From an uncultured Prevotellaceae bacterium (GTDB lineage: Bacteria > Bacteroidota > Bacteroidia > Bacteroidales > Bacteroidaceae): a stretch of DNA of 64,000 nucleotides. The translations under genes were made by a program, and so were the position numbers. Positions 1 through 64,000 of the stretch are shown here, piece by piece. A model generated the notes under the pieces. The model searched no databases, was not told where the DNA came from, and was given only the letters and a program-made list of their open reading frames with translations. The stretch is taken from assembly GCA_900316285.1 (NCBI GenBank), contig ONCG01000012.1, positions 1-64,000 on the forward strand, read 5' to 3'. Numbering within the stretch: the stretch's first letter is position 1; every line of letters begins with the position of its first letter.

Positions 1-1
1 G

Positions 2-436
2 CAGATTATAGCCTTGCGCCGTTTAGACCCGATAGTGAGTGTGGAAAAAAGCACATGGTATTTCCTTATAGTCAACTCATTATCTCAGATGTACTATTGC
101 TTGAAGCGCATGGGTGAACCATGCAGGGAGCATGTCGGCAACAATTTCAGTCCCGTTCCAAGCGAATACGCCAATGAGTTTCTTGTTTTGCGAAATGAGA
201 TTATGCGTTTGTACCTTCGGTCTCTCGATAGCGAGGCGGCATCCCTGATACGCAATGATGCAGCCATACTTCAATCATCACTTTCCGATTATCGCAAACG
301 CATCATTCATGACATTCAGACCAGGCAACTCAACATCGAAGCCATGACCGTATTCCTGAGTGTCGTCCAAGAGTCTCAAGAACTCCTCAGCGCCCTTCGC
401 CATCTGATGAGGGGGGAGAGTAAGATTGGAGAATGA
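2..436 (+). CDS. Na+/phosphate cotransporter family protein, C-terminal PhoU-like part (5' end outside window)
   Basis: The reading frame is open from the left edge and ends at TGA 434-436, so only about the last 144 residues are present. The visible part has no membrane segment. It is a helical region with heptad-like leucines and charged residues, and the stretch QMYYCLKRMGEPCREHV resembles the PhoU-like cytoplasmic domain that ends many bacterial Na/Pi cotransporters of the NptA/PF02690 class. In that family the missing N-terminal part carries the transmembrane transport domains. A TTG at position 14 could be read as a start but is probably internal. A hairpin terminator follows 22 bp after the stop. 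The family call is from sequence impression alone; a free PhoU-like protein is possible. Confidence 0.5.
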   Translation, partial: QIIALRRLDPIVSVEKSTWYFLIVNSLSQMYYCLKRMGEPCREHVGNNFSPVPSEYANEFLVLRNEIMRLYLRSLDSEAASLIRNDAAILQSSLSDYRKRIIHDIQTRQLNIEAMTVFLSVVQESQELLSALRHLMRGESKIGE

Positions 437-458
437 CCGTATAATATCAATCAAAAAA

Positions 459-503
459 GGCAACGACATCGCCCACTTCGGTCGAGAGTCGTTGTCTTTG
501 CTA
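459..503 (+). terminator. Rho-independent terminator after the transporter gene
   Basis: GGCAACGAC (459-467) pairs with GTCGTTGTC (488-496) across a 20-nt loop and is followed by TTTGCTAT. The stem has one G-T pair. The T-tract is short, so strength is uncertain. Confidence 0.55.
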
Positions 504-614
504 TATGCTTTTGTTCAAAGACCTTTTTCATCCGTAACGTTACAAAAATAATCTGAAGGTGGAGCGCATGTGGGCAGGATTTTTATGCCTTTCACAGATG
601 ATTTTTCGCACGTT

Positions 615-1218
615 CGTCACATTGTCACATTGTCACATTGTCACAATAAGGGGGTGGTAGGTGCGCGGAGGGGGAATTGTGTATATATATTTAATTATTT
701 GTATATTTATAATATAATATTAACATTATTCATAATAATTAGAATTAATATACGCTTTTAATCGTTGTTGAACACTGCTTTCTGTGAAAAAATAGGGGTC
801 ATCGTGCGTATTTTTGCACGGTTTTTCCACTTCAAGCGTGCAATTTGTGATGTTTTTGTTCGCTTCGTGGCCATAGTGCATGGGGAATTTTCGCATGTTT
901 GCTACATTGTCACATCGTCACATTGTCACAATAAGGGGGGTGGAAGAGTGCGCAAGCGTGGATGGCGAGTGCGAGAGTAAGGGTCGGCCAGCAGTGAGAA
1001 GGGGGTTAGTATTTTTAAAATTAACATTATTTTATAATAATATATATTAATTAATAATATTATTCATTCATCATACTCCTCTCTCCTGCCTTGCATATGT
1101 GCAGGGGCTTATTGTGACAATGTGACAATGTGACGTTGTGACAAAAGGCGGTTCTCTGGAGGCGTTGCATATGTGCAGGAGCTTATTGTGACAATGTGAC
1201 AATGTGACGTTGTGACAA
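615..1218. repeat. TGTCAC iteron clusters flanking AT-rich near-palindromes (element A)
   Basis: Clusters at 615-650 and 904-940 read as ATTGTCAC repeated with an 8-bp period and ending in ACAATAAGGGGG. Clusters at 1108-1144 and 1182-1218 are the same motif inverted (CTTATTGTGACAATGTGAC...). The last two sit in 54-bp direct copies (1091-1144 and 1165-1218, one mismatch, 74 bp apart). AT-rich tracts rich in TTAATTAA and TATAAT lie at about 678-752 and 1010-1070, between forward and inverted clusters. The layout matches the element at 43680-43873. Confidence 0.8.
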
Positions 1219-1250
1219 TTGGCTTGCCCGTGAACGCCTGTAAATCGCTG

Positions 1251-1472
1251 AAAGCTATGCTTTTGCATTCGGAAAGCTATGCTTTCGGACGTGGAAAGTT
1301 ATGCTTTCGGATGTCTAGAGCTATGCTTTCGGAAGCGAAAAGCTATGCTTTTGACGTCCAAAAGCAATGCTCTAGCGCTTACGGAGCTATGTTCTTGTGC
1401 TTACGGAACTATGTTCTAGCGCTTACGGAGCTATGTTCTTGTGCTTACGGAGCTATGCTTTGGGACAAATAA
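1251..1472. repeat. Ten-unit palindrome array with exact 22-bp period
   Basis: Cores begin at 1251, 1273, 1295, 1317, 1339, 1361, 1383, 1405, 1427 and 1449. The early units read AAAGCTATGCTTT, a middle one AAAGCAATGCTCT, and later ones GGAGCTATGTTCT, GGAACTATGTTCT and GGAGCTATGCTTT. Each core is a 5-nt arm, a 3-nt loop and a 5-nt complementary arm. The roughly 9-nt linkers vary. Spacing never departs from 22 bp although the units have diverged. Confidence 0.9.
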
Positions 1473-1616
1473 GGCGATGATTAAGAGAAAAAACAAGGAA
1501 AAAACAAGGAAAATATTGCTCGCGATGACAATAAAACCTACATGTTTTTTCATGTTTTCCATGTTTTTTTTGTGTTTTTGAAAGCCCGCATAGCGGATTC
1601 ATCACCAAAAACGATT

Positions 1617-1662
1617 GGACAAAAAGAAATCGGGACACCAGCCACGAGGGTTGATGTCCCGA
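1617..1662 (-). terminator. Terminator of the GH128 gene
   Basis: TCGGGACA (1630-1637) pairs with TGTCCCGA (1655-1662). Read on the minus strand the hairpin is followed by TTTCTTTTTG, and it lies 26 bp beyond the stop codon of the minus-strand glycosidase. Confidence 0.75.
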
Positions 1663-1687
1663 ATAGAGGGGTTATACGGTGTGGGCA

Positions 1688-4492
1688 TTACTTCTTCACA
1701 ATCTTCGTGCTGTGGTGGGCATCGGTGCGAACGATATAGATGCCTGCGGGCAAGCGACTGATGTCGATAGTGGCCTGGCCTTCGCAGAGGGGAACCTGCT
1801 GCAAGCACTGGCCGCTGCTGCCATAGACGCTGGCCGTGGTGGCCTCATCGTCGCGCACGCCAAACGTTGTGCTGACCACCGACGGATAGGCGATGAGCTG
1901 GCGCACGACGTTCCTCGGCGAGAAGATGCCTTCAGGAATGTTGAAGGGACGACCGATGACAATCCAGCCCAGGCGCTCTTCTGCCGGCACGCGGATGGAA
2001 AGGGTGTTGTTATCCTTGTCGCTGTAGTCGAGCTGCAGACGCACCGATGTGCCAGTAGGATCGGGCGACGTGGTCTTCGTGCGCAAGTTGCCAGCCACCT
2101 TTCGATTGAGGCTCTGCAGCTGCACAAGCACCTTCGGAGCATCGAGCGAGTCGCCGAAGAGGATGTCCTGCTGCAACAGTGTGCCATTGGTGAACGTGAA
2201 AGTGCTGTCGGCAACGATGACGACATGTCCGTCGTCGAGCGTGGTCTTACCCTTCTCAATGGCGAAGAGCGAGATGCGGGCAGGATTGCGAGCGGGATTG
2301 ACTAAGCCTGCCTGACGCTGCAGCACCACACGGCAACTGGTCGGCGTGACGTCGAACACACGCCACAACAGCGGATAGGTTTCAGTCGTATAGATGGGTG
2401 TTGCCAGCACAACGGGTACGTCGGAGAACGGCTCACGGAACGTATAAGTCACGGTGTCGCCAACCTGTCGCTGAGGCAGAATGGTGTCCTCGTAGACCAG
2501 CGTACCGAGCTTGCCACGACCCTGCACGGCTGCGATGAACGAGCTGTAGTCGGTGAAGCGCGTGCCGCGATAGAAGGTGGTCTCCTGGCCAATCGTCAGG
2601 GGACTGAGGGTGCTTCCCATCGAGGCATATTCGCCGTGGCTGTAGTTGTTGGCACGAATGCGTTCCACGATGGCTGCCTTGCTATTGCTGTTGCTCACGC
2701 TACCAAACACCACAGCGGGCTCAGAGGTGAGCGGAGTGCTGAAGAAGTTGTAGGCAGGCTCCATGGACTGCGTCGTGACCGTACCCATCTGCACATCGGC
2801 CGAGCCCAGCGACTCGGAACTTGTGAGGATGTTGTAGACCTCACCCGAGTAGTGGTCGGCTCCCTTGTAGTCGAAGGTGTGGATGCGATAGATGTAGTTG
2901 CCTGGCTCCTCGGTGGTGAACTTATAGCTGTAGGACGAGCTTGCCTCGTTGAGTTCAATCTTCTGGAAGGTCTTCCAGCCTTCGCCGTTGACGTTCACCT
3001 CGATGAACATCGAGTCGAGGAGTTCAGGATTGCTCTCCGTCCAGGCAATGGTGCATTCCGAACGCTGTGCATAGTACTTCACCGACAATCCGCTGGGCGA
3101 CTTCACAGGCGGCGTGCGAGGAATGAATTCGTTTTTCGACACGTAGCCGGCACCGGTGTTCATCGCTACGAAATACTCGCCTGCGGGCGTGAGCTTACCA
3201 TTCTTATAGATACGCGACGGGTCGCGCTCGCTGTTCCAATAGGCATAGCGCTCCACGCATTCCATCTCGTTCAGACGGGTCCAGATGCGGGCCATCGCCT
3301 CTTTGTTCTGCTGCTCGGTGACGCCGTTGGCAAAGGCACCGTTGCTGTTCCAGGATGCTCCCCACACGAATTCCGATATCCAGATGGGTCGCTTCAAGTT
3401 TCGGAACCACGTGGGCAGATTGCCAAAGTTGCTCTCCGGCCAATAGCAGTGGGCATCGACCACATCGCAACGCCAGCCGCGCTTGTCGATGGAGTCGAGG
3501 AACTGCTTGATATATCCACTGCCATCCCAGCGGTCACTACCATCCCACGACGAGGGCGTGAGCAGCCGCATACCAGTACGCATGAGATCCTGCCAATTGG
3601 CCAACACAACATCGACGGGTTCTGTTTGATCCTTAGGATCATCAGCAGGATTCATGGGCTCATTGTTAGTCTTCATATGGCATGAATAGCTTGCGGAACC
3701 CATCGACGAGGCAGATGGGCCGCCAATATCTTTTAAATGGTGAGGAACGCACTCGGCATCGGGCAGCAAGTTGGAACCTGCTCCCCAGCCATAGGTCCAC
3801 GTGCAGTTCAGCGTGTTGGTAAGCGTAGCGTTGACGACGTCGGCCACACCCTTCTTGCTGGTGTTCTGCCAACGGAACAGGCGATACGACGAGATGCGAT
3901 TCGTCAGGATGCTGGGCAGCGATGCCATCTCCAAATCGGCCTCATCGGCAATGAAGCAGCGGCTGTAGCCACGGCCCTCGGCACCAATGGCGAAGGTCAC
4001 CATGTAGCCGCGCTTGAGCTTGAAACTCTTGATGCGGTTGTTCAGCTGATTGTCCCTCAGCGTCTGCATGAAGCCACCTGCGTTGTTGAAGTTGAATTCG
4101 CTGCACGACTCGCCTTCGAAGTTCTTCTCGGAGTAGACCGTCAGCGCCCCTGCCGTTCCGTAAGGAAGGATGAGGGTGCCTTGGTTGTAGATGCGAAGCT
4201 GGCAGTTCTTGATGTTCTCAGCTGTCTCACCATTAATCTTGATGAAAGGCAGCATGGTGCGGGCTTTGCTGGGCTTCACATTGTCGAGGAACACCACGGC
4301 ATGTTCTACATTCTTGATATTGACGCTACCAGTGGTGGCGAACGGCTCGGCCGACGTGATGTGGAAATCCACGTCGTCGGTGAGCTCAACGGTTCCCGTC
4401 ACTTGCTCGACGGTGGTGATGGTATTGTTAGCCGACAACGGGAGCGCCAGCCACAAAGACGCCATCAGGGTCAATAGAGATAATTTCTTCAT
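1688..4492 (-). CDS. Secreted GH128-type glycoside hydrolase with T9SS type A sorting domain
   Basis: A 934-residue protein. Residues 1-21 form a signal peptide. About 22-235 is a beta-rich N-terminal region. About 236-445 resembles the Asl1-like/GH128 (beta/alpha)8 catalytic core, with likely acid/base Glu278 in NNEP and likely nucleophile Glu374 in WISEF; 'VVDAHCYW' at 344-351 fits the barrel. A fibronectin-like segment (about 460-555) and a further beta-sandwich region follow. The last ~75 residues (VYGSSGQ...LPAGIYIVRT...KIVKK) form a type A T9SS C-terminal signal, so export to the cell surface is expected. GH128 members cleave beta-1,3-glucan. It stands alone with its own terminator, but its predicted activity fits the beta-glucan PUL at 46-60 kb. 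Catalytic assignment is by motif only. Confidence 0.8.
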   Translation of the reverse strand: MKKLSLLTLMASLWLALPLSANNTITTVEQVTGTVELTDDVDFHITSAEPFATTGSVNIKNVEHAVVFLDNVKPSKARTMLPFIKINGETAENIKNCQLRIYNQGTLILPYGTAGALTVYSEKNFEGESCSEFNFNNAGGFMQTLRDNQLNNRIKSFKLKRGYMVTFAIGAEGRGYSRCFIADEADLEMASLPSILTNRISSYRLFRWQNTSKKGVADVVNATLTNTLNCTWTYGWGAGSNLLPDAECVPHHLKDIGGPSASSMGSASYSCHMKTNNEPMNPADDPKDQTEPVDVVLANWQDLMRTGMRLLTPSSWDGSDRWDGSGYIKQFLDSIDKRGWRCDVVDAHCYWPESNFGNLPTWFRNLKRPIWISEFVWGASWNSNGAFANGVTEQQNKEAMARIWTRLNEMECVERYAYWNSERDPSRIYKNGKLTPAGEYFVAMNTGAGYVSKNEFIPRTPPVKSPSGLSVKYYAQRSECTIAWTESNPELLDSMFIEVNVNGEGWKTFQKIELNEASSSYSYKFTTEEPGNYIYRIHTFDYKGADHYSGEVYNILTSSESLGSADVQMGTVTTQSMEPAYNFFSTPLTSEPAVVFGSVSNSNSKAAIVERIRANNYSHGEYASMGSTLSPLTIGQETTFYRGTRFTDYSSFIAAVQGRGKLGTLVYEDTILPQRQVGDTVTYTFREPFSDVPVVLATPIYTTETYPLLWRVFDVTPTSCRVVLQRQAGLVNPARNPARISLFAIEKGKTTLDDGHVVIVADSTFTFTNGTLLQQDILFGDSLDAPKVLVQLQSLNRKVAGNLRTKTTSPDPTGTSVRLQLDYSDKDNNTLSIRVPAEERLGWIVIGRPFNIPEGIFSPRNVVRQLIAYPSVVSTTFGVRDDEATTASVYGSSGQCLQQVPLCEGQATIDISRLPAGIYIVRTDAHHSTKIVKK

Positions 4493-4706
4493 ATCAATAG
4501 TCTTATTATTAGGTTTCTAAATAAGCAATCAGCTGGGGGAACAGCACCACCCAAAAACTGCAGGCAGGCTGTTTGGCATCGGGCCACACTCCCCAATTTC
4601 TCTGCAAATATATTGTTTTTCGATGAGATTTCAAAGAAAAAACCTTATAATTTACTCTTCAAGCGAGTTTTTTTCATCGAAATGATATTTACTCCACATT
4701 TTTTTG

Positions 4707-4714
4707 TAACTTTG
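4707..4714 (+). promoter_or_regulatory. metF promoter, -7 box
   Basis: TAACTTTG matches the Bacteroidetes -7 consensus TAnnTTTG and would give a leader of about 40 nt before the metF ATG. No good -33 TTTG is seen at the usual distance (ATTT near 4687). Confidence 0.6.
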
Positions 4715-4758
4715 CGACCTAAATAAGAATACGCGAACGAAGGAAAAGGAAGCAGCAC

Positions 4759-5706
4759 ATGCTCATCAACAACGAAAACAACCATACCGACCACCGCTTC
4801 TCTTTCGAGGTGCTACCGCCCCTGAAGGGCAGCGGGACGGGAAGCCTGTTTGCCACGATCGACAAACTGCGTGCCTTCAACCCGCGCTGCATCAACATTA
4901 CGACGCATCACAGCGAGTTCGTCTACAATGAGCTGCCAAACGGACAATTCCAGCGGCAGCGCATTCGTCGCCGACCGGGCACCATCGCCATCGCGGCAGC
5001 CATTCAGAAGCGGTTCCAGATACCGGTCATCCCACATATCATCTGCAGCGGTGCCTCTACGGAGGACATTGAATATGAACTCATCGACCTGCAGTTCTTG
5101 GGCATTGAGAACGTTCTGCTGCTGCGCGGTGACAAGGCAAAGGACGACCGTGTGTTCACGCCGACGGCTGGTGGACATGCGCATACCACCGACCTCATCC
5201 GGCAGGTGAACCGCTTCAACGAGGGTTTCTTCGCCGACGGGACACCCATCAAGAATCCCGGACCGCAGTTCCACTTCGGAGTGGCCTGCTATCCCGAAAA
5301 ACACGAAGAGGCACCCAATATGGAGATGGACATGATGTACCTGAAGCAGAAGCAGGACATGGGGGCGGAATATGCGGTCACACAGCTCTTCTACGACAAT
5401 GCGAAATTCATTCGCTTTGTGATGAAGGCTCGCCAGATGGGTATCACGATTCCCATCCTGCCGGGACTGAAGCCGTTTGCCAAGCTGTCGCAGCTGACGG
5501 TGATTCCCCGCACGTTCCATTGCGACCTGCCGCAGGAGCTGGCCAGCGAGGTGGTGAAGTGCAAGACCGACGAGGACGCCCGCTGCCTGGGCATCGAATG
5601 GGCCACTGAGCAGTGTCGCCAGCTGCACGCCGCCGGATTCGGCAACATCCACTTCTACACAGTGTCGGCAGTCGACTCGGTGTGCGAAATCATACGCCGC
5701 CTATAA
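4759..5706 (+). CDS. metF: 5,10-methylenetetrahydrofolate reductase
   Basis: A 315-residue flavoenzyme that reduces 5,10-methylene-THF to 5-methyl-THF for methionine synthesis. The length is normal for bacterial MetF. The N-terminal FSFEVLPP (residues 14-21) contains the family's conserved catalytic Glu (Glu17), and the TIM-barrel signature blocks INITTHHSE, LLLRGD, FGVACYPEKH, TQLFYDN and ILPGLKP occur in the expected order. No signal peptide is present, so it is cytosolic. It is the first gene of a plus-strand run (metF-holB-ricT-gldH) and has a recognisable -7 box upstream. The spacing to holB is only 33 bp. Confidence 0.96.
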   Translation: MLINNENNHTDHRFSFEVLPPLKGSGTGSLFATIDKLRAFNPRCINITTHHSEFVYNELPNGQFQRQRIRRRPGTIAIAAAIQKRFQIPVIPHIICSGASTEDIEYELIDLQFLGIENVLLLRGDKAKDDRVFTPTAGGHAHTTDLIRQVNRFNEGFFADGTPIKNPGPQFHFGVACYPEKHEEAPNMEMDMMYLKQKQDMGAEYAVTQLFYDNAKFIRFVMKARQMGITIPILPGLKPFAKLSQLTVIPRTFHCDLPQELASEVVKCKTDEDARCLGIEWATEQCRQLHAAGFGNIHFYTVSAVDSVCEIIRRL

Positions 5707-5739
5707 GCGCGCAAACTCGAACCTATTAAACATTGAACA

Positions 5740-6930
5740 TTGGACTTCGAAGACGTCATAGGACAAGAAAATATACGCGAACGCTTGCTGCAGATGGTGA
5801 GCGAAGACCGTGTGCCACATGCACTCATGCTCTGCGGCCCCACAGGCTGCGGCAAGAAGGCATTGGCCATTGCACTGGGCTGCGAGCTCATCAAGCATAG
5901 CACCAGCCGGCCGGCTGCCGAGGCATCGATGTTCGGCATGTTCGACGACGCTCCGGCATCCGACGAACTCGTGCCCGACGCCAACAACATGGCGATGCTG
6001 GCAAAGCTGGAACACCCCGACCTGCACTTCACCTACCCCACCATCAAGACGCCGTCGATGGGTAGTGAGCACCAACCCATCAGCGCCGACTTCGCACGCG
6101 AGTGGAACGATTTGCTCATGGCCAACGGACCCTACTTCAGCTTCAACCAGTGGATGGAGGCCATCGGTGCCGCTAACCAGCAGGCCATCATCACGGGCGG
6201 CGAGAGCGATGAGTTGTCGCGAAAGCTCAGCCTGAAATCAAGCCAGGGCGGCTACAAGGTGAGTATCATCTGGCTGCCCGAGCGCATGAATGCCACCAGT
6301 GCCAACAAACTGCTGAAGCTGCTCGAGGAGCCGCCACGCCGCACGGTGTTCATCATGGTGAGCGAGGCCCCCGACCAGCTGCTCGAAACCATTCGCAGCC
6401 GCACGCAGCGCATCGACGTGAAGCCCATCAGCGCCGAGGCTATAGAGCAGGCACTCATTTCGCGGCGAGGCATCGATGCCGACAATGCCCATCGCATCGC
6501 ACGTGTGGCCAACGGCAGCTGGAACACAGCCCTCGAGGCCCTGAACGCCGACAACGAGAACCAGTTGTTCCTCGACTTGTTCATGCAGTTCATGCGCCTG
6601 GCCTACCAGCGCAAGGTGAAGGAACTGAAGGTGTGGAGCGACAGCGTGAGCAGCTTCGGTCGCGAAAAACAGCGACGCATGCTCACCTACTTCCTTTCGC
6701 AGGTGCGCGAGAACTTCATCTATAACTTCCACAACCCGGAGCTGAACTATCAGACAAAGGACGAGGAGGACTTCTCACGCAACTTCGCACGCTTCATCAA
6801 CGAAGCCAACGTCATCGAAATCAGCGAGCAGCTGGAGCTGGCCATGCGTCAGATTGCCCAGAATGCAAACCCGCGAGTGGTGTTCTTCGACCTTGCCCTG
6901 CAAATCATCGTGCTGCTCATCAAGAAATAA
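5740..6930 (+). CDS. holB: DNA polymerase III subunit delta' (clamp-loader ATPase-like)
   Basis: A 396-residue clamp-loader subunit. The start is TTG at 5740, which places MDFEDVIGQENIRERL at the N-terminus as in the family. The Walker A loop GPTGCGKK lies at residues 33-40, followed by the DnaX-like block LPERMNATSANKLLKLLEEPP and the arginine-finger region ETIRSRTQRI. Delta' helps load the beta sliding clamp in the replisome. Upstream DNA contains ATTAAACATTGAACATTGG, a short micro-repeat, and no clear Shine-Dalgarno. The order holB-ricT-gldH is common in Bacteroidetes, which supports the call. Confidence 0.93.
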   Translation: MDFEDVIGQENIRERLLQMVSEDRVPHALMLCGPTGCGKKALAIALGCELIKHSTSRPAAEASMFGMFDDAPASDELVPDANNMAMLAKLEHPDLHFTYPTIKTPSMGSEHQPISADFAREWNDLLMANGPYFSFNQWMEAIGAANQQAIITGGESDELSRKLSLKSSQGGYKVSIIWLPERMNATSANKLLKLLEEPPRRTVFIMVSEAPDQLLETIRSRTQRIDVKPISAEAIEQALISRRGIDADNAHRIARVANGSWNTALEALNADNENQLFLDLFMQFMRLAYQRKVKELKVWSDSVSSFGREKQRRMLTYFLSQVRENFIYNFHNPELNYQTKDEEDFSRNFARFINEANVIEISEQLELAMRQIAQNANPRVVFFDLALQIIVLLIKK

Positions 6931-6981
6931 ACCGTTACCCATATACCGACATCACGTCATTACGTAAATAAAAATAGAGAC

Positions 6982-8223
6982 ATGGACTTCAAAAATATGA
7001 AATTCAAAATCGCCATGGGAGCCGACAGAGGACTCTGTGCGAAAGCCTGTGGACGACAAGACCGACAACTCAACACCTACGACTGGTTGGCCGACGTGCC
7101 GGGAAACACCGACGAGACCGACCTCGTTGAGGTGCAGTTCAAGAATACACGCAAGGGATACTACCACAACGTGAACAACCTCGACCTGAAGAAGGGCGAC
7201 ATCGTGGCAGTAGAGGCCAATCCGGGCCACGACATTGGTGTCGTCACGCTCACCGGACGCCTTGTAACCCTGCAACTGAAGAAGGCTAACATCAAGTCGC
7301 CCGACGACATCAGGCGCGTCTATCGGCATGCAAAGCCGGTCGACATGGACAAATACTACGAGGCGAAGGCACGCGAACATTCCACGATGATCGAGAGCCG
7401 ACAGATTGCCAAAAACCTCGGACTCGACATGAAGATTGGCGACGTGGAGTATCAGGGCGATGGCAACAAGGCCATCTTCTACTACATCGCCGACGAGCGC
7501 GTAGACTTCCGACAGCTCATCAAGGACCTCGCAGCCACCTTCCACGTGCGCATCGAGATGAAGCAGATTGGTGCACGCCAGGAGGCAGGACGCATCGGAG
7601 GAACAGGTCCCTGCGGACGCGAACTGTGCTGTGCTACGTGGATGAAGAACTTCGTCAGCGTCTCCACGAATGCCGCCCGCTTCCAGGACATCTCGCTCAA
7701 TCCCCAGAAGCTTGCTGGCATGTGTGCCAAGCTGAAGTGCTGTCTGAACTACGAGATTGACACCTACGTGGAGGCCTCGCGCCGTCTGCCTGCGAAGGAC
7801 ATGATTCTCCAGACACAGGATGCCGACTACTATTTCTTCAAGGCCGATGTGCTGGCAGGTCTCGTCACCTACTCCACCGATAAGGGCATTGCCGCAAACT
7901 TGGAGACCATCTCCATTCGTCGTGCCCACGAGGTGATACAGCTCAACAAGCAGGGCGAGAAACCGCTTACACTTCAAGCCGACGGACAGCAGGCTGCTTC
8001 CAACGCACCCATCGACTTGCTGGAGGGTGCCGACATCAGCCGTTTCGACAAGGCCAAGCGCCGTAAGAACCGCAACAAGCAGGGCGGAAAGAAACAGCAA
8101 GGACGACAGAACCCACGCGGTGCCGAGAACCGGAATGCCGGCAACGGACACCAGCAGCACGGAGAAGGCCGAAAGGAGCAACGCCAACAACCCAAGCCCT
8201 CGGAGAACACAAAGGAATCATGA
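6982..8223 (+). CDS. ricT: PSP1-domain protein, RicT/YaaT-like
   Basis: A 413-residue cytosolic protein with a PSP1 domain. It has a cysteine-rich core: Cys211, Cys216-Cys217, Cys248 and Cys253-Cys254 in GTGPCGRELCCATW and GMCAKLKCCLNYE, plus Cys19 and Cys23 near the N-terminus. In Bacillus the homologue RicT belongs to the RicAFT complex, which binds [4Fe-4S] clusters and affects RNase Y and development; whether that holds in Bacteroidetes is not shown by this sequence. The last ~60 residues (about 350-413) are a basic, Gln/Asn-rich low-complexity tail, probably disordered. The stop overlaps the gldH start by four bases (ATGA), suggesting translational coupling. Confidence 0.88.
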   Translation: MDFKNMKFKIAMGADRGLCAKACGRQDRQLNTYDWLADVPGNTDETDLVEVQFKNTRKGYYHNVNNLDLKKGDIVAVEANPGHDIGVVTLTGRLVTLQLKKANIKSPDDIRRVYRHAKPVDMDKYYEAKAREHSTMIESRQIAKNLGLDMKIGDVEYQGDGNKAIFYYIADERVDFRQLIKDLAATFHVRIEMKQIGARQEAGRIGGTGPCGRELCCATWMKNFVSVSTNAARFQDISLNPQKLAGMCAKLKCCLNYEIDTYVEASRRLPAKDMILQTQDADYYFFKADVLAGLVTYSTDKGIAANLETISIRRAHEVIQLNKQGEKPLTLQADGQQAASNAPIDLLEGADISRFDKAKRRKNRNKQGGKKQQGRQNPRGAENRNAGNGHQQHGEGRKEQRQQPKPSENTKES

Positions 8224-8858
8224 CCTGGCAAGCGCTGAAACATCGCATCGCACTCTTCACACTCCTGCTACTCACGGCAGGCGTGTGTGATGGATGTATG
8301 GACGGTACCGTCTATCACCACTACGAGCCCATACCCGTAGCGGGATGGGAGAAGACCGATACCATTATGTTTGGCGTACCACCAATCGACGAAGATGGCC
8401 TATACAACATCCGGCTCGGATTGCGCACCACTGGTCAATATCCCTTCATGAGTATCACCCTCATCGCCGAGATGCAAACCATTGCTGTCGCCGACACGAT
8501 GAGCCAGAAACCAGTAGCCGACTCCTTAAGTCATAAACCACTTGCCGACTCCCTGAATATTAAGCCTCTTGCTGACTCCCCGAGTAGTAAACCTCTTGCC
8601 GACTCTCTGAACATTGAACCCGTAGCAAGCACGTTGAGTCGTGAACGTCCCATCATCCGCTACAACCTGCCCTGCCGACTGATGAACAAAAGTGGCCACA
8701 CGCAAGGACAAGGCATCAATTACTACCAATATGAGTTCATCGTTGCCGACATCCCACTCAACGCTGGCGACTCGCTGCGCATCGGCATCCGTCATGACAT
8801 GAAGCGCGAAATCCTTCCGGGACTCAGCGATCTAGGAATCATTATCAGAAAGAAATAG
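8220..8858 (+). CDS. gldH: Gliding-motility lipoprotein GldH with an internal 9-residue repeat insertion
   Basis: A 212-residue predicted lipoprotein. The N-terminal hydrophobic segment ends at Cys26 (lipobox VCDGC, with an unusual Cys at -3). The sequence before and after the insertion (YHHYEPIPVAGWEKTDTIMF; YYQYEFIVADIPLNAGDSL; LPGLSDLGIIIRKK) follows GldH, a component linked to gliding and type IX secretion in Bacteroidetes. Residues 97-141 are five tandem 9-residue units (KPVADSLSH, KPLADSLNI, KPLADSPSS, KPLADSLNI, EPVASTLSR), with a weaker sixth at 88-96. They lengthen what would otherwise be a protein of about 160 residues. The start overlaps ricT. porT, another T9SS gene, lies next to it in the opposite direction. 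Confidence 0.88.
   Translation: MTWQALKHRIALFTLLLLTAGVCDGCMDGTVYHHYEPIPVAGWEKTDTIMFGVPPIDEDGLYNIRLGLRTTGQYPFMSITLIAEMQTIAVADTMSQKPVADSLSHKPLADSLNIKPLADSPSSKPLADSLNIEPVASTLSRERPIIRYNLPCRLMNKSGHTQGQGINYYQYEFIVADIPLNAGDSLRIGIRHDMKREILPGLSDLGIIIRKK
8481..8642 (+). repeat. 27-bp in-frame tandem repeat inside gldH
   Basis: Five clear 27-bp units start at 8508 (AAACCAGTAGCCGACTCC...) and a degenerate one precedes them. All keep the reading frame. The third positions and the ends of the units have diverged, so the repeat is old or under selection at the protein level. Confidence 0.85.
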
Positions 8859-8898
8859 GGAACCGCTCCTGCATGAGAAGAGAAATTTCTCTTACTGA

Positions 8899-8927
8899 AG
8901 TAGAGACTGAAGAGGGCTTTCTCTACT
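8899..8927. terminator. Bidirectional hairpin between gldH and porT
   Basis: AGTAGAG (8899-8905) pairs with CTCTACT (8921-8927), which overlaps the porT stop. A perfect 16-bp palindrome AAGAGAAATTTCTCTT lies just before it at 8878-8893. The convergent gldH and porT transcripts would both meet these hairpins; T-tracts are weak. Confidence 0.5.
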
Positions 8928-9705
8928 CAAAGTAGAACGTCAGCGCAATCATCTTCGACGTTGCACGCGACACGCTGTTCGAGAAGGCTCGCAAATTGGC
9001 ATCGCGCAGATTTTGCGGATGACGGTGGTCGAGACAGTCTGTGAGGCCGAACATAAACTTCAGTTCGGGACGCAACTTGAAGAAAGGCATATAGAAATCA
9101 CAACCTGCACCAATCTCGAAATATAAATCCGAACGCTTCAACTTCAGAATATCACTCTCGCTGCCCGACAGATTAATCACGGGGTTCAGACCCGCAATCA
9201 TATAAGGTCGCACGTTTCCATTGCGCACCGAGCCGAAAATCAGGTCGCACGCACAGGTGATATAAGCTGTCTTAATGTTCTGAATGCGCTCGTTCAGCAG
9301 CACTCCTGACTCACTCTCCTCCTCACCTTCCGGATTGGCCGACTTGGGAGCAGTAAAGTCGTAGAACGACAGATGGCGAACACCGAAATACATTGCTGGA
9401 GCCACACGGAACTGGAAGTGCTGGTTGATGCGCAACTCACCCAGCACACCCACCATAAAGCCATTGTCCCAACGATCTTGGTCGGCGGTGATAAGGCGCG
9501 TAGTCTCCGTGCCGTCCTCGTTCTGAATGGTCTGCGGCCCAACGTTCTGCAGCTCCAAATCCTGCAAATGCGTACCTATGAACAATCCGAAGTGGAAGGG
9601 GCGCAAGTCGGTATAAGGACGGTTTTGTACCGTCCTGCTAAACTGCGCGGAAGTCGGCAAAACCACCACGAGCATGGTCAGGATGAAAAAAATAGCTTTC
9701 TTCAT
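8923..9705 (-). CDS. porT: PorT-family outer membrane protein of the type IX secretion system
   Basis: A 260-residue protein with signal peptide (residues 1-20, cleaved near TSAQ) and an alternating beta-strand pattern expected of a small outer-membrane barrel ending in aromatic Phe (ALTFYFE). The opening NRPYTDLRPFHFGLFIGTH is characteristic of PorT, which is needed for T9SS secretion in Porphyromonas and gliding bacteria. The protein is monocistronic on the minus strand and sits tail to tail with gldH, so this corner of the window carries two T9SS-linked genes. The T9SS tail of the GH128 enzyme shows that the system has a substrate in this same window. Confidence 0.85.
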   Translation of the reverse strand: MKKAIFFILTMLVVVLPTSAQFSRTVQNRPYTDLRPFHFGLFIGTHLQDLELQNVGPQTIQNEDGTETTRLITADQDRWDNGFMVGVLGELRINQHFQFRVAPAMYFGVRHLSFYDFTAPKSANPEGEEESESGVLLNERIQNIKTAYITCACDLIFGSVRNGNVRPYMIAGLNPVINLSGSESDILKLKRSDLYFEIGAGCDFYMPFFKLRPELKFMFGLTDCLDHRHPQNLRDANLRAFSNSVSRATSKMIALTFYFE

Positions 9706-9822
9706 TTTACTTTATAACGCAAAACACGTCACATTATTGCATCATAACTTGCAATAACGTTAAAAAATGTATAAACAAAGAAAAACCTCTCATCATTTTT
9801 AGGTATATAAGAATAAAAAACG

Positions 9823-9830
9823 TATCTTTG
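9823..9830 (+). promoter_or_regulatory. Ferredoxin promoter, -7 box
   Basis: TATCTTTG fits TAnnTTTG. A T-run (9796-9800) sits where the -33 box would be. The leader before the ferredoxin ATG would be about 100 nt, longer than others in the window, and begins with an AAGGAGGA motif at 9840-9847 that is not next to the start codon. Confidence 0.65.
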
Positions 9831-9937
9831 CACCACAATAAAGGAGGACCTGCGGCAAAGTTGTCCCTCATAGGAACGATGGCGTTGCAACCCGAAACTG
9901 AGAATATTATTATTAACAATTTAAACAGAAAAGCATT

Positions 9938-10105
9938 ATGGCATACGTAATTGGTGAAGACTGCATTGCTTGCGGTACATGTATTGGCGAGTGCCCCGTT
10001 GAGGCTATCTCCGAGGGCGACATCTATTCGATTGATCCCGATCTCTGCACAGAGTGCGGAACATGTGCAAGCGTTTGTCCGAACGAGGCTATCAGCCTGC
10101 CGTAA
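9938..10105 (+). CDS. Small 2[4Fe-4S] ferredoxin
   Basis: A 55-residue protein reading MAYVIGEDCIACGTCIGECP through PNEAISLP. It has two complete cluster motifs: CIACGTCIGECP (Cys9, 12, 15, 19) and CTECGTCASVCP (Cys38, 41, 44, 48), the CxxCxxCxxxCP pattern of clostridial-type ferredoxins that carry low-potential electrons in the cytosol. The size is exactly that of the family. It is monocistronic, with its own promoter box and a strong terminator 44 bp after the stop. In anaerobic Bacteroidales such ferredoxins serve pyruvate:ferredoxin oxidoreductase and Rnf-type complexes, but no partner gene is nearby. Confidence 0.96.
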   Translation: MAYVIGEDCIACGTCIGECPVEAISEGDIYSIDPDLCTECGTCASVCPNEAISLP

Positions 10106-10149
10106 GGATCAACACAACCGCATGAACGCGGTCTCCGCGTTCTTCAAAC

Positions 10150-10188
10150 AACAGCCCGAGCAACATCTGTCGCCCGGGCTGTTTGTAT
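10150..10188 (+). terminator. Ferredoxin terminator
   Basis: AACAGCCCG (10150-10158) pairs with CGGGCTGTT (10175-10183), followed by TGTATT. A strong GC stem. Confidence 0.8.
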
Positions 10189-10209
10189 TCATCCATGAAA
10201 CTTTAATCC

Positions 10210-10307
10210 TTACACGTGCGAAGCACCTTGCACGCCCGCAGGGCCTTACACGAAGCGAAGCTTCCTTACACGAGCCGCAGGCTCTTTACACGTGCGAAGC
10301 ACCTTAG
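10210..10307. repeat. Five hairpin units with covarying arms (TTACACG array)
   Basis: CACG anchors occur at 10213, 10231, 10249, 10269 and 10289 (spacing 18, 18, 20, 20). The hairpins are GTGC-GAA-GCAC, GCCC-GCA-GGGC, GAAGC-GAA-GCTTC, GAGCC-GCA-GGCTC and GTGC-GAA-GCAC. Arms differ between units but remain complementary, and loops are only GAA or GCA. Confidence 0.85.
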
Positions 10308-10480
10308 AACCCCACTCTGCGCGCCTCACGCTTCGTGCAGAGGCGTTCGCTGTTGCAGTAATCTCGTAACACATGCAGCTGGTCGGCGCTGTCGCCATGC
10401 AGGATGCTGTTGATAGCATACTTGCGGGCCACATTCTCTATCTGACCGCCACTCAGTGAACTATTTATAGTTCTGCACAA

Positions 10481-10559
10481 AAAATGTTGCCCCAAGAGAT
10501 CAAAAGCATAGCTCCGAGAGGCAGAAAGAATAGTTCCGAAGGTCGAAAAGTTTTATATC
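10481..10559. repeat. Short 22-bp-period array, reverse orientation of the AGCTATGC family
   Basis: Cores start at 10481 (AAAATGTTGCCCC), 10503 (AAAGCATAGCTCC), 10525 (AAAGAATAGTTCC) and 10547 (AAAGTTTTATATC). The second is the exact reverse complement of the GGAGCTATGCTTT unit found at 1449 and 43149. The first and last are weak matches held by register. Confidence 0.65.
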
Positions 10560-10591
10560 TGGATTATATTAAGCTTGCTACCTATTGCCAC

Positions 10592-11677
10592 TCAAATGCT
10601 AATGTTCACACGCAGCAAGCCGACGCACTTGGTGGTGCCGTCGGTGGTGATGATGTGAAGCACGGGATTGATGGAGAGGTAGGTGGTGAGGGGAAGGTTG
10701 CAGATGAATTCTGTAGCCCACTCGTCGATGCCGTCAATCCGGGCATAGTCGGTGAACACGCCAAAACCGGTGCTCTTGAGGTTGTAAATAGCGCCCATGC
10801 CGCAGAAATCGTTGCAGGCGTTGTTGCGGCCGAACGCATGACCATAGGCTGCCAGCAGCGTGAGATTGGGCAACAATGCCTGCTCGGCATGAGTCCATAC
10901 GGTCGGACGGACATCGGGTTCGGTGTGCATGCTTGCTCCCAAGAAATAGCGACTGCCACGATAGCGGTATTCAGCCTGCCCCAGCGCATAGATGCCGTCA
11001 CTCTTAGGACAGAGGTGGAACACGTTGTCGCGACCTGTGAAGCGATGGTTTCCCGCACCGTTGTAGAGCGATGCCTGCAGACACAGTTTTTCGTTGTCGT
11101 AGGCATAATGGATGCCCCATGCAGCCTCCGGGAAAGTGGCAATGTTGAAGTTACAACTCAGAGTGGGAAAGATGCCACAGGAGCTATTGGTGAAAAAGGC
11201 CAGTCCGTCGCTACAGAAGTAGTCCTCGTCCATGCGTCGAATGCCGGCGAAGAGCGAATGGTGCTCTTTAAATTGCCATGTAAACCCTGCCACCGTGAGA
11301 GCAAACAGAATATCGTCGGCATCCAGATTGGAATAGCCTTGCACGTCATCGGCCAGTGGACGATCGTCGGAAGAATATGTGCTGAGGGAAGCCAGCTGAA
11401 AGGACAACTTACGTGATAGCGGAATATCGGCATGCAACTCAAGGAGGTTCACCACACGAACTCGCTTGAGATCTGTCTGCACCTCACCGGAATAGTCAAG
11501 CCCAAACGACGGACGACAGGAAGCGCTGTCTGCCTCCTGACCTTGTAGCGTATCATCACAACTCATCATCCCTTGCACTTCTGGCAGTTCTCGCTGCTCC
11601 TGCCCCTGAGCCATCAGGCGCAGAGAGCCCACCACCAACAAAAGAATGATCGATAGTTTCAGCCTATAGTCGTTCAT
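10592..11677 (-). CDS. Porin-like outer membrane beta-barrel protein
   Basis: A 361-residue protein with signal peptide (about residues 1-23, ending LMAQ). The mature part begins with a ~30-residue Cys/Asp-rich stretch and then alternates hydrophobic and polar residues with many Gly, Tyr and Phe, as in a beta-barrel, ending LLRVNISI. The pattern FGLDYSGEVQTDL...LLELHADIPL and AYDNEKLCLQASLYNGAG resembles OprB-like carbohydrate porins annotated in Bacteroides and Prevotella. No pore residue or substrate can be assigned from sequence. It stands alone on the minus strand; the region downstream holds only repeats and no clear terminator. Confidence 0.6.
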   Translation of the reverse strand: MNDYRLKLSIILLLVVGSLRLMAQGQEQRELPEVQGMMSCDDTLQGQEADSASCRPSFGLDYSGEVQTDLKRVRVVNLLELHADIPLSRKLSFQLASLSTYSSDDRPLADDVQGYSNLDADDILFALTVAGFTWQFKEHHSLFAGIRRMDEDYFCSDGLAFFTNSSCGIFPTLSCNFNIATFPEAAWGIHYAYDNEKLCLQASLYNGAGNHRFTGRDNVFHLCPKSDGIYALGQAEYRYRGSRYFLGASMHTEPDVRPTVWTHAEQALLPNLTLLAAYGHAFGRNNACNDFCGMGAIYNLKSTGFGVFTDYARIDGIDEWATEFICNLPLTTYLSINPVLHIITTDGTTKCVGLLRVNISI

Positions 11678-11742
11678 CGGCTGCGAAGTTACACATTTTC
11701 AGCGAATATGCCAAACGAATCATAAAAAAAACGGGCAATAAA

Positions 11743-11782
11743 ACGATAAAAAAAACGGACAAGTATCGAGTACCTGTCCGTT
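11743..11782 (-). terminator. Terminator of the exb-tonB-TPR cluster
   Basis: AACGGACA (11754-11761) pairs with TGTCCGTT (11775-11782). On the minus strand the stem is followed by a run of eight or more T (A-run at 11748-11755). It lies 24 bp past the TPR gene stop. Confidence 0.8.
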
Positions 11783-11805
11783 TGTTATTATGTGATACAA
11801 TTATC

Positions 11806-13227
11806 TTACTTCACACCGAGAGCTTCGAGAGCGGTCTTGGCAGCCTCATCGTCGGGAGCGATCTCGAGGATCTTCTTGAAGTTGGCGATAGAGGTAGCCT
11901 CGTCGTTATTCAGATAGTAGTAGGAACCGAGATAACGATAGGCCTCGATGAGACGCTGGTTGTCGCCGCTGTCGCGAGTTGTTGACGTTGCGAGGTGGTC
12001 GACGATAGCCTGATAGAAGGGCTTAGCCAGACCTTTCTCACTATCGGGGTCCATAGCACCGGCAAGACGAGCACGCATGAAGTTAGCGTAGTCGATCTGC
12101 TCGGGATAAGCCTCACCCAGCTTAGCATAAGTAGCATCAGCCTTCATGAAGGCATCAACCTGCTCCTGACCTGTGAGATCGGCACCCATCTTCTGATAGA
12201 TAGAAGCCAGACCGGCGATGTCGTATGCAGAGGGTTTGTCCTTAGCAGCGAGATAGAGGTCATAGTACTTCGTACCATTAGCAAAGTCGTCCATAGCGAT
12301 GTAGGCATCCGACAGGTTCTTGTGGGTCATGCTGAGCTGCTCCTTGTTGTCCTTATTGGCATCAGCAGCCTTGAGGAACATTTCGATGGCGCGATCGTAC
12401 TGCTTAGCATTCTTCAGAGCGGTGCCATAGTAGGTGTAGTCGAAGCCAGAGATCTTGGCGCTGTCGGAACGATTGAACAGGGCGTCGGCATACTGCAGGG
12501 CCTCGTCGGTACGCTCCATATCGGTAAGGTTATAGAAGGCCAGACGGTTCCAAGCAGCCTTGCGGGCATCGCGAGTCAGACCATACTTGGCGAGTTCAAG
12601 GCTCTTTTCGCGATTCTGATGCATCCAGGAAGCCATAGCAAAGTTGGTGATGTCGACATCCTCGAGCTTGTTCTTGTCAACCTTGTTGTAGTAGGAGATG
12701 GCCTCGTCGAGACGGTTGGAGTTGTAGTAGATGCGGCCTGCGAGGGCATCAACGGGGAAGTCGGGACGATGAGTGCGCAGCTCTTCGAGGTTGGCAACAG
12801 CCTCCTGAGGGCTACGGCCACGCAGGATGTTAGCATACTTGAAGTATCCCTCGGGATCCTTCGGGTCGAAATACTTGGCCTGCTGATACATCTCGGCAGC
12901 CTTACCACCGTCGTCCTGAGTCACAGCTACGTCGCCCATGAGGATGTAAGCCTTGGCGTACTTCTTGTCGCGTGCGGCTGCCAGTTCTGCATACTTGAGA
13001 GCTCTGACGGGATCCTTTGCCTCGAGGAATGCCTGGCCGATGGCTACAAGCATCTCAGGGTTCTTCTTGAACATCTTCTCGAAGCCCTTCATTTGCTTGT
13101 CGACATCCACCTTCGAAGCAATAACGTTCTTCACCTGGCCGAGGACGGCCTTGTCTACTTGTGCCATTACGGGAGCGCTGAAGCTGAGCATCAGGGCTCC
13201 AATTACTAGATATTTAAACTTTTTCAT
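11806..13227 (-). CDS. Periplasmic TPR-repeat protein
   Basis: A 473-residue protein with signal peptide (residues 1-22, PVMAQ). The mature part is a series of tetratricopeptide repeats, visible as recurring helix pairs such as ARDKKYAKAYILMGDVAV, YFDPKDPEGYFKYANIL, AKQYDRAIEMFLKAAD and NFKKILEIAPDDEAAKTALEAL. TPRs mediate protein-protein contact; no enzymatic domain is present. It is the last gene on the strand after exbB-exbD-exbD-tonB-pstS, 222 bp from pstS, and is followed by a strong terminator. That position suggests a role beside the Ton machinery or phosphate-binding protein, possibly as an assembly scaffold, but this is inference from context. Confidence 0.85.
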   Translation of the reverse strand: MKKFKYLVIGALMLSFSAPVMAQVDKAVLGQVKNVIASKVDVDKQMKGFEKMFKKNPEMLVAIGQAFLEAKDPVRALKYAELAAARDKKYAKAYILMGDVAVTQDDGGKAAEMYQQAKYFDPKDPEGYFKYANILRGRSPQEAVANLEELRTHRPDFPVDALAGRIYYNSNRLDEAISYYNKVDKNKLEDVDITNFAMASWMHQNREKSLELAKYGLTRDARKAAWNRLAFYNLTDMERTDEALQYADALFNRSDSAKISGFDYTYYGTALKNAKQYDRAIEMFLKAADANKDNKEQLSMTHKNLSDAYIAMDDFANGTKYYDLYLAAKDKPSAYDIAGLASIYQKMGADLTGQEQVDAFMKADATYAKLGEAYPEQIDYANFMRARLAGAMDPDSEKGLAKPFYQAIVDHLATSTTRDSGDNQRLIEAYRYLGSYYYLNNDEATSIANFKKILEIAPDDEAAKTALEALGVK

Positions 13228-13265
13228 ACTCTTCTTCTTTTTAAAAGGTTCAACATTCTGATATT

Positions 13266-13297
13266 AGGAGTGTAGGAGTATAGGAGTGTGGGAGTGC
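13266..13297. repeat. Four 8-bp GGAGTGTA micro-repeats
   Basis: AGGAGTGT, AGGAGTAT, AGGAGTGT and GGGAGTGC follow each other with an 8-bp period in the pstS-TPR gap, upstream of the TPR gene. A single mechanism with the other short-period repeats of the window is possible. Confidence 0.75.
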
Positions 13298-13449
13298 AGA
13301 CATGAGCACAGGCTATTCATCCTTTGTCCCTTCGTCCATGATTTGATTGTAAGACGAGAGGAACCTCCAAAAGTCAACTCCGTTCAAACTAATTAACAAA
13401 TTCAATCATATTTACTTCAATCGATAGAAGTAAAAGGGATTTTTCGCGC

Positions 13450-14421
13450 CTATTCTTCGTTGACATGTATGCTCTTCAGACGGATATCGCCTCTATAGGG
13501 AAGCATATAGCCAGTCTGGAAGATAATCATCTGTCCGCGCGGGCTTTCGAGGAAATGGGCAAATCCCCAAGGCAGTCCACGACGCGGATCGGTGACAAGT
13601 GCATAGATGGTGCGAATGAGAGGATACTCTCGGCTATAAATATAGTACTGGTCGGGCTTGCGGCTGTTATTAGGTGTAGCCTTGTCGAGCCTTGTGACCG
13701 ACATCGTACGGATGTTTCTACCTTTAGCGACGCTTGTGTCACCACGCTTGTCATCGAGCCAGTTGCTTCCGATGATTCCTATGGCGCCAGGCGTCTTTTC
13801 TACGTAGTTGATGACTTCCTCACTGGTCTGCACAGCAGCCACATTGGGATTGCTGATAGGATTGCCACCGAGGATGGAATCTTCAACAAAGTGGACAGCA
13901 CTCGACTTGTTGTTGTCGAAAACCACCGTGATCTCTCCCTTCTTTGAACCGGGGAAGAGTTCATTCCACTTCGTGACTTCACCCTTGAAAACACGGGTGA
14001 TGTCGGCTACGCTGATGCAAGAGTCGGTGTTCTCCTTGTTCTGGATGAGCGACAGTCCGTCGAAGCCTAAGATGATGGCCAACGGCGTGTAGCCTTTGTC
14101 GATGAGGCTCTGGCGTTCCTCTTCCTTGAAATCGCGGGCGGTGATCATCAGATACACTTCGCTATTCAACAACTTGGTGATGCCGTCGGACTCATTGGTA
14201 TAGATGGGCTTGAGTTCGGCGTTACCCTTGCACTGTATTTTCTCGAAGATTTCACGTTCTTCTTCGATAATGGGACTAAAACTTTCGTCAGAGGCGAAAC
14301 TAATCACCCCTGACGAAGCTGTATCGGTACGCCCGCTTTTGGGCTTCTTGTCTGAGCAGGATGCCCAAAGCGCGGCGACCAGAGTTAATCCTACGAACGT
14401 GTAAGATAGGTTCTTGTTCAT
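13450..14421 (-). CDS. PstS-like phosphate-binding lipoprotein
   Basis: A 323-residue lipoprotein (lipobox ending LWASC, Cys22) of the PBP-like/PstS superfamily. Visible family blocks are ISFASDESFSPIIEEE near the N-terminus, VYLMITARDF, SVADITRVFKGEVTKWNE (about 145-160), VVFDNNKSSAVHFV, EKTPGAIGIIGSNW and SREYPLIRTIYALVTDP. In the usual Pst system this protein feeds an ABC transporter, but no pstCAB genes are here. It lies 20 bp downstream of tonB on the same strand, an arrangement repeated in other Bacteroidales, so it may serve as a periplasmic partner of Ton-dependent uptake rather than of an ABC importer. That role is inference. Confidence 0.85.
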   Translation of the reverse strand: MNKNLSYTFVGLTLVAALWASCSDKKPKSGRTDTASSGVISFASDESFSPIIEEEREIFEKIQCKGNAELKPIYTNESDGITKLLNSEVYLMITARDFKEEERQSLIDKGYTPLAIILGFDGLSLIQNKENTDSCISVADITRVFKGEVTKWNELFPGSKKGEITVVFDNNKSSAVHFVEDSILGGNPISNPNVAAVQTSEEVINYVEKTPGAIGIIGSNWLDDKRGDTSVAKGRNIRTMSVTRLDKATPNNSRKPDQYYIYSREYPLIRTIYALVTDPRRGLPWGFAHFLESPRGQMIIFQTGYMLPYRGDIRLKSIHVNEE

Positions 14422-14441
14422 TTCTGACGTTTACTTTGCTA

Positions 14442-15275
14442 TTACTGCAGTCTGAATGAAACGGGCACGTTGTATTTCACACGTACGGCCGAACCATTCT
14501 GCTTACCAGGAATCCAGCGCGGCATGGACTTCACGACGCGAGCTGCTTCCTTGTCGAGCGACGGGTCAACAGACTTGACGACCTTGACATCGGTGATAGA
14601 ACCGTCCTTCTCGACGACGAACGATACAACCACACGACCCTGCACACCGTTCTCCTGTGCGACAACCGGATACTTCACATTGTTGCTCAGATAGTCCATC
14701 AGGGCTGCCTGACCGCCGGGGAACGACGGCATCTGCTCAACGACGTCGAAGACCTTGTTTTCGACCTCAGGTTTCGGCTCGGGCTGTGCCACGGCCTCTT
14801 TCAGTTTCAGCACCTCACCGGCTGCATCGTCATTACCCTTCACGTCGAGGGCACCGATGGCGGTCTTGGTATTCATCAGCTCGTCCTGAGTCTTCAGCTC
14901 GTCTTCAGGCTTCACCTCGTTATCCTTCTTGATGACAGGAGCGGTGAACTTCACTGAACTCTTTACGCGCTCAACGACTTTTTCGGGCTGCTGAATTTCA
15001 ACTTTCTTCTGCTTTACCTCAGCCTTCTCTTTCGGTTTCTCCAGAGCGGAAAGTTCCTGGACGGTGGTCACAGCCACTTTCTTGTTAGCCTCGGTAATCA
15101 CATTATTGACCTTAACGGCAATGAATGCAAGTGCAGCCATAGCGAGCATGATGAGAATTGACTTCACATTTCTGGAAGACGTTCCCTTGCGAAGCTTATA
15201 AGCTCCGTAGGCCTGGTTTCTTCCTTCAAAGATGAGGTCTACCCATTCATTGTTTACTAGATCTATTTTTGCCAT
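14442..15275 (-). CDS. tonB: Energy transducer TonB
   Basis: A 277-residue inner-membrane protein. The N-terminal cytosolic stretch contains the EGRNQAYGAYKLR motif typical of Bacteroidetes TonB, followed by one transmembrane helix (about 38-58). A Lys/Glu/Pro-rich periplasmic linker spans about 70-190. The C-terminal TonB domain (about 195-277) includes YPVVAQENGVQGRVVVSFVV, DGSITDVKV and a final PVSFRLQ strand. TonB passes proton-motive energy from ExbB/ExbD to outer-membrane receptors such as the two SusC proteins in this window. It follows the two exbD genes after 38 bp and precedes the pstS-like gene after 20 bp. Confidence 0.95.
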   Translation of the reverse strand: MAKIDLVNNEWVDLIFEGRNQAYGAYKLRKGTSSRNVKSILIMLAMAALAFIAVKVNNVITEANKKVAVTTVQELSALEKPKEKAEVKQKKVEIQQPEKVVERVKSSVKFTAPVIKKDNEVKPEDELKTQDELMNTKTAIGALDVKGNDDAAGEVLKLKEAVAQPEPKPEVENKVFDVVEQMPSFPGGQAALMDYLSNNVKYPVVAQENGVQGRVVVSFVVEKDGSITDVKVVKSVDPSLDKEAARVVKSMPRWIPGKQNGSAVRVKYNVPVSFRLQ

Positions 15276-15313
15276 TTTCTTTTGCTATTAAAAGTTAGTA
15301 ACTTGCAACCGAC

Positions 15314-15970
15314 TTACTGAATGCCAGCGTCTTTGAGAAGTTTCTCATCGTCGGGATTGATATCGTCGATCACATACTTACCAATGCTGCAAATCTGCAT
15401 TTCATCGAGAGCTTTCACCACGTTTACATAAGCTGCCTCGTCGGTGGGCTTAATGATGACCGTCATGGTCTGGATCTTCTCGCCTGAACCGGTGATGTCA
15501 CCAGACTTGATCTTTGCCAGCTCAATGTTGTAGATTGAGTCATTCCACTGTGAGGGATGAGCCAGACGCTTCTCGTCGAGTTTGGCCTTAGCCATCATTA
15601 CGTCGCGCACAGGCTGGGTGTTGTCCTCAGTAACGTGGGTGATCAGAGCCTTTCGGATACCTTCCTTACCCCAGTCAACCTTCTGCAGGCAGGTGGGATC
15701 GTCGTACTTAGGAAGACCAGCGACATAGTAGAGGTGGTCCTTGTCGGCGGTGACATACATCGTGATGGTGTATGAAGCCTTGGTCACGGACTTGTCCTCA
15801 TCGGTCATGTTCTTATCCTTACTCGGCATCGTCAACTCCATAGTCTGCGGCTTAGCCAAAGTCGAGCAGAGCATGAAGAAGGTAATAAGAAGCATCATCA
15901 TATCCACCATCGGCGTGAAGTCGACGCGGGTCTGCATCTTCTTTTGTTTACTTGCTTTCTGTTTTGCCAT
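15314..15970 (-). CDS. exbD: Biopolymer transport protein ExbD (second copy)
   Basis: A 218-residue ExbD/TolR protein with a basic N-terminus, the motif RVDFTPMVDMMMLLITFFML (residues 15-34, with the proton-relaying Asp in the single helix) and a periplasmic domain ending in a short extension after KYVIDDI. It is longer than E. coli ExbD (141 residues) because of insertions in the periplasmic domain. It follows the first exbD after 3 bp. Paired exbD genes are standard in Bacteroidetes Ton clusters. The two copies are clearly diverged, so a heteromeric ExbD dimer is likely. Confidence 0.93.
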   Translation of the reverse strand: MAKQKASKQKKMQTRVDFTPMVDMMMLLITFFMLCSTLAKPQTMELTMPSKDKNMTDEDKSVTKASYTITMYVTADKDHLYYVAGLPKYDDPTCLQKVDWGKEGIRKALITHVTEDNTQPVRDVMMAKAKLDEKRLAHPSQWNDSIYNIELAKIKSGDITGSGEKIQTMTVIIKPTDEAAYVNVVKALDEMQICSIGKYVIDDINPDDEKLLKDAGIQ

Positions 15971-15973
15971 ACT

Positions 15974-16591
15974 TTAGTCCTCCTGGTTAGCCTTATATGA
16001 AGTGATCAGATAGTAACGGTTCTCGTTCATATCGCGCAGCTCACCCATGATTTTCTTGATGACTCTGTAGGGAGTGTTCTGGTCAGCCTTGATGGCCACC
16101 TTGATGTCTTCGTTGGCATTGCGTGCCTCCGTTACCCACATCTGGAACTCACTCTTGTCACCATCAATACTATCAAGAGGGATACCTCCCTGCTGCTTAA
16201 TGGCAACGTTTCTTGAATCGGGATCGAGCTTCAGGTAAGCTTCGAGCTTATCCATCGGCATGCCCCACATACCATCCTCGAGGAACGCTGTGCGCTGCAG
16301 GGGGTCGATGGAGACACCGAACTGACCTGCCATGCTGAGCAGCGCTGCCTGAGCGTGATTCTCATTATCCATGCCCATATAGATATTGCCGATGGAGTCG
16401 ACCAATATATTGAGCACGTTAGTCTCCGGAACTTTGATCTCCGAGACAGACATAGGTGTGGTAACGGTTGCCGGCTCTTTCTTCATGAACGTAGAGCTCA
16501 TCATGAAGAAGGTCAGCAGCAGCACCATCACGTCTGACATAGGAGTCATATCGATCCAGATGTCCGCTTTCTTAATTTTTACTTTACCCAT
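15974..16591 (-). CDS. exbD: Biopolymer transport protein ExbD (first copy)
   Basis: A 205-residue ExbD/TolR protein. The N-terminal KADIWIDMTPMSDVMVLLLTFFMM carries the conserved Asp (D-V-M) inside the single transmembrane helix. The periplasmic domain (about 45-205) includes IKADQNTPYRVIKKIMGELRD, a typical ExbD block near the C-terminus. It starts 31 bp after exbB and is followed closely by the second exbD, so the three channel genes are almost certainly co-transcribed. Confidence 0.93.
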   Translation of the reverse strand: MGKVKIKKADIWIDMTPMSDVMVLLLTFFMMSSTFMKKEPATVTTPMSVSEIKVPETNVLNILVDSIGNIYMGMDNENHAQAALLSMAGQFGVSIDPLQRTAFLEDGMWGMPMDKLEAYLKLDPDSRNVAIKQQGGIPLDSIDGDKSEFQMWVTEARNANEDIKVAIKADQNTPYRVIKKIMGELRDMNENRYYLITSYKANQED

Positions 16592-16622
16592 AATGATAAA
16601 TGTTTTAAAGGGTTAGCAAAAA

Positions 16623-17456
16623 TTAAGCCTCTTCTGTGTGGTTTGCTTCGTAGGTCTGAGCGATTGAATAACCAACCTCGTCGAGGGCGTATGTCAACTT
16701 GTCAATCTTGTTCGTGAAGTAGTTGTAAGCAACCACAGCAACCCAAGACGTCAAGATACCAGAAGCCGTGTTCACCAGAGCCTCAGAGATACCTACTGAC
16801 AGAGCAGCTGAGTCACCACCACCAGTTGCAGCCAGAGCGGCGAACGAACGAATCATACCTACCACAGTTCCGAACAGAGCGGTCAGCGTACCGAGGGTAA
16901 CGATAGTACCAAGGATCGGCATGTTCATCTGCAGAGTCGGCATCTCGAGCTGAGTAGCTTCCTCATGAGCCTGCTGGATCTTAGCGACCTTCTGAGCCTT
17001 CTTCATACCGGGAGTAGCTTCCATCTCCTTGTAAGCCTTCAGCGAAGCGCCAACAACGTTAGCGACAGTACCACGCTGATCGTCGCACAGCTTCTGAGCC
17101 TTGGCGAAGTCGCCTTCCTTCAGAGCCTGCTTGATGTTAGCAACGAACTTGGGGAGCTTACCCTTACCGAAAGCGGTGCGGAGAGCGAGAGCACGCTCAA
17201 CGCTGAGTGCGATAGCGGTAAACAACAGAGTGATAATCACAGGCACAACGATACCACCTTTGTAGATAGTACCGAGCATGTTGGTGGGCTCGTTAGCGGT
17301 GTCACCCTCTTTGAAGTTAGCGGGGTTACCGAGCACGTACATGTAGAAACATACTGCTGCGATGAAACAGAAAACAATAATCCAGATTGCGGCCTGGACA
17401 CCCTGGAAGCCCTGAGATTTCTTCGGGGCTGCGGCTTTAGCTTGTGTAGTTGCCAT
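16623..17456 (-). CDS. exbB: MotA/TolQ/ExbB proton channel protein
   Basis: A 277-residue inner-membrane protein. Transmembrane helices are visible at about 24-46 (AAIWIIVFCFIAAVCFYMYV), about 72-92 (VVPVIITLLFTAIALSVERA) and in the C-terminal pair (about 180-215 and 228-252). The block LQMNMPILGTIVTLGTLTALFGTVVGMIRSF contains the conserved channel-lining Thr/Gly residues of the MotA/TolQ/ExbB family. It forms the stator with ExbD that harvests proton flow to energise TonB. It is the first gene of the cluster and has a -7 box 66 bp upstream. Confidence 0.95.
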   Translation of the reverse strand: MATTQAKAAAPKKSQGFQGVQAAIWIIVFCFIAAVCFYMYVLGNPANFKEGDTANEPTNMLGTIYKGGIVVPVIITLLFTAIALSVERALALRTAFGKGKLPKFVANIKQALKEGDFAKAQKLCDDQRGTVANVVGASLKAYKEMEATPGMKKAQKVAKIQQAHEEATQLEMPTLQMNMPILGTIVTLGTLTALFGTVVGMIRSFAALAATGGGDSAALSVGISEALVNTASGILTSWVAVVAYNYFTNKIDKLTYALDEVGYSIAQTYEANHTEEA

Positions 17457-17521
17457 AATTTAAATTTTAATTTTTTGGTTATTAAAAGAGTTTAAGTTGA
17501 AAATAATCTAAAATTTGACAC

Positions 17522-17529
17522 GCAAAGAT
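17522..17529 (-). promoter_or_regulatory. exbB operon promoter, -7 box
   Basis: Minus-strand TATCTTTG (CAAAGATA on plus) fits TAnnTTTG and gives a leader of about 60 nt to the exbB start. The -33 box is not clear. Confidence 0.6.
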
Positions 17530-17598
17530 AACAATTTATGGTAAAGTAACGCAACGATTAAGAAGATTTAACAATGAAAAACTGCATTTTTTTACAAA

Positions 17599-18804
17599 TC
17601 AGGCCAGTTTTGCCAATGCTTGGGCTATTCGTTGGAGTGCTTTACGGATGTTTTCGTCACTCGTTGCGTAGCTCATTCGGAAGCATTCCGGGTCGCCGAA
17701 GGCATCGCCTCCGACGGTAGCCACATGTGCCTCGGTGAGCAGATAAAGTGCGAGGTCGTTGCTGTTGTTGATGGTGACGACGTCGTCGCCGCTCTTGTAG
17801 TGCTTGCCATAGAAGCTTGAGCACTTCGGGAAGAGGTAGAAGGCACCGTCGGGACGGTTGACCTCGAGGCCGGGAATCTGGTTGGCGAGTTCAACGATGA
17901 GGTCGCGGCGACGCTCGAAGGCCTGTCGCATCTGCTCCACGCAGTCCTGCGGGAGTGTGTAGGCAGCCTCGGCAGCTTTCTGGCTGACGGAGCACGGTCC
18001 GCTGGTGTACTGTCCCTGCAGCTTGTTGCAGCCCTTCACAATCCACTGGGGTGCAGCCATGAATCCGATGCGCCATCCCGTCATCGCGTAGGCTTTCGAC
18101 ACGCCGTTGATGACGATGGTGCGCTCCTTCATGCCCGGGAACTGAGCGATGCTCTCATGGTGCCCTATATAAATAATGTGTTCGTAGATCTCGTCGGCAA
18201 GCACATAGAGGTCGTCGTGCCTAAGCACCACCTCGGCCAGTGCCTTCAGTTCGTCGCGGGTGTAGACGCTACCGGTAGGATTGCTGGGCGAACAGAGGAT
18301 GAGCATGCGTGTGCGAGGGGTGATGGCGGCTTCGAGCTGCTCGGGAGTGATCTTGAAGTTCTGCTCGATGCCGGCACGGATGTGAACAGGCACACCTCCT
18401 GCCAACAACGCCATCTGTGGGTAGCTCACCCAGTAAGGCGTGGGGATGATGACCTCCTCGCCATCGTTGACAAGAGCCATCACAGCATTGCAGACACACT
18501 GCTTGGCACCATTCGAAACGAGAATCTCGTCAGCGGTGTAGTCGAGTCCGTTCTCGTTCTTCAGCTTGGCGACGATGGCGCGGCGCAGGTCGGCATAGCC
18601 CGGCACAGGCGAGTAGCGCGACCAGTTGTCGTCGACAGCCTGCTTGGCTGCCTTCTTGATGTCGTCAGGAGTATTGAAGTCGGGTTCTCCCACGCTGAGG
18701 TTGATCACATCGATGCCCTGTGCCTTCATCTCGGCACTTTTCTGCGACATCGCGAGAGTGGCTGAGGTTGCCAGTCGGTTGAGGCGTTCTGAGAGTTTTG
18801 CCAT
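17599..18804 (-). CDS. aspC: Pyridoxal-phosphate aminotransferase, aspartate aminotransferase type
   Basis: A 401-residue class I/II aminotransferase, the usual length for fold type I subgroup Ib enzymes. The PLP-binding region is VINGVSKAYAMTGWRIGF, where the Lys of SKAYAMTGWR forms the Schiff base. Other family blocks are LSVGEPDFNTP, NGAKQCVCNA, CSPSNPTGSVYT (Asn contacting the cofactor), ADEIYEHIIY and the substrate-binding Arg near ECFRMSYATS. It probably transfers amino groups between aspartate and 2-oxoglutarate; other specificities (such as prephenate) cannot be excluded. It is monocistronic, with a TAACTTTG box 35 bp upstream. Confidence 0.93.
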   Translation of the reverse strand: MAKLSERLNRLATSATLAMSQKSAEMKAQGIDVINLSVGEPDFNTPDDIKKAAKQAVDDNWSRYSPVPGYADLRRAIVAKLKNENGLDYTADEILVSNGAKQCVCNAVMALVNDGEEVIIPTPYWVSYPQMALLAGGVPVHIRAGIEQNFKITPEQLEAAITPRTRMLILCSPSNPTGSVYTRDELKALAEVVLRHDDLYVLADEIYEHIIYIGHHESIAQFPGMKERTIVINGVSKAYAMTGWRIGFMAAPQWIVKGCNKLQGQYTSGPCSVSQKAAEAAYTLPQDCVEQMRQAFERRRDLIVELANQIPGLEVNRPDGAFYLFPKCSSFYGKHYKSGDDVVTINNSNDLALYLLTEAHVATVGGDAFGDPECFRMSYATSDENIRKALQRIAQALAKLA

Positions 18805-18838
18805 AGTGCGTTATCTATTGTTTTTCTATTGCTGGCTG

Positions 18839-18846
18839 CAAAGTTA
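18839..18846 (-). promoter_or_regulatory. aspC promoter, -7 box
   Basis: Minus-strand TAACTTTG (CAAAGTTA on plus), 34 bp before the aspC ATG. No convincing -33 box. Confidence 0.55.
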
Positions 18847-18895
18847 CACAATCAAAGTGAGAAACGGAAAGAAATGTGAAGTTTTTTCAACTATT

Positions 18896-20866
18896 TCATG
18901 ATTCTGCTGGTGCATCAGCGGGTGTCGGGGCTGGCGCCGCGGTGGGTGTAGCACCGGGCTCGGCGGCAGGCAGCATCTCGTTGATACGGCCCACGATCTT
19001 CTGGTTCGTATCGCGGATGACGTTCAGATCGTGGTGCAGGCGGAGGCGGAACTTCCACATGCGGAAATACAGAAACAGCCCCAAGGGCATGATGATGGCC
19101 GCCACAATGTTCATCCAGCGATGCTCGAAGGGGCGTGTGTGTGCCTTCACCGAGACGATTGGATAGTGGTTGAGCTCGGTGAGGATGAACTTGTCGCGCG
19201 TGTTACCGAGATCCTCGATGACGAGTTCCATCTCGTCGCTGATGCGCTCAATCTCGTGGTCGGGCTCGTAGCGGAAGAACACTTTTACGGGATTCGGCAT
19301 GCGGATGAGGCTATGCTGACGGGCATAGACCGTCACTTCGTCGGTGATGCGGTTGAGGGCTACAGCGTCGGCGCGATAGTCAGGATCGTTGATGATGACC
19401 TCCTTGCCAAAGACGTGCCGCTTCTGGCGTAGTCCGAGCAGACGGATGAAGAACGTGCGATAGGCATCCATATTGAACACCACCGAGTCGTTGTTGGCCT
19501 TGTAGGTGAAGAACACAGCAAGGGGTGCGAGCACGGCGGTGGCGAGGCCCTTTCCGAACCAGATTGACCACATGCCGCCTCGCGACATGCGGTAGCCGGT
19601 GTTGTCGAGGATGTAGAAGATGATGAAAACCACCACCGAAATAATGACCGGAATGCCGAGTCCACCCTTGCGGATGATGGCTCCGAGGGGTGCGCCGATG
19701 AAGAAGAAGATAAGGCACGACAAGGCAAGCGTGAACTTACTGATGGCCTCGATGTTATGTTCGCGCAAGATGCGATCGGCATCGTTCATGATCATAGCCT
19801 GAAACTCCAGCTCGCTCATCTGCGACTGCACATTGCTCAGCGCCATGTTCACCACACGCTGCTTCTCGTTCTCCGGCAAACGGTTGAAGAGGGTGTCGAG
19901 GTTGAGCGTAGGACTGGCGGCGCGCTTCTCAGCAACCGTCGAGTCGCGGCCCGAAAGCGGAAACTCCGTGTAGTAGCGCGACTGGGCAGCGGTGTAGTAG
20001 CTGTGGCCGATGCTGTCGTAGACCAGACTGAGCGAGTCGCGGTCGTGGAGAATCTGTTCGATGCCCTTTCCGCGAGCGTCGGCAGAGAACAGCGAGGCAT
20101 CGGCGACGTTGAAGTCGCCGTCGTAGTCGAGGACGAGTTGTTTCGTGGTGAATGTCTGTCGCTGATAGGGCACCGATGCCGAGCCACCCAGCTGCTGCGA
20201 CTGCATGTTCTCGAACCACTCCCCACTCCACAGCGAGAGCAACAGGTGCTGCTTGTCGGCAGTGGTCTGCAGCATACCCGAGTCGGCGAGGATGATCTGC
20301 TGGTCCTCGTAGCTGCCCGTCATGCGATAGATCATAATGCCATAGAGCTTACCCGTCTGCATGTCCTTCTTTTGCACGTAGATGTTGCTGCCGGGAATGC
20401 CGTCGTAGAAGATGCCTTCGGGAATCTCCAACTCTGGACTCTTCTGTTTCATCGAAACAAGTAGCTGTCGCATCTTGAACGTGGCTTCGGGGGCAATGTA
20501 GTTCTGGAAATAGAGCGAGCCCAAGCAGATGACCACCGCTACGACGATGAGCGAGCGCATGGCCTGCATGAGCGAGATGCCGGCAGCCTTGATGGCGGTG
20601 AGCTCACTGCTCTCGCCCAGGTTACCAAAGGTGATGAGCGACGACAACAGTAGCGCAAGCGGTAGCGCCTGTGCCACGAGGCTCAGTCCCATATACCAGA
20701 AGAACTGCGCCATCACCTCCATCGAGATTCCCTTACCGATGAGCTCGTCGACATATCGCCACAGGAACTGCATCATCAACACAAACTGGCTGATGAAGAA
20801 CGTTCCCACGAACAGCAGCATGAACTGCTTGATCATGAATATGTCGAGCTTCTTGATTCTGAACAT
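18896..20866 (-). CDS. LptF/LptG-family permease (lipopolysaccharide export)
   Basis: A 656-residue inner-membrane protein of the YjgP/YjgQ family (LptF/LptG), which with LptB extracts lipopolysaccharide from the inner membrane for transport outward. The N-terminal half has transmembrane helices at about 13-35, 55-80 and 100-125, with the typical opening IKKLDIFMIKQFMLLFVGTFF and SSLITFGNLGESSELTAIKAAGIS. A long periplasmic beta-jellyroll region follows. Three further helices occur at about 365-455 (ALSCLIFFFIGAPLGAIIRKGGLG is a family hallmark). After them is an unusually long cytosolic tail with another hydrophobic patch near 595 and a Pro/Ala-rich end. At 656 residues it is far longer than E. 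coli LptF (366), as is common in Bacteroidetes. LptF and LptG cannot be told apart here. Confidence 0.87.
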   Translation of the reverse strand: MFRIKKLDIFMIKQFMLLFVGTFFISQFVLMMQFLWRYVDELIGKGISMEVMAQFFWYMGLSLVAQALPLALLLSSLITFGNLGESSELTAIKAAGISLMQAMRSLIVVAVVICLGSLYFQNYIAPEATFKMRQLLVSMKQKSPELEIPEGIFYDGIPGSNIYVQKKDMQTGKLYGIMIYRMTGSYEDQQIILADSGMLQTTADKQHLLLSLWSGEWFENMQSQQLGGSASVPYQRQTFTTKQLVLDYDGDFNVADASLFSADARGKGIEQILHDRDSLSLVYDSIGHSYYTAAQSRYYTEFPLSGRDSTVAEKRAASPTLNLDTLFNRLPENEKQRVVNMALSNVQSQMSELEFQAMIMNDADRILREHNIEAISKFTLALSCLIFFFIGAPLGAIIRKGGLGIPVIISVVVFIIFYILDNTGYRMSRGGMWSIWFGKGLATAVLAPLAVFFTYKANNDSVVFNMDAYRTFFIRLLGLRQKRHVFGKEVIINDPDYRADAVALNRITDEVTVYARQHSLIRMPNPVKVFFRYEPDHEIERISDEMELVIEDLGNTRDKFILTELNHYPIVSVKAHTRPFEHRWMNIVAAIIMPLGLFLYFRMWKFRLRLHHDLNVIRDTNQKIVGRINEMLPAAEPGATPTAAPAPTPADAPAES

Positions 20867-20919
20867 CCGAACTCCTTATTATTTTACATGCCCGAGCACA
20901 CACCCACGCACGTAATCGG

Positions 20920-21130
20920 GTGCAAAGTTACGAATAAGTGAGCGAAATGCAAAGGAAAAAAAGGATTTTTTTGCTTTGCTTTTCCGAACGAAAGTAAATT
21001 CGGCGAAGCCAAAATTACGAAAAGTTGAGCGCAAAACAAAGAAACTCGTTTCTTTTTTTGCCGAGACGGAGTAACTTCGCGAATTTTAATCGCAAAGGTA
21101 CGAAAAAATCGCGTAAGTGAGCAAAAAGGA
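20920..21130. repeat. Promoter-like degenerate repeats
   Basis: GCAAAGTTACGAATAAGTGAG at 20922-20942 and GCAAAGGTACGAAAAAATCG at 21092-21111 (followed by TAAGTGAGCAAAA) are versions of one motif. A middle, more diverged copy contains ATTACGAAAAGTTGAGCGC near 21012-21031. On the minus strand the two clear copies read TTTG-N19/21-TAnCTTTG. Confidence 0.7.
20923..20953 (-). promoter_or_regulatory. LptF/G promoter carried by an interspersed repeat
   Basis: On the minus strand TTTG (20950-20953), 19 nt, then TAACTTTG (20923-20930). The whole stretch (GCAAAGTTACGAATAAGTGAG...) is a repeat with a second version at 21093-21125, so the promoter appears to be part of a repeated cassette. Confidence 0.7.
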
Positions 21131-21718
21131 ACTAATTTCTTTCTCGAGTGCGAGAAATTTATGGTAATTATTGAAGTTTCGCAAGGCTCACTTCTTGAGG
21201 CTTAAAGTGTCTAAAGGGGAGATTTAGAGCCCCTTGATAAGGGGCGGCCGTAATGCAGGGTTTTATGTTCGTAAATAGGATGTTTAATGACTTGCAGCCA
21301 ACTGTAGGGGCAGACCCCCGTGTCTGCCCGCCCTTCTGGAAGGAGGGTAGCAAAACGGTCTGCCTGCCCCGAATCAGCGATCCATTCAAACGGGCAGACA
21401 CGGGGGTCTGCCCCTACGCATGGAGCATAGCTTATGAAGAAGGTGAAAAATGTAAAGAAAATGCAACCCACTGATAACCAGCAGGTTGCAAAATCTCTGT
21501 TTTCGGCCCCAATGGCGCGAGTATTTGTATTGAAGAAGAAAAAGGCGCAGAAAGTGTTCATGCGGTTTGTTAAAAACAACCCGATTTTAACAGTTCTCTG
21601 ACGATGAGCGACACCCCTCGGCCTCTCCTATATATAAGAAGAGGTGGCGATGCGAACCGCTGCAAAAATCCTGCCTGCCCAGCGCGGGAACGTGCGCCCG
21701 AGGACGCTTTGCCCGTCC
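20954..21718. other. Intergenic region of about 765 bp without genes
   Basis: No coding region is supported. It holds the second promoter-like repeat (21093-21125) and a hairpin AATTTCT...AGAAATT near 21135-21160. It also holds the inverted pair of GTAGGGGCAGAC palindromic repeats (21304-21417). The segment from about 21420 to 21718 shows nothing I recognise. Confidence 0.65.
21304..21417. repeat. Inverted pair of GTAGGGGCAGAC palindromic repeats
   Basis: The left copy 21304-21330 and right copy 21391-21417 are perfect 27-bp inverted repeats. Each copy starts GTAGGGGCAGAC, then CCCCGT, then GTCTGCCC, so it is also internally palindromic (GGGCAGAC/GTCTGCCC). Related copies lie at 31193-31270 and 41567-41593. 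Confidence 0.9.
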
Positions 21719-22117
21719 TTAGAGGCCACTGGAGTGATGCAGACGTTCCAGGTTATCGTCCCAGATGTCGTGGAGCAGAGGGATGTCCTCAGGCAGCGCA
21801 TAGTCGACGATGTGCAACATGAAGTCGCCTGTGAGGTCGCTCTTCAGCATACGCATCTCGAGGAAAGCCTCGCTGTCGTCCTCATCGATCCAGCGCATGC
21901 GCAAGTGGCTCTGCTTCACGCACTCCAGGATTTCGAGCTTGCGTGAATCGTAGTGCATCAGCGGGTTTCCCCAGGCCAGCGTTACGGTCTGGTCGTCCAT
22001 CTGCACATCGTCGGCAATCCATCGTGCCAGACCCGATGCCGTGCTCATCAGCTGCCAGATGATGGCGGGTGAGTTCGATCTCAACTCGTATTCTAAATCC
22101 AGCCTTTCTTTCTTCAT
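21719..22117 (-). CDS. START-like / AHSA1-type domain protein
   Basis: A 132-residue cytosolic protein starting at MKKERLDLEYELRSNSPAIIW; the 18-residue upstream extension in frame (MHRKNEIICL...) is out of character and was rejected. The pattern EYELRSNSPAIIWQLMSTASGLARWIADDV and LRMRWIDEDDSEAFLEMRMLKS matches small START-like/SRPBCC proteins of Bacteroidetes, which form a hydrophobic ligand pocket. No catalytic motif is visible and the ligand is unknown. It is transcribed toward the LptF/G gene but separated from it by 850 bp. A TATATTTG box on the minus strand (22169-22176) lies about 52 bp upstream. Confidence 0.75.
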   Translation of the reverse strand: MKKERLDLEYELRSNSPAIIWQLMSTASGLARWIADDVQMDDQTVTLAWGNPLMHYDSRKLEILECVKQSHLRMRWIDEDDSEAFLEMRMLKSDLTGDFMLHIVDYALPEDIPLLHDIWDDNLERLHHSSGL

Positions 22118-22215
22118 ATTGATAGCGTTTAAGCGATGATTTAAACAGATTATTTCATTCTTTCGGTGCAAATATAGTAAAAATTTTCGAATTGCGAAGA
22201 AAAAGTTGCGAAAAT

Positions 22216-22247
22216 TTTGGTGAATTCAAAACTTTATATTACCTTTG
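22216..22247 (+). promoter_or_regulatory. tRNA-Met promoter
   Basis: TTTG (22216-22219), a 20-nt spacer and TACCTTTG (22240-22247). Transcription would begin about 59 nt before the tRNA. Confidence 0.7.
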
Positions 22248-22309
22248 CACCGCATTTCGAGAAGGGAGCGCCCCGAAAGAGGCCTTTCAAGAACCGAAAG
22301 CAGATGGAT

Positions 22310-22386
22310 GGCGGGATAGCTCAGTTGGTTAGAGCGTCGGATTCATAATCCGGAGGTCGAGGGTTCGGGTCCCTCTCCCGCTACCA
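22310..22386 (+). tRNA. tRNA-Met (CAT anticodon)
   Basis: A 77-nt cloverleaf with encoded CCA. Acceptor GGCGGGA pairs with TCCCGCT (first pair G-T). The D arm is GCTC...GAGC. The anticodon stem-loop is TCGGATTCATAATCCGG with anticodon CAT, and the T arm is GAGGG-TTCGGGT-CCCTC. The first base pair is not the unpaired type expected of initiator tRNA, so this is elongator Met, or less likely the lysidine-modified Ile2 tRNA. Confidence 0.93.
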
Positions 22387-22395
22387 AAAGTAAAG

Positions 22396-22430
22396 ACTCC
22401 TGCAAGCCGCAAGGTTTGCAGGAGTTTTTG
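22396..22430 (+). terminator. tRNA-Met terminator
   Basis: ACTCCTGCAA (22396-22405) pairs with TTGCAGGAGT (22416-22425), followed by TTTTG. Lies 10 bp after the tRNA. Confidence 0.85.
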
Positions 22431-22497
22431 CGTTTTGTGTGCCACAGGTGCTGCAGGAAGTTTTTGCGTGATGTGTGCTACAGGTGCTGCAGGAAGT
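22418..22497. repeat. Short direct repeats at the 3' end of the PUL 1 regulator
   Basis: GTGTGCCACAGGTGCTGCAG (from 22437) recurs as GTGTGCTACAGGTGCTGCAG (from 22474), 37 bp apart. The second copy contains the last codons of the regulator. The terminator arm GCAGGAGTTTTTGCG and GCAGGAAGTTTTTGCG belong to the same pattern, so the end of the gene was copied outward. Confidence 0.75.
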
Positions 22498-25336
22498 CGG
22501 TGAGGCTGTCCTTCGTGTCGAGACCGAGCTTCTGGCGGATGCGGTATCGGCTGATTTCCACGCCTCGTGTGGAAATGTTCAGCAGCGGGGCTATTTCCTT
22601 CGACAATAGGTTCATGCGAATGTAGGCACAGAGCATCTTCTCCTTGTGCGTCAGCGAGGGATAGCGTTCGTCGAGCAACTGCAGGAATCGGTGGTGCACA
22701 ATGTCGAACGAGTTCTTGAAAGCTTCCAAGTCGTCGTCGTGTTCGATGTTCGTATCAATCTGCCCGATGAGTCGCGTTACACGGCGCTTGATGGTGCTGA
22801 GCAACTCCGATTTCCGCACCTCGGCTCCAGTGGGCAATGCGTTATTCAGACTCACCGCCGTCTTCTTGATTTCCTGCAGCATCTCGTTTTTGCGCACGAT
22901 GTTCATTCGCGAGCGCACCAATTCGTCCTGACGTGCCCGCAACTCAAGCTCCAGTTTCTCCTCGCGCAGCGTCTCAATCTCTTCCACCTTCTCCTGAATC
23001 TCCTCTTCTTTCTCCTGCAACTGCTCGTTTTTCTTGGCAACCAGCCGCTGCCGACTCTTCTGTGCATATCGATAGGCTACATAGGCAGCAGCCATCATCA
23101 ACAAGACGTAGAGCGTATAGGCCCACCACGTTCGATACCACGGAGGCAGGATGACAAAGCTGAACGACGTCTCCACAGGCTTCTGACTGCCTGTCATGAT
23201 GACGCGCAGATGGAAGGTGTATGAGCCTTCATGCAAATTGGTGTACTCCTTGATGCGGCGGCGAGTGTACGGACTCCACTTGTCTTCAGCCGAGCCTTCC
23301 AGCCAGTAGCTATATTGTACGGTTTTCGACGGGTCGTAGTTATTAGTGCTATACTCCAGTCGCAGGGAGTTGTTGCGCCAGGCAATCTTCGCAGGCTGCT
23401 TGCAACCATAGAACAACGTGTCGGCATAGTTGCCAATATAGATATTCCTGATGTAGGGACGCACATGCAACTCGCCAGAAGCGCCTTGGGATGCAGGCAG
23501 AGAGATACGGGAGACGTCGTGAGTTCCCTGAGCCCCTCCGACAACCTGCAGCATGGCGAAACCGTCCTCAGTACCAATGATGGCCTCTTGTCCGTTGTCG
23601 TTGAAGCTGATATTCTCGAAGTCCTCCATCAGGCAATCGTTCAGGTAGCCATTGTTGTCCTTACCCGTCACAACGTGCAGAGTTCCATCGGAGACATACC
23701 ACAGCCGGCCCTTTGCATCCTGGCGGATATACGTGTAGGCGACGTGTCCTTCCAGCTGGTCCTCCAGCTTGTGGAAAGGCTCAAGGCGGTCGTTGGTGGT
23801 GTCGTAGCGGAACAGTCCGCTTCTGCTTGCCACAACAGTTTCACCGTTCACCTTAGCTATGCAAACGTTATCGCCCTTGGGCAACTGCGCGGAGTTGTAA
23901 CACCGCTGCGAAGCGACCTTGCTCAGATCGGCACTCAACACGAGACGGAAGAGGCCCTTCTCCTTATTGGCTACCCAGACGGCCCCCGAGCCATCCTCCA
24001 CATAGAACGTCTTGGCCGACAGGTCAGCACCCTTCACTCGTTCGGCCATCTCCCATCGTCCCCCTTGTCGGCGCATGAGCTGCAAGCCCCAATAGGTTGA
24101 GACAAGGAGCACATCGTCGCGATAGCCGAGTGAGCGCACACCCCATACACCTCTTTGATGATAACGCGTGATGCGATCGCCATCGATCATCAGGAAGAAA
24201 TGCCTGCCGCCACAAAATAGCTTTCCGTCGATGGTGTCGATGCACAACACCTGACTACCCGTGCCTTCAATGAAACGGATGTCGCCCGACGCCATCTCAT
24301 AAAGTCCCTGATTGCTACCCAAATAGAGCTTTCCACGATATCGCATGCTACAGTTGCCGCTTCCCACGGGCGACTGCCGGCTATTGAGAAAGCGAAGCGG
24401 AGAGTCGAGGGGCACGCAGTCGATACCGTTATCGAGTCCCAGCCAGAGGTTGTGCTCACTGTCGAAGGCTGCAGAAAGCACCATTCGGCTCTGCAATCCG
24501 TTGTCCATCGTGATTTGCTCGGCAACACCTGTCGCCAAGTCAAGCAGGAACACGCCATCGTGAATGGTGCCCAGCGCCAGCAGATGATCGCTAATAGCCG
24601 CACAGGTGAGTTGAGAGTGGAGAGTGGAGAGAGGAGAGTGGAGAGGTGAGAGGCGGTTGTTGTCGTAGAGGAACAGTCCGCGCTCACTACTCACCAGCAG
24701 GAGTTTGCCTTCATAGGGAAGCAGAGCCACGATGGGCGACGTCTGCTGAATGTCGATGCCGTGCAGCGGGGCAAACTTCTTCCCCATGAGCACATAGACG
24801 CCTGTGGCAGTTGTGACGTAAAGACGGTTGTAGACCACAGCTGAATAACTCAACCCATGTGGGTCGTGGATACGACTACGGGTGTTGTTGATGTAGATAG
24901 CTGTGTCGCATTGGAAATAGGTGTTGTCGCCTAAGTGATGAATGTTCCACACGTTCAACTGACCAATCTTATCCACCGACTCCGAGAGCCGCTCGTAGAC
25001 CATACGCCCCTTTTCATTACGCACAAACCGGCCAAACTGGCCAAGGGCACCCACATAGATGCCGTCGCGAGCTGCATAGACCGACCTGACCTTTGCATTG
25101 CCAGGCAAGCTGTAGGTTTTCCAGTTCGCCCCGTCGAACTCCAGCAAGCCTTTGTTATTGGCAAAGTACATCCAGCCTTCATGGTTTTGGACGATCTGCC
25201 AATTCTGGTTGCCCGACCGATATTGCTGCCTCGAATAGTTCACAACAGCATGCTGCCAGGAACCATCTGCCATGAGGGGCGCTGACACGAGAAGCAGGCC
25301 GGCCGAGAGGAGGATTGTTGTGCATAAATGTTTCAT
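22478..25336 (-). CDS. PUL 1 transcriptional regulator: beta-propeller sensor, Y_Y_Y domain, membrane helix and HTH
   Basis: A 952-residue one-component regulator. Residues 1-23 are a signal segment. About 30-640 are Reg_prop-type propeller repeats (WQIVQNHEGWMYFANNKGLLEFDG; DARGRLWYVSDG-like units). About 655-715 is a triple-tyrosine domain (LRLEYSTNNYDPSKTVQYSYWLEG...). A transmembrane helix lies at about 728-746 and a long Gln/Glu coiled coil at about 750-810. The C-terminal LuxR-like HTH (about 890-950) contains LSKEIAPLLNISTRGVEISRYRIRQKLG. There is no histidine kinase or receiver domain, so it is not a hybrid two-component protein. It would sense a glycan in the periplasm and act on the divergent susC promoter 250 bp away. 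The segment RLSPLHSPLSTLHSQLT is encoded by a DNA micro-repeat (24606-24652). Confidence 0.88.
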   Translation of the reverse strand: MKHLCTTILLSAGLLLVSAPLMADGSWQHAVVNYSRQQYRSGNQNWQIVQNHEGWMYFANNKGLLEFDGANWKTYSLPGNAKVRSVYAARDGIYVGALGQFGRFVRNEKGRMVYERLSESVDKIGQLNVWNIHHLGDNTYFQCDTAIYINNTRSRIHDPHGLSYSAVVYNRLYVTTATGVYVLMGKKFAPLHGIDIQQTSPIVALLPYEGKLLLVSSERGLFLYDNNRLSPLHSPLSTLHSQLTCAAISDHLLALGTIHDGVFLLDLATGVAEQITMDNGLQSRMVLSAAFDSEHNLWLGLDNGIDCVPLDSPLRFLNSRQSPVGSGNCSMRYRGKLYLGSNQGLYEMASGDIRFIEGTGSQVLCIDTIDGKLFCGGRHFFLMIDGDRITRYHQRGVWGVRSLGYRDDVLLVSTYWGLQLMRRQGGRWEMAERVKGADLSAKTFYVEDGSGAVWVANKEKGLFRLVLSADLSKVASQRCYNSAQLPKGDNVCIAKVNGETVVASRSGLFRYDTTNDRLEPFHKLEDQLEGHVAYTYIRQDAKGRLWYVSDGTLHVVTGKDNNGYLNDCLMEDFENISFNDNGQEAIIGTEDGFAMLQVVGGAQGTHDVSRISLPASQGASGELHVRPYIRNIYIGNYADTLFYGCKQPAKIAWRNNSLRLEYSTNNYDPSKTVQYSYWLEGSAEDKWSPYTRRRIKEYTNLHEGSYTFHLRVIMTGSQKPVETSFSFVILPPWYRTWWAYTLYVLLMMAAAYVAYRYAQKSRQRLVAKKNEQLQEKEEEIQEKVEEIETLREEKLELELRARQDELVRSRMNIVRKNEMLQEIKKTAVSLNNALPTGAEVRKSELLSTIKRRVTRLIGQIDTNIEHDDDLEAFKNSFDIVHHRFLQLLDERYPSLTHKEKMLCAYIRMNLLSKEIAPLLNISTRGVEISRYRIRQKLGLDTKDSLTDFLQHL

Positions 25337-25340
25337 GCTG

Positions 25341-25372
25341 CAAAGATATCGTTTTTTTCTGAAACTACCAAA
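25341..25372 (-). promoter_or_regulatory. Regulator promoter abutting the start codon
   Basis: On the minus strand TTTG (25369-25372), a 20-nt spacer and TATCTTTG (25341-25348). The regulator ATG (25334-25336) begins 4 nt after the -7 box, so the transcript would be leaderless or nearly so. Confidence 0.7.
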
Positions 25373-25504
25373 TACTATGAGATAGTTTTTTAGAAACTCA
25401 CTTTTTTGAAATAGTTATTGATTATCAATACGTTACATTTTTGTTGAGAAACTTTTGATGTAGTCGTTGAGAAGAGCTATAGTAGTTGTGATGTAGTTAT
25501 ATCC

Positions 25505-25535
25505 TTGGCATGAATTAAGAATAGGTGTAACTTTG
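25505..25535 (+). promoter_or_regulatory. susC promoter of PUL 1
   Basis: TTG at 25505-25507, 20-nt spacer, TAACTTTG at 25528-25535, giving a 45-nt leader. Direct repeats TGATGTAGTCGT (near 25457) and TGATGTAGTTAT (near 25489) lie just upstream and are candidate binding sites for the divergent regulator. Confidence 0.65.
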
Positions 25536-25583
25536 CGGCATCAAAACGAAACCAAACATCTATTATTATTTAATTTAAATCTT

Positions 25584-28500
25584 ATGAAACTAAAAGCATT
25601 ATCAACTGGTATTTGGCAGCCGCTCATCGTTGGCTGCTGGTTATTCCTTTTGAGTGCGGCAGCTTGGGCACAAGGTCCTCTCACCGTGAGAGGTACGGTG
25701 CTGGATGCTACTACGCACGAACCTATGATTGGTGTCAGCGTCATCGAACAAGGCACTTCGAACGGTGCTATCACCGACATGGACGGCCACTTCGTCCTTC
25801 AGCAGGTCAGACAACGTGCCACCATTCAGTTCTCCTATGTGGGATATCTCGACTTAACGCTCCCTGTGGCTAACGCCTCCGGCGAGATTCTGATGCGGGA
25901 AGACGACAAGACTCTCTCTGAAGTGGTCGTCGTGGGTTACGGCACGCAGAAGCGAGCCAATCTCTCTGGTGCCGTGTCAGCCGTAGAAGGCGACAAACTG
26001 GCCGCCAAGCCGACGAGCGACGTGCTGAGTGCCATGCAGGGCGAACTGCCAGGTGTGGCTGTGCTGCGTTCCAGCGGTGAGCCTGGCAGCGAGACCTCAG
26101 GCATTCGCATTCGTGGTTTCTCGTCAGCTAACGCCACCAGCGCTTTGGTACTCATCGACGGTGTTGAGGGCGATCTGTCGTTGTTGAATGCCGACGACAT
26201 CGAAAGCATCTCTGTGCTGAAGGATGCTTCTGCTTCGGCTATCTATGGTGCCCGTGCAGCCTCGGGTGTTGTACTCGTGACGACGAAGAGCGGCAGCGAG
26301 GGAAAGGCGAGAATCTCCTACAACGGCTACTATGCTGTGAACACTCCCGGTAATATGCCGGAGCGCCTGCCTGCTTGGGAAGAACAGCAGTGGATTAACA
26401 TCGGCCGCTACAATCAAGGCGGCAGCTACGAGTGGAACAAGGAGAAGACCACCTGGGTTGCCAACCCGAACTTCAACTACTACCCCAATAACAACAACGG
26501 CCGCTGGGAACAGTTCACCGCGACCAACTGGGTAGACGAAGGTACCAAGGACCACAGCGACCAGACCAATCACTCCATCTCTGTCTCCGGTGGTACGAAG
26601 AGCATGAACTACTTCGTCAGCGGAAACTACTTCTACAAGAATGGTATGCTGAAGTATGCCGATAACGCCAACACACGCGTGAACCTGCATGCAAAGGTGA
26701 GCGCTGAGCTGAACAAGTATCTGCAACTGGGCGTCAACGTGCAATATCAGTCGAAGAAGAGCACGTCGCCTTCGAATGGTGCCGGCAGCATTCTTAATAC
26801 AATGTATGGCGCTCGCGCGCGTCAGCTCCTGTGGCAGCCTGAGGAAACACCCAACTACGGCTCGCAGCCCTATAGCGGCGACTTGCAGGTGAACCCCATC
26901 GACATTCTGAAGAACGGCGGCACCAACGAAACCCACTACGAGGCATTCCTCGGCAAGGGCGAACTGACCATCAAGAATCTGGTTGAAGGCCTGCGCATCA
27001 ACCTCAGCGCCAGCCGTCGCGCCGGCTACTACAGCGGTCGCTCCGAGCGTCACTGGCTTGCTTGGTATGCCATGAACGGCACGACCATCCGTCAGCAGAC
27101 CAACAACCCGAACTCGCTCTATCGCATCAAGAACAACGACTATCACGACATGTTGGAGGCTACTGCCACCTATGAGATCACTTCAGGCATGCACAACGTG
27201 AAGTTGCTCGGTGGTACCAGCTATGAGAACTATCGCAAGGATCAGTTCGATGCAACAGCAAAGAACATGAACTCAAACGACTTCTATTCGTTCAACTACT
27301 ACGATGCAGCTGAGGCTACTAACACCACGCTGGGCGATAACATCCAGCCCTGGTCGATGATGTCCTACTTCGGTCGCGTCAACTACAACTTCGCCGAGCG
27401 CTATCTGCTGGAGGCCAACATCCGTTACGACGGAAGCTCGCGTCTGGCTCCCTCCAAGCGTTGGAAGGCATTCCCGTCGGTGAGTGCTGCCTGGCGTGTG
27501 AACCAGGAGAAGTGGTTCAACCTCGACTGGGTGAGCAATTTGAAGCTGCGTGCTTCGTGGGGTCAGCTTGGTAATGGTGCCGTGCTGGGACTCTATGACT
27601 ACATTCCCACCATCTCGCAGGGTGCCACCTATATAACTGAAAAAAGCTACTATCAGGCCAATCTCGCTTCGAAGGACAAGACCTGGGAGACTATCGAGAC
27701 CACTAATATCGGTATCGACCTCGGCTTCCTGCGCGGACGTCTGAACGCATCGTTCGACTACTATTGGAAGTACAACAACGACATGCTCTCCCGTCTGCAG
27801 TTGCCGCACACCATCGGTATCGGTGTACCTTCGGTGAATGTCGGTAAGCTGAAAACGTGGGGTTGGGAGTTCGACATCAGATGGCAGGACCGCATCGGCG
27901 ACTTCCGCTATCAAGTGGCCTTCAACATCAGCGACTCGCAGAACAAGCTCGTTGAGTACGACGGTGCTGACGTCATCTCTGCCGGTAACGTAAGCCTGCT
28001 CGAAGGCTATGCTATGAACACCATTTGGGGTTACAAGACCGATGGCTACTGGTCGAGTCTGGAGGAATACCAGCAGTACAAGGAAGCTCATCCCGGCTAT
28101 AAGTCGTTCTCTGATGGTAAGGTTGGCGGCGGCGACGTTCGCTATCTGACACTTCCCGATGCCGACGGCAGCATCGACCACCAGGTGGGTGCCGGCGACG
28201 GTACGAAAGAGAATCACGGCGACCTGGTCTGCCTGGGTAACTCCAACGGCCGCTACCTCTACGGTCTGAACCTCTCGGCCCAGTGGAAGGGCTTCGACTT
28301 CGCTGTGATGTTCCAGGGTGTTGCCAAGCGCAAGATCCTCGTCGATACCGAAGCAATCACGCCTTTCGGCCGTACACACCAAATGCCTTGGACCATTCAT
28401 CGCGACTACTGGACAGAAGACAATCCCGATGCCTACTGGCCCCGTCTCTACAACTACAACGGCGACATGTTCAACTTCCAGCCTTCCGACAAGTGGGTGC

Positions 28501-28721
28501 AGAATGCTGCCTACCTGCGTCTGAAGAACATCACGCTGGGCTACACGATTCCTGTTGACAAGCGCTACATCCAGAAGCTGCGCGTCTACATCAGCGGCAA
28601 CGACGTCTGGGAGAAGTCCGACATCCTGAAGGTGTTCGACCCCGAAGCCGGCAACAACGTTGGCCGTAACTACTATCCCTTCTTCCGCACTTGGTCGTTT
28701 GGCGTGAATGTTACGCTCTAG
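25584..28721 (+). CDS. SusC/RagA-family TonB-dependent outer membrane receptor (PUL 1)
   Basis: A 1045-residue receptor starting at MKLKALSTGIW; the 17-codon upstream extension is rejected because it places the signal peptide inside and overlaps the promoter. Signal peptide to about residue 30 (AAAWAQ). A carboxypeptidase-like domain (VRGTVLDATTHEPMIGVSVIEQGTSNGAITDMDG) covers about 33-115. The TonB box region and plug follow (LSEVVVVGYGTQKRANLSGAVSAVEGDKL; IRIRGFSSANATSALVLIDGV; ASGVVLVTTKSG). The remaining ~780 residues form the 22-strand barrel and end in RTWSFGVNVTL. It imports oligosaccharides across the outer membrane together with the SusD protein encoded 33 bp downstream. Confidence 0.96.
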   Translation: MKLKALSTGIWQPLIVGCWLFLLSAAAWAQGPLTVRGTVLDATTHEPMIGVSVIEQGTSNGAITDMDGHFVLQQVRQRATIQFSYVGYLDLTLPVANASGEILMREDDKTLSEVVVVGYGTQKRANLSGAVSAVEGDKLAAKPTSDVLSAMQGELPGVAVLRSSGEPGSETSGIRIRGFSSANATSALVLIDGVEGDLSLLNADDIESISVLKDASASAIYGARAASGVVLVTTKSGSEGKARISYNGYYAVNTPGNMPERLPAWEEQQWINIGRYNQGGSYEWNKEKTTWVANPNFNYYPNNNNGRWEQFTATNWVDEGTKDHSDQTNHSISVSGGTKSMNYFVSGNYFYKNGMLKYADNANTRVNLHAKVSAELNKYLQLGVNVQYQSKKSTSPSNGAGSILNTMYGARARQLLWQPEETPNYGSQPYSGDLQVNPIDILKNGGTNETHYEAFLGKGELTIKNLVEGLRINLSASRRAGYYSGRSERHWLAWYAMNGTTIRQQTNNPNSLYRIKNNDYHDMLEATATYEITSGMHNVKLLGGTSYENYRKDQFDATAKNMNSNDFYSFNYYDAAEATNTTLGDNIQPWSMMSYFGRVNYNFAERYLLEANIRYDGSSRLAPSKRWKAFPSVSAAWRVNQEKWFNLDWVSNLKLRASWGQLGNGAVLGLYDYIPTISQGATYITEKSYYQANLASKDKTWETIETTNIGIDLGFLRGRLNASFDYYWKYNNDMLSRLQLPHTIGIGVPSVNVGKLKTWGWEFDIRWQDRIGDFRYQVAFNISDSQNKLVEYDGADVISAGNVSLLEGYAMNTIWGYKTDGYWSSLEEYQQYKEAHPGYKSFSDGKVGGGDVRYLTLPDADGSIDHQVGAGDGTKENHGDLVCLGNSNGRYLYGLNLSAQWKGFDFAVMFQGVAKRKILVDTEAITPFGRTHQMPWTIHRDYWTEDNPDAYWPRLYNYNGDMFNFQPSDKWVQNAAYLRLKNITLGYTIPVDKRYIQKLRVYISGNDVWEKSDILKVFDPEAGNNVGRNYYPFFRTWSFGVNVTL

Positions 28722-28754
28722 TTTATAGTCAAAATTTATATAAAGAATAAAGAT

Positions 28755-30428
28755 ATGAAACGATATATTTTCAAATCATTGAGCGTTGTCGCCATCGCTT
28801 GTGGCATGATGGCTTTGGCCAGCTGCGAACTGGACCGTATGCCTGAGACAACGCTGGCCGACAATAACTTCTGGCAGAGCGAGACCGACCTGCGCGGTGC
28901 TTGCAACAAACTCTATGTCGACCTGCCGGGATTCTCACACGACACCCGCGCCGACGACGTTATCGGAACGGCTGCCAACTCAACCTCAAGCGGCAACTGG
29001 AATGTGCCCGCCACAGCTAACGACTGGACACAGCCCTACCAGAAGATTGCCGTTTGCAACAACATCATCGCAAAGGGCGAGCAGGCTCCGCTGCTGGACG
29101 CTCAGAAGAACCGTTGGATGGCTGAGGCCTATTTCTTCCGCGCCTATCACTACTTCGATCTCGTGAAGAAGTATGGCGACGTGCCCCTCATCCTGAAAGC
29201 TTTCGACTCGACGAGTGATCCCGATATCAAGATGGGCCGTACCCCGCGTGAGGAAGTCATCCAGCAATGCTACAGCGATTTGGCTTTTGCTGAAGCAAAC
29301 CTGCCCGACATCGACGACGTGAAAAGTGATGCCGACTGGGGCCGCGTCTCAAAGAGTGCTGCCCGAGGAATGCTGGTGCGCATCGGCCTCTACGAAGGCA
29401 CCTATTCGAAGTATCACAGCCTGGGCAGCGATGCCAAGAGTCACCTGAAGGTAAGCATCGACGCTGCCGAACGACTCATCAACAGCGGTAAGCACGACCT
29501 GTATCCCGATTTCCAGAAGCTGTTCTACTTCGACGGTGAAGGTCGCCAGAACAAGGAGAACGTGTTCGTGAAAGTCTATGGTCCCAACGGTGCCAGCGGC
29601 GTAATCCTTCACAACAACTCTCGCGGACTGGAGAATGCCGTGAGCGTCACACGCCAGACAATTGACGAAATTCTCTATAGCGACGGACTGCCTCGCGAGA
29701 AGACCACACTGAAGGTGGAAGAGAAGATGCACAACGACGTATTCCTGAACCGCGATCCCCGCATGGCCCTGACGTTCTACCAGAAGGGCGAGGAAGCCTA
29801 CAAGGCTGGCTACAACCCCTTCGGCAATCAGCACGGCAACGGCTACGGCATCAAGAAGGGCTTCATGCTCGAGGAGTGGAACACCGTAAACAAGGAGACC
29901 GTCGACAAGATGATCATCCGCTATGCTGAAGTGCTGCTCTCTTATGCAGAGGCACTGTTGGAATACAATGGTCAGATCAGCGATGCACAGCTCAATGCTA
30001 CTGTGAACAAGATTCGTGCCCGTGTGGGCTTCGACGTGAAGCTCACCAACGCTTTCGTCAGCGCCAACGGTCTGAACATGCGCGACGAGATTCGTCGCGA
30101 GCGCCACGTGGAATTCATCGACGAGAACCTGCGCTACGACGACATCATCCGCTGGAAGATTGCCGAGAAGGTGCTTCCCGTCACGATGCTGGGTCTGAAG
30201 TATAACGATGCCGACGAGCTGAGCACGCAGCGCGAGAACATCCAAAACCGTCTGACCGACGCCAACGGTATGTTCAACGGCAAGAAGGTGGCCGACCAGG
30301 GAGACATCTACGTCATCGAGCAGGCTAGCGCCCGTAGCTTCGATCCCAACAAGGATTACAAATACCCCATTCCTACCTACGAGATTGCCACTTCGGAGGG
30401 TAACGTCAAGCAGAACCCCGGCTGGTAA
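28755..30428 (+). CDS. SusD/RagB-family nutrient-binding lipoprotein (PUL 1)
   Basis: A 557-residue surface lipoprotein with lipobox LASC (Cys24). The family blocks are in order: ETTLADNNFWQSETDLRGACNKLYVD, WTQPYQKIAVCNNII, AEAYFFRAYHYFDLVKKYGDVPLI, RYAEVLLSYAEALLEYNG and IRRERHVEFIDENLRYDDIIRW near the C-terminus. SusD proteins form a lid over the SusC barrel and bind the glycan. It is co-transcribed with susC and followed after 51 bp by a small surface lipoprotein gene. Confidence 0.95.
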   Translation: MKRYIFKSLSVVAIACGMMALASCELDRMPETTLADNNFWQSETDLRGACNKLYVDLPGFSHDTRADDVIGTAANSTSSGNWNVPATANDWTQPYQKIAVCNNIIAKGEQAPLLDAQKNRWMAEAYFFRAYHYFDLVKKYGDVPLILKAFDSTSDPDIKMGRTPREEVIQQCYSDLAFAEANLPDIDDVKSDADWGRVSKSAARGMLVRIGLYEGTYSKYHSLGSDAKSHLKVSIDAAERLINSGKHDLYPDFQKLFYFDGEGRQNKENVFVKVYGPNGASGVILHNNSRGLENAVSVTRQTIDEILYSDGLPREKTTLKVEEKMHNDVFLNRDPRMALTFYQKGEEAYKAGYNPFGNQHGNGYGIKKGFMLEEWNTVNKETVDKMIIRYAEVLLSYAEALLEYNGQISDAQLNATVNKIRARVGFDVKLTNAFVSANGLNMRDEIRRERHVEFIDENLRYDDIIRWKIAEKVLPVTMLGLKYNDADELSTQRENIQNRLTDANGMFNGKKVADQGDIYVIEQASARSFDPNKDYKYPIPTYEIATSEGNVKQNPGW

Positions 30429-30479
30429 TAGAAAAATGAGTATAGACAATTGAAAACAGAAACATAATAAAACTGAAAT

Positions 30480-31091
30480 ATGAAACGTTTTATCAATATA
30501 CTGATGGCGCTCATGGTCTTGATGACGGGTCTGACGACTCTGACGGCCTGCAGCGACGACGAATGGGGAAACGACAACCCCGAATATCAGAATGTGTTTA
30601 TCGTGGCTTTTGCCGACTGGGGACCTAAGAGCAACAACGACAAGACCTACACCGTGAAGCAGGGCAGTCAGCTGGAGGTGCCTGTTCAGCTGTGGTGTGA
30701 GGGCACGCGTTCGTTCAACGCCGAGGCTTTCGTCTATGTCGACACCAAGCTCGCACTGGGTCAGGACTTCCAGATTGTCGATGCAACGGGCAACACCCTG
30801 CAGCCGAATAGCAACGGTGCCTACGTGCTGACGTGGGACTTGCAGAAGCCCGATGCCACCAAGAACCACCGTCTGCAGAGCATCTTCGTGAAAGCGCTGA
30901 ACGGCGCAAAGGGCGATGTGACGCTGATGACCTTCGACCCGAAGGACGTAGATGCCGACGGCAAGTTGCGCATCTCCAACGGAGGCACGAAGGACGACGA
31001 CACCCAATACTATGTGCCCAACAACAAGACCGGCCAGTATGAGGTGCGTTGCATCACGGTGAACTACAAGGTGAAAGTAACTATCAACTAA
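30480..31091 (+). CDS. Small PUL lipoprotein, probable surface glycan-binding protein
   Basis: A 203-residue lipoprotein (lipobox LTAC, Cys24; an acidic DDEWGNDNPE stretch after the Cys suggests surface export by the Bacteroidetes lipoprotein export signal). The body is beta-rich, with alternating hydrophobic residues typical of an Ig-like fold (YTVKQGSQLEVPVQLWCEG; VRCITVNYKVKVTIN). I do not recognise a specific family. Position directly after susD is where SusE/F-like glycan-binding proteins are encoded, so binding of the PUL 1 substrate is the likely role, by context only. A hairpin array begins immediately after its stop codon. Confidence 0.6.
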   Translation: MKRFINILMALMVLMTGLTTLTACSDDEWGNDNPEYQNVFIVAFADWGPKSNNDKTYTVKQGSQLEVPVQLWCEGTRSFNAEAFVYVDTKLALGQDFQIVDATGNTLQPNSNGAYVLTWDLQKPDATKNHRLQSIFVKALNGAKGDVTLMTFDPKDVDADGKLRISNGGTKDDDTQYYVPNNKTGQYEVRCITVNYKVKVTIN

Positions 31092-31178
31092 GCTGCTGCG
31101 CAGCGTTCAAAGCAGCATAGCTGCGTTCAAAGTTCAAAAGCAGCATAGCTGCGTTCAAAGTGCAAAGCAGCAAGCTGC
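31092..31178. repeat. Hairpin array GCAGC-ATA-GCTGC with GTTCAAAG linkers
   Basis: Hairpins at 31092-31104 (GCTGC-TGC-GCAGC), 31112-31124 and 31140-31152 (GCAGC-ATA-GCTGC) and 31167-31178 (GCAGC-AA-GCTGC). The first has its arms swapped relative to the others yet still pairs. Linkers repeat CGTTCAAAG. The array starts at the base after the stop codon of the lipoprotein gene. Confidence 0.85.
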
Positions 31179-31192
31179 GTTTAAAGCGCCGT

Positions 31193-31270
31193 GTAGGGGC
31201 AGTCCCCGTGTCTGCCCTTCACTTCCAAAGAAAAAACAATCATTGGCGGGGCAGACACGGGGTCTGCCCC
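31193..31270. repeat. Inverted pair of GTAGGGGCAG palindromic repeats
   Basis: Left copy 31193-31217 (GTAGGGGCAGTCCCC then GTGTCTGCCC) and right copy 31248-31270 in inverse (GGGGCAGACAC then GGGGTCTGCCCC). Same family as 21304-21417, with one C fewer in the centre. They separate the lipoprotein gene from the lyase/GH88 gene and could form a 20+ bp hairpin in the message. Confidence 0.88.
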
Positions 31271-31300
31271 AGCCAAAAACCTCTAAACTCCAAACCAAAC

Positions 31301-33649
31301 ATGAAAAGAGCGTTTGTGATAGTACCCCTGCTTCTTCTGATCGTCGTGACGGCAGGCGCACAGTCCATTTGGGACCAGGCGCACCTGGCACGAGTGCGGG
31401 AGCATCTTGGCGACGGCACCTATGCCGCTGCCTACCGACAGCTGCTCAAAGAGGCCGATGCCTGCATGGAGCAGGCTCCGCTGTCGGTGATGATGAAGGA
31501 GAAGACTGCCGCCAGTGGCGACAAGCACGACTACCTGAGTCTGAGCCGCTACTTCTGGCCTGACCCCACGAAGCCCGACGGACTGCCCTACGTCAGTCGC
31601 GACGGAGTGTCGAATCCCGAGTTGGAGAAGCTCGACCGCCCAAAGCTGCAGCAGATGGCTACCGGTGTGACGACGCTCTCGCTGGCCTGGTACTTCAGTG
31701 GCGACGAGCGCTATGCCGAGAAGGCTACGGAGCTGCTGCGCGTGTGGTTCCTCAATAAGGACACGCGCATGAATCCGAACCTGAACCACGCACAGATTGT
31801 TCCCGGTCTCTACGACGGCAAAGGTCGCTGCTATGGAGTCATCGATGCCTATTCGTTTGTGGAGATGCTTGACGGCGTGCAGCTGCTGGAAGGTTCCCGT
31901 GCTTTCACGAAGAAGGACTCGAAGGCCCTAAAGGCTTGGTTCTCGGCATTCCTCAACTGGATTCTCACCAGTCAGCAAGGCATCGAGGAGGGTCGTCAGC
32001 GCAACAACCACGCTACCGCCCGCGACGTGCAGGTGATTGCCTATGCCAGCTACGTGGGCAACAAGAAGGTGATGCAGGAGTGTTTGGGACAGTTCTACGA
32101 AAAGCGCATCAAGGCACAAATAGAACCCGACGGCCGCCAGCCGCAGGAATTGCGGCGCACACTGGCCTTCGGCTACTCGCAGTACAACCTGACGCACATG
32201 ATCGACGTGATGCTGATGGCGCAGCATGCCGGCTACGAGCTGCAGGGACTCGACCTCATTGAAAAGGCTGCCGACTTCCTGACTCCCTATCTGGGAAAGG
32301 ACGTCAGCGAGTGGCCGTATCAACAAATCAGCGAGTGGGACTACAAGCAGCGCGAGCTGGCAAAAGACGTCTATCGGCTGTCGTTGCTCGACACACAGCG
32401 CCAGGACTATCTGGCTTGCGCCAAGCAGCACCTCGTGAAGCGGTTCACCGACCATTTCTACCTTCTTTATTACACCGCCGACGCTACCGACGACGCCTTT
32501 GCGCGTGCCGACGTACAGCTGCGCCACCAGCTGCGACAGGCCAACAAGATTCGCACCGAGAAGAAAGACTGGTCGCTGATGCCTCGTAGCGTGGAGCGCG
32601 ACGGCAGTCTGCGAATGGTGCGCCAGCCCGACTGGTGCTGTGGTTTCTTTTCCGGTGAACTCTGGCAGATGTATCAGTACAGCCACGATCCCTTCTGGCG
32701 CGAGCAGGCCATCAGTAACACGTGGCCCATCGAGCGTGTGAAAATGCACGACGGCAGTCACGATCTGGGTTTCATGGTCTACAACTCGTTCGGCAAAGCA
32801 TGGGAGCTGACGGGTGAGCAGTCGTATCGCGATGTTGTGGTACGCGCGGCCCGCACACTCATCACCCGCTACGACGAGCGAGTGGGCTGCATTCGTTCGT
32901 GGAACTGGGGCACGCCCGACCGTTGGCAGTTTGCCGTGATTGTCGACAACATGCTCAATCTGGAACTCCTCTTCCAAGCAACGCTCATCACGGGCGACCG
33001 GCGTTTCTGGAACATCGCCGTGAGTCATGCCAACAAGACGATGCAGAACCACTTCCGACCCGACGGATCGTCGTATCACGTCGTCGACTACAACCCTGCC
33101 GACGGCAGTGTCATCAAGCGGCTCACGCATCAGGGAATTGCCAACGAGAGCGTGTGGAGTCGCGGACAAGGCTGGGGCCTCTACGGCTTCACGATGTGCT
33201 ACCGCTTCACGCACGACAAAGCCTATCTAGAGCAAGCACAGAAGATTGCAAAGTTCTGGCTATCACAACCTGATATGCCCGACGACATGATTCCCTATTG
33301 GGACATGCGCGACCCCGACATCAAGACCGGAAAGGGATTGGCACAGGACGGCAGTTGTCCGCGCGATGCTTCGGCAGCAGCCATCATCGCATCGGCCCTT
33401 TATGAGCTGGCCACCTACGTAGGCCCGGAGGATGCCGCCACCTATCGCGAGGCAGCCAACAAGATGCTACATTCGCTCGAGACTCGCTATCAGCCCGAGC
33501 AACTCGGAGCGCAAGGCTTCTTGCTCCTCCACAGCACAGGCAATCACCCTGCGAAAGACGAAATCGACGTGCCCATCAACTATGCCGACTACTACTATCT
33601 GGAGGCCCTGCACCGTCGTGCCAGCCTCGTTCCACAGGTTGCAGAATAA
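31301..33649 (+). CDS. Two-domain enzyme: alginate-lyase-like polysaccharide lyase fused to GH88 unsaturated uronyl hydrolase
   Basis: A 782-residue protein starting at MKRAFVIVPLLLL (signal peptide to about residue 20); the 47-codon extension upstream runs through repeat DNA and is rejected. Residues about 24-400 form an (alpha/alpha)6 lyase domain of the PF05426 alginate-lyase type (PL5/PL38-like), with YLSLSRYFWPDP (79-90), LNHAQIVPG (161-169) and the family signature NNHATARD (235-242). Residues about 425-775 form a GH88 domain with the two expected catalytic Asp: Asp488 in SHDLGFMV and Asp549 in VDNMLNLELL; WSRGQGWGLYGF (619-630) is also typical. The first domain would cut a uronic-acid polymer and leave a 4,5-unsaturated sugar, which the second domain removes. 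The gene lies inside PUL 1 before GH2. Substrate might be glucuronan or a glucuronic-acid-bearing side chain. Confidence 0.83.
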   Translation: MKRAFVIVPLLLLIVVTAGAQSIWDQAHLARVREHLGDGTYAAAYRQLLKEADACMEQAPLSVMMKEKTAASGDKHDYLSLSRYFWPDPTKPDGLPYVSRDGVSNPELEKLDRPKLQQMATGVTTLSLAWYFSGDERYAEKATELLRVWFLNKDTRMNPNLNHAQIVPGLYDGKGRCYGVIDAYSFVEMLDGVQLLEGSRAFTKKDSKALKAWFSAFLNWILTSQQGIEEGRQRNNHATARDVQVIAYASYVGNKKVMQECLGQFYEKRIKAQIEPDGRQPQELRRTLAFGYSQYNLTHMIDVMLMAQHAGYELQGLDLIEKAADFLTPYLGKDVSEWPYQQISEWDYKQRELAKDVYRLSLLDTQRQDYLACAKQHLVKRFTDHFYLLYYTADATDDAFARADVQLRHQLRQANKIRTEKKDWSLMPRSVERDGSLRMVRQPDWCCGFFSGELWQMYQYSHDPFWREQAISNTWPIERVKMHDGSHDLGFMVYNSFGKAWELTGEQSYRDVVVRAARTLITRYDERVGCIRSWNWGTPDRWQFAVIVDNMLNLELLFQATLITGDRRFWNIAVSHANKTMQNHFRPDGSSYHVVDYNPADGSVIKRLTHQGIANESVWSRGQGWGLYGFTMCYRFTHDKAYLEQAQKIAKFWLSQPDMPDDMIPYWDMRDPDIKTGKGLAQDGSCPRDASAAAIIASALYELATYVGPEDAATYREAANKMLHSLETRYQPEQLGAQGFLLLHSTGNHPAKDEIDVPINYADYYYLEALHRRASLVPQVAE

Positions 33650-33696
33650 GGATGTGACGTCATCAAAGAAATAGCATCATAACGGAATAACGAAAA

Positions 33697-35937
33697 ATGA
33701 CCCGGAGAACACTCCTTTTATCCCTCGCCTGTCTGCTGGCAACCGCTGCTGGCGCACAGGTCAGGCAGACACTGGATGAAGGTTGGCAGTTTGTGCGTAC
33801 CGACCTGACCATCTGGGAGGTGCTGCGCCCCGTGAAGGCGGGTAAGCCCGAGAGTGTACCTCTGTGGACAGCGGTCAGCCTGCCACACTGCTATAATGCC
33901 GACGACGGCGTAGACCCCACCACGAACTACTACGAGGGGCCTGCGTGGTATCGCACAACGCTGAACATCGACAACCCCTACCCTAACGGCCACACGCTGC
34001 TTGAGTTCGACGGCGCCGGACAGAAGACCGACGTCTACGTGGGAACGCAAAAGGTGGGCTCGCACATCGGAGGCTACGACAGTTGGACGGTGGACATCAC
34101 CGACGCGGGCAGCGGACGAGTAACCGTTGCGGTGCGTTGCGACAATAGTCGCGATGTAGAGATGATTCCCTCCGACATGTCCGACTTCTGCCTCTACGGC
34201 GGCCTTTATCGGCACGTGCATCTGGTGTATCTGCCCAACGACTATCTCGCTGACGTACAGCTATATGTTTCGGGTGACAGCGTCGTAGTCTCCTGCGACA
34301 AACGGGTAGAGGTAGAACTGACGAACCCAGCAGGAAAGGTCGTCTTCAGGGGCGACAACACACAACCCATCGTTGTGAAGAAACCCGAGAAGTGGTCGCC
34401 CGACGCGCCCCGTCTTTATACGGCACGCATCACCTATGGCGAACACTCGACAGAGAGAAGGTTCGGCTTTCGCACATTCGAGTTCAAACCGCACGGACCG
34501 TTCATGCTCAACGGGCGCCGTCTGCTGCTGCAGGGAACGCATCGACACGAAGACCATGCTGGCGTGGGTGCCGCGATGACCGACGAGCAGATACGCAGCG
34601 AGATGCAGCAAATCAAGAAGATGGGGGCCAACTTCATCCGCCTCGGACACTATCAGCAGTCGGATCTCGTGCTGCAGCTCTGCGACTCGCTGGGCCTGCT
34701 GGTGTGGGAAGAGATTCCCTGGTGCCGAGGGGGCGTGGGCGGCGACGCCTATCAGGCGCAGGCCCATCGCATGCTGGAGAACATGATCAGGCAGCATCGA
34801 CACCATCCCTCCATCATCCTATGGGGACTGGGCAACGAGAACGACTGGCCCGGCGACTTCTCGACAGAGATTGACACCACGGCCGTACGCCAGCTGATGA
34901 CGTCGCTCAACGACCTTGCCCACCGCCTCGACCCTGGGCGCAAGACCGTCATCCGACGCTGCGACTTCTGTGCCGACATCGTCGACGTCTATTCGCCCTC
35001 CATCTGGGCAGGATGGTACAGCCGGAAGTTCACCGACTACCGCGAAATGGAAGAAGGCGCTATCGCTAAATATCCCCACTTCCTGCATGCTGAATGGGGT
35101 GCCGACAGCCACGCAGGCCGACATGCCGAGACCGGCTTCGACATCGAGGCCGGCGACCGCAACGGAGACTGGTCGGAAAGCTATGCCGTACGCCTCTTCG
35201 ACTGGCATCTGAAGGAACAACTTCGCATGCCCAACCTCACGGGTTCGGCCTTCTGGACCTTCAAGGACTTCTGCACCCCGCTGCGGCCCGAAAACCCTAT
35301 TCCCTACGTCAACCAAAAGGGAGTGTGCCAACGCGACGGAACGCCCAAGGAGAGCTACTACGTCTTCCAGAGCTACTGGTCCGGAAAGCCCATGCTCCAC
35401 ATCTACGGACACTCGTGGCCCGTGAGGTGGGGAGCCGTCGGCGAGGAGAAGGAAATCCTAGTCTACTCGAACGAAGACGAGGTGGAGCTGTTTGTGAACG
35501 GAACCTCAGTGGGAAAGCGGAAACGCAACCCACAGGACTATCCGGCACAAGGCTTCCATTGGCGGGTGCCGCTACAGGCGGGCAGCAACACCGTTCAGGC
35601 CTGCTCCAAGCACCTCACCGACGAGATTACGTTTGAATACCAAACCGAGCCGTGGGGACCGCCCGCCAGCATTCGGCTCCGACGCATCGGCAACGACCTC
35701 CTTGAGGCACAACTCTACGATGCCAACGGCGTGCGCTGTCTCGACAGCAGCGACTGGATAGAGTTCTCGTCTGCCGGCAACGACGCTTTGTTGCGCAATC
35801 AGGGCACCGCCACCGGTTCCTATCGCATACAGGCCGCCAACGGCCGCGCACAGATTCGGCTGAAGGACCTCTCGGCACCCTGCGTGGTAGCCGCCCGAGC
35901 CGCCGGCCTTGATGCAGCCTTTCTCAGCATTCCCTGA
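33697..35937 (+). CDS. GH2 glycoside hydrolase (PUL 1)
   Basis: A 746-residue secreted enzyme with signal peptide to about residue 20. Domains in order: GH2 sugar-binding jellyroll (about 22-180, with PHCYNADDGVDPTTNYYEGPAWY), Ig-like domain (about 182-260), (beta/alpha)8 catalytic domain (about 262-560) and C-terminal beta-sandwich domains with the DUF4982-like stretch VYSNEDEVELFVNG. Likely acid/base is Glu381 in LGNEND and likely nucleophile is Glu466 in HAEWGAD. GH2 covers beta-galactosidases, beta-glucuronidases and beta-mannosidases, and I cannot tell which; linkage to a uronic-acid lyase makes beta-glucuronidase or beta-galactosidase the first candidates. It follows the lyase/GH88 gene after 47 bp and is followed by a terminator. 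Confidence 0.87.
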   Translation: MTRRTLLLSLACLLATAAGAQVRQTLDEGWQFVRTDLTIWEVLRPVKAGKPESVPLWTAVSLPHCYNADDGVDPTTNYYEGPAWYRTTLNIDNPYPNGHTLLEFDGAGQKTDVYVGTQKVGSHIGGYDSWTVDITDAGSGRVTVAVRCDNSRDVEMIPSDMSDFCLYGGLYRHVHLVYLPNDYLADVQLYVSGDSVVVSCDKRVEVELTNPAGKVVFRGDNTQPIVVKKPEKWSPDAPRLYTARITYGEHSTERRFGFRTFEFKPHGPFMLNGRRLLLQGTHRHEDHAGVGAAMTDEQIRSEMQQIKKMGANFIRLGHYQQSDLVLQLCDSLGLLVWEEIPWCRGGVGGDAYQAQAHRMLENMIRQHRHHPSIILWGLGNENDWPGDFSTEIDTTAVRQLMTSLNDLAHRLDPGRKTVIRRCDFCADIVDVYSPSIWAGWYSRKFTDYREMEEGAIAKYPHFLHAEWGADSHAGRHAETGFDIEAGDRNGDWSESYAVRLFDWHLKEQLRMPNLTGSAFWTFKDFCTPLRPENPIPYVNQKGVCQRDGTPKESYYVFQSYWSGKPMLHIYGHSWPVRWGAVGEEKEILVYSNEDEVELFVNGTSVGKRKRNPQDYPAQGFHWRVPLQAGSNTVQACSKHLTDEITFEYQTEPWGPPASIRLRRIGNDLLEAQLYDANGVRCLDSSDWIEFSSAGNDALLRNQGTATGSYRIQAANGRAQIRLKDLSAPCVVAARAAGLDAAFLSIP

Positions 35938-36053
35938 CACATGGAACGTAACGCATAACATAACACACGTATCAAATCTATTTTTTTCAGTCTTTTTACA
36001 TACACAAATTTACAAACAGTTAGGTTAGATAAGAAAAAGCTTATTGTTTAGGG

Positions 36054-36088
36054 GGAGGGGCTGTTGTGATAACAGCGTCTCCTTTTTT
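36054..36088 (+). terminator. PUL 1 terminator
   Basis: GGAGGGGCTGTT (36054-36065) pairs with AACAGCGTCTCC (36071-36082), with a G-G mismatch and a G-T pair near the base, followed by TTTTTT. Confidence 0.8.
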
Positions 36089-36219
36089 CTTTGTGCTCAC
36101 TATTCATCCTGCTTGGAGGTTATACACCTTTTGACCCTCAGAGGTGAGGATTCATGCACCCCGTGTCTTGACCTATGATAAATTTTTCAGCAGAGTCAGA
36201 AAAAATTATCAGATTTTTT

Positions 36220-36250
36220 TTTGCAGTGTTCGCACTTATTCGTATCTTTG
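36220..36250 (+). promoter_or_regulatory. Promoter of the IMP cyclohydrolase-mre operon
   Basis: TTTG (36220-36223), 19-nt spacer, TATCTTTG (36243-36250). Close to the Bacteroidetes consensus; leader about 48 nt. Confidence 0.75.
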
Positions 36251-36301
36251 CAGTCCGTTTTAATAATGTACGCACAAAACAAATAAAAACAATAGCAAGA
36301 A

Positions 36302-36910
36302 ATGGCTGATACAAAGAAAATTAAGACCGCTCTGATTTCGGTCTATAACAAAGACGGCCTCGACGAACTGCTGGAGAAGCTCAATGCCGAGGGAGTGAAG
36401 TTCCTGTCTACGGGTGGCACACAACAGTACATAGAAGGTCTGGGCTATGAGTGCCAAAAGGTTGAAAACATTACAACATACCCCTCCATCCTGGGTGGCC
36501 GCGTGAAGACGCTGCATCCGAAAGTGTTCGGAGGCATCCTCGCCCGCCGCGACAACGAAGGCGACCGCGAACAGATGCAACAGTACGACATTCCTGAAAT
36601 CGACCTCGTCATCGTCGACCTGTATCCCTTCGAGCAGACGGTAGCCAGCGGTGCTTCTGAGGAAGACACGATCGAGAAGATTGACATAGGCGGCATCTCG
36701 CTCATCCGCGCTGCAGCAAAGAACTTCCAGGATGTAGTCATCATTCCCAACAAGGCCGAATACGGCTATCTGCTCAACGTGCTGAACGAGCAGGGTGCCT
36801 GCACCACACTGATTCAGCGCCGCGAACTCGCCGCCAGCGCCTTCGAAGTATCGAGCCATTACGACACCGCCATTAAACATTGGTTTGAGGAAAGAATAAG
36901 AAAAGCTTAA
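36302..36910 (+). CDS. purH: Stand-alone IMP cyclohydrolase (N-terminal PurH domain only)
   Basis: A 202-residue protein that matches the N-terminal inosicase domain of PurH: KTALISVYNKDGLDELLEKL, FLSTGGTQQYIEGLGY, the signature ILGGRVKTLHPKVFGGILARR (about 60-80), DLVIVDLYPFEQT and IDIGGISLIRAAAKNF. It would close FAICAR to IMP, the last step of purine synthesis. A full PurH has about 500 residues with a C-terminal AICAR formyltransferase; here the frame ends cleanly after the linker helix (HYDTAIKHWFEERIRKA) and only 126 bp separate it from mreB, so the second domain is absent from this locus. Its message continues into a CCTAGG repeat. Either the formyltransferase is encoded elsewhere or the gene is a truncated remnant; the good promoter and intact domain favour function. 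Confidence 0.9.
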   Translation: MADTKKIKTALISVYNKDGLDELLEKLNAEGVKFLSTGGTQQYIEGLGYECQKVENITTYPSILGGRVKTLHPKVFGGILARRDNEGDREQMQQYDIPEIDLVIVDLYPFEQTVASGASEEDTIEKIDIGGISLIRAAAKNFQDVVIIPNKAEYGYLLNVLNEQGACTTLIQRRELAASAFEVSSHYDTAIKHWFEERIRKA

Positions 36911-36922
36911 GAGAGAGCAAGA

Positions 36923-36986
36923 CCTAGGAAGCCTAGGAACTCCTAGGAAGCCTAGGAAAACCTAGAAAAGCCTAGGAACCCCTAGG
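36923..36986. repeat. Seven CCTAGG palindromes with a 9-10 bp period
   Basis: CCTAGG occurs at 36923, 36932, 36942, 36951, 36971 and 36981, and CCTAGA at 36961, separated by AA-rich linkers. It starts 13 bp after the purH stop and lies in the purH-mreB gap. The six-base palindrome repeats about once per helical turn. Confidence 0.9.
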
Positions 36987-37036
36987 AAAAATAGAAAGAA
37001 CATTACAACAATAACACTTAGAGCAAGACAGACACT

Positions 37037-38059
37037 ATGGGATTTTTCAGCTTGAGACAGGAAATTGCAATGGACCTGGGCACCGCCAACACCATCATTA
37101 TCAGCGATGACAAGATTGTGGTGGACGAGCCTTCTGTGGTTGCCCTCGATCGCCGCACCGACAAGATGATTGCCGTTGGCGAAGAGGCAAAATTGATGTA
37201 TGAGAAAGAAAACCCCGGCATCCGCACCATCCGCCCGCTCCGCGACGGTGTGATTGCCGACTTCACCGCATGCGAGCAGATGATGCGTGGCCTCATCAAG
37301 ATGGTACACTCTGGCTCGCGGCTCTTCTCGCCGTCACTGCGCATGGTGATCGGCGTTCCTTCAGGATCGACGGAAGTGGAGCTTCGCGCCGTTCGCGACT
37401 CTGCTGAGCATGCCGACGGCCGCGACGTTTACCTTATCTTCGAGCCGATGGCTGCCGCTATCGGTATCGGCCTCGACGTAGAGGCTCCCGAGGGTAACAT
37501 GATTGTCGACATAGGCGGCGGCACCACCGAGATTGCCGTGATCTCGCTGGGTGGCATCGTGGCCAACAACAGCATCAAGGTGGCTGGCGACGACCTCACC
37601 AGCGACATTCAGGAATACATGTCGCGTCAGCACAACGTGAAGGTATCGGAGCGTATGGCTGAGCGCATCAAGATTAATGTGGGTTCAGCACTCACCGACC
37701 TGGGCGACGAAGGTCCCGAGGATTACGTGGTGATTGGCCCGAACCGCATCACCGCTCTGCCGATGGAAGTTCCCGTGTGCTATCAGGAGATTGCCCACTG
37801 TCTGGACAAGACCGTTGCCCGCATCGAAACGGCCGTGCTCAACGCCCTTGAGAACACCCCGCCCGAGCTCTATGCCGACATTGTTCGCAACGGCATCTAC
37901 CTCACCGGTGGCGGCGCTATGCTGCGCGGCCTTGCCAAGCGTCTGACCGACAAGATCAACATTCAGTTCATCGTTGCCGAAGACCCGTTGCACTGTGTGG
38001 CCAAGGGTGCCGGCATCGCCCTGAACAATGTTGACCGCTTCTCATTCCTGATGAGATAA
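37037..38059 (+). CDS. mreB: Rod-shape-determining actin homologue MreB
   Basis: A 340-residue actin-like ATPase. Phosphate-1 motif MDLGTANTIIIS (about 12-23), VIGVPSGSTEVELRAVRDSAEHADGRDVYLIFEPMAAAIG, phosphate-2 MIVDIGGGTTEIAVISLGG and adenosine motif LTGGGAMLRGLAKRL are all intact. MreB filaments direct lateral peptidoglycan synthesis under the inner membrane. It opens the classical mreB-mreC-mreD-mrdA-rodA order and sits downstream of the IMP cyclohydrolase gene, an arrangement I recall from other Bacteroidales. Length is normal. Confidence 0.97.
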   Translation: MGFFSLRQEIAMDLGTANTIIISDDKIVVDEPSVVALDRRTDKMIAVGEEAKLMYEKENPGIRTIRPLRDGVIADFTACEQMMRGLIKMVHSGSRLFSPSLRMVIGVPSGSTEVELRAVRDSAEHADGRDVYLIFEPMAAAIGIGLDVEAPEGNMIVDIGGGTTEIAVISLGGIVANNSIKVAGDDLTSDIQEYMSRQHNVKVSERMAERIKINVGSALTDLGDEGPEDYVVIGPNRITALPMEVPVCYQEIAHCLDKTVARIETAVLNALENTPPELYADIVRNGIYLTGGGAMLRGLAKRLTDKINIQFIVAEDPLHCVAKGAGIALNNVDRFSFLMR

Positions 38060-38188
38060 CACAACGAGGACGACGGATTTACGATTCACGCCTTCCGACT
38101 CAATGCTGCCCACACGGGTCAGCGGGGTCTGATTCGTGAATCGTGAATTCGTTATTCGTTACCCACCAATTCGCTTGCACTAGCACAG

Positions 38189-39049
38189 ATGAAAAACCTG
38201 ATAGCCTTCATTGCAAAATACAACCACTGGTTCGTCTTCGTCATCCTCGAGGCAATCAGTGCGGTATTGCTGTTTCAGTTCAACAGCTATCAGGGCAGCG
38301 TGTGGTTCTCGACGGCCAATGTTGCGGCAGGAAAGATCTACGCGTGGAACTCGGAGATAGAATCGTTCTTCTCGCTGACGAAGGTGAACGAAGAGCTCAC
38401 GCAGCGCAACATCTATCTGGAGCATCAGGTCACGCAGCTCTCCAACCGCATCTCGAAGCTCACCGACGACGGGTCGTTCCTGCACAGCAACCAGCTGCAG
38501 ATGTTGGCGAACTATAAGCTGATTCCCGCGAAGGTGGTGACCAACGAGACGAACAAGCGCGACAACCTCATCACCATCGACAAGGGAGCTGCCGACGGCA
38601 TCAAGAAGGATATGGGCGTGGTGTCGGGAACGGGCGTCGTGGGCATTGTCTACATGACGTCACCCCACTACTCCATCGTCATCCCCGTGCTCAGCTCGCA
38701 GTCGAACATCAGCTGCACCATCGAGAAGCGCGGCTACTTCGGCTATCTGCATTGGAACGGTGGTCCGAGCAGCCTGGCCTATGTCGACGACATCCCTCGC
38801 CACGCGAAGTTCCGTCGGGGCGACAACATCGTCACCAGCGGCTATAGCAGCATCTTCCCTGAAGGCATCATGGTGGGCAAGGTGGGCTATGTGTTCAACT
38901 CTGCCGACGGTCTGTCGTACCGCGTGCAAGTGCACCTCAGCACCGACTTCGGCCGGCTGCGCGACGTGTGCGTCATTGCCGACGAGAGCATGAAGGAACG
39001 ACTGCAGATCATGCGTGCCGCACAAGACTCGATGAAGATAGTAAGGTAA
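38189..39049 (+). CDS. mreC: Rod-shape-determining protein MreC
   Basis: A 286-residue protein with an N-terminal membrane anchor (about residues 12-32), a coiled-coil segment (about 60-95: EELTQRNIYLEHQVTQLSNRISKL) and the two beta-barrel domains typical of MreC (PAKVVTNETNKRDNLITIDKGAADGI; VVGIVYMTSPHYSIVIPVLSSQSNISCTI; RHAKFRRGDNIVTSGYSSIFPEGIMVGKV). MreC links MreB to PBP2 in the elongasome. The gap from mreB (129 bp) carries a micro-repeat CGTGAATCGTGAATTCG near 38140. Confidence 0.94.
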   Translation: MKNLIAFIAKYNHWFVFVILEAISAVLLFQFNSYQGSVWFSTANVAAGKIYAWNSEIESFFSLTKVNEELTQRNIYLEHQVTQLSNRISKLTDDGSFLHSNQLQMLANYKLIPAKVVTNETNKRDNLITIDKGAADGIKKDMGVVSGTGVVGIVYMTSPHYSIVIPVLSSQSNISCTIEKRGYFGYLHWNGGPSSLAYVDDIPRHAKFRRGDNIVTSGYSSIFPEGIMVGKVGYVFNSADGLSYRVQVHLSTDFGRLRDVCVIADESMKERLQIMRAAQDSMKIVR

Positions 39050-39076
39050 AAACGAAACAAGAGGAGAGAGACGAAC

Positions 39077-39580
39077 ATGAATCTGGGACTCATCAAAGGC
39101 ATCGTGGCATTCGTAGTGCTGCTGCTCGTGCAGGCACTCGTGCTGAACCGCATCCACCTCTTCAACTGCGCCACACCGCTGCTGTATGTCTATGTGGCGA
39201 TGCTCTTCCGCCGTAACTTCCCGCGGTGGGCCATCCTCGTGAGCTGCTTCACGATGGGACTCTGCGTCGACATTTTCTCCAACACACCGGGTGTGGCAGC
39301 TGGCGCGATGACGCTCATCGGACTGCTGCAGCCCTACCTGCTCACGCTGTTCCTGCCCCGTGAGAGTCCCGACGACCTGTCGCCCAGCATGTCGTCGCTT
39401 GGCATCGGCAAGTTCATCCTCTACGCCATCATCCTCACACTCATCTACTGCACGGCCTTCTTTGCCCTCGAAGCCTTTGAGTTCAGCAACTGGCTGCATT
39501 GGCTCGAATGCGTGGGCGGCAGTTTCGCCATCACCAGCCTGCTGCTCATCACCGTCGAGTATTTCCGACATCGCATCTGA
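39077..39580 (+). CDS. mreD: Rod-shape-determining protein MreD
   Basis: A 167-residue integral membrane protein with about five hydrophobic helices (GIVAFVVLLLVQALVL; PLLYVYVAML; ILVSCFTMGLCVDIF; KFILYAIILTLIYCTAFFAL; SFAITSLLLITVEYF). FTMGLCVDIFSNTPGVAAGAMTLIG resembles the MreD core. It starts 28 bp after mreC and is part of the elongasome operon. MreD sequences are weakly conserved, so position is a large part of the evidence. Confidence 0.88.
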   Translation: MNLGLIKGIVAFVVLLLVQALVLNRIHLFNCATPLLYVYVAMLFRRNFPRWAILVSCFTMGLCVDIFSNTPGVAAGAMTLIGLLQPYLLTLFLPRESPDDLSPSMSSLGIGKFILYAIILTLIYCTAFFALEAFEFSNWLHWLECVGGSFAITSLLLITVEYFRHRI

Positions 39581-39676
39581 CCCCTGCCCTACTTCCCTGC
39601 GAGGCCCCTCGCGAAGCCGGCGAGGTAGAAAGCACACTCCACACATTATTATATATAAGCTATCTATCCTGGAAAA

Positions 39677-41527
39677 ATGAAGGATTTCAATCTTGAATAT
39701 CGTCGTTATATCATAGGCGGTGTGGCCATCCTCATTGTGGTGGTCTACATCATCCGCCTATTCACGTTGCAGCTGCTCAGCGACGACTACAAGAAGAATG
39801 CCGACTCCAACGCGTTCCTGAAGAAGATTGAATACCCCTCGCGAGGCGTCATCTCCGACCGAAACGGAAAGCTCCTCGTCTACAACCAGCCCGCCTACGA
39901 CATCATGGTCATCATGAACGAGGAGAGCGGGCACCTCGACACACTGGAGTTCTGCGAGGCGCTGGGCATCACGAAGGAATTCTTCATCCAGCGCATGAAC
40001 GACATCAAGGACCGTTCGAAGAATCCCGGCTACTCGCGCTTCACGCAGCAGCTCTTCATGAGCCAGCTCTCCGACAAGGAGTTCAGCGTGTTCCAGGAGA
40101 AGATGTTCCGCTTCCCGGGTTTCTACGTGCAGAAGCGTAGCATCCGCCAATACCAGTATCCGCATGCCGCCCATGTGCTGGGCGATGTGGCTGAGGTGTC
40201 GCCAAGCGACATCGAGGAAGACGACTACTATCAGCCCGGCGACTACATCGGCAAGCTCGGCGTGGAGCGCAGCTACGAGAAGCAGTTGCGCGGACAGAAG
40301 GGCATACAGATTCTCCTGCGCGACGCCCACGGCCGCATCAAAGGTCGCTATCAGAACGGCGCCCTCGACCAGAAGCCCATTCCCGGTAAGGACCTCACGC
40401 TAAGCATCGACGTGGAGCTGCAGGCACTCGGCGAGCGACTCATGGAGGGAAAGATCGGCAGTATCGTGGCGATCGAGCCATCGACGGGCGAAGTGCTCTG
40501 CATGGTGTCGTCGCCCAGCTACGACCCACGCATCATGACCGGCCGACAGCGTGGAAAGATGCACATGGAGCTGCAGAAGAACTCATGGAAACCGCTGCTC
40601 AACCGTTCCATCATGGGACAGTATCCGCCGGGCTCCACCTTCAAGACCACCCAGGCGCTCACCTTCCTCAGCGAGGGCATCATCGGACCCAGCACCGCCT
40701 TCCCCTGTTCGCATGGCTTCCACTATCGTGGCCTGCGTGTGGGCTGTCACGGTCACGGGTCACCCCTGCCGCTGGTGCCCGCCATCTCGACGTCGTGCAA
40801 CGGCTACTTCTGCTGGGGACTCTACTACATGATGGGCAACCGCAAGAAGTATGCCCACGTGCAGGACGCGATGAACACCTGGCGCGACTACATGGTGTCG
40901 ATGGGCTTTGGCTATAAGCTCGGCATCGACCTGCCGGGCGAGAAGCGCGGCCTCATCCCCAACGCGCAGTTCTACGACAAGGCCTACAAGGGCTCGTGGA
41001 ACGGACTCACCATCATCTCCATCAGCATCGGACAGGGTGAGGTAAACGCCACACCCCTTCAGATTGCAAACCTCGCCGCCACCATCGCCAACCGAGGCTA
41101 CTTCTACACGCCACACGTAGTGCGTAAGGTGCAAGGCGAACCACTCGACACCCTCTACACCAACCGCCGCTACACCAAGGCTACGCGCCGCTCCTACGAC
41201 TACATCGTGGCAGGCATGCGGTCGGCAGTAGAGCGAGGCACCTGCCGCTCGGCCAATCGCGGCGACTTCGCCATCTGCGGCAAGACCGGTACCGCTCAGA
41301 ACCGCGGCCACGACCACTCGGTCTTCATGGGCTTCGCTCCGATGAACGAGCCGAAGATTGCCGTTGCTGTCTATGTGGAGAATGGTGGCTGGGGTGCCGA
41401 CTACGGTGTGCCACTCGGAGCACTCATCATGGAGAAATACATCAACGGCCACCTCTCACCGGCCAGTGAAAGCCGCGCCGCCGTCTTCCAAAAGAAGCGC
41501 ATCTACTACGGCAGCACGAATAGGTAG
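39677..41527 (+). CDS. mrdA: Penicillin-binding protein 2 (elongation transpeptidase)
   Basis: A 616-residue class B PBP. One N-terminal membrane helix (about 12-31), a PBP dimer domain (about 50-215 with SRGVISDRNGKLLVYN at 55-70) and a transpeptidase domain (about 240-590). Active-site motifs are complete: Ser320-Thr-Phe-Lys323 (PPGSTFK), an S-x-N box in ISTSCNGYF and GKTGTAQN. It cross-links lateral peptidoglycan with RodA and MreBCD. The final ~20 residues after NGHLSPASE are a short basic tail. It is followed by a 120-bp gap with an 8-bp micro-repeat and one GTAGGGG palindromic repeat before rodA. Confidence 0.95.
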   Translation: MKDFNLEYRRYIIGGVAILIVVVYIIRLFTLQLLSDDYKKNADSNAFLKKIEYPSRGVISDRNGKLLVYNQPAYDIMVIMNEESGHLDTLEFCEALGITKEFFIQRMNDIKDRSKNPGYSRFTQQLFMSQLSDKEFSVFQEKMFRFPGFYVQKRSIRQYQYPHAAHVLGDVAEVSPSDIEEDDYYQPGDYIGKLGVERSYEKQLRGQKGIQILLRDAHGRIKGRYQNGALDQKPIPGKDLTLSIDVELQALGERLMEGKIGSIVAIEPSTGEVLCMVSSPSYDPRIMTGRQRGKMHMELQKNSWKPLLNRSIMGQYPPGSTFKTTQALTFLSEGIIGPSTAFPCSHGFHYRGLRVGCHGHGSPLPLVPAISTSCNGYFCWGLYYMMGNRKKYAHVQDAMNTWRDYMVSMGFGYKLGIDLPGEKRGLIPNAQFYDKAYKGSWNGLTIISISIGQGEVNATPLQIANLAATIANRGYFYTPHVVRKVQGEPLDTLYTNRRYTKATRRSYDYIVAGMRSAVERGTCRSANRGDFAICGKTGTAQNRGHDHSVFMGFAPMNEPKIAVAVYVENGGWGADYGVPLGALIMEKYINGHLSPASESRAAVFQKKRIYYGSTNR

Positions 41528-41566
41528 GGAAGAAGTTTAGACGTTTAGAAGTTTAGACGTTGAGGC

Positions 41567-41593
41567 GTAGGGGCAGACCCCCGTGTCTGCCCG
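41567..41593. repeat. Single GTAGGGGCAGAC palindromic repeat in the mrdA-rodA gap
   Basis: The 27-bp sequence is identical to the copy at 21304-21330. It is preceded by GTTTAGAC, GTTTAGAA, GTTTAGAC (41535-41558, 8-bp period). It could fold as a hairpin between two co-transcribed genes. Confidence 0.9.
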
Positions 41594-41647
41594 CTCAAAT
41601 TTAAGACAATCGAAATTCATAAATATGTAAATACGGCAAAACCGTCA

Positions 41648-43117
41648 ATGAAGCAGAACCCTGACAAACAGCCCAGCGTATTGGGCTCCCTCGACTGGAT
41701 GACCATCCTCATCTATCTGGCGCTACTCACCTTCGGGTGGCTGAGCGTCTGCGGAGCCTCCTACACCTACGGCGACACCGACATCTTCAGTCTGGATACC
41801 CGTTCAGGCATGCAGATCGTGTGGATAGGTTCGAGCATCCTGCTCGGACTCGTCATTCTGCTGCTCGACGACCGCCTCTACGACGGCACCGCGTACATCA
41901 TCTATGCCTTACTGCTACTGGTGTTGCTCGCCACCATCTTCAACCCGCATGAAATCAAGGGTTCTCGCTCGTGGCTCGTGCTCGGACCGCTGCGCGTGCA
42001 GCCTGCTGAGTTTGCGAAGTTTGCCACAGCACTCGCCGTCGCGAAATTCCTATCCACCTACGGCATCGACCTACGGCAATGGAAGCATTTCGCTATTGCC
42101 TGCGCCATCGTCATTCTCCCGATGCTGATGATTATCGGCCAGAAGGAGACCGGCTCCGCACTTGTCTACCTCTCGTTCTTCCTGATGTTCTACCGCGAGG
42201 GCATGACCGGCTCCCTGCTCTTTACCGCCGTTGCTGCCGTCATCTACTTCGTCGTGGGCATCAAGTACGAGGCCGTGCTGCTCTGGGACACACCCACCTC
42301 GCTCGGAAAGTTCATCGTGCTGCTCCTCGTGCAAGTGTTCTCGGTAGCTATGGTGGGCGTCTACTGCCGCGACCGACAGCGCATGTTCATCCTCCTCGCC
42401 TACTGCCTGGGCATCACCCTCGGCGCTCTGCTGTTCTCGAAGTTCGTCATCCCCTTCGACGTCGTCTACGTGCAGCTCGCCCTATCGGCAATTCTCATCG
42501 GCATCCTCATCTATCAGGGATTGAGCACGCGCCTGCGCAACTACTTCTTCATCGCTGCCTTCGCACTGGGTAGCATCGCCTTCTTCTATTCCGCCAACTA
42601 TGTGCTCAACGATGTCATGAAGCCCCACCAGCGTGTGCGTATCAACGTGCTACTGGGCCTCGAGGAAGACCTGGCAGGAGCAGGCTACAACGTGCACCAG
42701 AGCCAGATTGCCATCGGTTCGGGCGGACTCGGCGGAAAGGGATTCCTCAACGGCACGCAGACCAAGCTGAAATTCGTACCCGAGCAAGACACCGACTTCA
42801 TCTTCTGCACCGTAGGCGAAGAGGAAGGATTCTTCGGATCGGCAGGCGTGCTCATCTTGTTCCTAATGCTTATCCTTAGGCTCATCCACCTTGCCGAGCG
42901 ACAACCCTATAAATTCGGGCGAGTCTACGGCTACTGCGTGGCCAGCGTGTTCCTCTTCCATGTGTTCATCAACGTAGGAATGGTGCTCGGCCTCACACCC
43001 GTCATCGGCATCCCCCTGCCCTTCTTCTCCTACGGAGGTTCCAACCTCTGGGGCTTCACCCTTCTGCTCTTCATCTTCCTCCGCATCGATGCCGGCCGCA
43101 ACCTTGTGCGAACGTGA
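41648..43117 (+). CDS. rodA: Peptidoglycan glycosyltransferase RodA
   Basis: A 489-residue SEDS-family membrane protein with about ten helices. Family blocks include SRSWLVLGPLRVQPAEFAKFATALAVAKFLS, MLMIIGQKETGSALVYLSFFL (with the conserved region around the catalytic Asp replaced by Glu-Thr in QKETGSALV), QSQIAIGSGGLGGKGFLNGTQTKLKFVPEQDTDFIFCTVGEEEGFFGS and the C-terminal GIPLPFFSYGGSNLWGF. RodA polymerises glycan strands together with PBP2. At 489 residues it is longer than E. coli RodA (370) owing to insertions between the middle helices, as usual in Bacteroidetes. It ends the mre operon; a 22-bp array begins 32 bp after its stop. Confidence 0.94.
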   Translation: MKQNPDKQPSVLGSLDWMTILIYLALLTFGWLSVCGASYTYGDTDIFSLDTRSGMQIVWIGSSILLGLVILLLDDRLYDGTAYIIYALLLLVLLATIFNPHEIKGSRSWLVLGPLRVQPAEFAKFATALAVAKFLSTYGIDLRQWKHFAIACAIVILPMLMIIGQKETGSALVYLSFFLMFYREGMTGSLLFTAVAAVIYFVVGIKYEAVLLWDTPTSLGKFIVLLLVQVFSVAMVGVYCRDRQRMFILLAYCLGITLGALLFSKFVIPFDVVYVQLALSAILIGILIYQGLSTRLRNYFFIAAFALGSIAFFYSANYVLNDVMKPHQRVRINVLLGLEEDLAGAGYNVHQSQIAIGSGGLGGKGFLNGTQTKLKFVPEQDTDFIFCTVGEEEGFFGSAGVLILFLMLILRLIHLAERQPYKFGRVYGYCVASVFLFHVFINVGMVLGLTPVIGIPLPFFSYGGSNLWGFTLLLFIFLRIDAGRNLVRT

Positions 43118-43148
43118 GGAAGGTCCCAGTGAATGATTCGTTGGTTAT

Positions 43149-43315
43149 GGAGCTATGCTTTAGATGTACTGGAGCATATCTCTGATTCGTATGGAGCTAT
43201 GCTCCGTATCACACAAAGCACATCTTTTATCCGTATGGAGCTATGCTCCGTATCACGCAAAGCACATCTTTTATCCGTATGGAGCTATGCTCCGTGTGTG
43301 GAGGTGGCATGCTCC
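43149..43315. repeat. Eight-unit palindrome array with exact 22-bp period
   Basis: Cores start at 43149, 43171, 43193, 43215, 43237, 43259, 43281 and 43303. They read GGAGCTATGCTTT, GGAGCATATCTCT, GGAGCTATGCTCC, AAAGCACATCTTT, GGAGCTATGCTCC, AAAGCACATCTTT, GGAGCTATGCTCC and GGTGGCATGCTCC. The two middle types alternate, making a 44-bp superperiod. Same family as 1251-1472. Confidence 0.9.
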
Positions 43316-43679
43316 ACACTCGTAGGGGTCTGACCCTACCGTTGATGAATATGTTTTGTATCAAAAAGTCAAAGAACGCGTGTTATATATCGTTGAAAGG
43401 GATAGAGAGAAGAGGGTGACGGGCGGGGGCGACAGAGAGAGCTATGCGAGTCAACTGGAGCATTATGGGCGACGAAAGCGTGTGGGCAGAGGCTGTTTTC
43501 CGGTATTTGATAGTATCCTTAATACAAGTGCAAAGTTACGAAAAAAAGTTGAAACTTCCAAATCGTAAGTAGAGGAAACTGCACTTTCGGGGACAAAAAC
43601 TGCACTTTTGGGAGAAACGTAAAAATATCGCAAAACTATTGTAGCCAAGGTGTTTAAGTGGGATGGTTATATTATCTAT

Positions 43680-43873
43680 GTGGTGACAGGTGACAGGTGA
43701 CAGTTTTGTTTTTAGCAATATGAAAGGTATTTTGGGGGAATTATATGTAAAAATCATTATTATAATATTTTACTATTAATATATAATATATATATTATAT
43801 ATTAATAGTAACTTATAAATTACCACCTTTTACCTACTCTTGAGAGAAACTGTCACCTGTCACCTGTCACCAC
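43680..43873. repeat. TGTCAC iterons in perfect 27-bp inverted repeats around a perfect 40-bp AT palindrome (element B)
   Basis: Left arm 43680-43706 is GTGGTGACAGGTGACAGG... with GTGACAG at a 7-bp period; right arm 43847-43873 is its exact reverse complement. Between them 43771-43810 is a perfect 40-bp palindrome of A/T-rich sequence (half TACTATTAATATATAATATA) with no loop. No gene lies inside. Confidence 0.92.
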
Positions 43874-43952
43874 TTTACGGCTATTTAGCCACATGGGGTG
43901 ATGAGGATGACCGTATGAAAACATACGGATAGATGAATATTTTGCAAAAAAA

Positions 43953-43984
43953 TTTGTTTATTTCAAAAAAAAGGTTTAAATTTG
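43953..43984 (+). promoter_or_regulatory. Aquaporin promoter
   Basis: TTTG (43953-43956), 20-nt spacer, TAAATTTG (43977-43984), leader about 46 nt. Confidence 0.72.
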
Positions 43985-44033
43985 CGAGCAGAAACTTGAC
44001 TTTTATTATTCACCCATAAAAACTACAACGCTT

Positions 44034-44711
44034 ATGAAGAAGTATTTTGCAGAATTGGTTGGCACATTCGTGCTTACATTCCTGGGTTGTGGCGCAGCTG
44101 TAGCCCTGGGTTGTGGTGCTGAGAACACCGCAGCAATCGTCGGAACCGCTATGGCCTTCGGTCTGTCGGTCATCGCAATGGCCTACACCATCGGCGGCAT
44201 CTCGGGTTGCCACATCAACCCCGCCATCACGCTGGGCGTATTCCTAAACGGAGGCATCTCGGCTAAGGACTGCGGCATGTACATGCTGTTCCAGGTCATT
44301 GGTGCCATTCTTGCCGCTGCTGTGCTCGCAGGCATCGTAGCCACCGATCCTAGCATCGTCATCACCACCGCCACAGGTGCTAATGCCTGCGCCTTCGGTG
44401 CTGCCAACGGTCTGATCGTGGAGATTGTGCTCACCTGTCTGTTCGTGCTGGTAGTGCTCGGCGCTACATCGAAGACCAACGGCGCTACGAACAACTTCGC
44501 CGGCCTGGCCATCGGTCTGTCGCTGATTCTCATCCACCTCGTAGGCATCCACTTCACCGGCACAAGTGTGAACCCCGCCCGTTCCATCGGTCCCGCCCTG
44601 TTCGAGGGTGGTCAGGCACTTGCCGACCTCTGGGTATTCATCGTTGGTCCGCTGGTAGGTGGTGCACTTGCCGCCTGCATCTGGAAGTTCATCCAGCCTG
44701 CAGAGGATTAA
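44034..44711 (+). CDS. aqpZ: Aquaporin, AqpZ-type MIP channel
   Basis: A 225-residue membrane protein with six transmembrane helices and two half-helix pore loops, each with the NPA signature: GCHINPAITLG (about residues 59-69) and GTSVNPARSIGPAL (about 178-191). The residues around the selectivity filter (His in the helix-5 region VGIHFTGTSVNPARS) fit a water-specific AqpZ rather than a glycerol facilitator, which usually has NPARD. It is monocistronic with its own promoter and terminator. Confidence 0.94.
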   Translation: MKKYFAELVGTFVLTFLGCGAAVALGCGAENTAAIVGTAMAFGLSVIAMAYTIGGISGCHINPAITLGVFLNGGISAKDCGMYMLFQVIGAILAAAVLAGIVATDPSIVITTATGANACAFGAANGLIVEIVLTCLFVLVVLGATSKTNGATNNFAGLAIGLSLILIHLVGIHFTGTSVNPARSIGPALFEGGQALADLWVFIVGPLVGGALAACIWKFIQPAED

Positions 44712-44778
44712 ACCCATACCTCTAAAGGGTTGTCAAGGGCTATCATAGGCCCTTTACAACAAGGAATCGTTTATCAGT

Positions 44779-44830
44779 AGCACAAGCCCTGAAGGGTTGA
44801 AAAAGCACTGTCAGGGTTTGTGCTTCTTGT
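44779..44830 (+). terminator. Aquaporin terminator
   Basis: AGCACAAGCCCTGA (44779-44792) pairs with TCAGGGTTTGTGCT (44811-44824, one G-T pair), followed by TCTTGTTG. A weaker TAAAGGG/CCCTTTA hairpin precedes it (about 44722-44755). Confidence 0.7.
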
Positions 44831-44894
44831 TGAATGATGCCTTCTTTTCAATACGATTATCATCGAGACACGCATCTCGAACTCCAATCATAGC

Positions 44895-46088
44895 ATGAAA
44901 GCGAAGCTAACAACAAAGGAATATGTGGTGCCGTTCATACTGATCACCACATTGTTTTTTTTATGGGGATTCTCGCGCGCCATCCTCGACGTGCTGAACA
45001 AGCACTTCCAGAACGAGCTGCACATCTCCATCACACAATCGTCGCTCATACAGGTGACAACCTATTTGGGCTACTTCCTGCTGGCCATTCCGGCTGGACT
45101 GTTCATCAACCGCTTCGGCTATCGGCGAGGCGTGGTGTTCGGACTGCTGCTGTTCGGACTGGGCGCCCTGCTGTTCATCCCAGGTGCCGAGGCAGGCACG
45201 TTCTACGCCTTCCTCGGGGCGCTGTTCATCATTGGCTGCGGCCTGACCTTCCTGGAGACGGCTGCCAACCCCTACGTCACAGAGCTGGGCGACCGCGAGA
45301 CAGCCACCAGCCGCCTGAACTTCTCGCAGTCATTCAACGGCCTGGGCTCGCTCTTCGCCACGTTTGCCGTAGGCCAGTTCTTGTTCAGCGACAGCGGTGG
45401 TAATGTGGCGGTGCCCTATGCCATCCTGGGTGTGCTGGTGCTCACAATTGCCGCCATCTTCGCAAAAGTACGCCTGCCGGAGATACAGCACAACGACGGA
45501 TTGGCCGAGAAGGCGAAATACGGGCGCGAGCCGCTGCTGAAAATCTGGAAGCACAAATACTTCGTCTACGGCCTCATCGCGCTTTTGGCTTACGAGGTGG
45601 CTGAAATCTCCATCAACAGCTACTTCATCAACTTCACCACCGGACAAGGGTGGATGACCGACCGCACCGCATCCGTAGTGCTCACGGCCGCACTGGCCTT
45701 CTTCATGGTGGGCCGTTTCCTTGGGTCGTGGATCATGACGAAGATTCCCGCCGAGCGCATGCTGTTCATCTGCGGCTGCGGAACGGTGGTGTGCACGATG
45801 CTCGTGCTCTTGAACCTGGGCCGCTTCTCACTCTATGCGCTGGTGGCCAACTACATGTTCGAGGCCATTATGTTCCCGACCATCTTCTCATTGGCCGTAC
45901 GCGGACTGGGCTCGCTCACGAAGAGTGCCTCCTCGGTGCTGATGATGACGCCCGTTGGCGGCTGCGGTTTCTTGCTCATGGGTGTGGTCGCTGATGCCAC
46001 GAATCTCGTGGTGCCGTTCATCATCCCACTCGTCGGCTACATCATCGTAGCGCTGTATGGGTTCGGACTCATGAACAAGGGAGAGTAA
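44895..46088 (+). CDS. MFS sugar permease, FucP/GluP type
   Basis: A 397-residue major facilitator with about twelve helices. The family blocks LFFLWGFSRAILDVLNKHFQ (near residue 20), LFGLGALLFIPGAEAGTF, TFLETAANPYVTELGDRETATSRLNFSQSFNGLGS (the FucP/GluP hallmark) and SLAVRGLGSLTKSASSVL near helix 10 are clear. Members import fucose, glucose or galactose with protons. It lies 304 bp upstream of the beta-glucan PUL on the same strand, so glucose uptake is the natural guess, but it has no obvious shared promoter with the PUL. The 3' flank carries the GAGCCCCACCCC repeat that also follows the PUL 2 susC. Confidence 0.88.
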   Translation: MKAKLTTKEYVVPFILITTLFFLWGFSRAILDVLNKHFQNELHISITQSSLIQVTTYLGYFLLAIPAGLFINRFGYRRGVVFGLLLFGLGALLFIPGAEAGTFYAFLGALFIIGCGLTFLETAANPYVTELGDRETATSRLNFSQSFNGLGSLFATFAVGQFLFSDSGGNVAVPYAILGVLVLTIAAIFAKVRLPEIQHNDGLAEKAKYGREPLLKIWKHKYFVYGLIALLAYEVAEISINSYFINFTTGQGWMTDRTASVVLTAALAFFMVGRFLGSWIMTKIPAERMLFICGCGTVVCTMLVLLNLGRFSLYALVANYMFEAIMFPTIFSLAVRGLGSLTKSASSVLMMTPVGGCGFLLMGVVADATNLVVPFIIPLVGYIIVALYGFGLMNKGE

Positions 46089-46331
46089 GGAGCCCCACCC
46101 CCGCTCGGCTCCTCCGCTTTCATAGCGACAGCGGAGAAAGAACCCTCCCCCGTAGGGAGGGAGAAAAGGCTAAAACGCATGAAAAAAAGGAAAACAGTTT
46201 CCCTTTGCGTCCACTTTTTCTTACAAGGTTGATTTTTGTAAAACGTTGACTTATAGCGCGTTACAAGGATCAACCTTTTCATTTCATCCACTTTTTATCT
46301 ATATGCGTGTACATACACGTGTTTTTTATTA
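46089..46331. repeat. GAGCCCCACC/GGGAGGG hairpin repeat downstream of the permease gene
   Basis: AGGAGCCCCACCCCCGC at 46088-46104 opens a segment with the hairpins TCCGCT...AGCGGA (about 46110-46132) and CCCTCCC-CCGTA-GGGAGGG (46143-46161). Versions of the same opening and CCCTCCCC-AA-GGGGAG hairpin follow susC (49611-49648) and susD (51240-51270) of PUL 2. The rest of the stretch holds no gene. Confidence 0.7.
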
Positions 46332-46339
46332 TAACTTTG
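46306..46339 (+). promoter_or_regulatory. susC promoter of PUL 2 with an inverted-repeat candidate operator
   Basis: TAACTTTG (46332-46339) is the -7 box with a leader of about 49 nt. The inverted repeat CGTGTA-CA-TACACG (46306-46319) occupies the place of the -33 box, which otherwise lacks TTTG. It is therefore a candidate regulator site. Confidence 0.55.
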
Positions 46340-46391
46340 CCGACAGATTCGAAAACAAATCAAACTTAAACAAAACATTAACAAAAACAGT

Positions 46392-49300
46392 ATGAAAAAA
46401 GCAAGGTTACTAATCATGTTGTTGGCACTTATCGTGTCGATGACGGCCGCTGCCCAGTCCGCAGGGATTGTTGGCACGGTGACTGACGGTAACGGAGAAC
46501 CCATCATCGGAGCCTCCGTTGTCGAGAAAGGCCAGCCTCAGAATGGCGCTATCACGAACTACGACGGACAGTTCGCCATCAACGTGAAAGCTGGCACCAC
46601 TCTGGTTGTTTCGTACATCGGCTTCGAAACCATCGAGGTGAAGGCCGCCAACGGAATGGCGATTGTGATGAAAGAAGATGACAAGACCCTCTCCGAAGTG
46701 GTGGTCATCGGTTATGGTGTTCAGAAGAAAAGTGTGGTGACGGCAGCCATCGCAAAGGTGAGCTCCGACGACCTGGAAGGCAAGGCCCCTGTGCGTGTCG
46801 ACAACGCGCTGAAGGGCTTGGCAGCCGGTGTGAACGTCACCTCAAGTTCGGGTCAGCCTGGTGCCGCTCCGCGCGTACGTGTGCGCGGTACGGGTACCAT
46901 TAATAATAGTGACCCCCTCTACATCGTCGACGGTATGCCCATCGAGGGCGGCATCGACTTCCTGAACCCCAGCGACATCGAGTCGATTGAGGTGCTGAAG
47001 GACGCTGCCTCGGGTGCCATCTACGGTGCTCGCGCTGCCAACGGTGTTGTGCTCGTCACCACGAAGAAGGGTAAGCTGGGCAAGACCAGCATCAACTACA
47101 ACTTCTCGCAGGGCTGGCAGACTGCCTGGCGTCGTCGCGACGTGACCAGCGCCACCGACTATGCCATCATGCAGAACGAGCTGCGTCTGAACGGCGGTCA
47201 GGCTCCCCTCTATGCCGATCCCTACAACCTGATGGACACCAACGGCAATCCCATCAAGGGTTTCGGCACCGACTGGCAGGACCTCGTGTTCAACGACAAC
47301 GCCCCCGTGCAGAACCACGAGGTGAGCGTGAGCGGTGCTTCCGAGAAGCTGAACTACTACCTCTCACTGGGCTACTATGACCAGGAAGGTATCGTGGGCG
47401 GTAACTATGGCCAGTCCAACTACCAGCGTCTGTCGCTGCGTTCCAATAATATATATAATGTGTACGACGCATCGCAGGAGCGCAACTTCCTGAACAAGCT
47501 CGACGTAACCGTCAACCTTGCCTACACCCGCGTGAAGAGCACGGGCATCAGCGAGAACTCCGAGTGGGGTTCGGTGCTGGGTTCCGCCCTCTACATGTCG
47601 CCCATCATTGCGCCGACCGTCACCAACAAGGAACTGGCCGACGAGATGCACGCTAAGTATGAGGAGACTCAGGGCTACGAGCTGCAGCGCGATGCCGCCG
47701 GCAACTACTACACCATTCCCGGCACGTTCGGTTCGTATGCCGAGATGAACAACCCGCTGGCGCTGCTCAACATGAATCCTTCGAAGAACTGGAGTCACAA
47801 GTTCGTGCCGAAGTTCTCGTTCGACCTGCAGCTGTGGGACAACCTGAAGTACCACTTCAACTACTCCGTCGACCTCTCGTTCTGGGGCAATAGCGCAGCC
47901 ACGCTGTCGAAGTACTACCACTCTGGTAACGCCAAGGGCGAGCACACCTCGGCCAGCATGTCGTGGAACAAGGGCTGCAACTGGCAGGTGGAAAACACGC
48001 TGACCTACGACAAGCAGTTCGGCAAGCACACCATCGGCGTGGTGCTGGGTCAGAGCGCTATGAAGAACAAGAGCGACTACCTGGGCGCTGAGCGCTGGAA
48101 CATCATCAACCTGGAGAAGCCCTACATGAGCTACACCAACGCCAACGTCATCTACGAGGTTGACGCCGACGGCAAGCTCATCGGCACTCCCTATGCAGAA
48201 TACAACGGCTGGGGCGGCCCGAACGTGGAGCATCGCCTGAGCTCGCTCTTCGGTCGTATCAGCTACAACTACGACGAGAAGTACATGTTGCAGGCCACCG
48301 TTCGTCGCGACGGTTCAAGCCGCTTCGGTCCGGAAAACAAATACGGTACATTCCCCTCAGTATCAGTGGGTTGGAACATCATGAACGAGAAGTTCATGGA
48401 GCAGACTCAGGACTGGCTGTCGAACTTGAAGTTCCGCGCCAGCTGGGGTAAGAACGGTAACGACAACATCGGCGACTTCCAGTACACCGTGCTGAACGCG
48501 ATGGGCAACAACGTGCTCTTCGGCAATCCCGCCATCAAGCAGATTGGTTCGAAAGCCTCTACGACGGCTAACCCCAGCATCAAGTGGGAGGAGAGCGAGC
48601 AGACCGACTTCGGACTCGACTTCGGTTTCTTCAACCAAGCTCTGACGTTCACCGTCGACTACTACATCAAGAAGACCAATGGCATGCTAATGACGATGCC
48701 CATTCCCTCCTATGTGGGTGAGTCGAAGCCTATCGGCAACACCGGCGACATGGAGAACAAGGGTATAGAGTTCGAGCTGGGCTACAAGTGGAACATCAGC
48801 GACGCACACTTTGCCATTAAGGCCAACGCCACCTATACCAAGAACACGCTGAAGAACCTCGGCAACGAGTCGGGCTTCCTCGACTACGACGGCGTACAGG
48901 GCTTCACGGGAGGTTCGCTGGCTCGCGGCTCCAACGGCATGCCCTTCCCCTACTTCTATGGCTACAAGACCAATGGCGTGTTCCAGAACTACAATGAGGT
49001 GAACTCGTATGTGAATGCCGACGGCGGTCTGATTCAGCCCAGCGCCCGTCCCGGCGACACCCGCTTCGTCGACGTCAACGGCGACGGCGTGATCACCTCC
49101 GACGACCGCACGAAGATTGGTAAGGGTACGCCCGATTGGAACTTCGGTCTGAACTTCAATGCCGACTGGCGAGGCTTCGACTTCAACATGTTCTTCCAGG
49201 GTGTGGCCGGTGCCGACATCTTCGATGCCACCTACCGCACCGACGTCACCGCTGGTAACTATCCCACCTACATGCTGAACCGCTGGACCGGCGAGGGCAC

Positions 49301-49610
49301 TTCCAACAAGTATCCCATCCTGCGTGCCGGCGACAACACCAACTGGCAGGTGAGCGACCTCTACATCGTCGACGGTTCCTACCTGCGCCTGAAGAACATC
49401 TCGCTGGGCTACACGCTGCCGCGCAACCTCACACGCCAGATTTCCATCGAGCGTCTGCGCTTCTTCGTGATGGCCGAGAACCTCGTCACTTGGACCAAGT
49501 ACTGGGGCTTCGATCCTGAAATCTCTTCCGGCGGTAAGTCGCTCGGTATCGATAAGGGTGTCTATCCGCAGGCTCGCATCTGGACGGTCGGTCTGAACCT
49601 GACGTTCTAA
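46392..49610 (+). CDS. SusC/RagA-family TonB-dependent outer membrane receptor (PUL 2)
   Basis: A 1072-residue receptor. Signal peptide to residue 22 (MTAAAQ). A carboxypeptidase-like domain spans about 28-105 (GIVGTVTDGNGEPIIGASVVEKG). The SusC linker DDKTLSEVVVIGYGVQKKSVVTAAIAKV (about 98-125), plug motifs VRGTGTINNSDPLYIVDGMPIEGGIDFLNP and ANGVVLVTTKKG follow, then the large barrel ending ARIWTVGLNLTF. It should import glucan oligosaccharides with the SusD encoded 93 bp downstream. It is clearly a different clade from the PUL 1 receptor (VDGMPIEGGI versus LIDGVEGDLS). Confidence 0.96.
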   Translation: MKKARLLIMLLALIVSMTAAAQSAGIVGTVTDGNGEPIIGASVVEKGQPQNGAITNYDGQFAINVKAGTTLVVSYIGFETIEVKAANGMAIVMKEDDKTLSEVVVIGYGVQKKSVVTAAIAKVSSDDLEGKAPVRVDNALKGLAAGVNVTSSSGQPGAAPRVRVRGTGTINNSDPLYIVDGMPIEGGIDFLNPSDIESIEVLKDAASGAIYGARAANGVVLVTTKKGKLGKTSINYNFSQGWQTAWRRRDVTSATDYAIMQNELRLNGGQAPLYADPYNLMDTNGNPIKGFGTDWQDLVFNDNAPVQNHEVSVSGASEKLNYYLSLGYYDQEGIVGGNYGQSNYQRLSLRSNNIYNVYDASQERNFLNKLDVTVNLAYTRVKSTGISENSEWGSVLGSALYMSPIIAPTVTNKELADEMHAKYEETQGYELQRDAAGNYYTIPGTFGSYAEMNNPLALLNMNPSKNWSHKFVPKFSFDLQLWDNLKYHFNYSVDLSFWGNSAATLSKYYHSGNAKGEHTSASMSWNKGCNWQVENTLTYDKQFGKHTIGVVLGQSAMKNKSDYLGAERWNIINLEKPYMSYTNANVIYEVDADGKLIGTPYAEYNGWGGPNVEHRLSSLFGRISYNYDEKYMLQATVRRDGSSRFGPENKYGTFPSVSVGWNIMNEKFMEQTQDWLSNLKFRASWGKNGNDNIGDFQYTVLNAMGNNVLFGNPAIKQIGSKASTTANPSIKWEESEQTDFGLDFGFFNQALTFTVDYYIKKTNGMLMTMPIPSYVGESKPIGNTGDMENKGIEFELGYKWNISDAHFAIKANATYTKNTLKNLGNESGFLDYDGVQGFTGGSLARGSNGMPFPYFYGYKTNGVFQNYNEVNSYVNADGGLIQPSARPGDTRFVDVNGDGVITSDDRTKIGKGTPDWNFGLNFNADWRGFDFNMFFQGVAGADIFDATYRTDVTAGNYPTYMLNRWTGEGTSNKYPILRAGDNTNWQVSDLYIVDGSYLRLKNISLGYTLPRNLTRQISIERLRFFVMAENLVTWTKYWGFDPEISSGGKSLGIDKGVYPQARIWTVGLNLTF

Positions 49611-49648
49611 AGGGAGCCCCACCCCGCCCCTCCCCAAAGGGGGAGAGA
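49611..49648 (+). promoter_or_regulatory. Hairpin repeat between susC and susD of PUL 2
   Basis: AGGGAGCCCCACCCCGCC begins at the base after the susC stop; CTCCCC (49630-49635) pairs with GGGGAG (49640-49645). The tract ACAAGAAACAAGAAACTT follows. It may cause partial termination or protect the susC message end. Confidence 0.6.
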
Positions 49649-49703
49649 GACAGGGAAAGGAACTAGAAACAAGAAACAAGAAACTTATAATAGATTACAA
49701 AAT

Positions 49704-51239
49704 ATGAAAGCAAAATATATAGCAATGAGTCTTCTAGCTGCCGGTGGTATGCTGTTCACCAGCTGCGGCGACGATTTCCTTGAGGTGACCAACCCCAGCG
49801 GCGACTTCCTTGAGGATTACTACAAGACCGACGAGCACATTCAGGAAGCCCTGATTGCTGCTTACGACCCCATCCACTGGCCCGACTGGGGACTGGGACA
49901 ATACAACGCGCTGAACATCGATGCCGAAATTCAGGGCGACAACTTCTGGGTTGGCGGCGAGACCAAGAACGACATGCAGAACTGGCACATGCTCTTCAAC
50001 TACGAGGGCAACGAGAACAACACGCTCTCCTCGCTCTGGACTGTCGACTACTCGGGCATCAAGCGTTGCAACGACGTGCTGCGCTACATCCCCTGGGGCA
50101 CCGACGTCACGCCGGCCAATGCCAAGAACTACGAGATGCAGGCCCGCGCCATGCGTGTGTTCTACTACAACATGCTGTGGCACTACTTCGGCAACATCCC
50201 CTTCTATCTGGAAAACCTCAATGCTCCCTACACTGCTCCACAGCTGAAGGCCGACGAGGTGTATGCCGAGCTCATCCGCGAGCTGGAGGAGGTCATCGAC
50301 TCGAAGGTGCTCCCCCTGCGCTGGGACAACGCCAATGCCGGACGCGCCTCGCAGGCTATGTGCTACATGATGTATGCCGAGATGGTGATGTATCAGAAGG
50401 ATACCGCCCGCTATCCGAAGGCGCTGCAGTACATGCAGGAGATCATCGCTTCGAACGACTACGCCCTGAACCCCGACTACGCCAACATCTGGTATGTAGA
50501 GGGTGAGTGGACGAAGGAGTCCATCTGGGAGATCAACTACGAAGACGGCGGCAACGAGCGCGGCTGGAGCAGCCCGCTGGCCATCGGTGGCACGGTGCTA
50601 CCTACGCTCATCTCGCCCAACAACTGGGCTGTTGGCGACCAGCCTGAAATGGCTGGCGACGGTTGGGGCTTCCTGCCCGTCCGCGTAGAAGCCTACGACA
50701 AGTTCAGCGAGGGCGACCTGCGCCGCGATGCCACCATCCTCGACTTCCGTTTCCTCGAGGGTCTTGAAGAGAGTCAGTCCTACCACCCGCGCTATCAGAA
50801 CACGTTCCTCTGGCTGAAGAAGTACAGTAAGGTGACGGGCACCAACTCGCACGCCGCCTTCGACAACAACCTGAACTTCAACAACAACTACCGCTACTAC
50901 CGCTACAGCGAGGCTCTGCTGAATGCCGCCGAGCTGCTGCTGGAGACGGGTGGCAGCGCCGCCACGGCTGCTCAGTATGTCAGCCAGGTGCGCGAGCGTG
51001 CCGGTCTGAAGGCTGTGCAGAGCGTTACGAAGGACGACATCATCGATGAGCGCGACCTCGAGTTCATGGGCGAAGGCAAGCGCTATTGGGACCTCGTGCG
51101 CACAGGCAAGGCTTCCACCGTGCTCGTGCCCGATAAGTATGGCTATCGCACCAACCGATGGACTGAGTCGAAGAAGTACATCCCCATTGCACAAAGCGAG
51201 CTCGACTCCGATCCCGCATTGGTTCAGAATGAGTATTAA
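49704..51239 (+). CDS. SusD/RagB-family nutrient-binding lipoprotein (PUL 2)
   Basis: A 511-residue surface lipoprotein with lipobox FTSC (Cys21). Family blocks include FLEVTNPSGDFLEDYYKTDEHIQEALIAAYDP, GIKRCNDVLRYIPW, MQARAMRVFYYNMLWHYFGNIPFYLEN, YRYYRYSEALLNAAELLLETGG and DIIDERDLEFMGEGKRYWDLVRTGKA, then the C-terminal KYIPIAQSELDSDPALVQNEY. It forms the glycan-binding lid for the preceding SusC. A second hairpin repeat follows its stop and separates it from the SGBP gene. Confidence 0.95.
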   Translation: MKAKYIAMSLLAAGGMLFTSCGDDFLEVTNPSGDFLEDYYKTDEHIQEALIAAYDPIHWPDWGLGQYNALNIDAEIQGDNFWVGGETKNDMQNWHMLFNYEGNENNTLSSLWTVDYSGIKRCNDVLRYIPWGTDVTPANAKNYEMQARAMRVFYYNMLWHYFGNIPFYLENLNAPYTAPQLKADEVYAELIRELEEVIDSKVLPLRWDNANAGRASQAMCYMMYAEMVMYQKDTARYPKALQYMQEIIASNDYALNPDYANIWYVEGEWTKESIWEINYEDGGNERGWSSPLAIGGTVLPTLISPNNWAVGDQPEMAGDGWGFLPVRVEAYDKFSEGDLRRDATILDFRFLEGLEESQSYHPRYQNTFLWLKKYSKVTGTNSHAAFDNNLNFNNNYRYYRYSEALLNAAELLLETGGSAATAAQYVSQVRERAGLKAVQSVTKDDIIDERDLEFMGEGKRYWDLVRTGKASTVLVPDKYGYRTNRWTESKKYIPIAQSELDSDPALVQNEY

Positions 51240-51277
51240 GAGTCCCACTCCGGCCCTCCCCAAGGGAGGGGGGATGG
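51240..51277 (+). promoter_or_regulatory. Hairpin repeat between susD and the surface glycan-binding protein gene
   Basis: GAGTCCCACTCCGGCC follows the stop; CCCTCCC (51254-51260) pairs with GGGAGGG (51264-51270) around CAA. Then GAACAAGAAACTTGAAAC precedes the next gene. Same design as 49611-49648. Confidence 0.6.
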
Positions 51278-51327
51278 AACTTTGAACAAGAAACTTGAAA
51301 CAAGAAACTTTTAACTGATTATAGAAT

Positions 51328-53778
51328 ATGAAGAATCTGTTTAAATATACATTAGGAGTTCTGTTTGCAGGCCTGACGATGACGGCTTGCTCGCCCGAAG
51401 AGTTCGAGGGCGCCGATCCTAACGGAATTCCCACGGTCAGCGGTATCGACTATCAGATTGCCGTAGACCAGGAGACCAACCAGATGGTGGCCTCTTACAC
51501 GCCCGCTGCGGGCACCTATCCTATCTGGATTCTCAACGGCACACAGTACTCCACGCTTCAGGAAGTGGGTTACAACAACCCCGAGGCTGGTACCTACACC
51601 GTAGAGCTGCGCCTGGGCAACCGCAATGGTATCTCTCAGACTGGCATCAAGAAGGAGTTCACCTTCAACGAGACGAAGGTCGACTACTCTGCCGACTTCC
51701 GCCGCATCTGCAACAAGGAGTGGCGCTTCGCCAACCAGGAAGTGGCTCACTTGGCTTGTGGTCCTGCCGGAACGGCTGGTACCGAATGGTGGTCGGCAGC
51801 TCCCAACGAGAAGAAGGCCTTCGGTCTTTATGACGACCGCATCACTTTCACCAACGACAACCGCAAGGGTGGCACGTTCACCTACAACGCCGGTGAAGAC
51901 GGTCTGACCTATGTGAACTACGGTGCAACAAAGCTCAATCCCGATGGAAAGACGGAAGACTTCGACAAGGTCATGGGCAACCAGACCTCCACTTGGTCGT
52001 TCGAGCAGCTGAAGTGGGAAGATGCTGACGGTCAGGTGACCACACAGCAGTACATCAAGCTGGCTGCCAACACCACATTCCCCTACATCAGCAGCAACGA
52101 GCAGTACGAGAACCCGCTGTTCCGCATTGAGTCGCTTACCGCTACAAAGCTCGTGCTCATCTATGAGACTCCTAACCGCAGTATCGCCTGGCGCTTCATC
52201 TTCACCAGCGCTCCCAACGAGCGTCTCGTTGAAGAGAGTGGCTTCGATCCCAACAGCGATTGCAACATGTTCAAGACTGCTAAGAACAACATCACCTTCT
52301 GGTATGCTGACGAGAACTGGAGTCAACGTCCTGATCCTACACTCGTTGAGGGCAACAACAGCTGGACAATCAACCTGCCGTTGGCCAACACCCAGCAGTG
52401 GCAGTCGCAGATGGCCTTCCGCACCGATATGGCTACCAACGACGTCACCAACTACGACTTCTCCATCATCCTGAACTCCGACAAGGACCTCGCTGGCGCT
52501 ACCGTCAAGCTGACTCAGGACGACAACGACGAAATCTACTTCTTCGCCGACCGCGTAGACCTGAAGGCTGGCCAGGATTATGTGTTCTTCAAGAGCGACA
52601 TGCCTGGTGTGAACATCAACAACGTGAAACTGGTGCTCGACTTCGGTGGCTGCCAGGATAACACCACCATCGACATCAGCAACTTCGTTCTGAAGGAGCA
52701 CGGTTGCGACGACGGCACCATCGTACCCGGTGGTGGCGGAGGCGCAGAAGGCGTGACATGGGTCGACGTGAACTCTGCCGACAACCTCGGCCGCGACTTC
52801 AATACCATTGGAACGATGGAATTCTGGTGGGCCGATGGCGGCTGGCAGCAGATTGGCAACCCGAAGTTCTCGTTTGCAAATGGCGTCTACACCATCATTG
52901 CCAACGATGCCACCGCTGCCGAATGGCAGGCTCAGAACTCCATCCACCACGCCCAGCTGAACATCGAGCCCGGACAACTCTACGACGTACGTGCGAAGAT
53001 TGAGTCGAGCGAGGACCTCGGTCGCTTCACCTTCAAGATCTGCGATGAGGGCGACGACGACAACACGCTCATCTACGATGGCAACCTAACACTGCAGGCA
53101 GGTGAAAACTATATTGAGTTCATCGGTGTAAAAGCACAGAAGAAGGGTGAGGACAGCGGCTTCGGCGAGGCAAAGTTGTTTGTCGACCTCGGTGGTTGCC
53201 CCGCAGGCTTACAGATTGACCTCAGCGAAATCATCGTGCAGAAGCACCAGGAAGGCGGAAGCAGCGGCGGTGGAGCATTGGACTACAACGCTGCCAGCAA
53301 CCTCTGGAAGGCTGTCGATGCCGGCGATGCTTTCATCAGCGTGACGCCTTGGTTTGCCGATAACGGCTGGGCACAGATTGCTGATCCCGCATGGTCGCAC
53401 AAAGACAACAAGTGGGAGCTCACGCTCACCGACGGCATGGGTGGTTCTCAGTGGCAGGGCCAGTTCCCCATCAACACCACTCTCACGGCAGCCATGAGCG
53501 ACAAGTACGACTTCTCATGCACGCTCTATGCAGATGTCGACCTGCCTGGTGTGACGATTAAGCTCACTGAGACCGACGATGCAGAGAAGCACGACAACAA
53601 CTTCTTCTTTGCCGATCGTCACGACGTGAAGGGTGGCGAGGAGTTCGTCTACACAGTGAAGGGCGTACAGCTTCCGCTGAACGATGCCCATGCACTGTCG
53701 CTGTTCTTCGACTTTGGCGGATCGCCAGCAGGAACACATGTAGAGATTAGTGATATCATTTTCCAGAAATCAGAATAA
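51328..53778 (+). CDS. Multi-module surface glycan-binding lipoprotein (PUL 2)
   Basis: An 816-residue lipoprotein with lipobox MTAC (Cys21). An N-terminal PKD/Ig-like region (about 30-115) and an extra beta-domain (about 118-305) precede three related beta-sandwich modules, each of about 150 residues: about 315-465, 475-640 and 655-815. The repeats share the pattern WYADENWSQ/WWADGGWQQIGNPKF/WFADNGWAQIADPAW at the start, a central VYTIIA/WELTLTDG...QWQ(A/G)Q strand, GATVKLTQDDNDE/GVTIKLTETDDAE, FFADRVDLKAGQ/FFADRHDVKGGE and a final LVLDFGGC/LFVDLGGC/LFFDFGGSPAGT...I strand. They resemble CBM4/9-type carbohydrate-binding modules, with conserved Trp residues for sugar stacking. It should hold the glucan at the cell surface. 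The stop overlaps the GH16 start (TAATG). Confidence 0.82.
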   Translation: MKNLFKYTLGVLFAGLTMTACSPEEFEGADPNGIPTVSGIDYQIAVDQETNQMVASYTPAAGTYPIWILNGTQYSTLQEVGYNNPEAGTYTVELRLGNRNGISQTGIKKEFTFNETKVDYSADFRRICNKEWRFANQEVAHLACGPAGTAGTEWWSAAPNEKKAFGLYDDRITFTNDNRKGGTFTYNAGEDGLTYVNYGATKLNPDGKTEDFDKVMGNQTSTWSFEQLKWEDADGQVTTQQYIKLAANTTFPYISSNEQYENPLFRIESLTATKLVLIYETPNRSIAWRFIFTSAPNERLVEESGFDPNSDCNMFKTAKNNITFWYADENWSQRPDPTLVEGNNSWTINLPLANTQQWQSQMAFRTDMATNDVTNYDFSIILNSDKDLAGATVKLTQDDNDEIYFFADRVDLKAGQDYVFFKSDMPGVNINNVKLVLDFGGCQDNTTIDISNFVLKEHGCDDGTIVPGGGGGAEGVTWVDVNSADNLGRDFNTIGTMEFWWADGGWQQIGNPKFSFANGVYTIIANDATAAEWQAQNSIHHAQLNIEPGQLYDVRAKIESSEDLGRFTFKICDEGDDDNTLIYDGNLTLQAGENYIEFIGVKAQKKGEDSGFGEAKLFVDLGGCPAGLQIDLSEIIVQKHQEGGSSGGGALDYNAASNLWKAVDAGDAFISVTPWFADNGWAQIADPAWSHKDNKWELTLTDGMGGSQWQGQFPINTTLTAAMSDKYDFSCTLYADVDLPGVTIKLTETDDAEKHDNNFFFADRHDVKGGEEFVYTVKGVQLPLNDAHALSLFFDFGGSPAGTHVEISDIIFQKSE

Positions 53779-54899
53779 TGAAGAAAATGATCGTTTATAA
53801 TCTGTTGTTCACCATCGCCGCAGTCCTGACGGGCTGTGGTGGTGGCGACGACGATTCCACTCCTTCCGCCATCACCATTACGGCTTCGCCCGAGCAGGTG
53901 GAGGCTCCAGCCGCCGGCGGCAGCTACACCGTGAGCGTGTCGACGACCGGAAAGGAATGGGGCGCCTATGCCGACGGCGAGTTCATCAAGATCAATACCG
54001 ACGGCACGCTGTCGCAGAAAGGTTCCATCTCGGTGACGGTGGCCGAGAACCCCTTCACCGAGGAGCGCACAGGCTCGGTGACCATCATGTCGGGAGCAGC
54101 CCGCAAGACCATCAGCGTTCATCAGGCAGCAGCCGAGAAGCCTGGCTACAATGCGCCCGACGGCTATCAGCTGGTTTGGAACGACGAGTTCGACGAGGGC
54201 TCGGAGCTGAACTCCAACGACTGGACGCACGAGGTGCAGAAGGACCACTGGGTGAACAACGAGCTGCAGAACTACGTCAACCACAAGTCGCCCGAAGGCC
54301 GTCTGGTGACGGAAGTGAAGAATGGCACGCTGCGCATCAACTGCTTCAAGGAGGGCGGTAAGGTCTACTCCGGCCGCGTCTATGCAAAGGTGCGCGAGGG
54401 TTGGCAGCACGGCTACTTCGAGGCAAGCATCAAGCTGCCGAAGGGCAAGGGCACGTGGCCTGCCTTCTGGATGATGCCCGTCGGCAACGACTGGTCGACC
54501 AATCCCTGGCCGATGTGCGGCGAGATCGACATCATGGAGGAAGTGGGCGTCGTGCCCAACGAAGTGTCGTCCTCCATCCACACGCAGGACTACAACCACA
54601 CCAAGAACACCCAGAAGACTCACGCGATGACCATCGACAAGGCTGAAGGTGAATTCCACACCTATGCCCTGCTGTGGACAGCCGACGAGATGACCACCTA
54701 CGTGGATGGAAAGGTGCAGCTGAACGTGAAGAAGTCGGTGCTCGGCTCGGGACATAACCAGTGGCCGTTCCACTATCCGTTCTACCTCATCCTGAACCTC
54801 GCCTGGGGTGGCGACTGGGGAGGCATGCAGGGCGTCGACGAGAGTGCTCTGCCCGTCACGATGGAAGTGGACTACGTGCGCGTTTTCCAAAAGAAATAA
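53778..54899 (+). CDS. GH16 endo-beta-1,3(4)-glucanase (laminarinase-type) lipoprotein
   Basis: A 373-residue surface lipoprotein (lipobox LTGC, Cys20). Residues about 31-118 form a BACON-like domain (ITASPEQVEAPAAGGSYTVSVST...TISVHQAA). The GH16 jellyroll spans about 125-373. The catalytic motif is GEIDIMEEVG with nucleophile Glu249, Asp251 and acid/base Glu254; the extra Met in E-I-D-I-M-E is characteristic of laminarinase-type GH16 rather than of lichenase. Aromatic subsite residues are present in WPAFWMMP and LILNLAWGGDWGG. It cleaves beta-1,3-glucan or mixed-linkage glucan outside the cell. The start codon overlaps the preceding stop by one base, so translation is coupled to the glycan-binding protein. 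Confidence 0.93.
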   Translation: MKKMIVYNLLFTIAAVLTGCGGGDDDSTPSAITITASPEQVEAPAAGGSYTVSVSTTGKEWGAYADGEFIKINTDGTLSQKGSISVTVAENPFTEERTGSVTIMSGAARKTISVHQAAAEKPGYNAPDGYQLVWNDEFDEGSELNSNDWTHEVQKDHWVNNELQNYVNHKSPEGRLVTEVKNGTLRINCFKEGGKVYSGRVYAKVREGWQHGYFEASIKLPKGKGTWPAFWMMPVGNDWSTNPWPMCGEIDIMEEVGVVPNEVSSSIHTQDYNHTKNTQKTHAMTIDKAEGEFHTYALLWTADEMTTYVDGKVQLNVKKSVLGSGHNQWPFHYPFYLILNLAWGGDWGGMQGVDESALPVTMEVDYVRVFQKK

Positions 54900-54927
54900 T
54901 ACGTTGTTTTATTTGAGTTAGTTAGTA

Positions 54928-56331
54928 ATGAGGTTAGTTAGTGTGCGTTTCTTGCTCGTGGCTGTGGTCGGACTCCTCCCGTGGTCGGACGTCTGCGGAC
55001 AGGGCCGTTACACCCAGCTCACGGATGTGCCGACACTCTACATCGAGACGGAGAACGGGCGCAGCATCACGAGCAAGGAGCAGTACACGAAGTGCACCCT
55101 CATCATCGTCGACGGCGACTCCATAGCCACCTATCCCGATACGGAAATCCGCGGGCGCGGCAACTCCACGTGGTGGAACTCCGACAAGAAGGCCTACCGC
55201 ATCAAGTTTGCCACGAAGCAGAAGCTGCTCGGCCGACACTTCGCCAACGCCCGCAGCTGGACGCTCCTGGCCAATCACGGCGACAAGACGATGATTCGCA
55301 ACGCGCTCACCTACGACCTCGGGCGCTTCATGGGAATAGAGTTCTGTCCGGCAGCCCGCTTCGTCGACGTCTATCTGAACGGAACCTATCGCGGCACCTA
55401 TCAGATTAGCGACCAGGTGCAGGCCCACAAACGGCGCATCGACATCAACGAGGAAGACGGTTGCATCCTGGAAGTGGCTAACGAGAACTCGCGAGAGGAG
55501 CCGTACATCACTTCGTCGGTCTTTCGCATCATGTACAACGTGAAGAATCCGAAGGACGACGCCCTGACGATGCAGAAGCGAATCGCCATCGGTCAGTGGA
55601 TTGAAGGGATGGAACGTGCGGTGAAAGGCAACGACTTCACCGACCCGGAGCGAGGCTACCGCGCCTACATCGACGAGCAGAGTCTGGTGAACTGGTACGT
55701 GGGAGCCGAGATTACGGGTAACATCGATGCCCTCTACAGCATCTACATGTGGAAGGATGCCGACGAGCAGAAGATGCACTTCGGTCCGCTTTGGGACCTC
55801 GACATCGGCTACGACAACAGCTCGGAGCGTAGCATGCTGCGTGAGATGGAAGCCTATCTGGGTCTGTGGAACCGTCCGTTCGAGCAAGTGTTGCGCCGCA
55901 TGTGGCAGGACTGGTGGTTCGCCAACGCCTGCGCCGACCGCCTCAACGAACTCATTGCCAACGGACTGGAGCAGTATCTGCTGGATCACATCGACAGCCT
56001 GAGCGCTGCCATCAGCCAGTCGCAGGCGCAGAACTACCGCGTGTGGCCCATCAATCAGCAGGTGTTCAGCTTCGAGAAACATCGTTACTACAACAACTAT
56101 CAGGCATACATCAACGACCTGAAGGACTTCGTGCGTGTTCACATCCCCTATCTGCAGCAAGCCTTCGAGCAGCGGCGTACGACAGGAATCCATCAAATGG
56201 AAAATGGAGAATTGAAAATGGAAAATGAGACCATCTACGACCTCAGCGGACGAAAGGTAAGTTCTACACGCCCATACTCAAACACTCCCACCATCCTAAT
56301 CAGAAACCATCAGAAAATACTGAAGAAATAA
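54928..56331 (+). CDS. CotH-kinase-like secreted protein in the beta-glucan PUL
   Basis: A 467-residue protein with a signal peptide (about 1-24). It matches the CotH family (PF08757): LYIETENGRSITSKEQYTKC, the hallmark EIRGRGNSTWW (about 72-82), KKAYRIKFATKQKLLG, WTLLANHGDKTMIRNALTYDLGR, RIDINEEDGCILEVANE and FGPLWDLDIGYDNSS (about 289-303), the last with the acidic metal-site residues. CotH proteins of Bacillus are secreted protein kinases; the Bacteroidetes members have unknown substrates. The C-terminus after a MENGELKMENE micro-repeat (IYDLSGRKVSST...ILIRNHQKILKK) looks like a decayed T9SS type A tail. The stop overlaps the GH5 start (TAATG). No glycan-degrading function can be assigned. 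Confidence 0.85.
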   Translation: MRLVSVRFLLVAVVGLLPWSDVCGQGRYTQLTDVPTLYIETENGRSITSKEQYTKCTLIIVDGDSIATYPDTEIRGRGNSTWWNSDKKAYRIKFATKQKLLGRHFANARSWTLLANHGDKTMIRNALTYDLGRFMGIEFCPAARFVDVYLNGTYRGTYQISDQVQAHKRRIDINEEDGCILEVANENSREEPYITSSVFRIMYNVKNPKDDALTMQKRIAIGQWIEGMERAVKGNDFTDPERGYRAYIDEQSLVNWYVGAEITGNIDALYSIYMWKDADEQKMHFGPLWDLDIGYDNSSERSMLREMEAYLGLWNRPFEQVLRRMWQDWWFANACADRLNELIANGLEQYLLDHIDSLSAAISQSQAQNYRVWPINQQVFSFEKHRYYNNYQAYINDLKDFVRVHIPYLQQAFEQRRTTGIHQMENGELKMENETIYDLSGRKVSSTRPYSNTPTILIRNHQKILKK

Positions 56332-57590
56332 TGATGAAGCAGAAATCATTCCTCATGGTAGCATTGTTACTCGGTTACTTTGTCACTTTGTTACCTTGTC
56401 AAGTCCTGGCCAAGAAAGGCTTTGTGCACGTAGAAGGCACAAACCTCATCCAGCCCAACGGCGAACAGCTGTTCATCGTTGGCACGAACCTGGGCAACTG
56501 GCTCAATCCCGAAGGCTACATGTTCGGCTTCTCGAAGACCAACTCCGCCTGGATGATCGACCTGCTCTTCAAGGAGGCTGTAGGTCCCGACGAGGCCGCC
56601 AGCTTCTGGCGTGAGTTCAAGGACAACTACATCACGCAGGCCGACATCGACTACATCAAGAGCACAGGCGCCAACACCATTCGCCTGCCGTTCAACTACA
56701 AGCTCTTCACCAATGAGGACTACATGGGGCTCACCCATCAACAGGATGGTTTCAAGCGCATCGACCAGGTGGTCAACTGGTGTCGGAAGGCAGGGCTCTA
56801 CCTCATTCTCGACATGCACGACTGCCCGGGTTCGCAGACCGGCGACAACATCGACGACGGCTACGGCTATCCCTGGCTCTTCGAGAGCGAGCCGAGCCAG
56901 CAAGTGTTCTGCAACATCTGGCAGAGCATCGCCCGCCGCTACGCAAAGGAACCGGTCATCCTCGGCTATGAGCTCATGAACGAGCCCATCGCCCACTATT
57001 TCGAAAACAAAGACGAGCTGAACCAAAAGCTCGAACCCCTATACAAACGTGCGGTGAAGGCCATCCGCCAAGTCGACCGCAATCACGTCATCCTGCTGGG
57101 CGGCGCCCGCTGGAATAGCGATTTCTTCATGTTCAACGACTGGAAGTTCGACGATAACATCATGTACACCTGTCATCGCTACGGCGGTCAGCCTACGGCC
57201 GAAGCCATCAGCGACTACATCGGTCATCAGCAGAAGACCGGCCTTCCGATGTACATGGGCGAGATCGGCCACAACACCATCGAATGGCAGACCAGCTTCG
57301 TGAAGGTGATGAAGGAGGCCAACATCGGCTACACCTTCTGGCCCTACAAGAAACTCGACGGCTCATGCATGATGGGCATCCAGCGCCCGGAGCTGTGGGA
57401 CTCGGTGGTCGTAAAGTACTCCGAGACCGACCGCACCACCTATAAGGACCTGCGCGAGGCACGCCCCAGCCAGGAGCTCTTCCGCCAACAGCTGCGCCAG
57501 TTCATACGGAACTGCCGCTTCGAGCATTGCCGTGAACAGAAAGAATACGTCCTTTCGATGGGCTTGAAACCTGCTCTCGTGAATCAATAG
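56331..57590 (+). CDS. GH5-family glucanase (PUL 2)
   Basis: A 419-residue secreted enzyme with signal peptide to about residue 27. Family GH5 (clan A) barrel at about 35-370. Acid/base Glu218 in ELMNEP, nucleophile Glu311 in YMGEIGHN, Arg118 in NTIRLPFN and His163 in LDMHDCPG are all present. Residues 370-419 are a basic helical extension. Exo- or endo-glucanase action on beta-1,3/1,4/1,6-glucan is likely from context; the subfamily was not identified. The signal-peptide stretch LLGYFVTLLPCQV is encoded by a TTACTTTGTCACTTTGTTAC-type micro-repeat. It is coupled to the cotH-like gene by an overlapping TAATG. A 22-bp array begins 18 bp after the stop. Confidence 0.88.
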   Translation: MMKQKSFLMVALLLGYFVTLLPCQVLAKKGFVHVEGTNLIQPNGEQLFIVGTNLGNWLNPEGYMFGFSKTNSAWMIDLLFKEAVGPDEAASFWREFKDNYITQADIDYIKSTGANTIRLPFNYKLFTNEDYMGLTHQQDGFKRIDQVVNWCRKAGLYLILDMHDCPGSQTGDNIDDGYGYPWLFESEPSQQVFCNIWQSIARRYAKEPVILGYELMNEPIAHYFENKDELNQKLEPLYKRAVKAIRQVDRNHVILLGGARWNSDFFMFNDWKFDDNIMYTCHRYGGQPTAEAISDYIGHQQKTGLPMYMGEIGHNTIEWQTSFVKVMKEANIGYTFWPYKKLDGSCMMGIQRPELWDSVVVKYSETDRTTYKDLREARPSQELFRQQLRQFIRNCRFEHCREQKEYVLSMGLKPALVNQ

Positions 57591-57607
57591 CAATACGCTG
57601 GTTTTGC

Positions 57608-57732
57608 AAATTAAGTTATTTTGTGATGCAAATTAAGTTAATTTATGAAGTAAATTAAGTTAAATTACTGAGCAAATTAAGTTAATTTACCGCACAAATT
57701 AAGTTAATTTACTGAACAAATTAAGTTAATTT
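57608..57732. repeat. Six-unit array with exact 22-bp period, AAATTAA-G-TTAATTT type
   Basis: Cores start at 57608, 57630, 57652, 57674, 57696 and 57718. The consensus AAATTAAGTTAATTT is an odd palindrome (AAATTAA-G-TTAATTT) separated by about 7 nt such as ACTGAAC. The A/T tracts recur every two helical turns, so the DNA may be curved. Confidence 0.9.
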
Positions 57733-57762
57733 GCTGAACAAGGTCATAGCGATAGGCAAATG

Positions 57763-57909
57763 AAAGCATTGCTCAACAAGGACGAAAGCATTGCTCAACA
57801 AGGACAAAAGCATTGCTCTACAAGGATGAAAGCATTGTTCCACAAGGACGAAAGTAGTGCTCTACAAGGATGAAAGCATTGTTCCACAAGGATGAAACCA
57901 TTGTTCGAC
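57763..57909. repeat. Seven-unit array with exact 22-bp period, AAAGCATTGCTC type
   Basis: Cores start at 57763, 57785, 57807, 57829, 57851, 57873 and 57895 (AAAGCATTGCTCAAC, AAAGCATTGCTCTAC, AAAGCATTGTTCCAC, AAAGTAGTGCTCTAC, AAACCATTGTTCGAC). They are joined by AAGGACG or AAGGATG linkers. The first unit is 45 bp after the last unit of the preceding array, one base off the same register. The last unit lies 50 bp before the GH3 start. Confidence 0.9.
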
Positions 57910-57945
57910 GAAAACAAAAACAATAACATAATAAAAGGACTATCA

Positions 57946-60279
57946 ATGAAAAGGACAATTACCAACATGCTGGCGCTGGCAGCAACCATCCTGACAGCCG
58001 GCAGCCTGCAGGCTCAGACTCCCAGCTCACTAGTGAGGAGCCAGGCCCCTCTCTATCTCGACGAGACGAAGCCCGTGGAGCAGCGCATCGACGACGCGCT
58101 GTCACGCATGACACTCAACGAGAAAATCCGCGTGATCCACGCACAGTCGAAATTCTCGGCAGCAGGCGTTCCGCGTCTAGGAATGCCCGACTTCTGGACC
58201 GACGACGGCCCTCACGGCGTACGTCCCGACGTGCTTTGGGACGAGTGGGTGCAGGCTGGTCAAACCAACGACTCGTGTGTGGCCTTCCCCGCCTTGACGT
58301 GTCTCGCTGCTACGTGGGATCCCGACCTGGCACGTCTCTATGGCGAAAGCCTGGGCGAAGAGGCTCGCTATCGCGGCAAGGACATGATTCTCGGCCCGGG
58401 CGTGAACATCTATCGCACTCCGCTTGGCGGCCGCAACTTCGAATACATGGGTGAAGACCCGTTGCTGGCCAGCCGGATGGTGGTTCCCTACGTGCAGGGA
58501 CTGCAGTCGAAGGGCGTTGCCTCGTGTGTGAAGCACTATGCGCTGAACAACGACGAGGAGTATCGCCATCAGGTGAATGTGGTGATTAGCGACCGCGCTC
58601 TCCGCGAAATCTATCTGCCTGCCTTCCGTGCCGCCATCACCGAGGGCAAGGCGTGGGGCATCATGGGTGCCTACAACCTCTACAACGACCAACACAACTG
58701 CCATAATGATATCACGCTGAACCGTATCCTGAAAGGCGACTGGGGCTTCGACGGAGTCGTCGTGAGCGACTGGGGCGGCTGTCACGACACCGAACAGGCC
58801 ATCTTCAACGGACTCGACATGGAGTTCGGAACATGGACCGACGGACTGACGATGGGACGCACCAACGCCTACGACTCCTACTATCTTGCAGAGCCTTACA
58901 AGAAGCTCATCAACGAGGCCACCGGCCAACGCAAGGCCGACCTCATGAAAGCACTCGACGAGAAGGTGCGACGCGTGCTGCGCCTCTACTTCCGCACGAC
59001 GATGAACAAGCATCGCGCACAGGGCTTCCTCTGCTCGGAAGAACACTATGCTGCCGCCCGAAAGATTGCAGGCGAAGGCATCGTATTGCTGAAGAACAGT
59101 CCCGTCGTAGACCGCTCCGCGAAGAACAAGAAAGCCCAGAAGCCGCTATTGCCTCTCGACCTGACAAATTGTAAGAAAGTATTGGTCGTAGGCGAGAATG
59201 CCATCAAGATGATGACCGTCGGCGGTGGCTCGTCGTCGCTGAAGGTACAGCATGAGATAGTACCCCTCGACGGCCTCGTCTCTCAACTCTCCGCTCTCAA
59301 CTCTCAACTTACCATCGACTATGCCCGCGGCTATGTGGGCGACACCATCCAGAGTTTCGACGGCGTCACCGTTGGCAATCACAAGCTCAGCGACAAGCGT
59401 TCGGAGGACGAACTCATCCGTGAAGCCGTCGGCAAGGCTCGCGAGGCCGATGTGGTGATTATGTTTGGCGGACTCAACAAGAGCGGTCGTCAGGACTGCG
59501 AAGGCGTCGACCGCCAGCAGTACGACCTGCCCTATGCACAGAATCGCCTGGTGGAAGCACTCGTAGCTGCCAACCCGCGCCTTGTCTATGTGAACATTTC
59601 CGGCAACGGTGCTGCCCTTCCTTGGCTCAACAAGGTGCCGGCAGTCGTGCAGGGATGGTTCATCGGCTCGGAAGCCGGACATGCTCTGGCCGACGTGCTG
59701 CTGGGCGATGTGAACCCGAGTGGCAAGCTGCCCTTCACATGGTATGCCAATCTTGAGCAATGTGGTGCCCACGCGCTGAAGACCTATCCCGGCACTTGGC
59801 GCGAAGGCAAGAAGATTATCGACGAGGAATACAAGGAAGATGTCTTCGTGGGCTATCGCTGGACCGACCGTCTGAAGAAGGAAAAGCCGCTCTTCGCCTT
59901 TGGTCACGGACTGAGCTACACCACCTTCCAGCTGGGCAAGGCTGCTGCCGACAAGACCCAGATGGCTCAGGGCGGCAGCATCTCGTTCACCGTTCCCGTC
60001 ACGAACACAGGCGACCGGGCCGGCGCTGAGACCGTACAGCTCTACATTCACGATGTGAAAGCATCGGTGGAGCGACCGGTGAAGGAACTGAAAGCCTTCC
60101 AGAAAGTCTTCCTGCAGCCGGGCGAGACACGCAATGTCACGCTGACCATCGGCACCGATGCCTTGTCGTTCTGGGACGAGCAGGCCAACGATTGGCGTGC
60201 TGAAGCAGGTCAGTTCGATGCCCTCATCGGCACCGCCAGCGACCAGCTGCCGCAGCGCGTACGCTTCACGCTGCAGTAA
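57946..60279 (+). CDS. GH3 beta-glucosidase (PUL 2)
   Basis: A 777-residue secreted enzyme starting at MKRTITNMLALAATILTAG (signal peptide to about residue 24); the 18-codon extension upstream is read from repeat DNA and is rejected. N-terminal (beta/alpha)8 domain (about 45-370) with KHYALNN (196-202) and nucleophile Asp275 in VVVSDWGG. The alpha/beta sandwich domain follows (about 385-620), with GRQDCEGVDRQQYDLPYAQ near its end. The C-terminal fibronectin III-like domain is at about 680-775 (FTVPVTNTGDRAGAETVQLYI). It would remove glucose from oligosaccharides made by GH16 and GH5. An in-frame micro-repeat encodes VSQLSALNSQLT at about 446-457, between the two catalytic subdomains. Confidence 0.93.
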   Translation: MKRTITNMLALAATILTAGSLQAQTPSSLVRSQAPLYLDETKPVEQRIDDALSRMTLNEKIRVIHAQSKFSAAGVPRLGMPDFWTDDGPHGVRPDVLWDEWVQAGQTNDSCVAFPALTCLAATWDPDLARLYGESLGEEARYRGKDMILGPGVNIYRTPLGGRNFEYMGEDPLLASRMVVPYVQGLQSKGVASCVKHYALNNDEEYRHQVNVVISDRALREIYLPAFRAAITEGKAWGIMGAYNLYNDQHNCHNDITLNRILKGDWGFDGVVVSDWGGCHDTEQAIFNGLDMEFGTWTDGLTMGRTNAYDSYYLAEPYKKLINEATGQRKADLMKALDEKVRRVLRLYFRTTMNKHRAQGFLCSEEHYAAARKIAGEGIVLLKNSPVVDRSAKNKKAQKPLLPLDLTNCKKVLVVGENAIKMMTVGGGSSSLKVQHEIVPLDGLVSQLSALNSQLTIDYARGYVGDTIQSFDGVTVGNHKLSDKRSEDELIREAVGKAREADVVIMFGGLNKSGRQDCEGVDRQQYDLPYAQNRLVEALVAANPRLVYVNISGNGAALPWLNKVPAVVQGWFIGSEAGHALADVLLGDVNPSGKLPFTWYANLEQCGAHALKTYPGTWREGKKIIDEEYKEDVFVGYRWTDRLKKEKPLFAFGHGLSYTTFQLGKAAADKTQMAQGGSISFTVPVTNTGDRAGAETVQLYIHDVKASVERPVKELKAFQKVFLQPGETRNVTLTIGTDALSFWDEQANDWRAEAGQFDALIGTASDQLPQRVRFTLQ

Positions 60280-60334
60280 TATCGTCTGATAAGAAGGATT
60301 TATGCGAATATATTTCCTTTTTCTGTAAGAAAAT

Positions 60335-60365
60335 TTTGTTCTTTCCATGATTTCAGTTAACTTTG
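60335..60365 (+). promoter_or_regulatory. Promoter of the DUF6377 regulator gene
   Basis: TTTG (60335-60338), 19-nt spacer, TAACTTTG (60358-60365), leader about 30 nt. Confidence 0.75.
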
Positions 60366-60398
60366 TAGCTGTTTTCCAACTACATAGAAACCTGAATC

Positions 60399-62051
60399 AT
60401 GGAAAGACTTTTTATTGTCCTTATCATATCTGCCCTTTCCTGCTATAGGGCTGCGGCGCAGACCATCAACCTGCACGCGGAGCTCACCGAGCTTGATCGC
60501 GCCATCAAGCTCTCGCCGGAGTATGTCGCGAAGAAGCAGGAGAACATAGACCACCTGAAGGAGAAGCTTGCCTCCGCCACTGAAACGCGCACTCGCTTCC
60601 GACTGACCCATGAACTCTACGAGGAATATCTCGCCTTCAGCAACGACTCGGCATTGAGCTACATCAGCCGCTGCGTGGAACTGGCACGTCAGGCCGGCAG
60701 CACGGCTCTCGTGGGCGAATGTCTGTCGGAGATGGCGTTTCAGTATAGCAACACGGGTATGTACGACGAGGCCCACTACGCCCTGCAACGGGTAGACAGT
60801 GCGTCGCTCGACCGTACGGGCCGTGCCGCATTCAGCCACGCCTACAACCACCTCTACAGCGAGCTGGCGTTCTACACCCATGAGGAGTCGCTGCGACAGC
60901 AATATCGCGAGCTCGCCCGCCACTATGAAAAGGTGTTGCTCGCCAATGCCGACAGCAGCAGCCTGTGGGTGTTGCAGCGTCGCGAGATGACCTATATGGA
61001 CGAGGGACGCTCCAATGAGTCGCTGGCCGTCAACGACGAGTGGCTCAGTCGGGTGAAGGTGGGGTCGCATCCCTATGCCCTCACCACTTTCTATCGCTAT
61101 CTGGAATACAAGAATCGTGGCGACAGCCTGGAGATGATGCATTGGCTCACCGAGTCGGCTATCAGCGACGTGCGCAATGCCATCATGGATCAGGGTTCTA
61201 TGTGGGAGCTCGCCAACCTGCTCATGTCGCAAGGCGACATCGACCGCGCTTACCACTATATCAGCTTTGCCGCCAACTGCGCCACGCGCTTCGGCACCCG
61301 CCTGCGCTCCTGGCAGCTCTCACCCATCCTTGCCGCCATCGACTCGAAGTATCAGCAATACAACGAGCGCGACAAACAGCGCACACGGGTCTTCCTCGCC
61401 ATTCTCGCCCTGCTGTCGCTCGGACTGGCCTTCTCGCTCTACGACATGTGGCGACAGCACAAGAAGCTGCGTGCCGCACATGCCCAGGTGCACGAGCAAA
61501 ACACCCAGCTCTCCGCTCTCAACGCTCAACTCTCAACGCTCAACTCCCGACTCTCCACCACCAACAACTACCTGAGCGAGGCCAACATCGTGAAGGAGGA
61601 GTACGTAGGCCACTTCATGCGTCTCTGCTCCATGTATATCGACAAGATGGATGCCTTCCGCAAGCGGGTGAACAAGATGGTGAAGAACCACGAATACGAA
61701 GACCTCTACCAGCTCACACGCTCGCAGGAGTTCCGCGACAAGGAGTTGGAAGACCTCTACGTCAGCTTCGACTCGGCATTCTTGAACCTCTTCCCCAACT
61801 TCGTCAGCGACTTCAACAGCCTGCTGCGACCCGAGGAGCGCATCACCCTCGAGGAGAAAGACCGCCTGAACACCAGTCTGCGCATCTTCGCCCTCATCCG
61901 TCTCGGCATCGACGACTCGTCGAAGATTGCCGACTTCCTCCACTACTCTCCAAACACCATCTACAACTACCGCGCCCGCATCAAGAACGGAGCACTCGGC
62001 GACCGTGAGAATTTCGAGCAGCATGTACGCGAAATTGGAATGCCCACATAG
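60399..62051 (+). CDS. DUF6377-type membrane-bound transcriptional regulator (PUL 2)
   Basis: A 550-residue protein. Signal peptide to about residue 20, then a TPR-like helical periplasmic region (about 22-320: SNDSALSYISRCVELARQAGS, DRAYHYISFAANCA), one membrane helix (330-349), a coiled coil (355-400) and a cytosolic C-terminal region with a HTH-like end (LGIDDSSKIADFLHYSPNTIYNYRARIKNG, about 505-535). This is the layout of the DUF6377 proteins found beside PULs in Prevotella and Bacteroides. It would sense a signal in the periplasm and control transcription of the neighbouring susC operon. The coiled coil LSALNAQLSTLNSRLSTTN (371-389) is encoded by a CTCAACTCTC-type micro-repeat. It has its own promoter, so it can be made when the PUL is off. 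Confidence 0.83.
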   Translation: MERLFIVLIISALSCYRAAAQTINLHAELTELDRAIKLSPEYVAKKQENIDHLKEKLASATETRTRFRLTHELYEEYLAFSNDSALSYISRCVELARQAGSTALVGECLSEMAFQYSNTGMYDEAHYALQRVDSASLDRTGRAAFSHAYNHLYSELAFYTHEESLRQQYRELARHYEKVLLANADSSSLWVLQRREMTYMDEGRSNESLAVNDEWLSRVKVGSHPYALTTFYRYLEYKNRGDSLEMMHWLTESAISDVRNAIMDQGSMWELANLLMSQGDIDRAYHYISFAANCATRFGTRLRSWQLSPILAAIDSKYQQYNERDKQRTRVFLAILALLSLGLAFSLYDMWRQHKKLRAAHAQVHEQNTQLSALNAQLSTLNSRLSTTNNYLSEANIVKEEYVGHFMRLCSMYIDKMDAFRKRVNKMVKNHEYEDLYQLTRSQEFRDKELEDLYVSFDSAFLNLFPNFVSDFNSLLRPEERITLEEKDRLNTSLRIFALIRLGIDDSSKIADFLHYSPNTIYNYRARIKNGALGDRENFEQHVREIGMPT

Positions 62052-62155
62052 CAGTTTTCGCTGCCGAATGTTGAAAAAAATATAAAAAAGCAGCTAAAAG
62101 ACGTTCGGCAAAGAAAAAACTGGAAACTAGAAACTAGAAACTTGAAACTTTTTTG

Positions 62156-62163
62156 TATCTTTG
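62156..62163 (+). promoter_or_regulatory. fba promoter, -7 box
   Basis: TATCTTTG fits TAnnTTTG, leader about 35 nt. The -33 region overlaps the ACTAGAAACTTGAAACTT micro-repeat (from about 62125), with no clear TTTG at the right distance. Confidence 0.6.
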
Positions 62164-62201
62164 CATTCGAAACGTAATCAGGTATTAATTTTTTAAATAT
62201 T

Positions 62202-63206
62202 ATGGTAAACTACAAAGATTTAGGTCTCGTTAACACACGAGAAATGTTCAAGAGAGCCGTTGCTGGCGGCTATGCTATTCCCGCATTCAACTTCAACACA
62301 ATGGAGCAGATGCAGGCCATCGTTCAGGCTGCAGTAGAAACCAAGTCGCCCGTCATCATGCAGGTGTCGAAAGGCGCACGCAACTATGCTAACGCCACCA
62401 TCCTTCGCTACATGGCTGAAGGTGCTGTTGCCTATGCAAAGGAACTCGGTTGCGCTCATCCCGAAATCGTGCTGCACCTCGACCACGGTGACAGCTTCGA
62501 GCTCTGCAAGGACTGCATCGACATGGGTTTCTCCAGCGTGATGTACGACGGCAGCTCGCTGCCCTACGAGGAGAACATCAAGATCTCGCGTCAGGTGGTA
62601 GAGTACGCTCACAAGTATGATGTCACCGTAGAGTGCGAGCTCGGTGTGCTCGCCGGTGTTGAGGACGAGGTGGTAGCTGAGGAGTCTCACTACACCAAGC
62701 CCGAAGAGGTTATCGACTTCGCTACCCGCACAGGCTGCGACTCGTTGGCTATCTCCATCGGTACTTCTCACGGTGCTTACAAGTTCAAGCCCGAGCAGTG
62801 CACACGCGACCCGAAGACAGGCAAGCTCGTTCCTCCTCCATTGGCATTCGACGTGCTGCATGAGATTGAGGAGAAGCTGCCCGGATTCCCCATCGTGCTC
62901 CACGGCTCAAGCTCCGTTCCTCAGGACGAGGTGGACACCATCAACAAGTATGGTGGCAACCTGCCCGACGCAGTGGGTATTCCCGAAGAGCAGCTCCGCC
63001 TGGCTTCGAAGAGCGCTGTCTGCAAGATCAACATCGACTCCGACAGCCGTCTGGCTATGACAGCTGCCATCCGCAAGTATCTGGCTGAGCATCCCGATCA
63101 CTTCGATCCGCGCCAGTATCTGAAGCCCGCTCGCGAGAACATGAAGAAGATGTACATCCACAAGATTGTGAATGTGCTCGGTTCCGACGGTAAGCTCGCT
63201 GAGTAA
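62202..63206 (+). CDS. fba: Class II fructose-bisphosphate aldolase
   Basis: A 334-residue zinc aldolase of glycolysis and gluconeogenesis, cleaving fructose 1,6-bisphosphate to glyceraldehyde 3-phosphate and dihydroxyacetone phosphate. Family features are AIPAFNFNTMEQMQAIVQAA, VLHLDHGDSFELCKDCIDMGFSSVMYDGSSLPYEEN (with the metal-binding His-Asp-His-like pair in LDHGD), ECELGVLAGVED, SIGTSHGAYKF and IVLHGSSSVPQDEV (second metal His and phosphate-binding GSSSV). The metal ligands and catalytic Asp are intact. It is a single-gene unit with its own promoter and a strong terminator. As a central metabolic enzyme it has no link to the neighbouring PUL. Confidence 0.96.
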   Translation: MVNYKDLGLVNTREMFKRAVAGGYAIPAFNFNTMEQMQAIVQAAVETKSPVIMQVSKGARNYANATILRYMAEGAVAYAKELGCAHPEIVLHLDHGDSFELCKDCIDMGFSSVMYDGSSLPYEENIKISRQVVEYAHKYDVTVECELGVLAGVEDEVVAEESHYTKPEEVIDFATRTGCDSLAISIGTSHGAYKFKPEQCTRDPKTGKLVPPPLAFDVLHEIEEKLPGFPIVLHGSSSVPQDEVDTINKYGGNLPDAVGIPEEQLRLASKSAVCKINIDSDSRLAMTAAIRKYLAEHPDHFDPRQYLKPARENMKKMYIHKIVNVLGSDGKLAE

Positions 63207-63231
63207 TCCTCCTGTTAGGAAAGCAAATCAC

Positions 63232-63278
63232 AAGCGCCTCGCCACTCATGATGAGTAGCGAGGCGCTTCTTTTATTTG
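63232..63278 (+). terminator. fba terminator
   Basis: AAGCGCCTCGC (63232-63242 with the inner ACTCAT-G-ATGAGT hairpin) pairs with GCGAGGCGCTT (63258-63268), followed by CTTTTATTTG. A near-perfect 37-nt hairpin. Confidence 0.9.
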
Positions 63279-63287
63279 TGAAGAAAA

Positions 63288-63361
63288 TGTAGGGACGCGG
63301 CGTGCCGCGTTATTGGTGGGGAATCAGCAACATCCAAAACGCGGCACGCCGCGTCCCTACA
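63288..63361. repeat. Inverted pair of GTAGGGACGCGG palindromic repeats
   Basis: Left 63288-63311 and right 63338-63361 are perfect 24-bp inverted repeats starting TGTAGGGACGCGG. Each half is itself palindromic (ACGCGGC-GT-GCCGCGT). The GTAGGG head is shared with the GTAGGGGCAGAC family at 21.3, 31.2 and 41.6 kb, although the palindrome body differs. Confidence 0.9.
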
Positions 63362-63380
63362 TCAACGAATCGAATTGGGG

Positions 63381-64000
63381 TTATTCCAATGACTTCTCCT
63401 TGATGGTCTCAATACCACCTGTGATGGGATTGAGGACGATTTGTGTGGTGAGCTTCTTGCCGAAGAGGGCACCGCTGAGCGACTCTGTGCCACCAAACTG
63501 GCCGGCATTGAACTCGTAGCTGTCAACGACTTTGTTCTCGCAATAAAGCGTGGCACGTACCTTCTGCGGGGTGTTCACGACAAGGCCGATGTCATCCTTG
63601 TCCTTCTTTTCCTTCTTCTGTGCCTCGCCATCGTCGGTAGCCTTCGCGTCGGTGTACACAGTAATATAATAAGGTACGCCCGAGAGATCGTCGTTGTCGA
63701 CAAGGCCGAAGTGGCGCGAGAAGCGGAAGAACAACTGTCGGTCTACATTCTCGGTGGGCACAAAGACGAGTGTCACCTCGGTGGTATCCTTCACAGTAGT
63801 TCCCTCAAACACCTGACGCAAGGCGCGCTCCTGCGTGTTAAGGCCATCCATCATGATGCGCAGCTGCTGACCGTCGGCAGGCATGAACTCAGCCTGTCCG
63901 CGCTGCAGCTGGTTGCGGCTATCGCGAATGTCGTAGATTTCCTGTGCGATGAGCTGTGCCATCTTCGCCGTGCTTCCTGCCGTGAGCATGTCCTCATTCA
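63381..64000 (-). CDS. DUF4831-family protein, 3' part (5' end outside window)
   Basis: The minus-strand frame stays open to the right edge (residues NEDMLTAGSTAKMAQLIAQEIYDIRDSRNQ...), so the N-terminus is missing. The visible ~206 residues match the DUF4831 family of Bacteroidetes: YDIRDSRNQLQRGQAEFMPADGQQLRIMMDGLNTQERAL, VFEGTTVKDT and RATLYCENKVVDSYEFNAGQFG...PITGGIETIKEK. Function is unknown; the family is predicted to be exported, which the missing N-terminal signal would show. An acidic/basic spacer DGEAQKKEKKDKDD lies in the middle. Confidence 0.75.
   Translation of the reverse strand, partial: NEDMLTAGSTAKMAQLIAQEIYDIRDSRNQLQRGQAEFMPADGQQLRIMMDGLNTQERALRQVFEGTTVKDTTEVTLVFVPTENVDRQLFFRFSRHFGLVDNDDLSGVPYYITVYTDAKATDDGEAQKKEKKDKDDIGLVVNTPQKVRATLYCENKVVDSYEFNAGQFGGTESLSGALFGKKLTTQIVLNPITGGIETIKEKSLE

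Follow-up and report, generated by a model that had tools for sequence, protein, structure and literature searches.

What is kept in the DNA between a GH5 and a GH3 gene of a Prevotellaceae genome, where two kinds of short repeat stand side by side at the same step? We address this question in a stretch of 64,000 nucleotides from an uncultured bacterium of this family, referred to here as the window, in which a first-pass annotation had described two unrelated unit types and had suggested that their common 22-bp pitch is itself the conserved property. Unit positions and TRF confirm that both arrays are real, with a constant 22 bp between unit starts. Six A/T units begin at 57608, 57630, 57652, 57674, 57696, and 57718, four of them exactly AAATTAAGTTAATTT and those at 57608 and 57652 one base off each; TRF places this array at 57607-57741 (score 175). 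Seven GAAAGCATTGCTC-type units begin at 57762, 57784, 57806, 57828, 57850, 57872, and 57894, three of these G/C-type units being exactly AAAGCATTGCTC, and TRF places this right array at 57760-57906 with a period of 66 (score 224) and at 57760-57903 with a period of 22 (score 197). The arrays therefore do adjoin at a shared pitch as described, but the one-base shift of register reported between them disappears, because the second unit had been counted from its second base.

Nor are these two separate arrays. The dyad centre falls at position 8 of the 22-bp unit in A/T and G/C types alike, and the mirror axes of all units, of both types, lie at 57615 + 22k; both are dyad units on one grid and parts of a single element. 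The 44-bp step from the last A/T to the first G/C unit contains an extra degenerate unit, AAGGTCATAGCGATAGGCAAAT, at 57740, and two further degenerate units lie on the left, at 57564 and 57586, where the first falls within the final GH5 codons and the second contains the GH5 stop codon. In total, the element has 16 units over 352 bp (57564-57915; Table 1) and reaches z = 23 in a scan for lag-22 identity plus dyad symmetry. The ORF listing for GH3 includes an alternative, earlier ATG at 57892. Bacteroidetes-type promoters follow the consensus TTTG-N17-23-TANNTTTG; as had been noted for a standard promoter, the GH5-GH3 gap lacks an exact match to it, and the window has 10 matches elsewhere (0.6 expected by shuffling). 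Three tandem matches within ~200 bp lie on the minus strand at 20923-21125, upstream of the ORF at 18896-20866.

Table 1. Ladders of the window and the genes that border the GH5-GH3 element
Feature	Position	Strand	Basis or remark
GH5 gene (Pfam Cellulase), upstream	56331..57590	+	Pfam
Left edge, two degenerate units	57564..57607	+	In register; agrees with the left-flank consensus from 38 copies
Core, six A/T units AAATTAAGTTAATTT + 7-bp spacer	57608..57739	+	One of at least 38 genome copies
Degenerate unit 7, in-register joint between arrays	57740..57761	+	Unit alignment on dyad axis
Right flank, seven GAAAGCAWTGCTC-type units	57762..57915	+	Unit type flanks core in most other copies
GH3 gene, downstream	57946..60279	+	Pfam; ATG 57946 after ATAAAAGGA
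Second window ladder, 22-bp units GAAAGCTATGCTTTC / CGGAGCTATGTTCT	1250..1469	+	z 17.5
Third, weaker window ladder, alternating units, 44-bp repeat	43170..43323	+	TRF score 211

The A/T core is dispersed through the genome to which the window belongs (3.89 Mb in 38 contigs). A BLAST search of the region against this genome gave 76 matches, with 40 of 84 first-look candidates scored, and these merge to at least 38 places with the A/T core (window included) and two places with the second type only. A pattern search allowing up to three mismatches found 186 adjacent A/T unit pairs, about the yield expected of 38 six-unit cores, and none in the reversed control. Anchored on the core, the 38 copies have a common unit-by-unit consensus, with 24.7-37.4 bits in each core unit and 11-17 bits in the flanking units from -3 to 0 and from 7 to 10, fading to background by about -6 and +13. 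In this consensus the left and right flank units, TAGAGCAATGCTTTC+GTGATGC and GAAAGCATTGCTCTA+GCATCAC, are reverse complements, and the spacer of unit 6 is mirrored by those of core units 1-2. Taken as a whole, the element is thus an inverted repeat built of ladder units. Hairpin-like sequences stand to the right of some arrays: GGGACGCGGCGTGCCGCG (loci L014 and L015), GCCCCGACGGGGC (L027), and GACCCCAAAGGGGTC (L033 and L045).

Constraint on individual copies is a separate matter. Matching DNA is ~95% identical in the MAG RGIG2694 and mostly 77-91% identical in RGIG7592. Supposed orthologous cores have a mean identity of 0.844 (11 RGIG7592 pairs), whereas copies of this one genome compared with each other have 0.820; of 12 pairs, 6 of them confirmed by two flanks, 3 had the orthologue as best match. 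As orthologue identity hardly exceeds within-genome identity, these alignments lend no support to strong constraint on single copies. That the core is better conserved than genes seemed likely for one pair (L105/L021) but not in general.

The same step recurs with other letters. On contig C22, taken whole (359 kb), 16 of 55 TRF arrays have a period of 22, four a period of 44, and two a period of 66, with at most three arrays at every remaining period; ladder units there include GGTAACGGCATTACC, TACCACATAGTGGTA, TGCAGCAATGCTGCA, and GAGAGCAATGCTCTG, all of them combining a 15-bp dyad, exact or approximate, with a 7-bp spacer. Our detector combines lag-22 identity with a dyad score and was run, with regions counted at z ≥ 13, over 1.16 Mb comprising the window and contigs C22, C15, C16 (first 100 kb), C36, and C28, which were picked by length and were all already known to carry A/T copies. 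It returned 40 regions at period 22 in these six sequences, compared with 0 to 3 per sequence at other periods from 16 to 30; for eight control periods, none of them divisible by 3, the average was 0.0 regions, and nothing in the 1.16 Mb reached z 13. In most, not all, of the other-letter ladders and repeats the 15-bp dyad occupies the same unit position. Curvature, on this evidence from base composition, cannot be a property common to all ladders, because families such as TGCAGCAATGCTGCA lack A-tracts. Within the window, the ladder at 43170..43323 has a scan z of only 8.1, close to noise. At 616-1219 and 43682-43871, next to the window's two other ladders, are GTGACA/TGTCACA-type heptad/octad repeats (GTCACATT, TGTGACAA), in which GGTGACA x3 faces CTGTCAC x3 around an A/T-rich stretch, and a 28-bp tandem repeat at 31105-31186 carries a dyad, GCAGCATAGCTGC, that resembles a ladder unit at a different pitch.

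Symmetry is retained as letters change. In a register set by the symmetry itself, dyad columns carry 1.57 bits versus 0.61 for spacer columns in A/T units (n = 92), and 0.45 versus 0.10 in other units (n = 394). We also measured covariation between arms on held-out pairs, taking the register from some pairs and scoring others in the non-A/T-rich units of 42 ladders, with 500 ladder shuffles. With the register from k=1-4, covariation is 0.50 versus 0.31 shuffled at k=5 and 0.35 versus 0.25 at k=7; with the register from k=5-7, it is 0.44 versus 0.28 at k=2 and 0.45 versus 0.30 at k=4, each of the four above all 500 shuffles. It fails at k=1, 3, and 6 in the same 42 ladders, and 90 random segments have none (0.24-0.27 versus 0.25). 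The proposal that the pitch itself is kept is thus supported: ladders here and repeats in other Prevotella use the same step with other letters, and arms covary at several pairs in the ladders of this genome.

Ladders are also evenly spread along the examined contigs. The pattern was noticed on C22, and random placement was tested on C22, C15, and C16 and then on the fresh contigs C36 and C28. On the latter two alone, none of 11 spacings is below 10 kb (3.6 expected, P 0.006), the minimum is 14.3 kb (P 0.0001), and the CV is 0.35 versus 0.84 at random (P 0.0005). Across the five contigs none of 34 spacings is below 10 kb (10.4 expected), and the minimum of 12.0 kb was matched in 0 of 20,000 random placements. 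With the window included, none of 35 spacings at z ≥ 10 is below 10 kb (10.7 expected); a cut-off of z ≥ 8, which should admit ~6 false calls, gives 2 of 39. Nulls that placed ladders only in intergenic gaps had the same outcome, and the A/T copies alone, with 16 spacings on nine contigs, have a minimum of 20 kb (P 0.003) and a CV of 0.45 (P 0.002). Ladders lie 12-43 kb apart except across two ladder-free gaps of ~76 and 86 kb, one on C22 and one on C15. Among ten proteins scanned per gap, the C22 gap has polysaccharide (O-antigen/capsule) genes and the C15 gap has TssD, a Clp-type ATPase, and DUF4280, which together suggest a type VI secretion region; these genes stand among ordinary ones such as DNA ligase. 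C22 has in addition a sub-threshold ladder at 115.7 kb. Adjacent ladders on C22 frequently come from different families, so the spread does not arise solely from recombination between like repeats. Even spread is established for this one genome only: in 200 kb of the relative G016, the 12 ladders called at z ≥ 8 come as close as 3.3 kb (P 0.09), and their CV is not below random (P 0.62).

By simple ORF calls, 36 of the 39 ladders on the five contigs occupy a gap of 100 bp or more or come no further than 60 bp from one. These gaps are tandem in 16 cases, convergent in 13, and divergent in 7, compared with 206, 85, and 80 among all gaps, and the convergent excess (P 0.10) makes no significant preference for gene direction. 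None of the 38 A/T copies lies inside an ORF; with a looser ORF cut-off, 19 are in tandem, 11 in divergent, and 8 in convergent gaps.

Across the genus, pitch travels further than letters. The A/T letters occur in number in only one of 23 other genus members (G006, 29 matches). Two exact A/T units have no match in 60 other genomes of the family; among named genomes they match four MAGs, with most stretches from RGIG7592. We sampled 624 kb from 21 other genus members, with 200 kb from G016, 139 kb from G010, and 0.3-20 kb from each of the remaining 19. Weak long repeats in this sample most often have a lag of 22, with 15 regions in 7 of the 21 members; the runner-up, lag 21, has 5 regions and the other lags average 0.8. 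Unit letters in these relatives include AAAAGGTTATCTTTT (G010), GAAATGCGTCATATC and GATTTGATGCAAATT (G016), TTCTAGGGGCTAGAC (G133), and AGAAGTGGCACTTCT (G072), and several of the lag-22 regions show a weak dyad, for example L134, L179, and L184. At 29 GH3 loci from other members of the genus (144 kb), one region has lag 22 and four have lag 21, and in 251 kb from other families of the order (20 stretches, 13 genomes) there is no lag-22 region. Orthologues anchored on two flanks were obtained for 6 of 31 named-MAG ladder regions, at five sites of this genome, and all have a ladder here, a rate biased by four of the five sites and the MAG loci having been fetched for their ladders.

We tentatively predict that the ladders are arrays on which a chromosome-organising protein assembles as stacked dimers, and we favour this reading. 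The GH5-GH3 element would be one of a chromosome-wide class of sites, each with a few to ~16 mirror-symmetric 15-bp units. A repeat of 22 bp, two helical turns, would place all units on the same side of the helix, each dyad would be bound by a putative dimer, and dimers would stack on one helix face into a filament. We infer that such filaments would act on the nucleoid by anchoring, looping, or marking it, in a manner broadly like that of matS sites with MatP in E. coli. Letters could drift between species and families as protein and site, or sister proteins and their sites, change together, unlike the stacking distance, which could not change. Weighing against this reading are the spacing in G016, the two short spacings at z ≥ 8, the failure of held-out covariation at k=1, 3, and 6, the lead of lag 21 over lag 22 at GH3 loci, the near-equal identity of orthologous and within-genome cores, and the turnover of the GH5-GH3 site among relatives; a single protein would also be hard to reconcile with several unrelated families of arms in the same genome.

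Close behind comes the possibility, which we take seriously without holding it probable, that the ladders are dispersed repeats of a selfish or neutral kind. A short element, mobile or gene-converted, would then gain and lose units by 22-bp slippage, and its even spread would reflect target immunity or purging of close copies. The 38 near-copies with a unit-position-specific consensus point to copying as whole elements, and the flanks mirror each other as one long inverted repeat. At one site, the array of L028 lacks exactly 22, 22, and 44 bp in comparison with RGIG2694, at ~95% identity; the GH5-GH3 site is missing in the relative G279; orthologous cores frequently resemble each other no more than other copies do, as gene conversion would produce; and ladders have no clear link to gene direction. 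However, slippage alone leaves unexplained why arms covary and why dyads are kept better than spacers, and families with different letters have pitch, dyad centre, and mutual spacing in common. The element has no match in plasmid or phage records, nor do two exact A/T units match IMG/VR, and no related transposase was found in thin searches for Y1 and Mu/Tn7-type enzymes. Y1_Tnp has three matches in this genome and is scattered in the genus. The sites of Mu/Tn7-type transposases are ~22 bp long, and we considered such enzymes for this reason and because target immunity would yield spacing. PF09299 was found in none of 20 relatives and not in this genome, and all 14 control genomes were equally silent, so this search is uninformative.

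An unlikely third reading is a supercoiling or cruciform device, in which palindromes would be kept as structure with no base-specific protein reader and extruded or melted DNA might be a target of gyrase or topoisomerase. Symmetry that persists as letters change would fit such a device, and the ladder spacing is similar in scale to the supercoil domains of other bacteria. Against it, 15-bp dyads are short for cruciforms, and in the A/T core the letters themselves, beyond symmetry alone, are strongly conserved.

A local cis-regulatory array that controls GH3 through in-phase bending is very unlikely, although the array occupies the GH5-GH3 gap and this gap has no visible standard promoter. At least 38 genomic sites carry the core, their gaps being of the tandem, divergent, and convergent types alike, and the junction itself turns over among relatives. 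We searched window positions 56400-59200 in seven relatives; six matched, and the junction was readable in four. G247 (82% identity) has a ladder with the A/T core whose right flank is shorter and has diverged, and G275 (88%) has three 22-bp units with other letters, AAAATGACTTGTTTT, AAAATAACTCATTTT, and AAAACAACTCATTTT. The junction of G279 (84-88%) has no ladder, with ~18 bp from GH5 stop to GH3 ATG as in an operon, and that of G335 (80-82%) has no obvious one, and therefore single sites are dispensable. G216 and G063 match in GH3 only, and G307 has no match at the gene pair. In G275, G279, and G335 the alignment has a 9-bp gap at the left edge (57564..57607) and GH5 is 1-5 residues shorter; no clean insertion boundary or target-site duplication is readable in the junction alignments. 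The array is not retained alongside the gene, these comparisons do not support the initial idea of a role tied to GH3 and its polysaccharide utilization locus, and copy number, gene contexts, and junction orthologues rule out GH3-specific regulation as the general purpose. About 0.3 kb upstream of the query-matched stretch, G275 also carries a ladder of the TACCAC...GTGGTA family (L281:1045-1176), and a similar family occurs on C22 at 281 kb.

Least likely of all, and disfavoured here, are RNA hairpins acting as an mRNA stabiliser, terminator, or small RNA: the units look hairpin-like on paper, but sense-strand mismatches in 163 units of 16 ladders between co-directed genes are balanced (G-T 75, A-C 78), so the G-U over A-C bias of RNA pairing is absent, ladders are tied neither to gene direction nor to RNA strand, and Rfam gave, for six loci, 8 matches at E ≤ 1, all to microRNA families far below gathering scores.

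Returning to the array reading, it is possible, if short of probable, that Prevotella has a so far unnamed architectural site system defined by geometry and not by letters. Such a system might consist of 15-bp dyads every 22 bp at near-regular intervals, with species- or family-specific letters, and its reader could be a putative oligomerising protein or DNA structure itself. No 22-bp Prevotella ladder is described in the literature we searched, a coverage that excludes most subscription journals. If the ladders are architectural, they offer a handle on chromosome folding in a genus prominent in the rumen and gut, and an uncommon example of conserved intersite distance under drifting letters. 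Should they instead be selfish, they show how a repeat can hold to a strict pitch, keep its dyads, and maintain mutual distance while its letters vary.

Among known systems, REP/BIME elements with their RAYT transposases resemble the ladders in being palindromes outside genes, set in mosaic arrays whose neighbours are inverted. Unlike the ladders, REPs have, to our knowledge, letters fixed per genome and no strict unit pitch. BrickBuilt, a minisatellite/MITE of Porphyromonas gingivalis, is likewise an intergenic element of tandem units of similar length dispersed through a Bacteroidales genome; its units are 23 nt long and variable in number, and it has a leader and a tail with small inverted-repeat ends (PMC4596501). 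The available part of its description contains no dyad ladder of changing letters and no even spread (PMC4596501), and no region reaches z ≥ 13 at period 23 in our scan, the unit here being 22 bp. PINSR, with a 188-bp consensus and no terminal inverted repeats, belongs to the P. intermedia/nigrescens group and was left without an assigned function in the portion of the 2015 paper available to us (PMC4755523). The ladders are, like PINSR, intergenic, non-coding, present in many copies, and lineage-specific in letters, and 188 bp is about 8.5 x 22; PINSR differs in that the same portion gives no 22-bp period, dyads, or even spread (PMC4755523). By analogy, PINSR may be a ladder of the same kind. 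An architectural parallel is matS, a chromosomal site class that structures a macrodomain of E. coli, with 23 copies of a 13-bp site over 800 kb bound by MatP, as far as the consulted text describes it (PMC3330122). The ladders too are recurrent chromosome-wide sites, evenly placed on five contigs and densely, not evenly, in G016. Whereas matS consists of single short sites in one macrodomain with a known protein (PMC3330122), the ladders are arrays whose letters vary, present on each of the five contigs examined as well as in the window.
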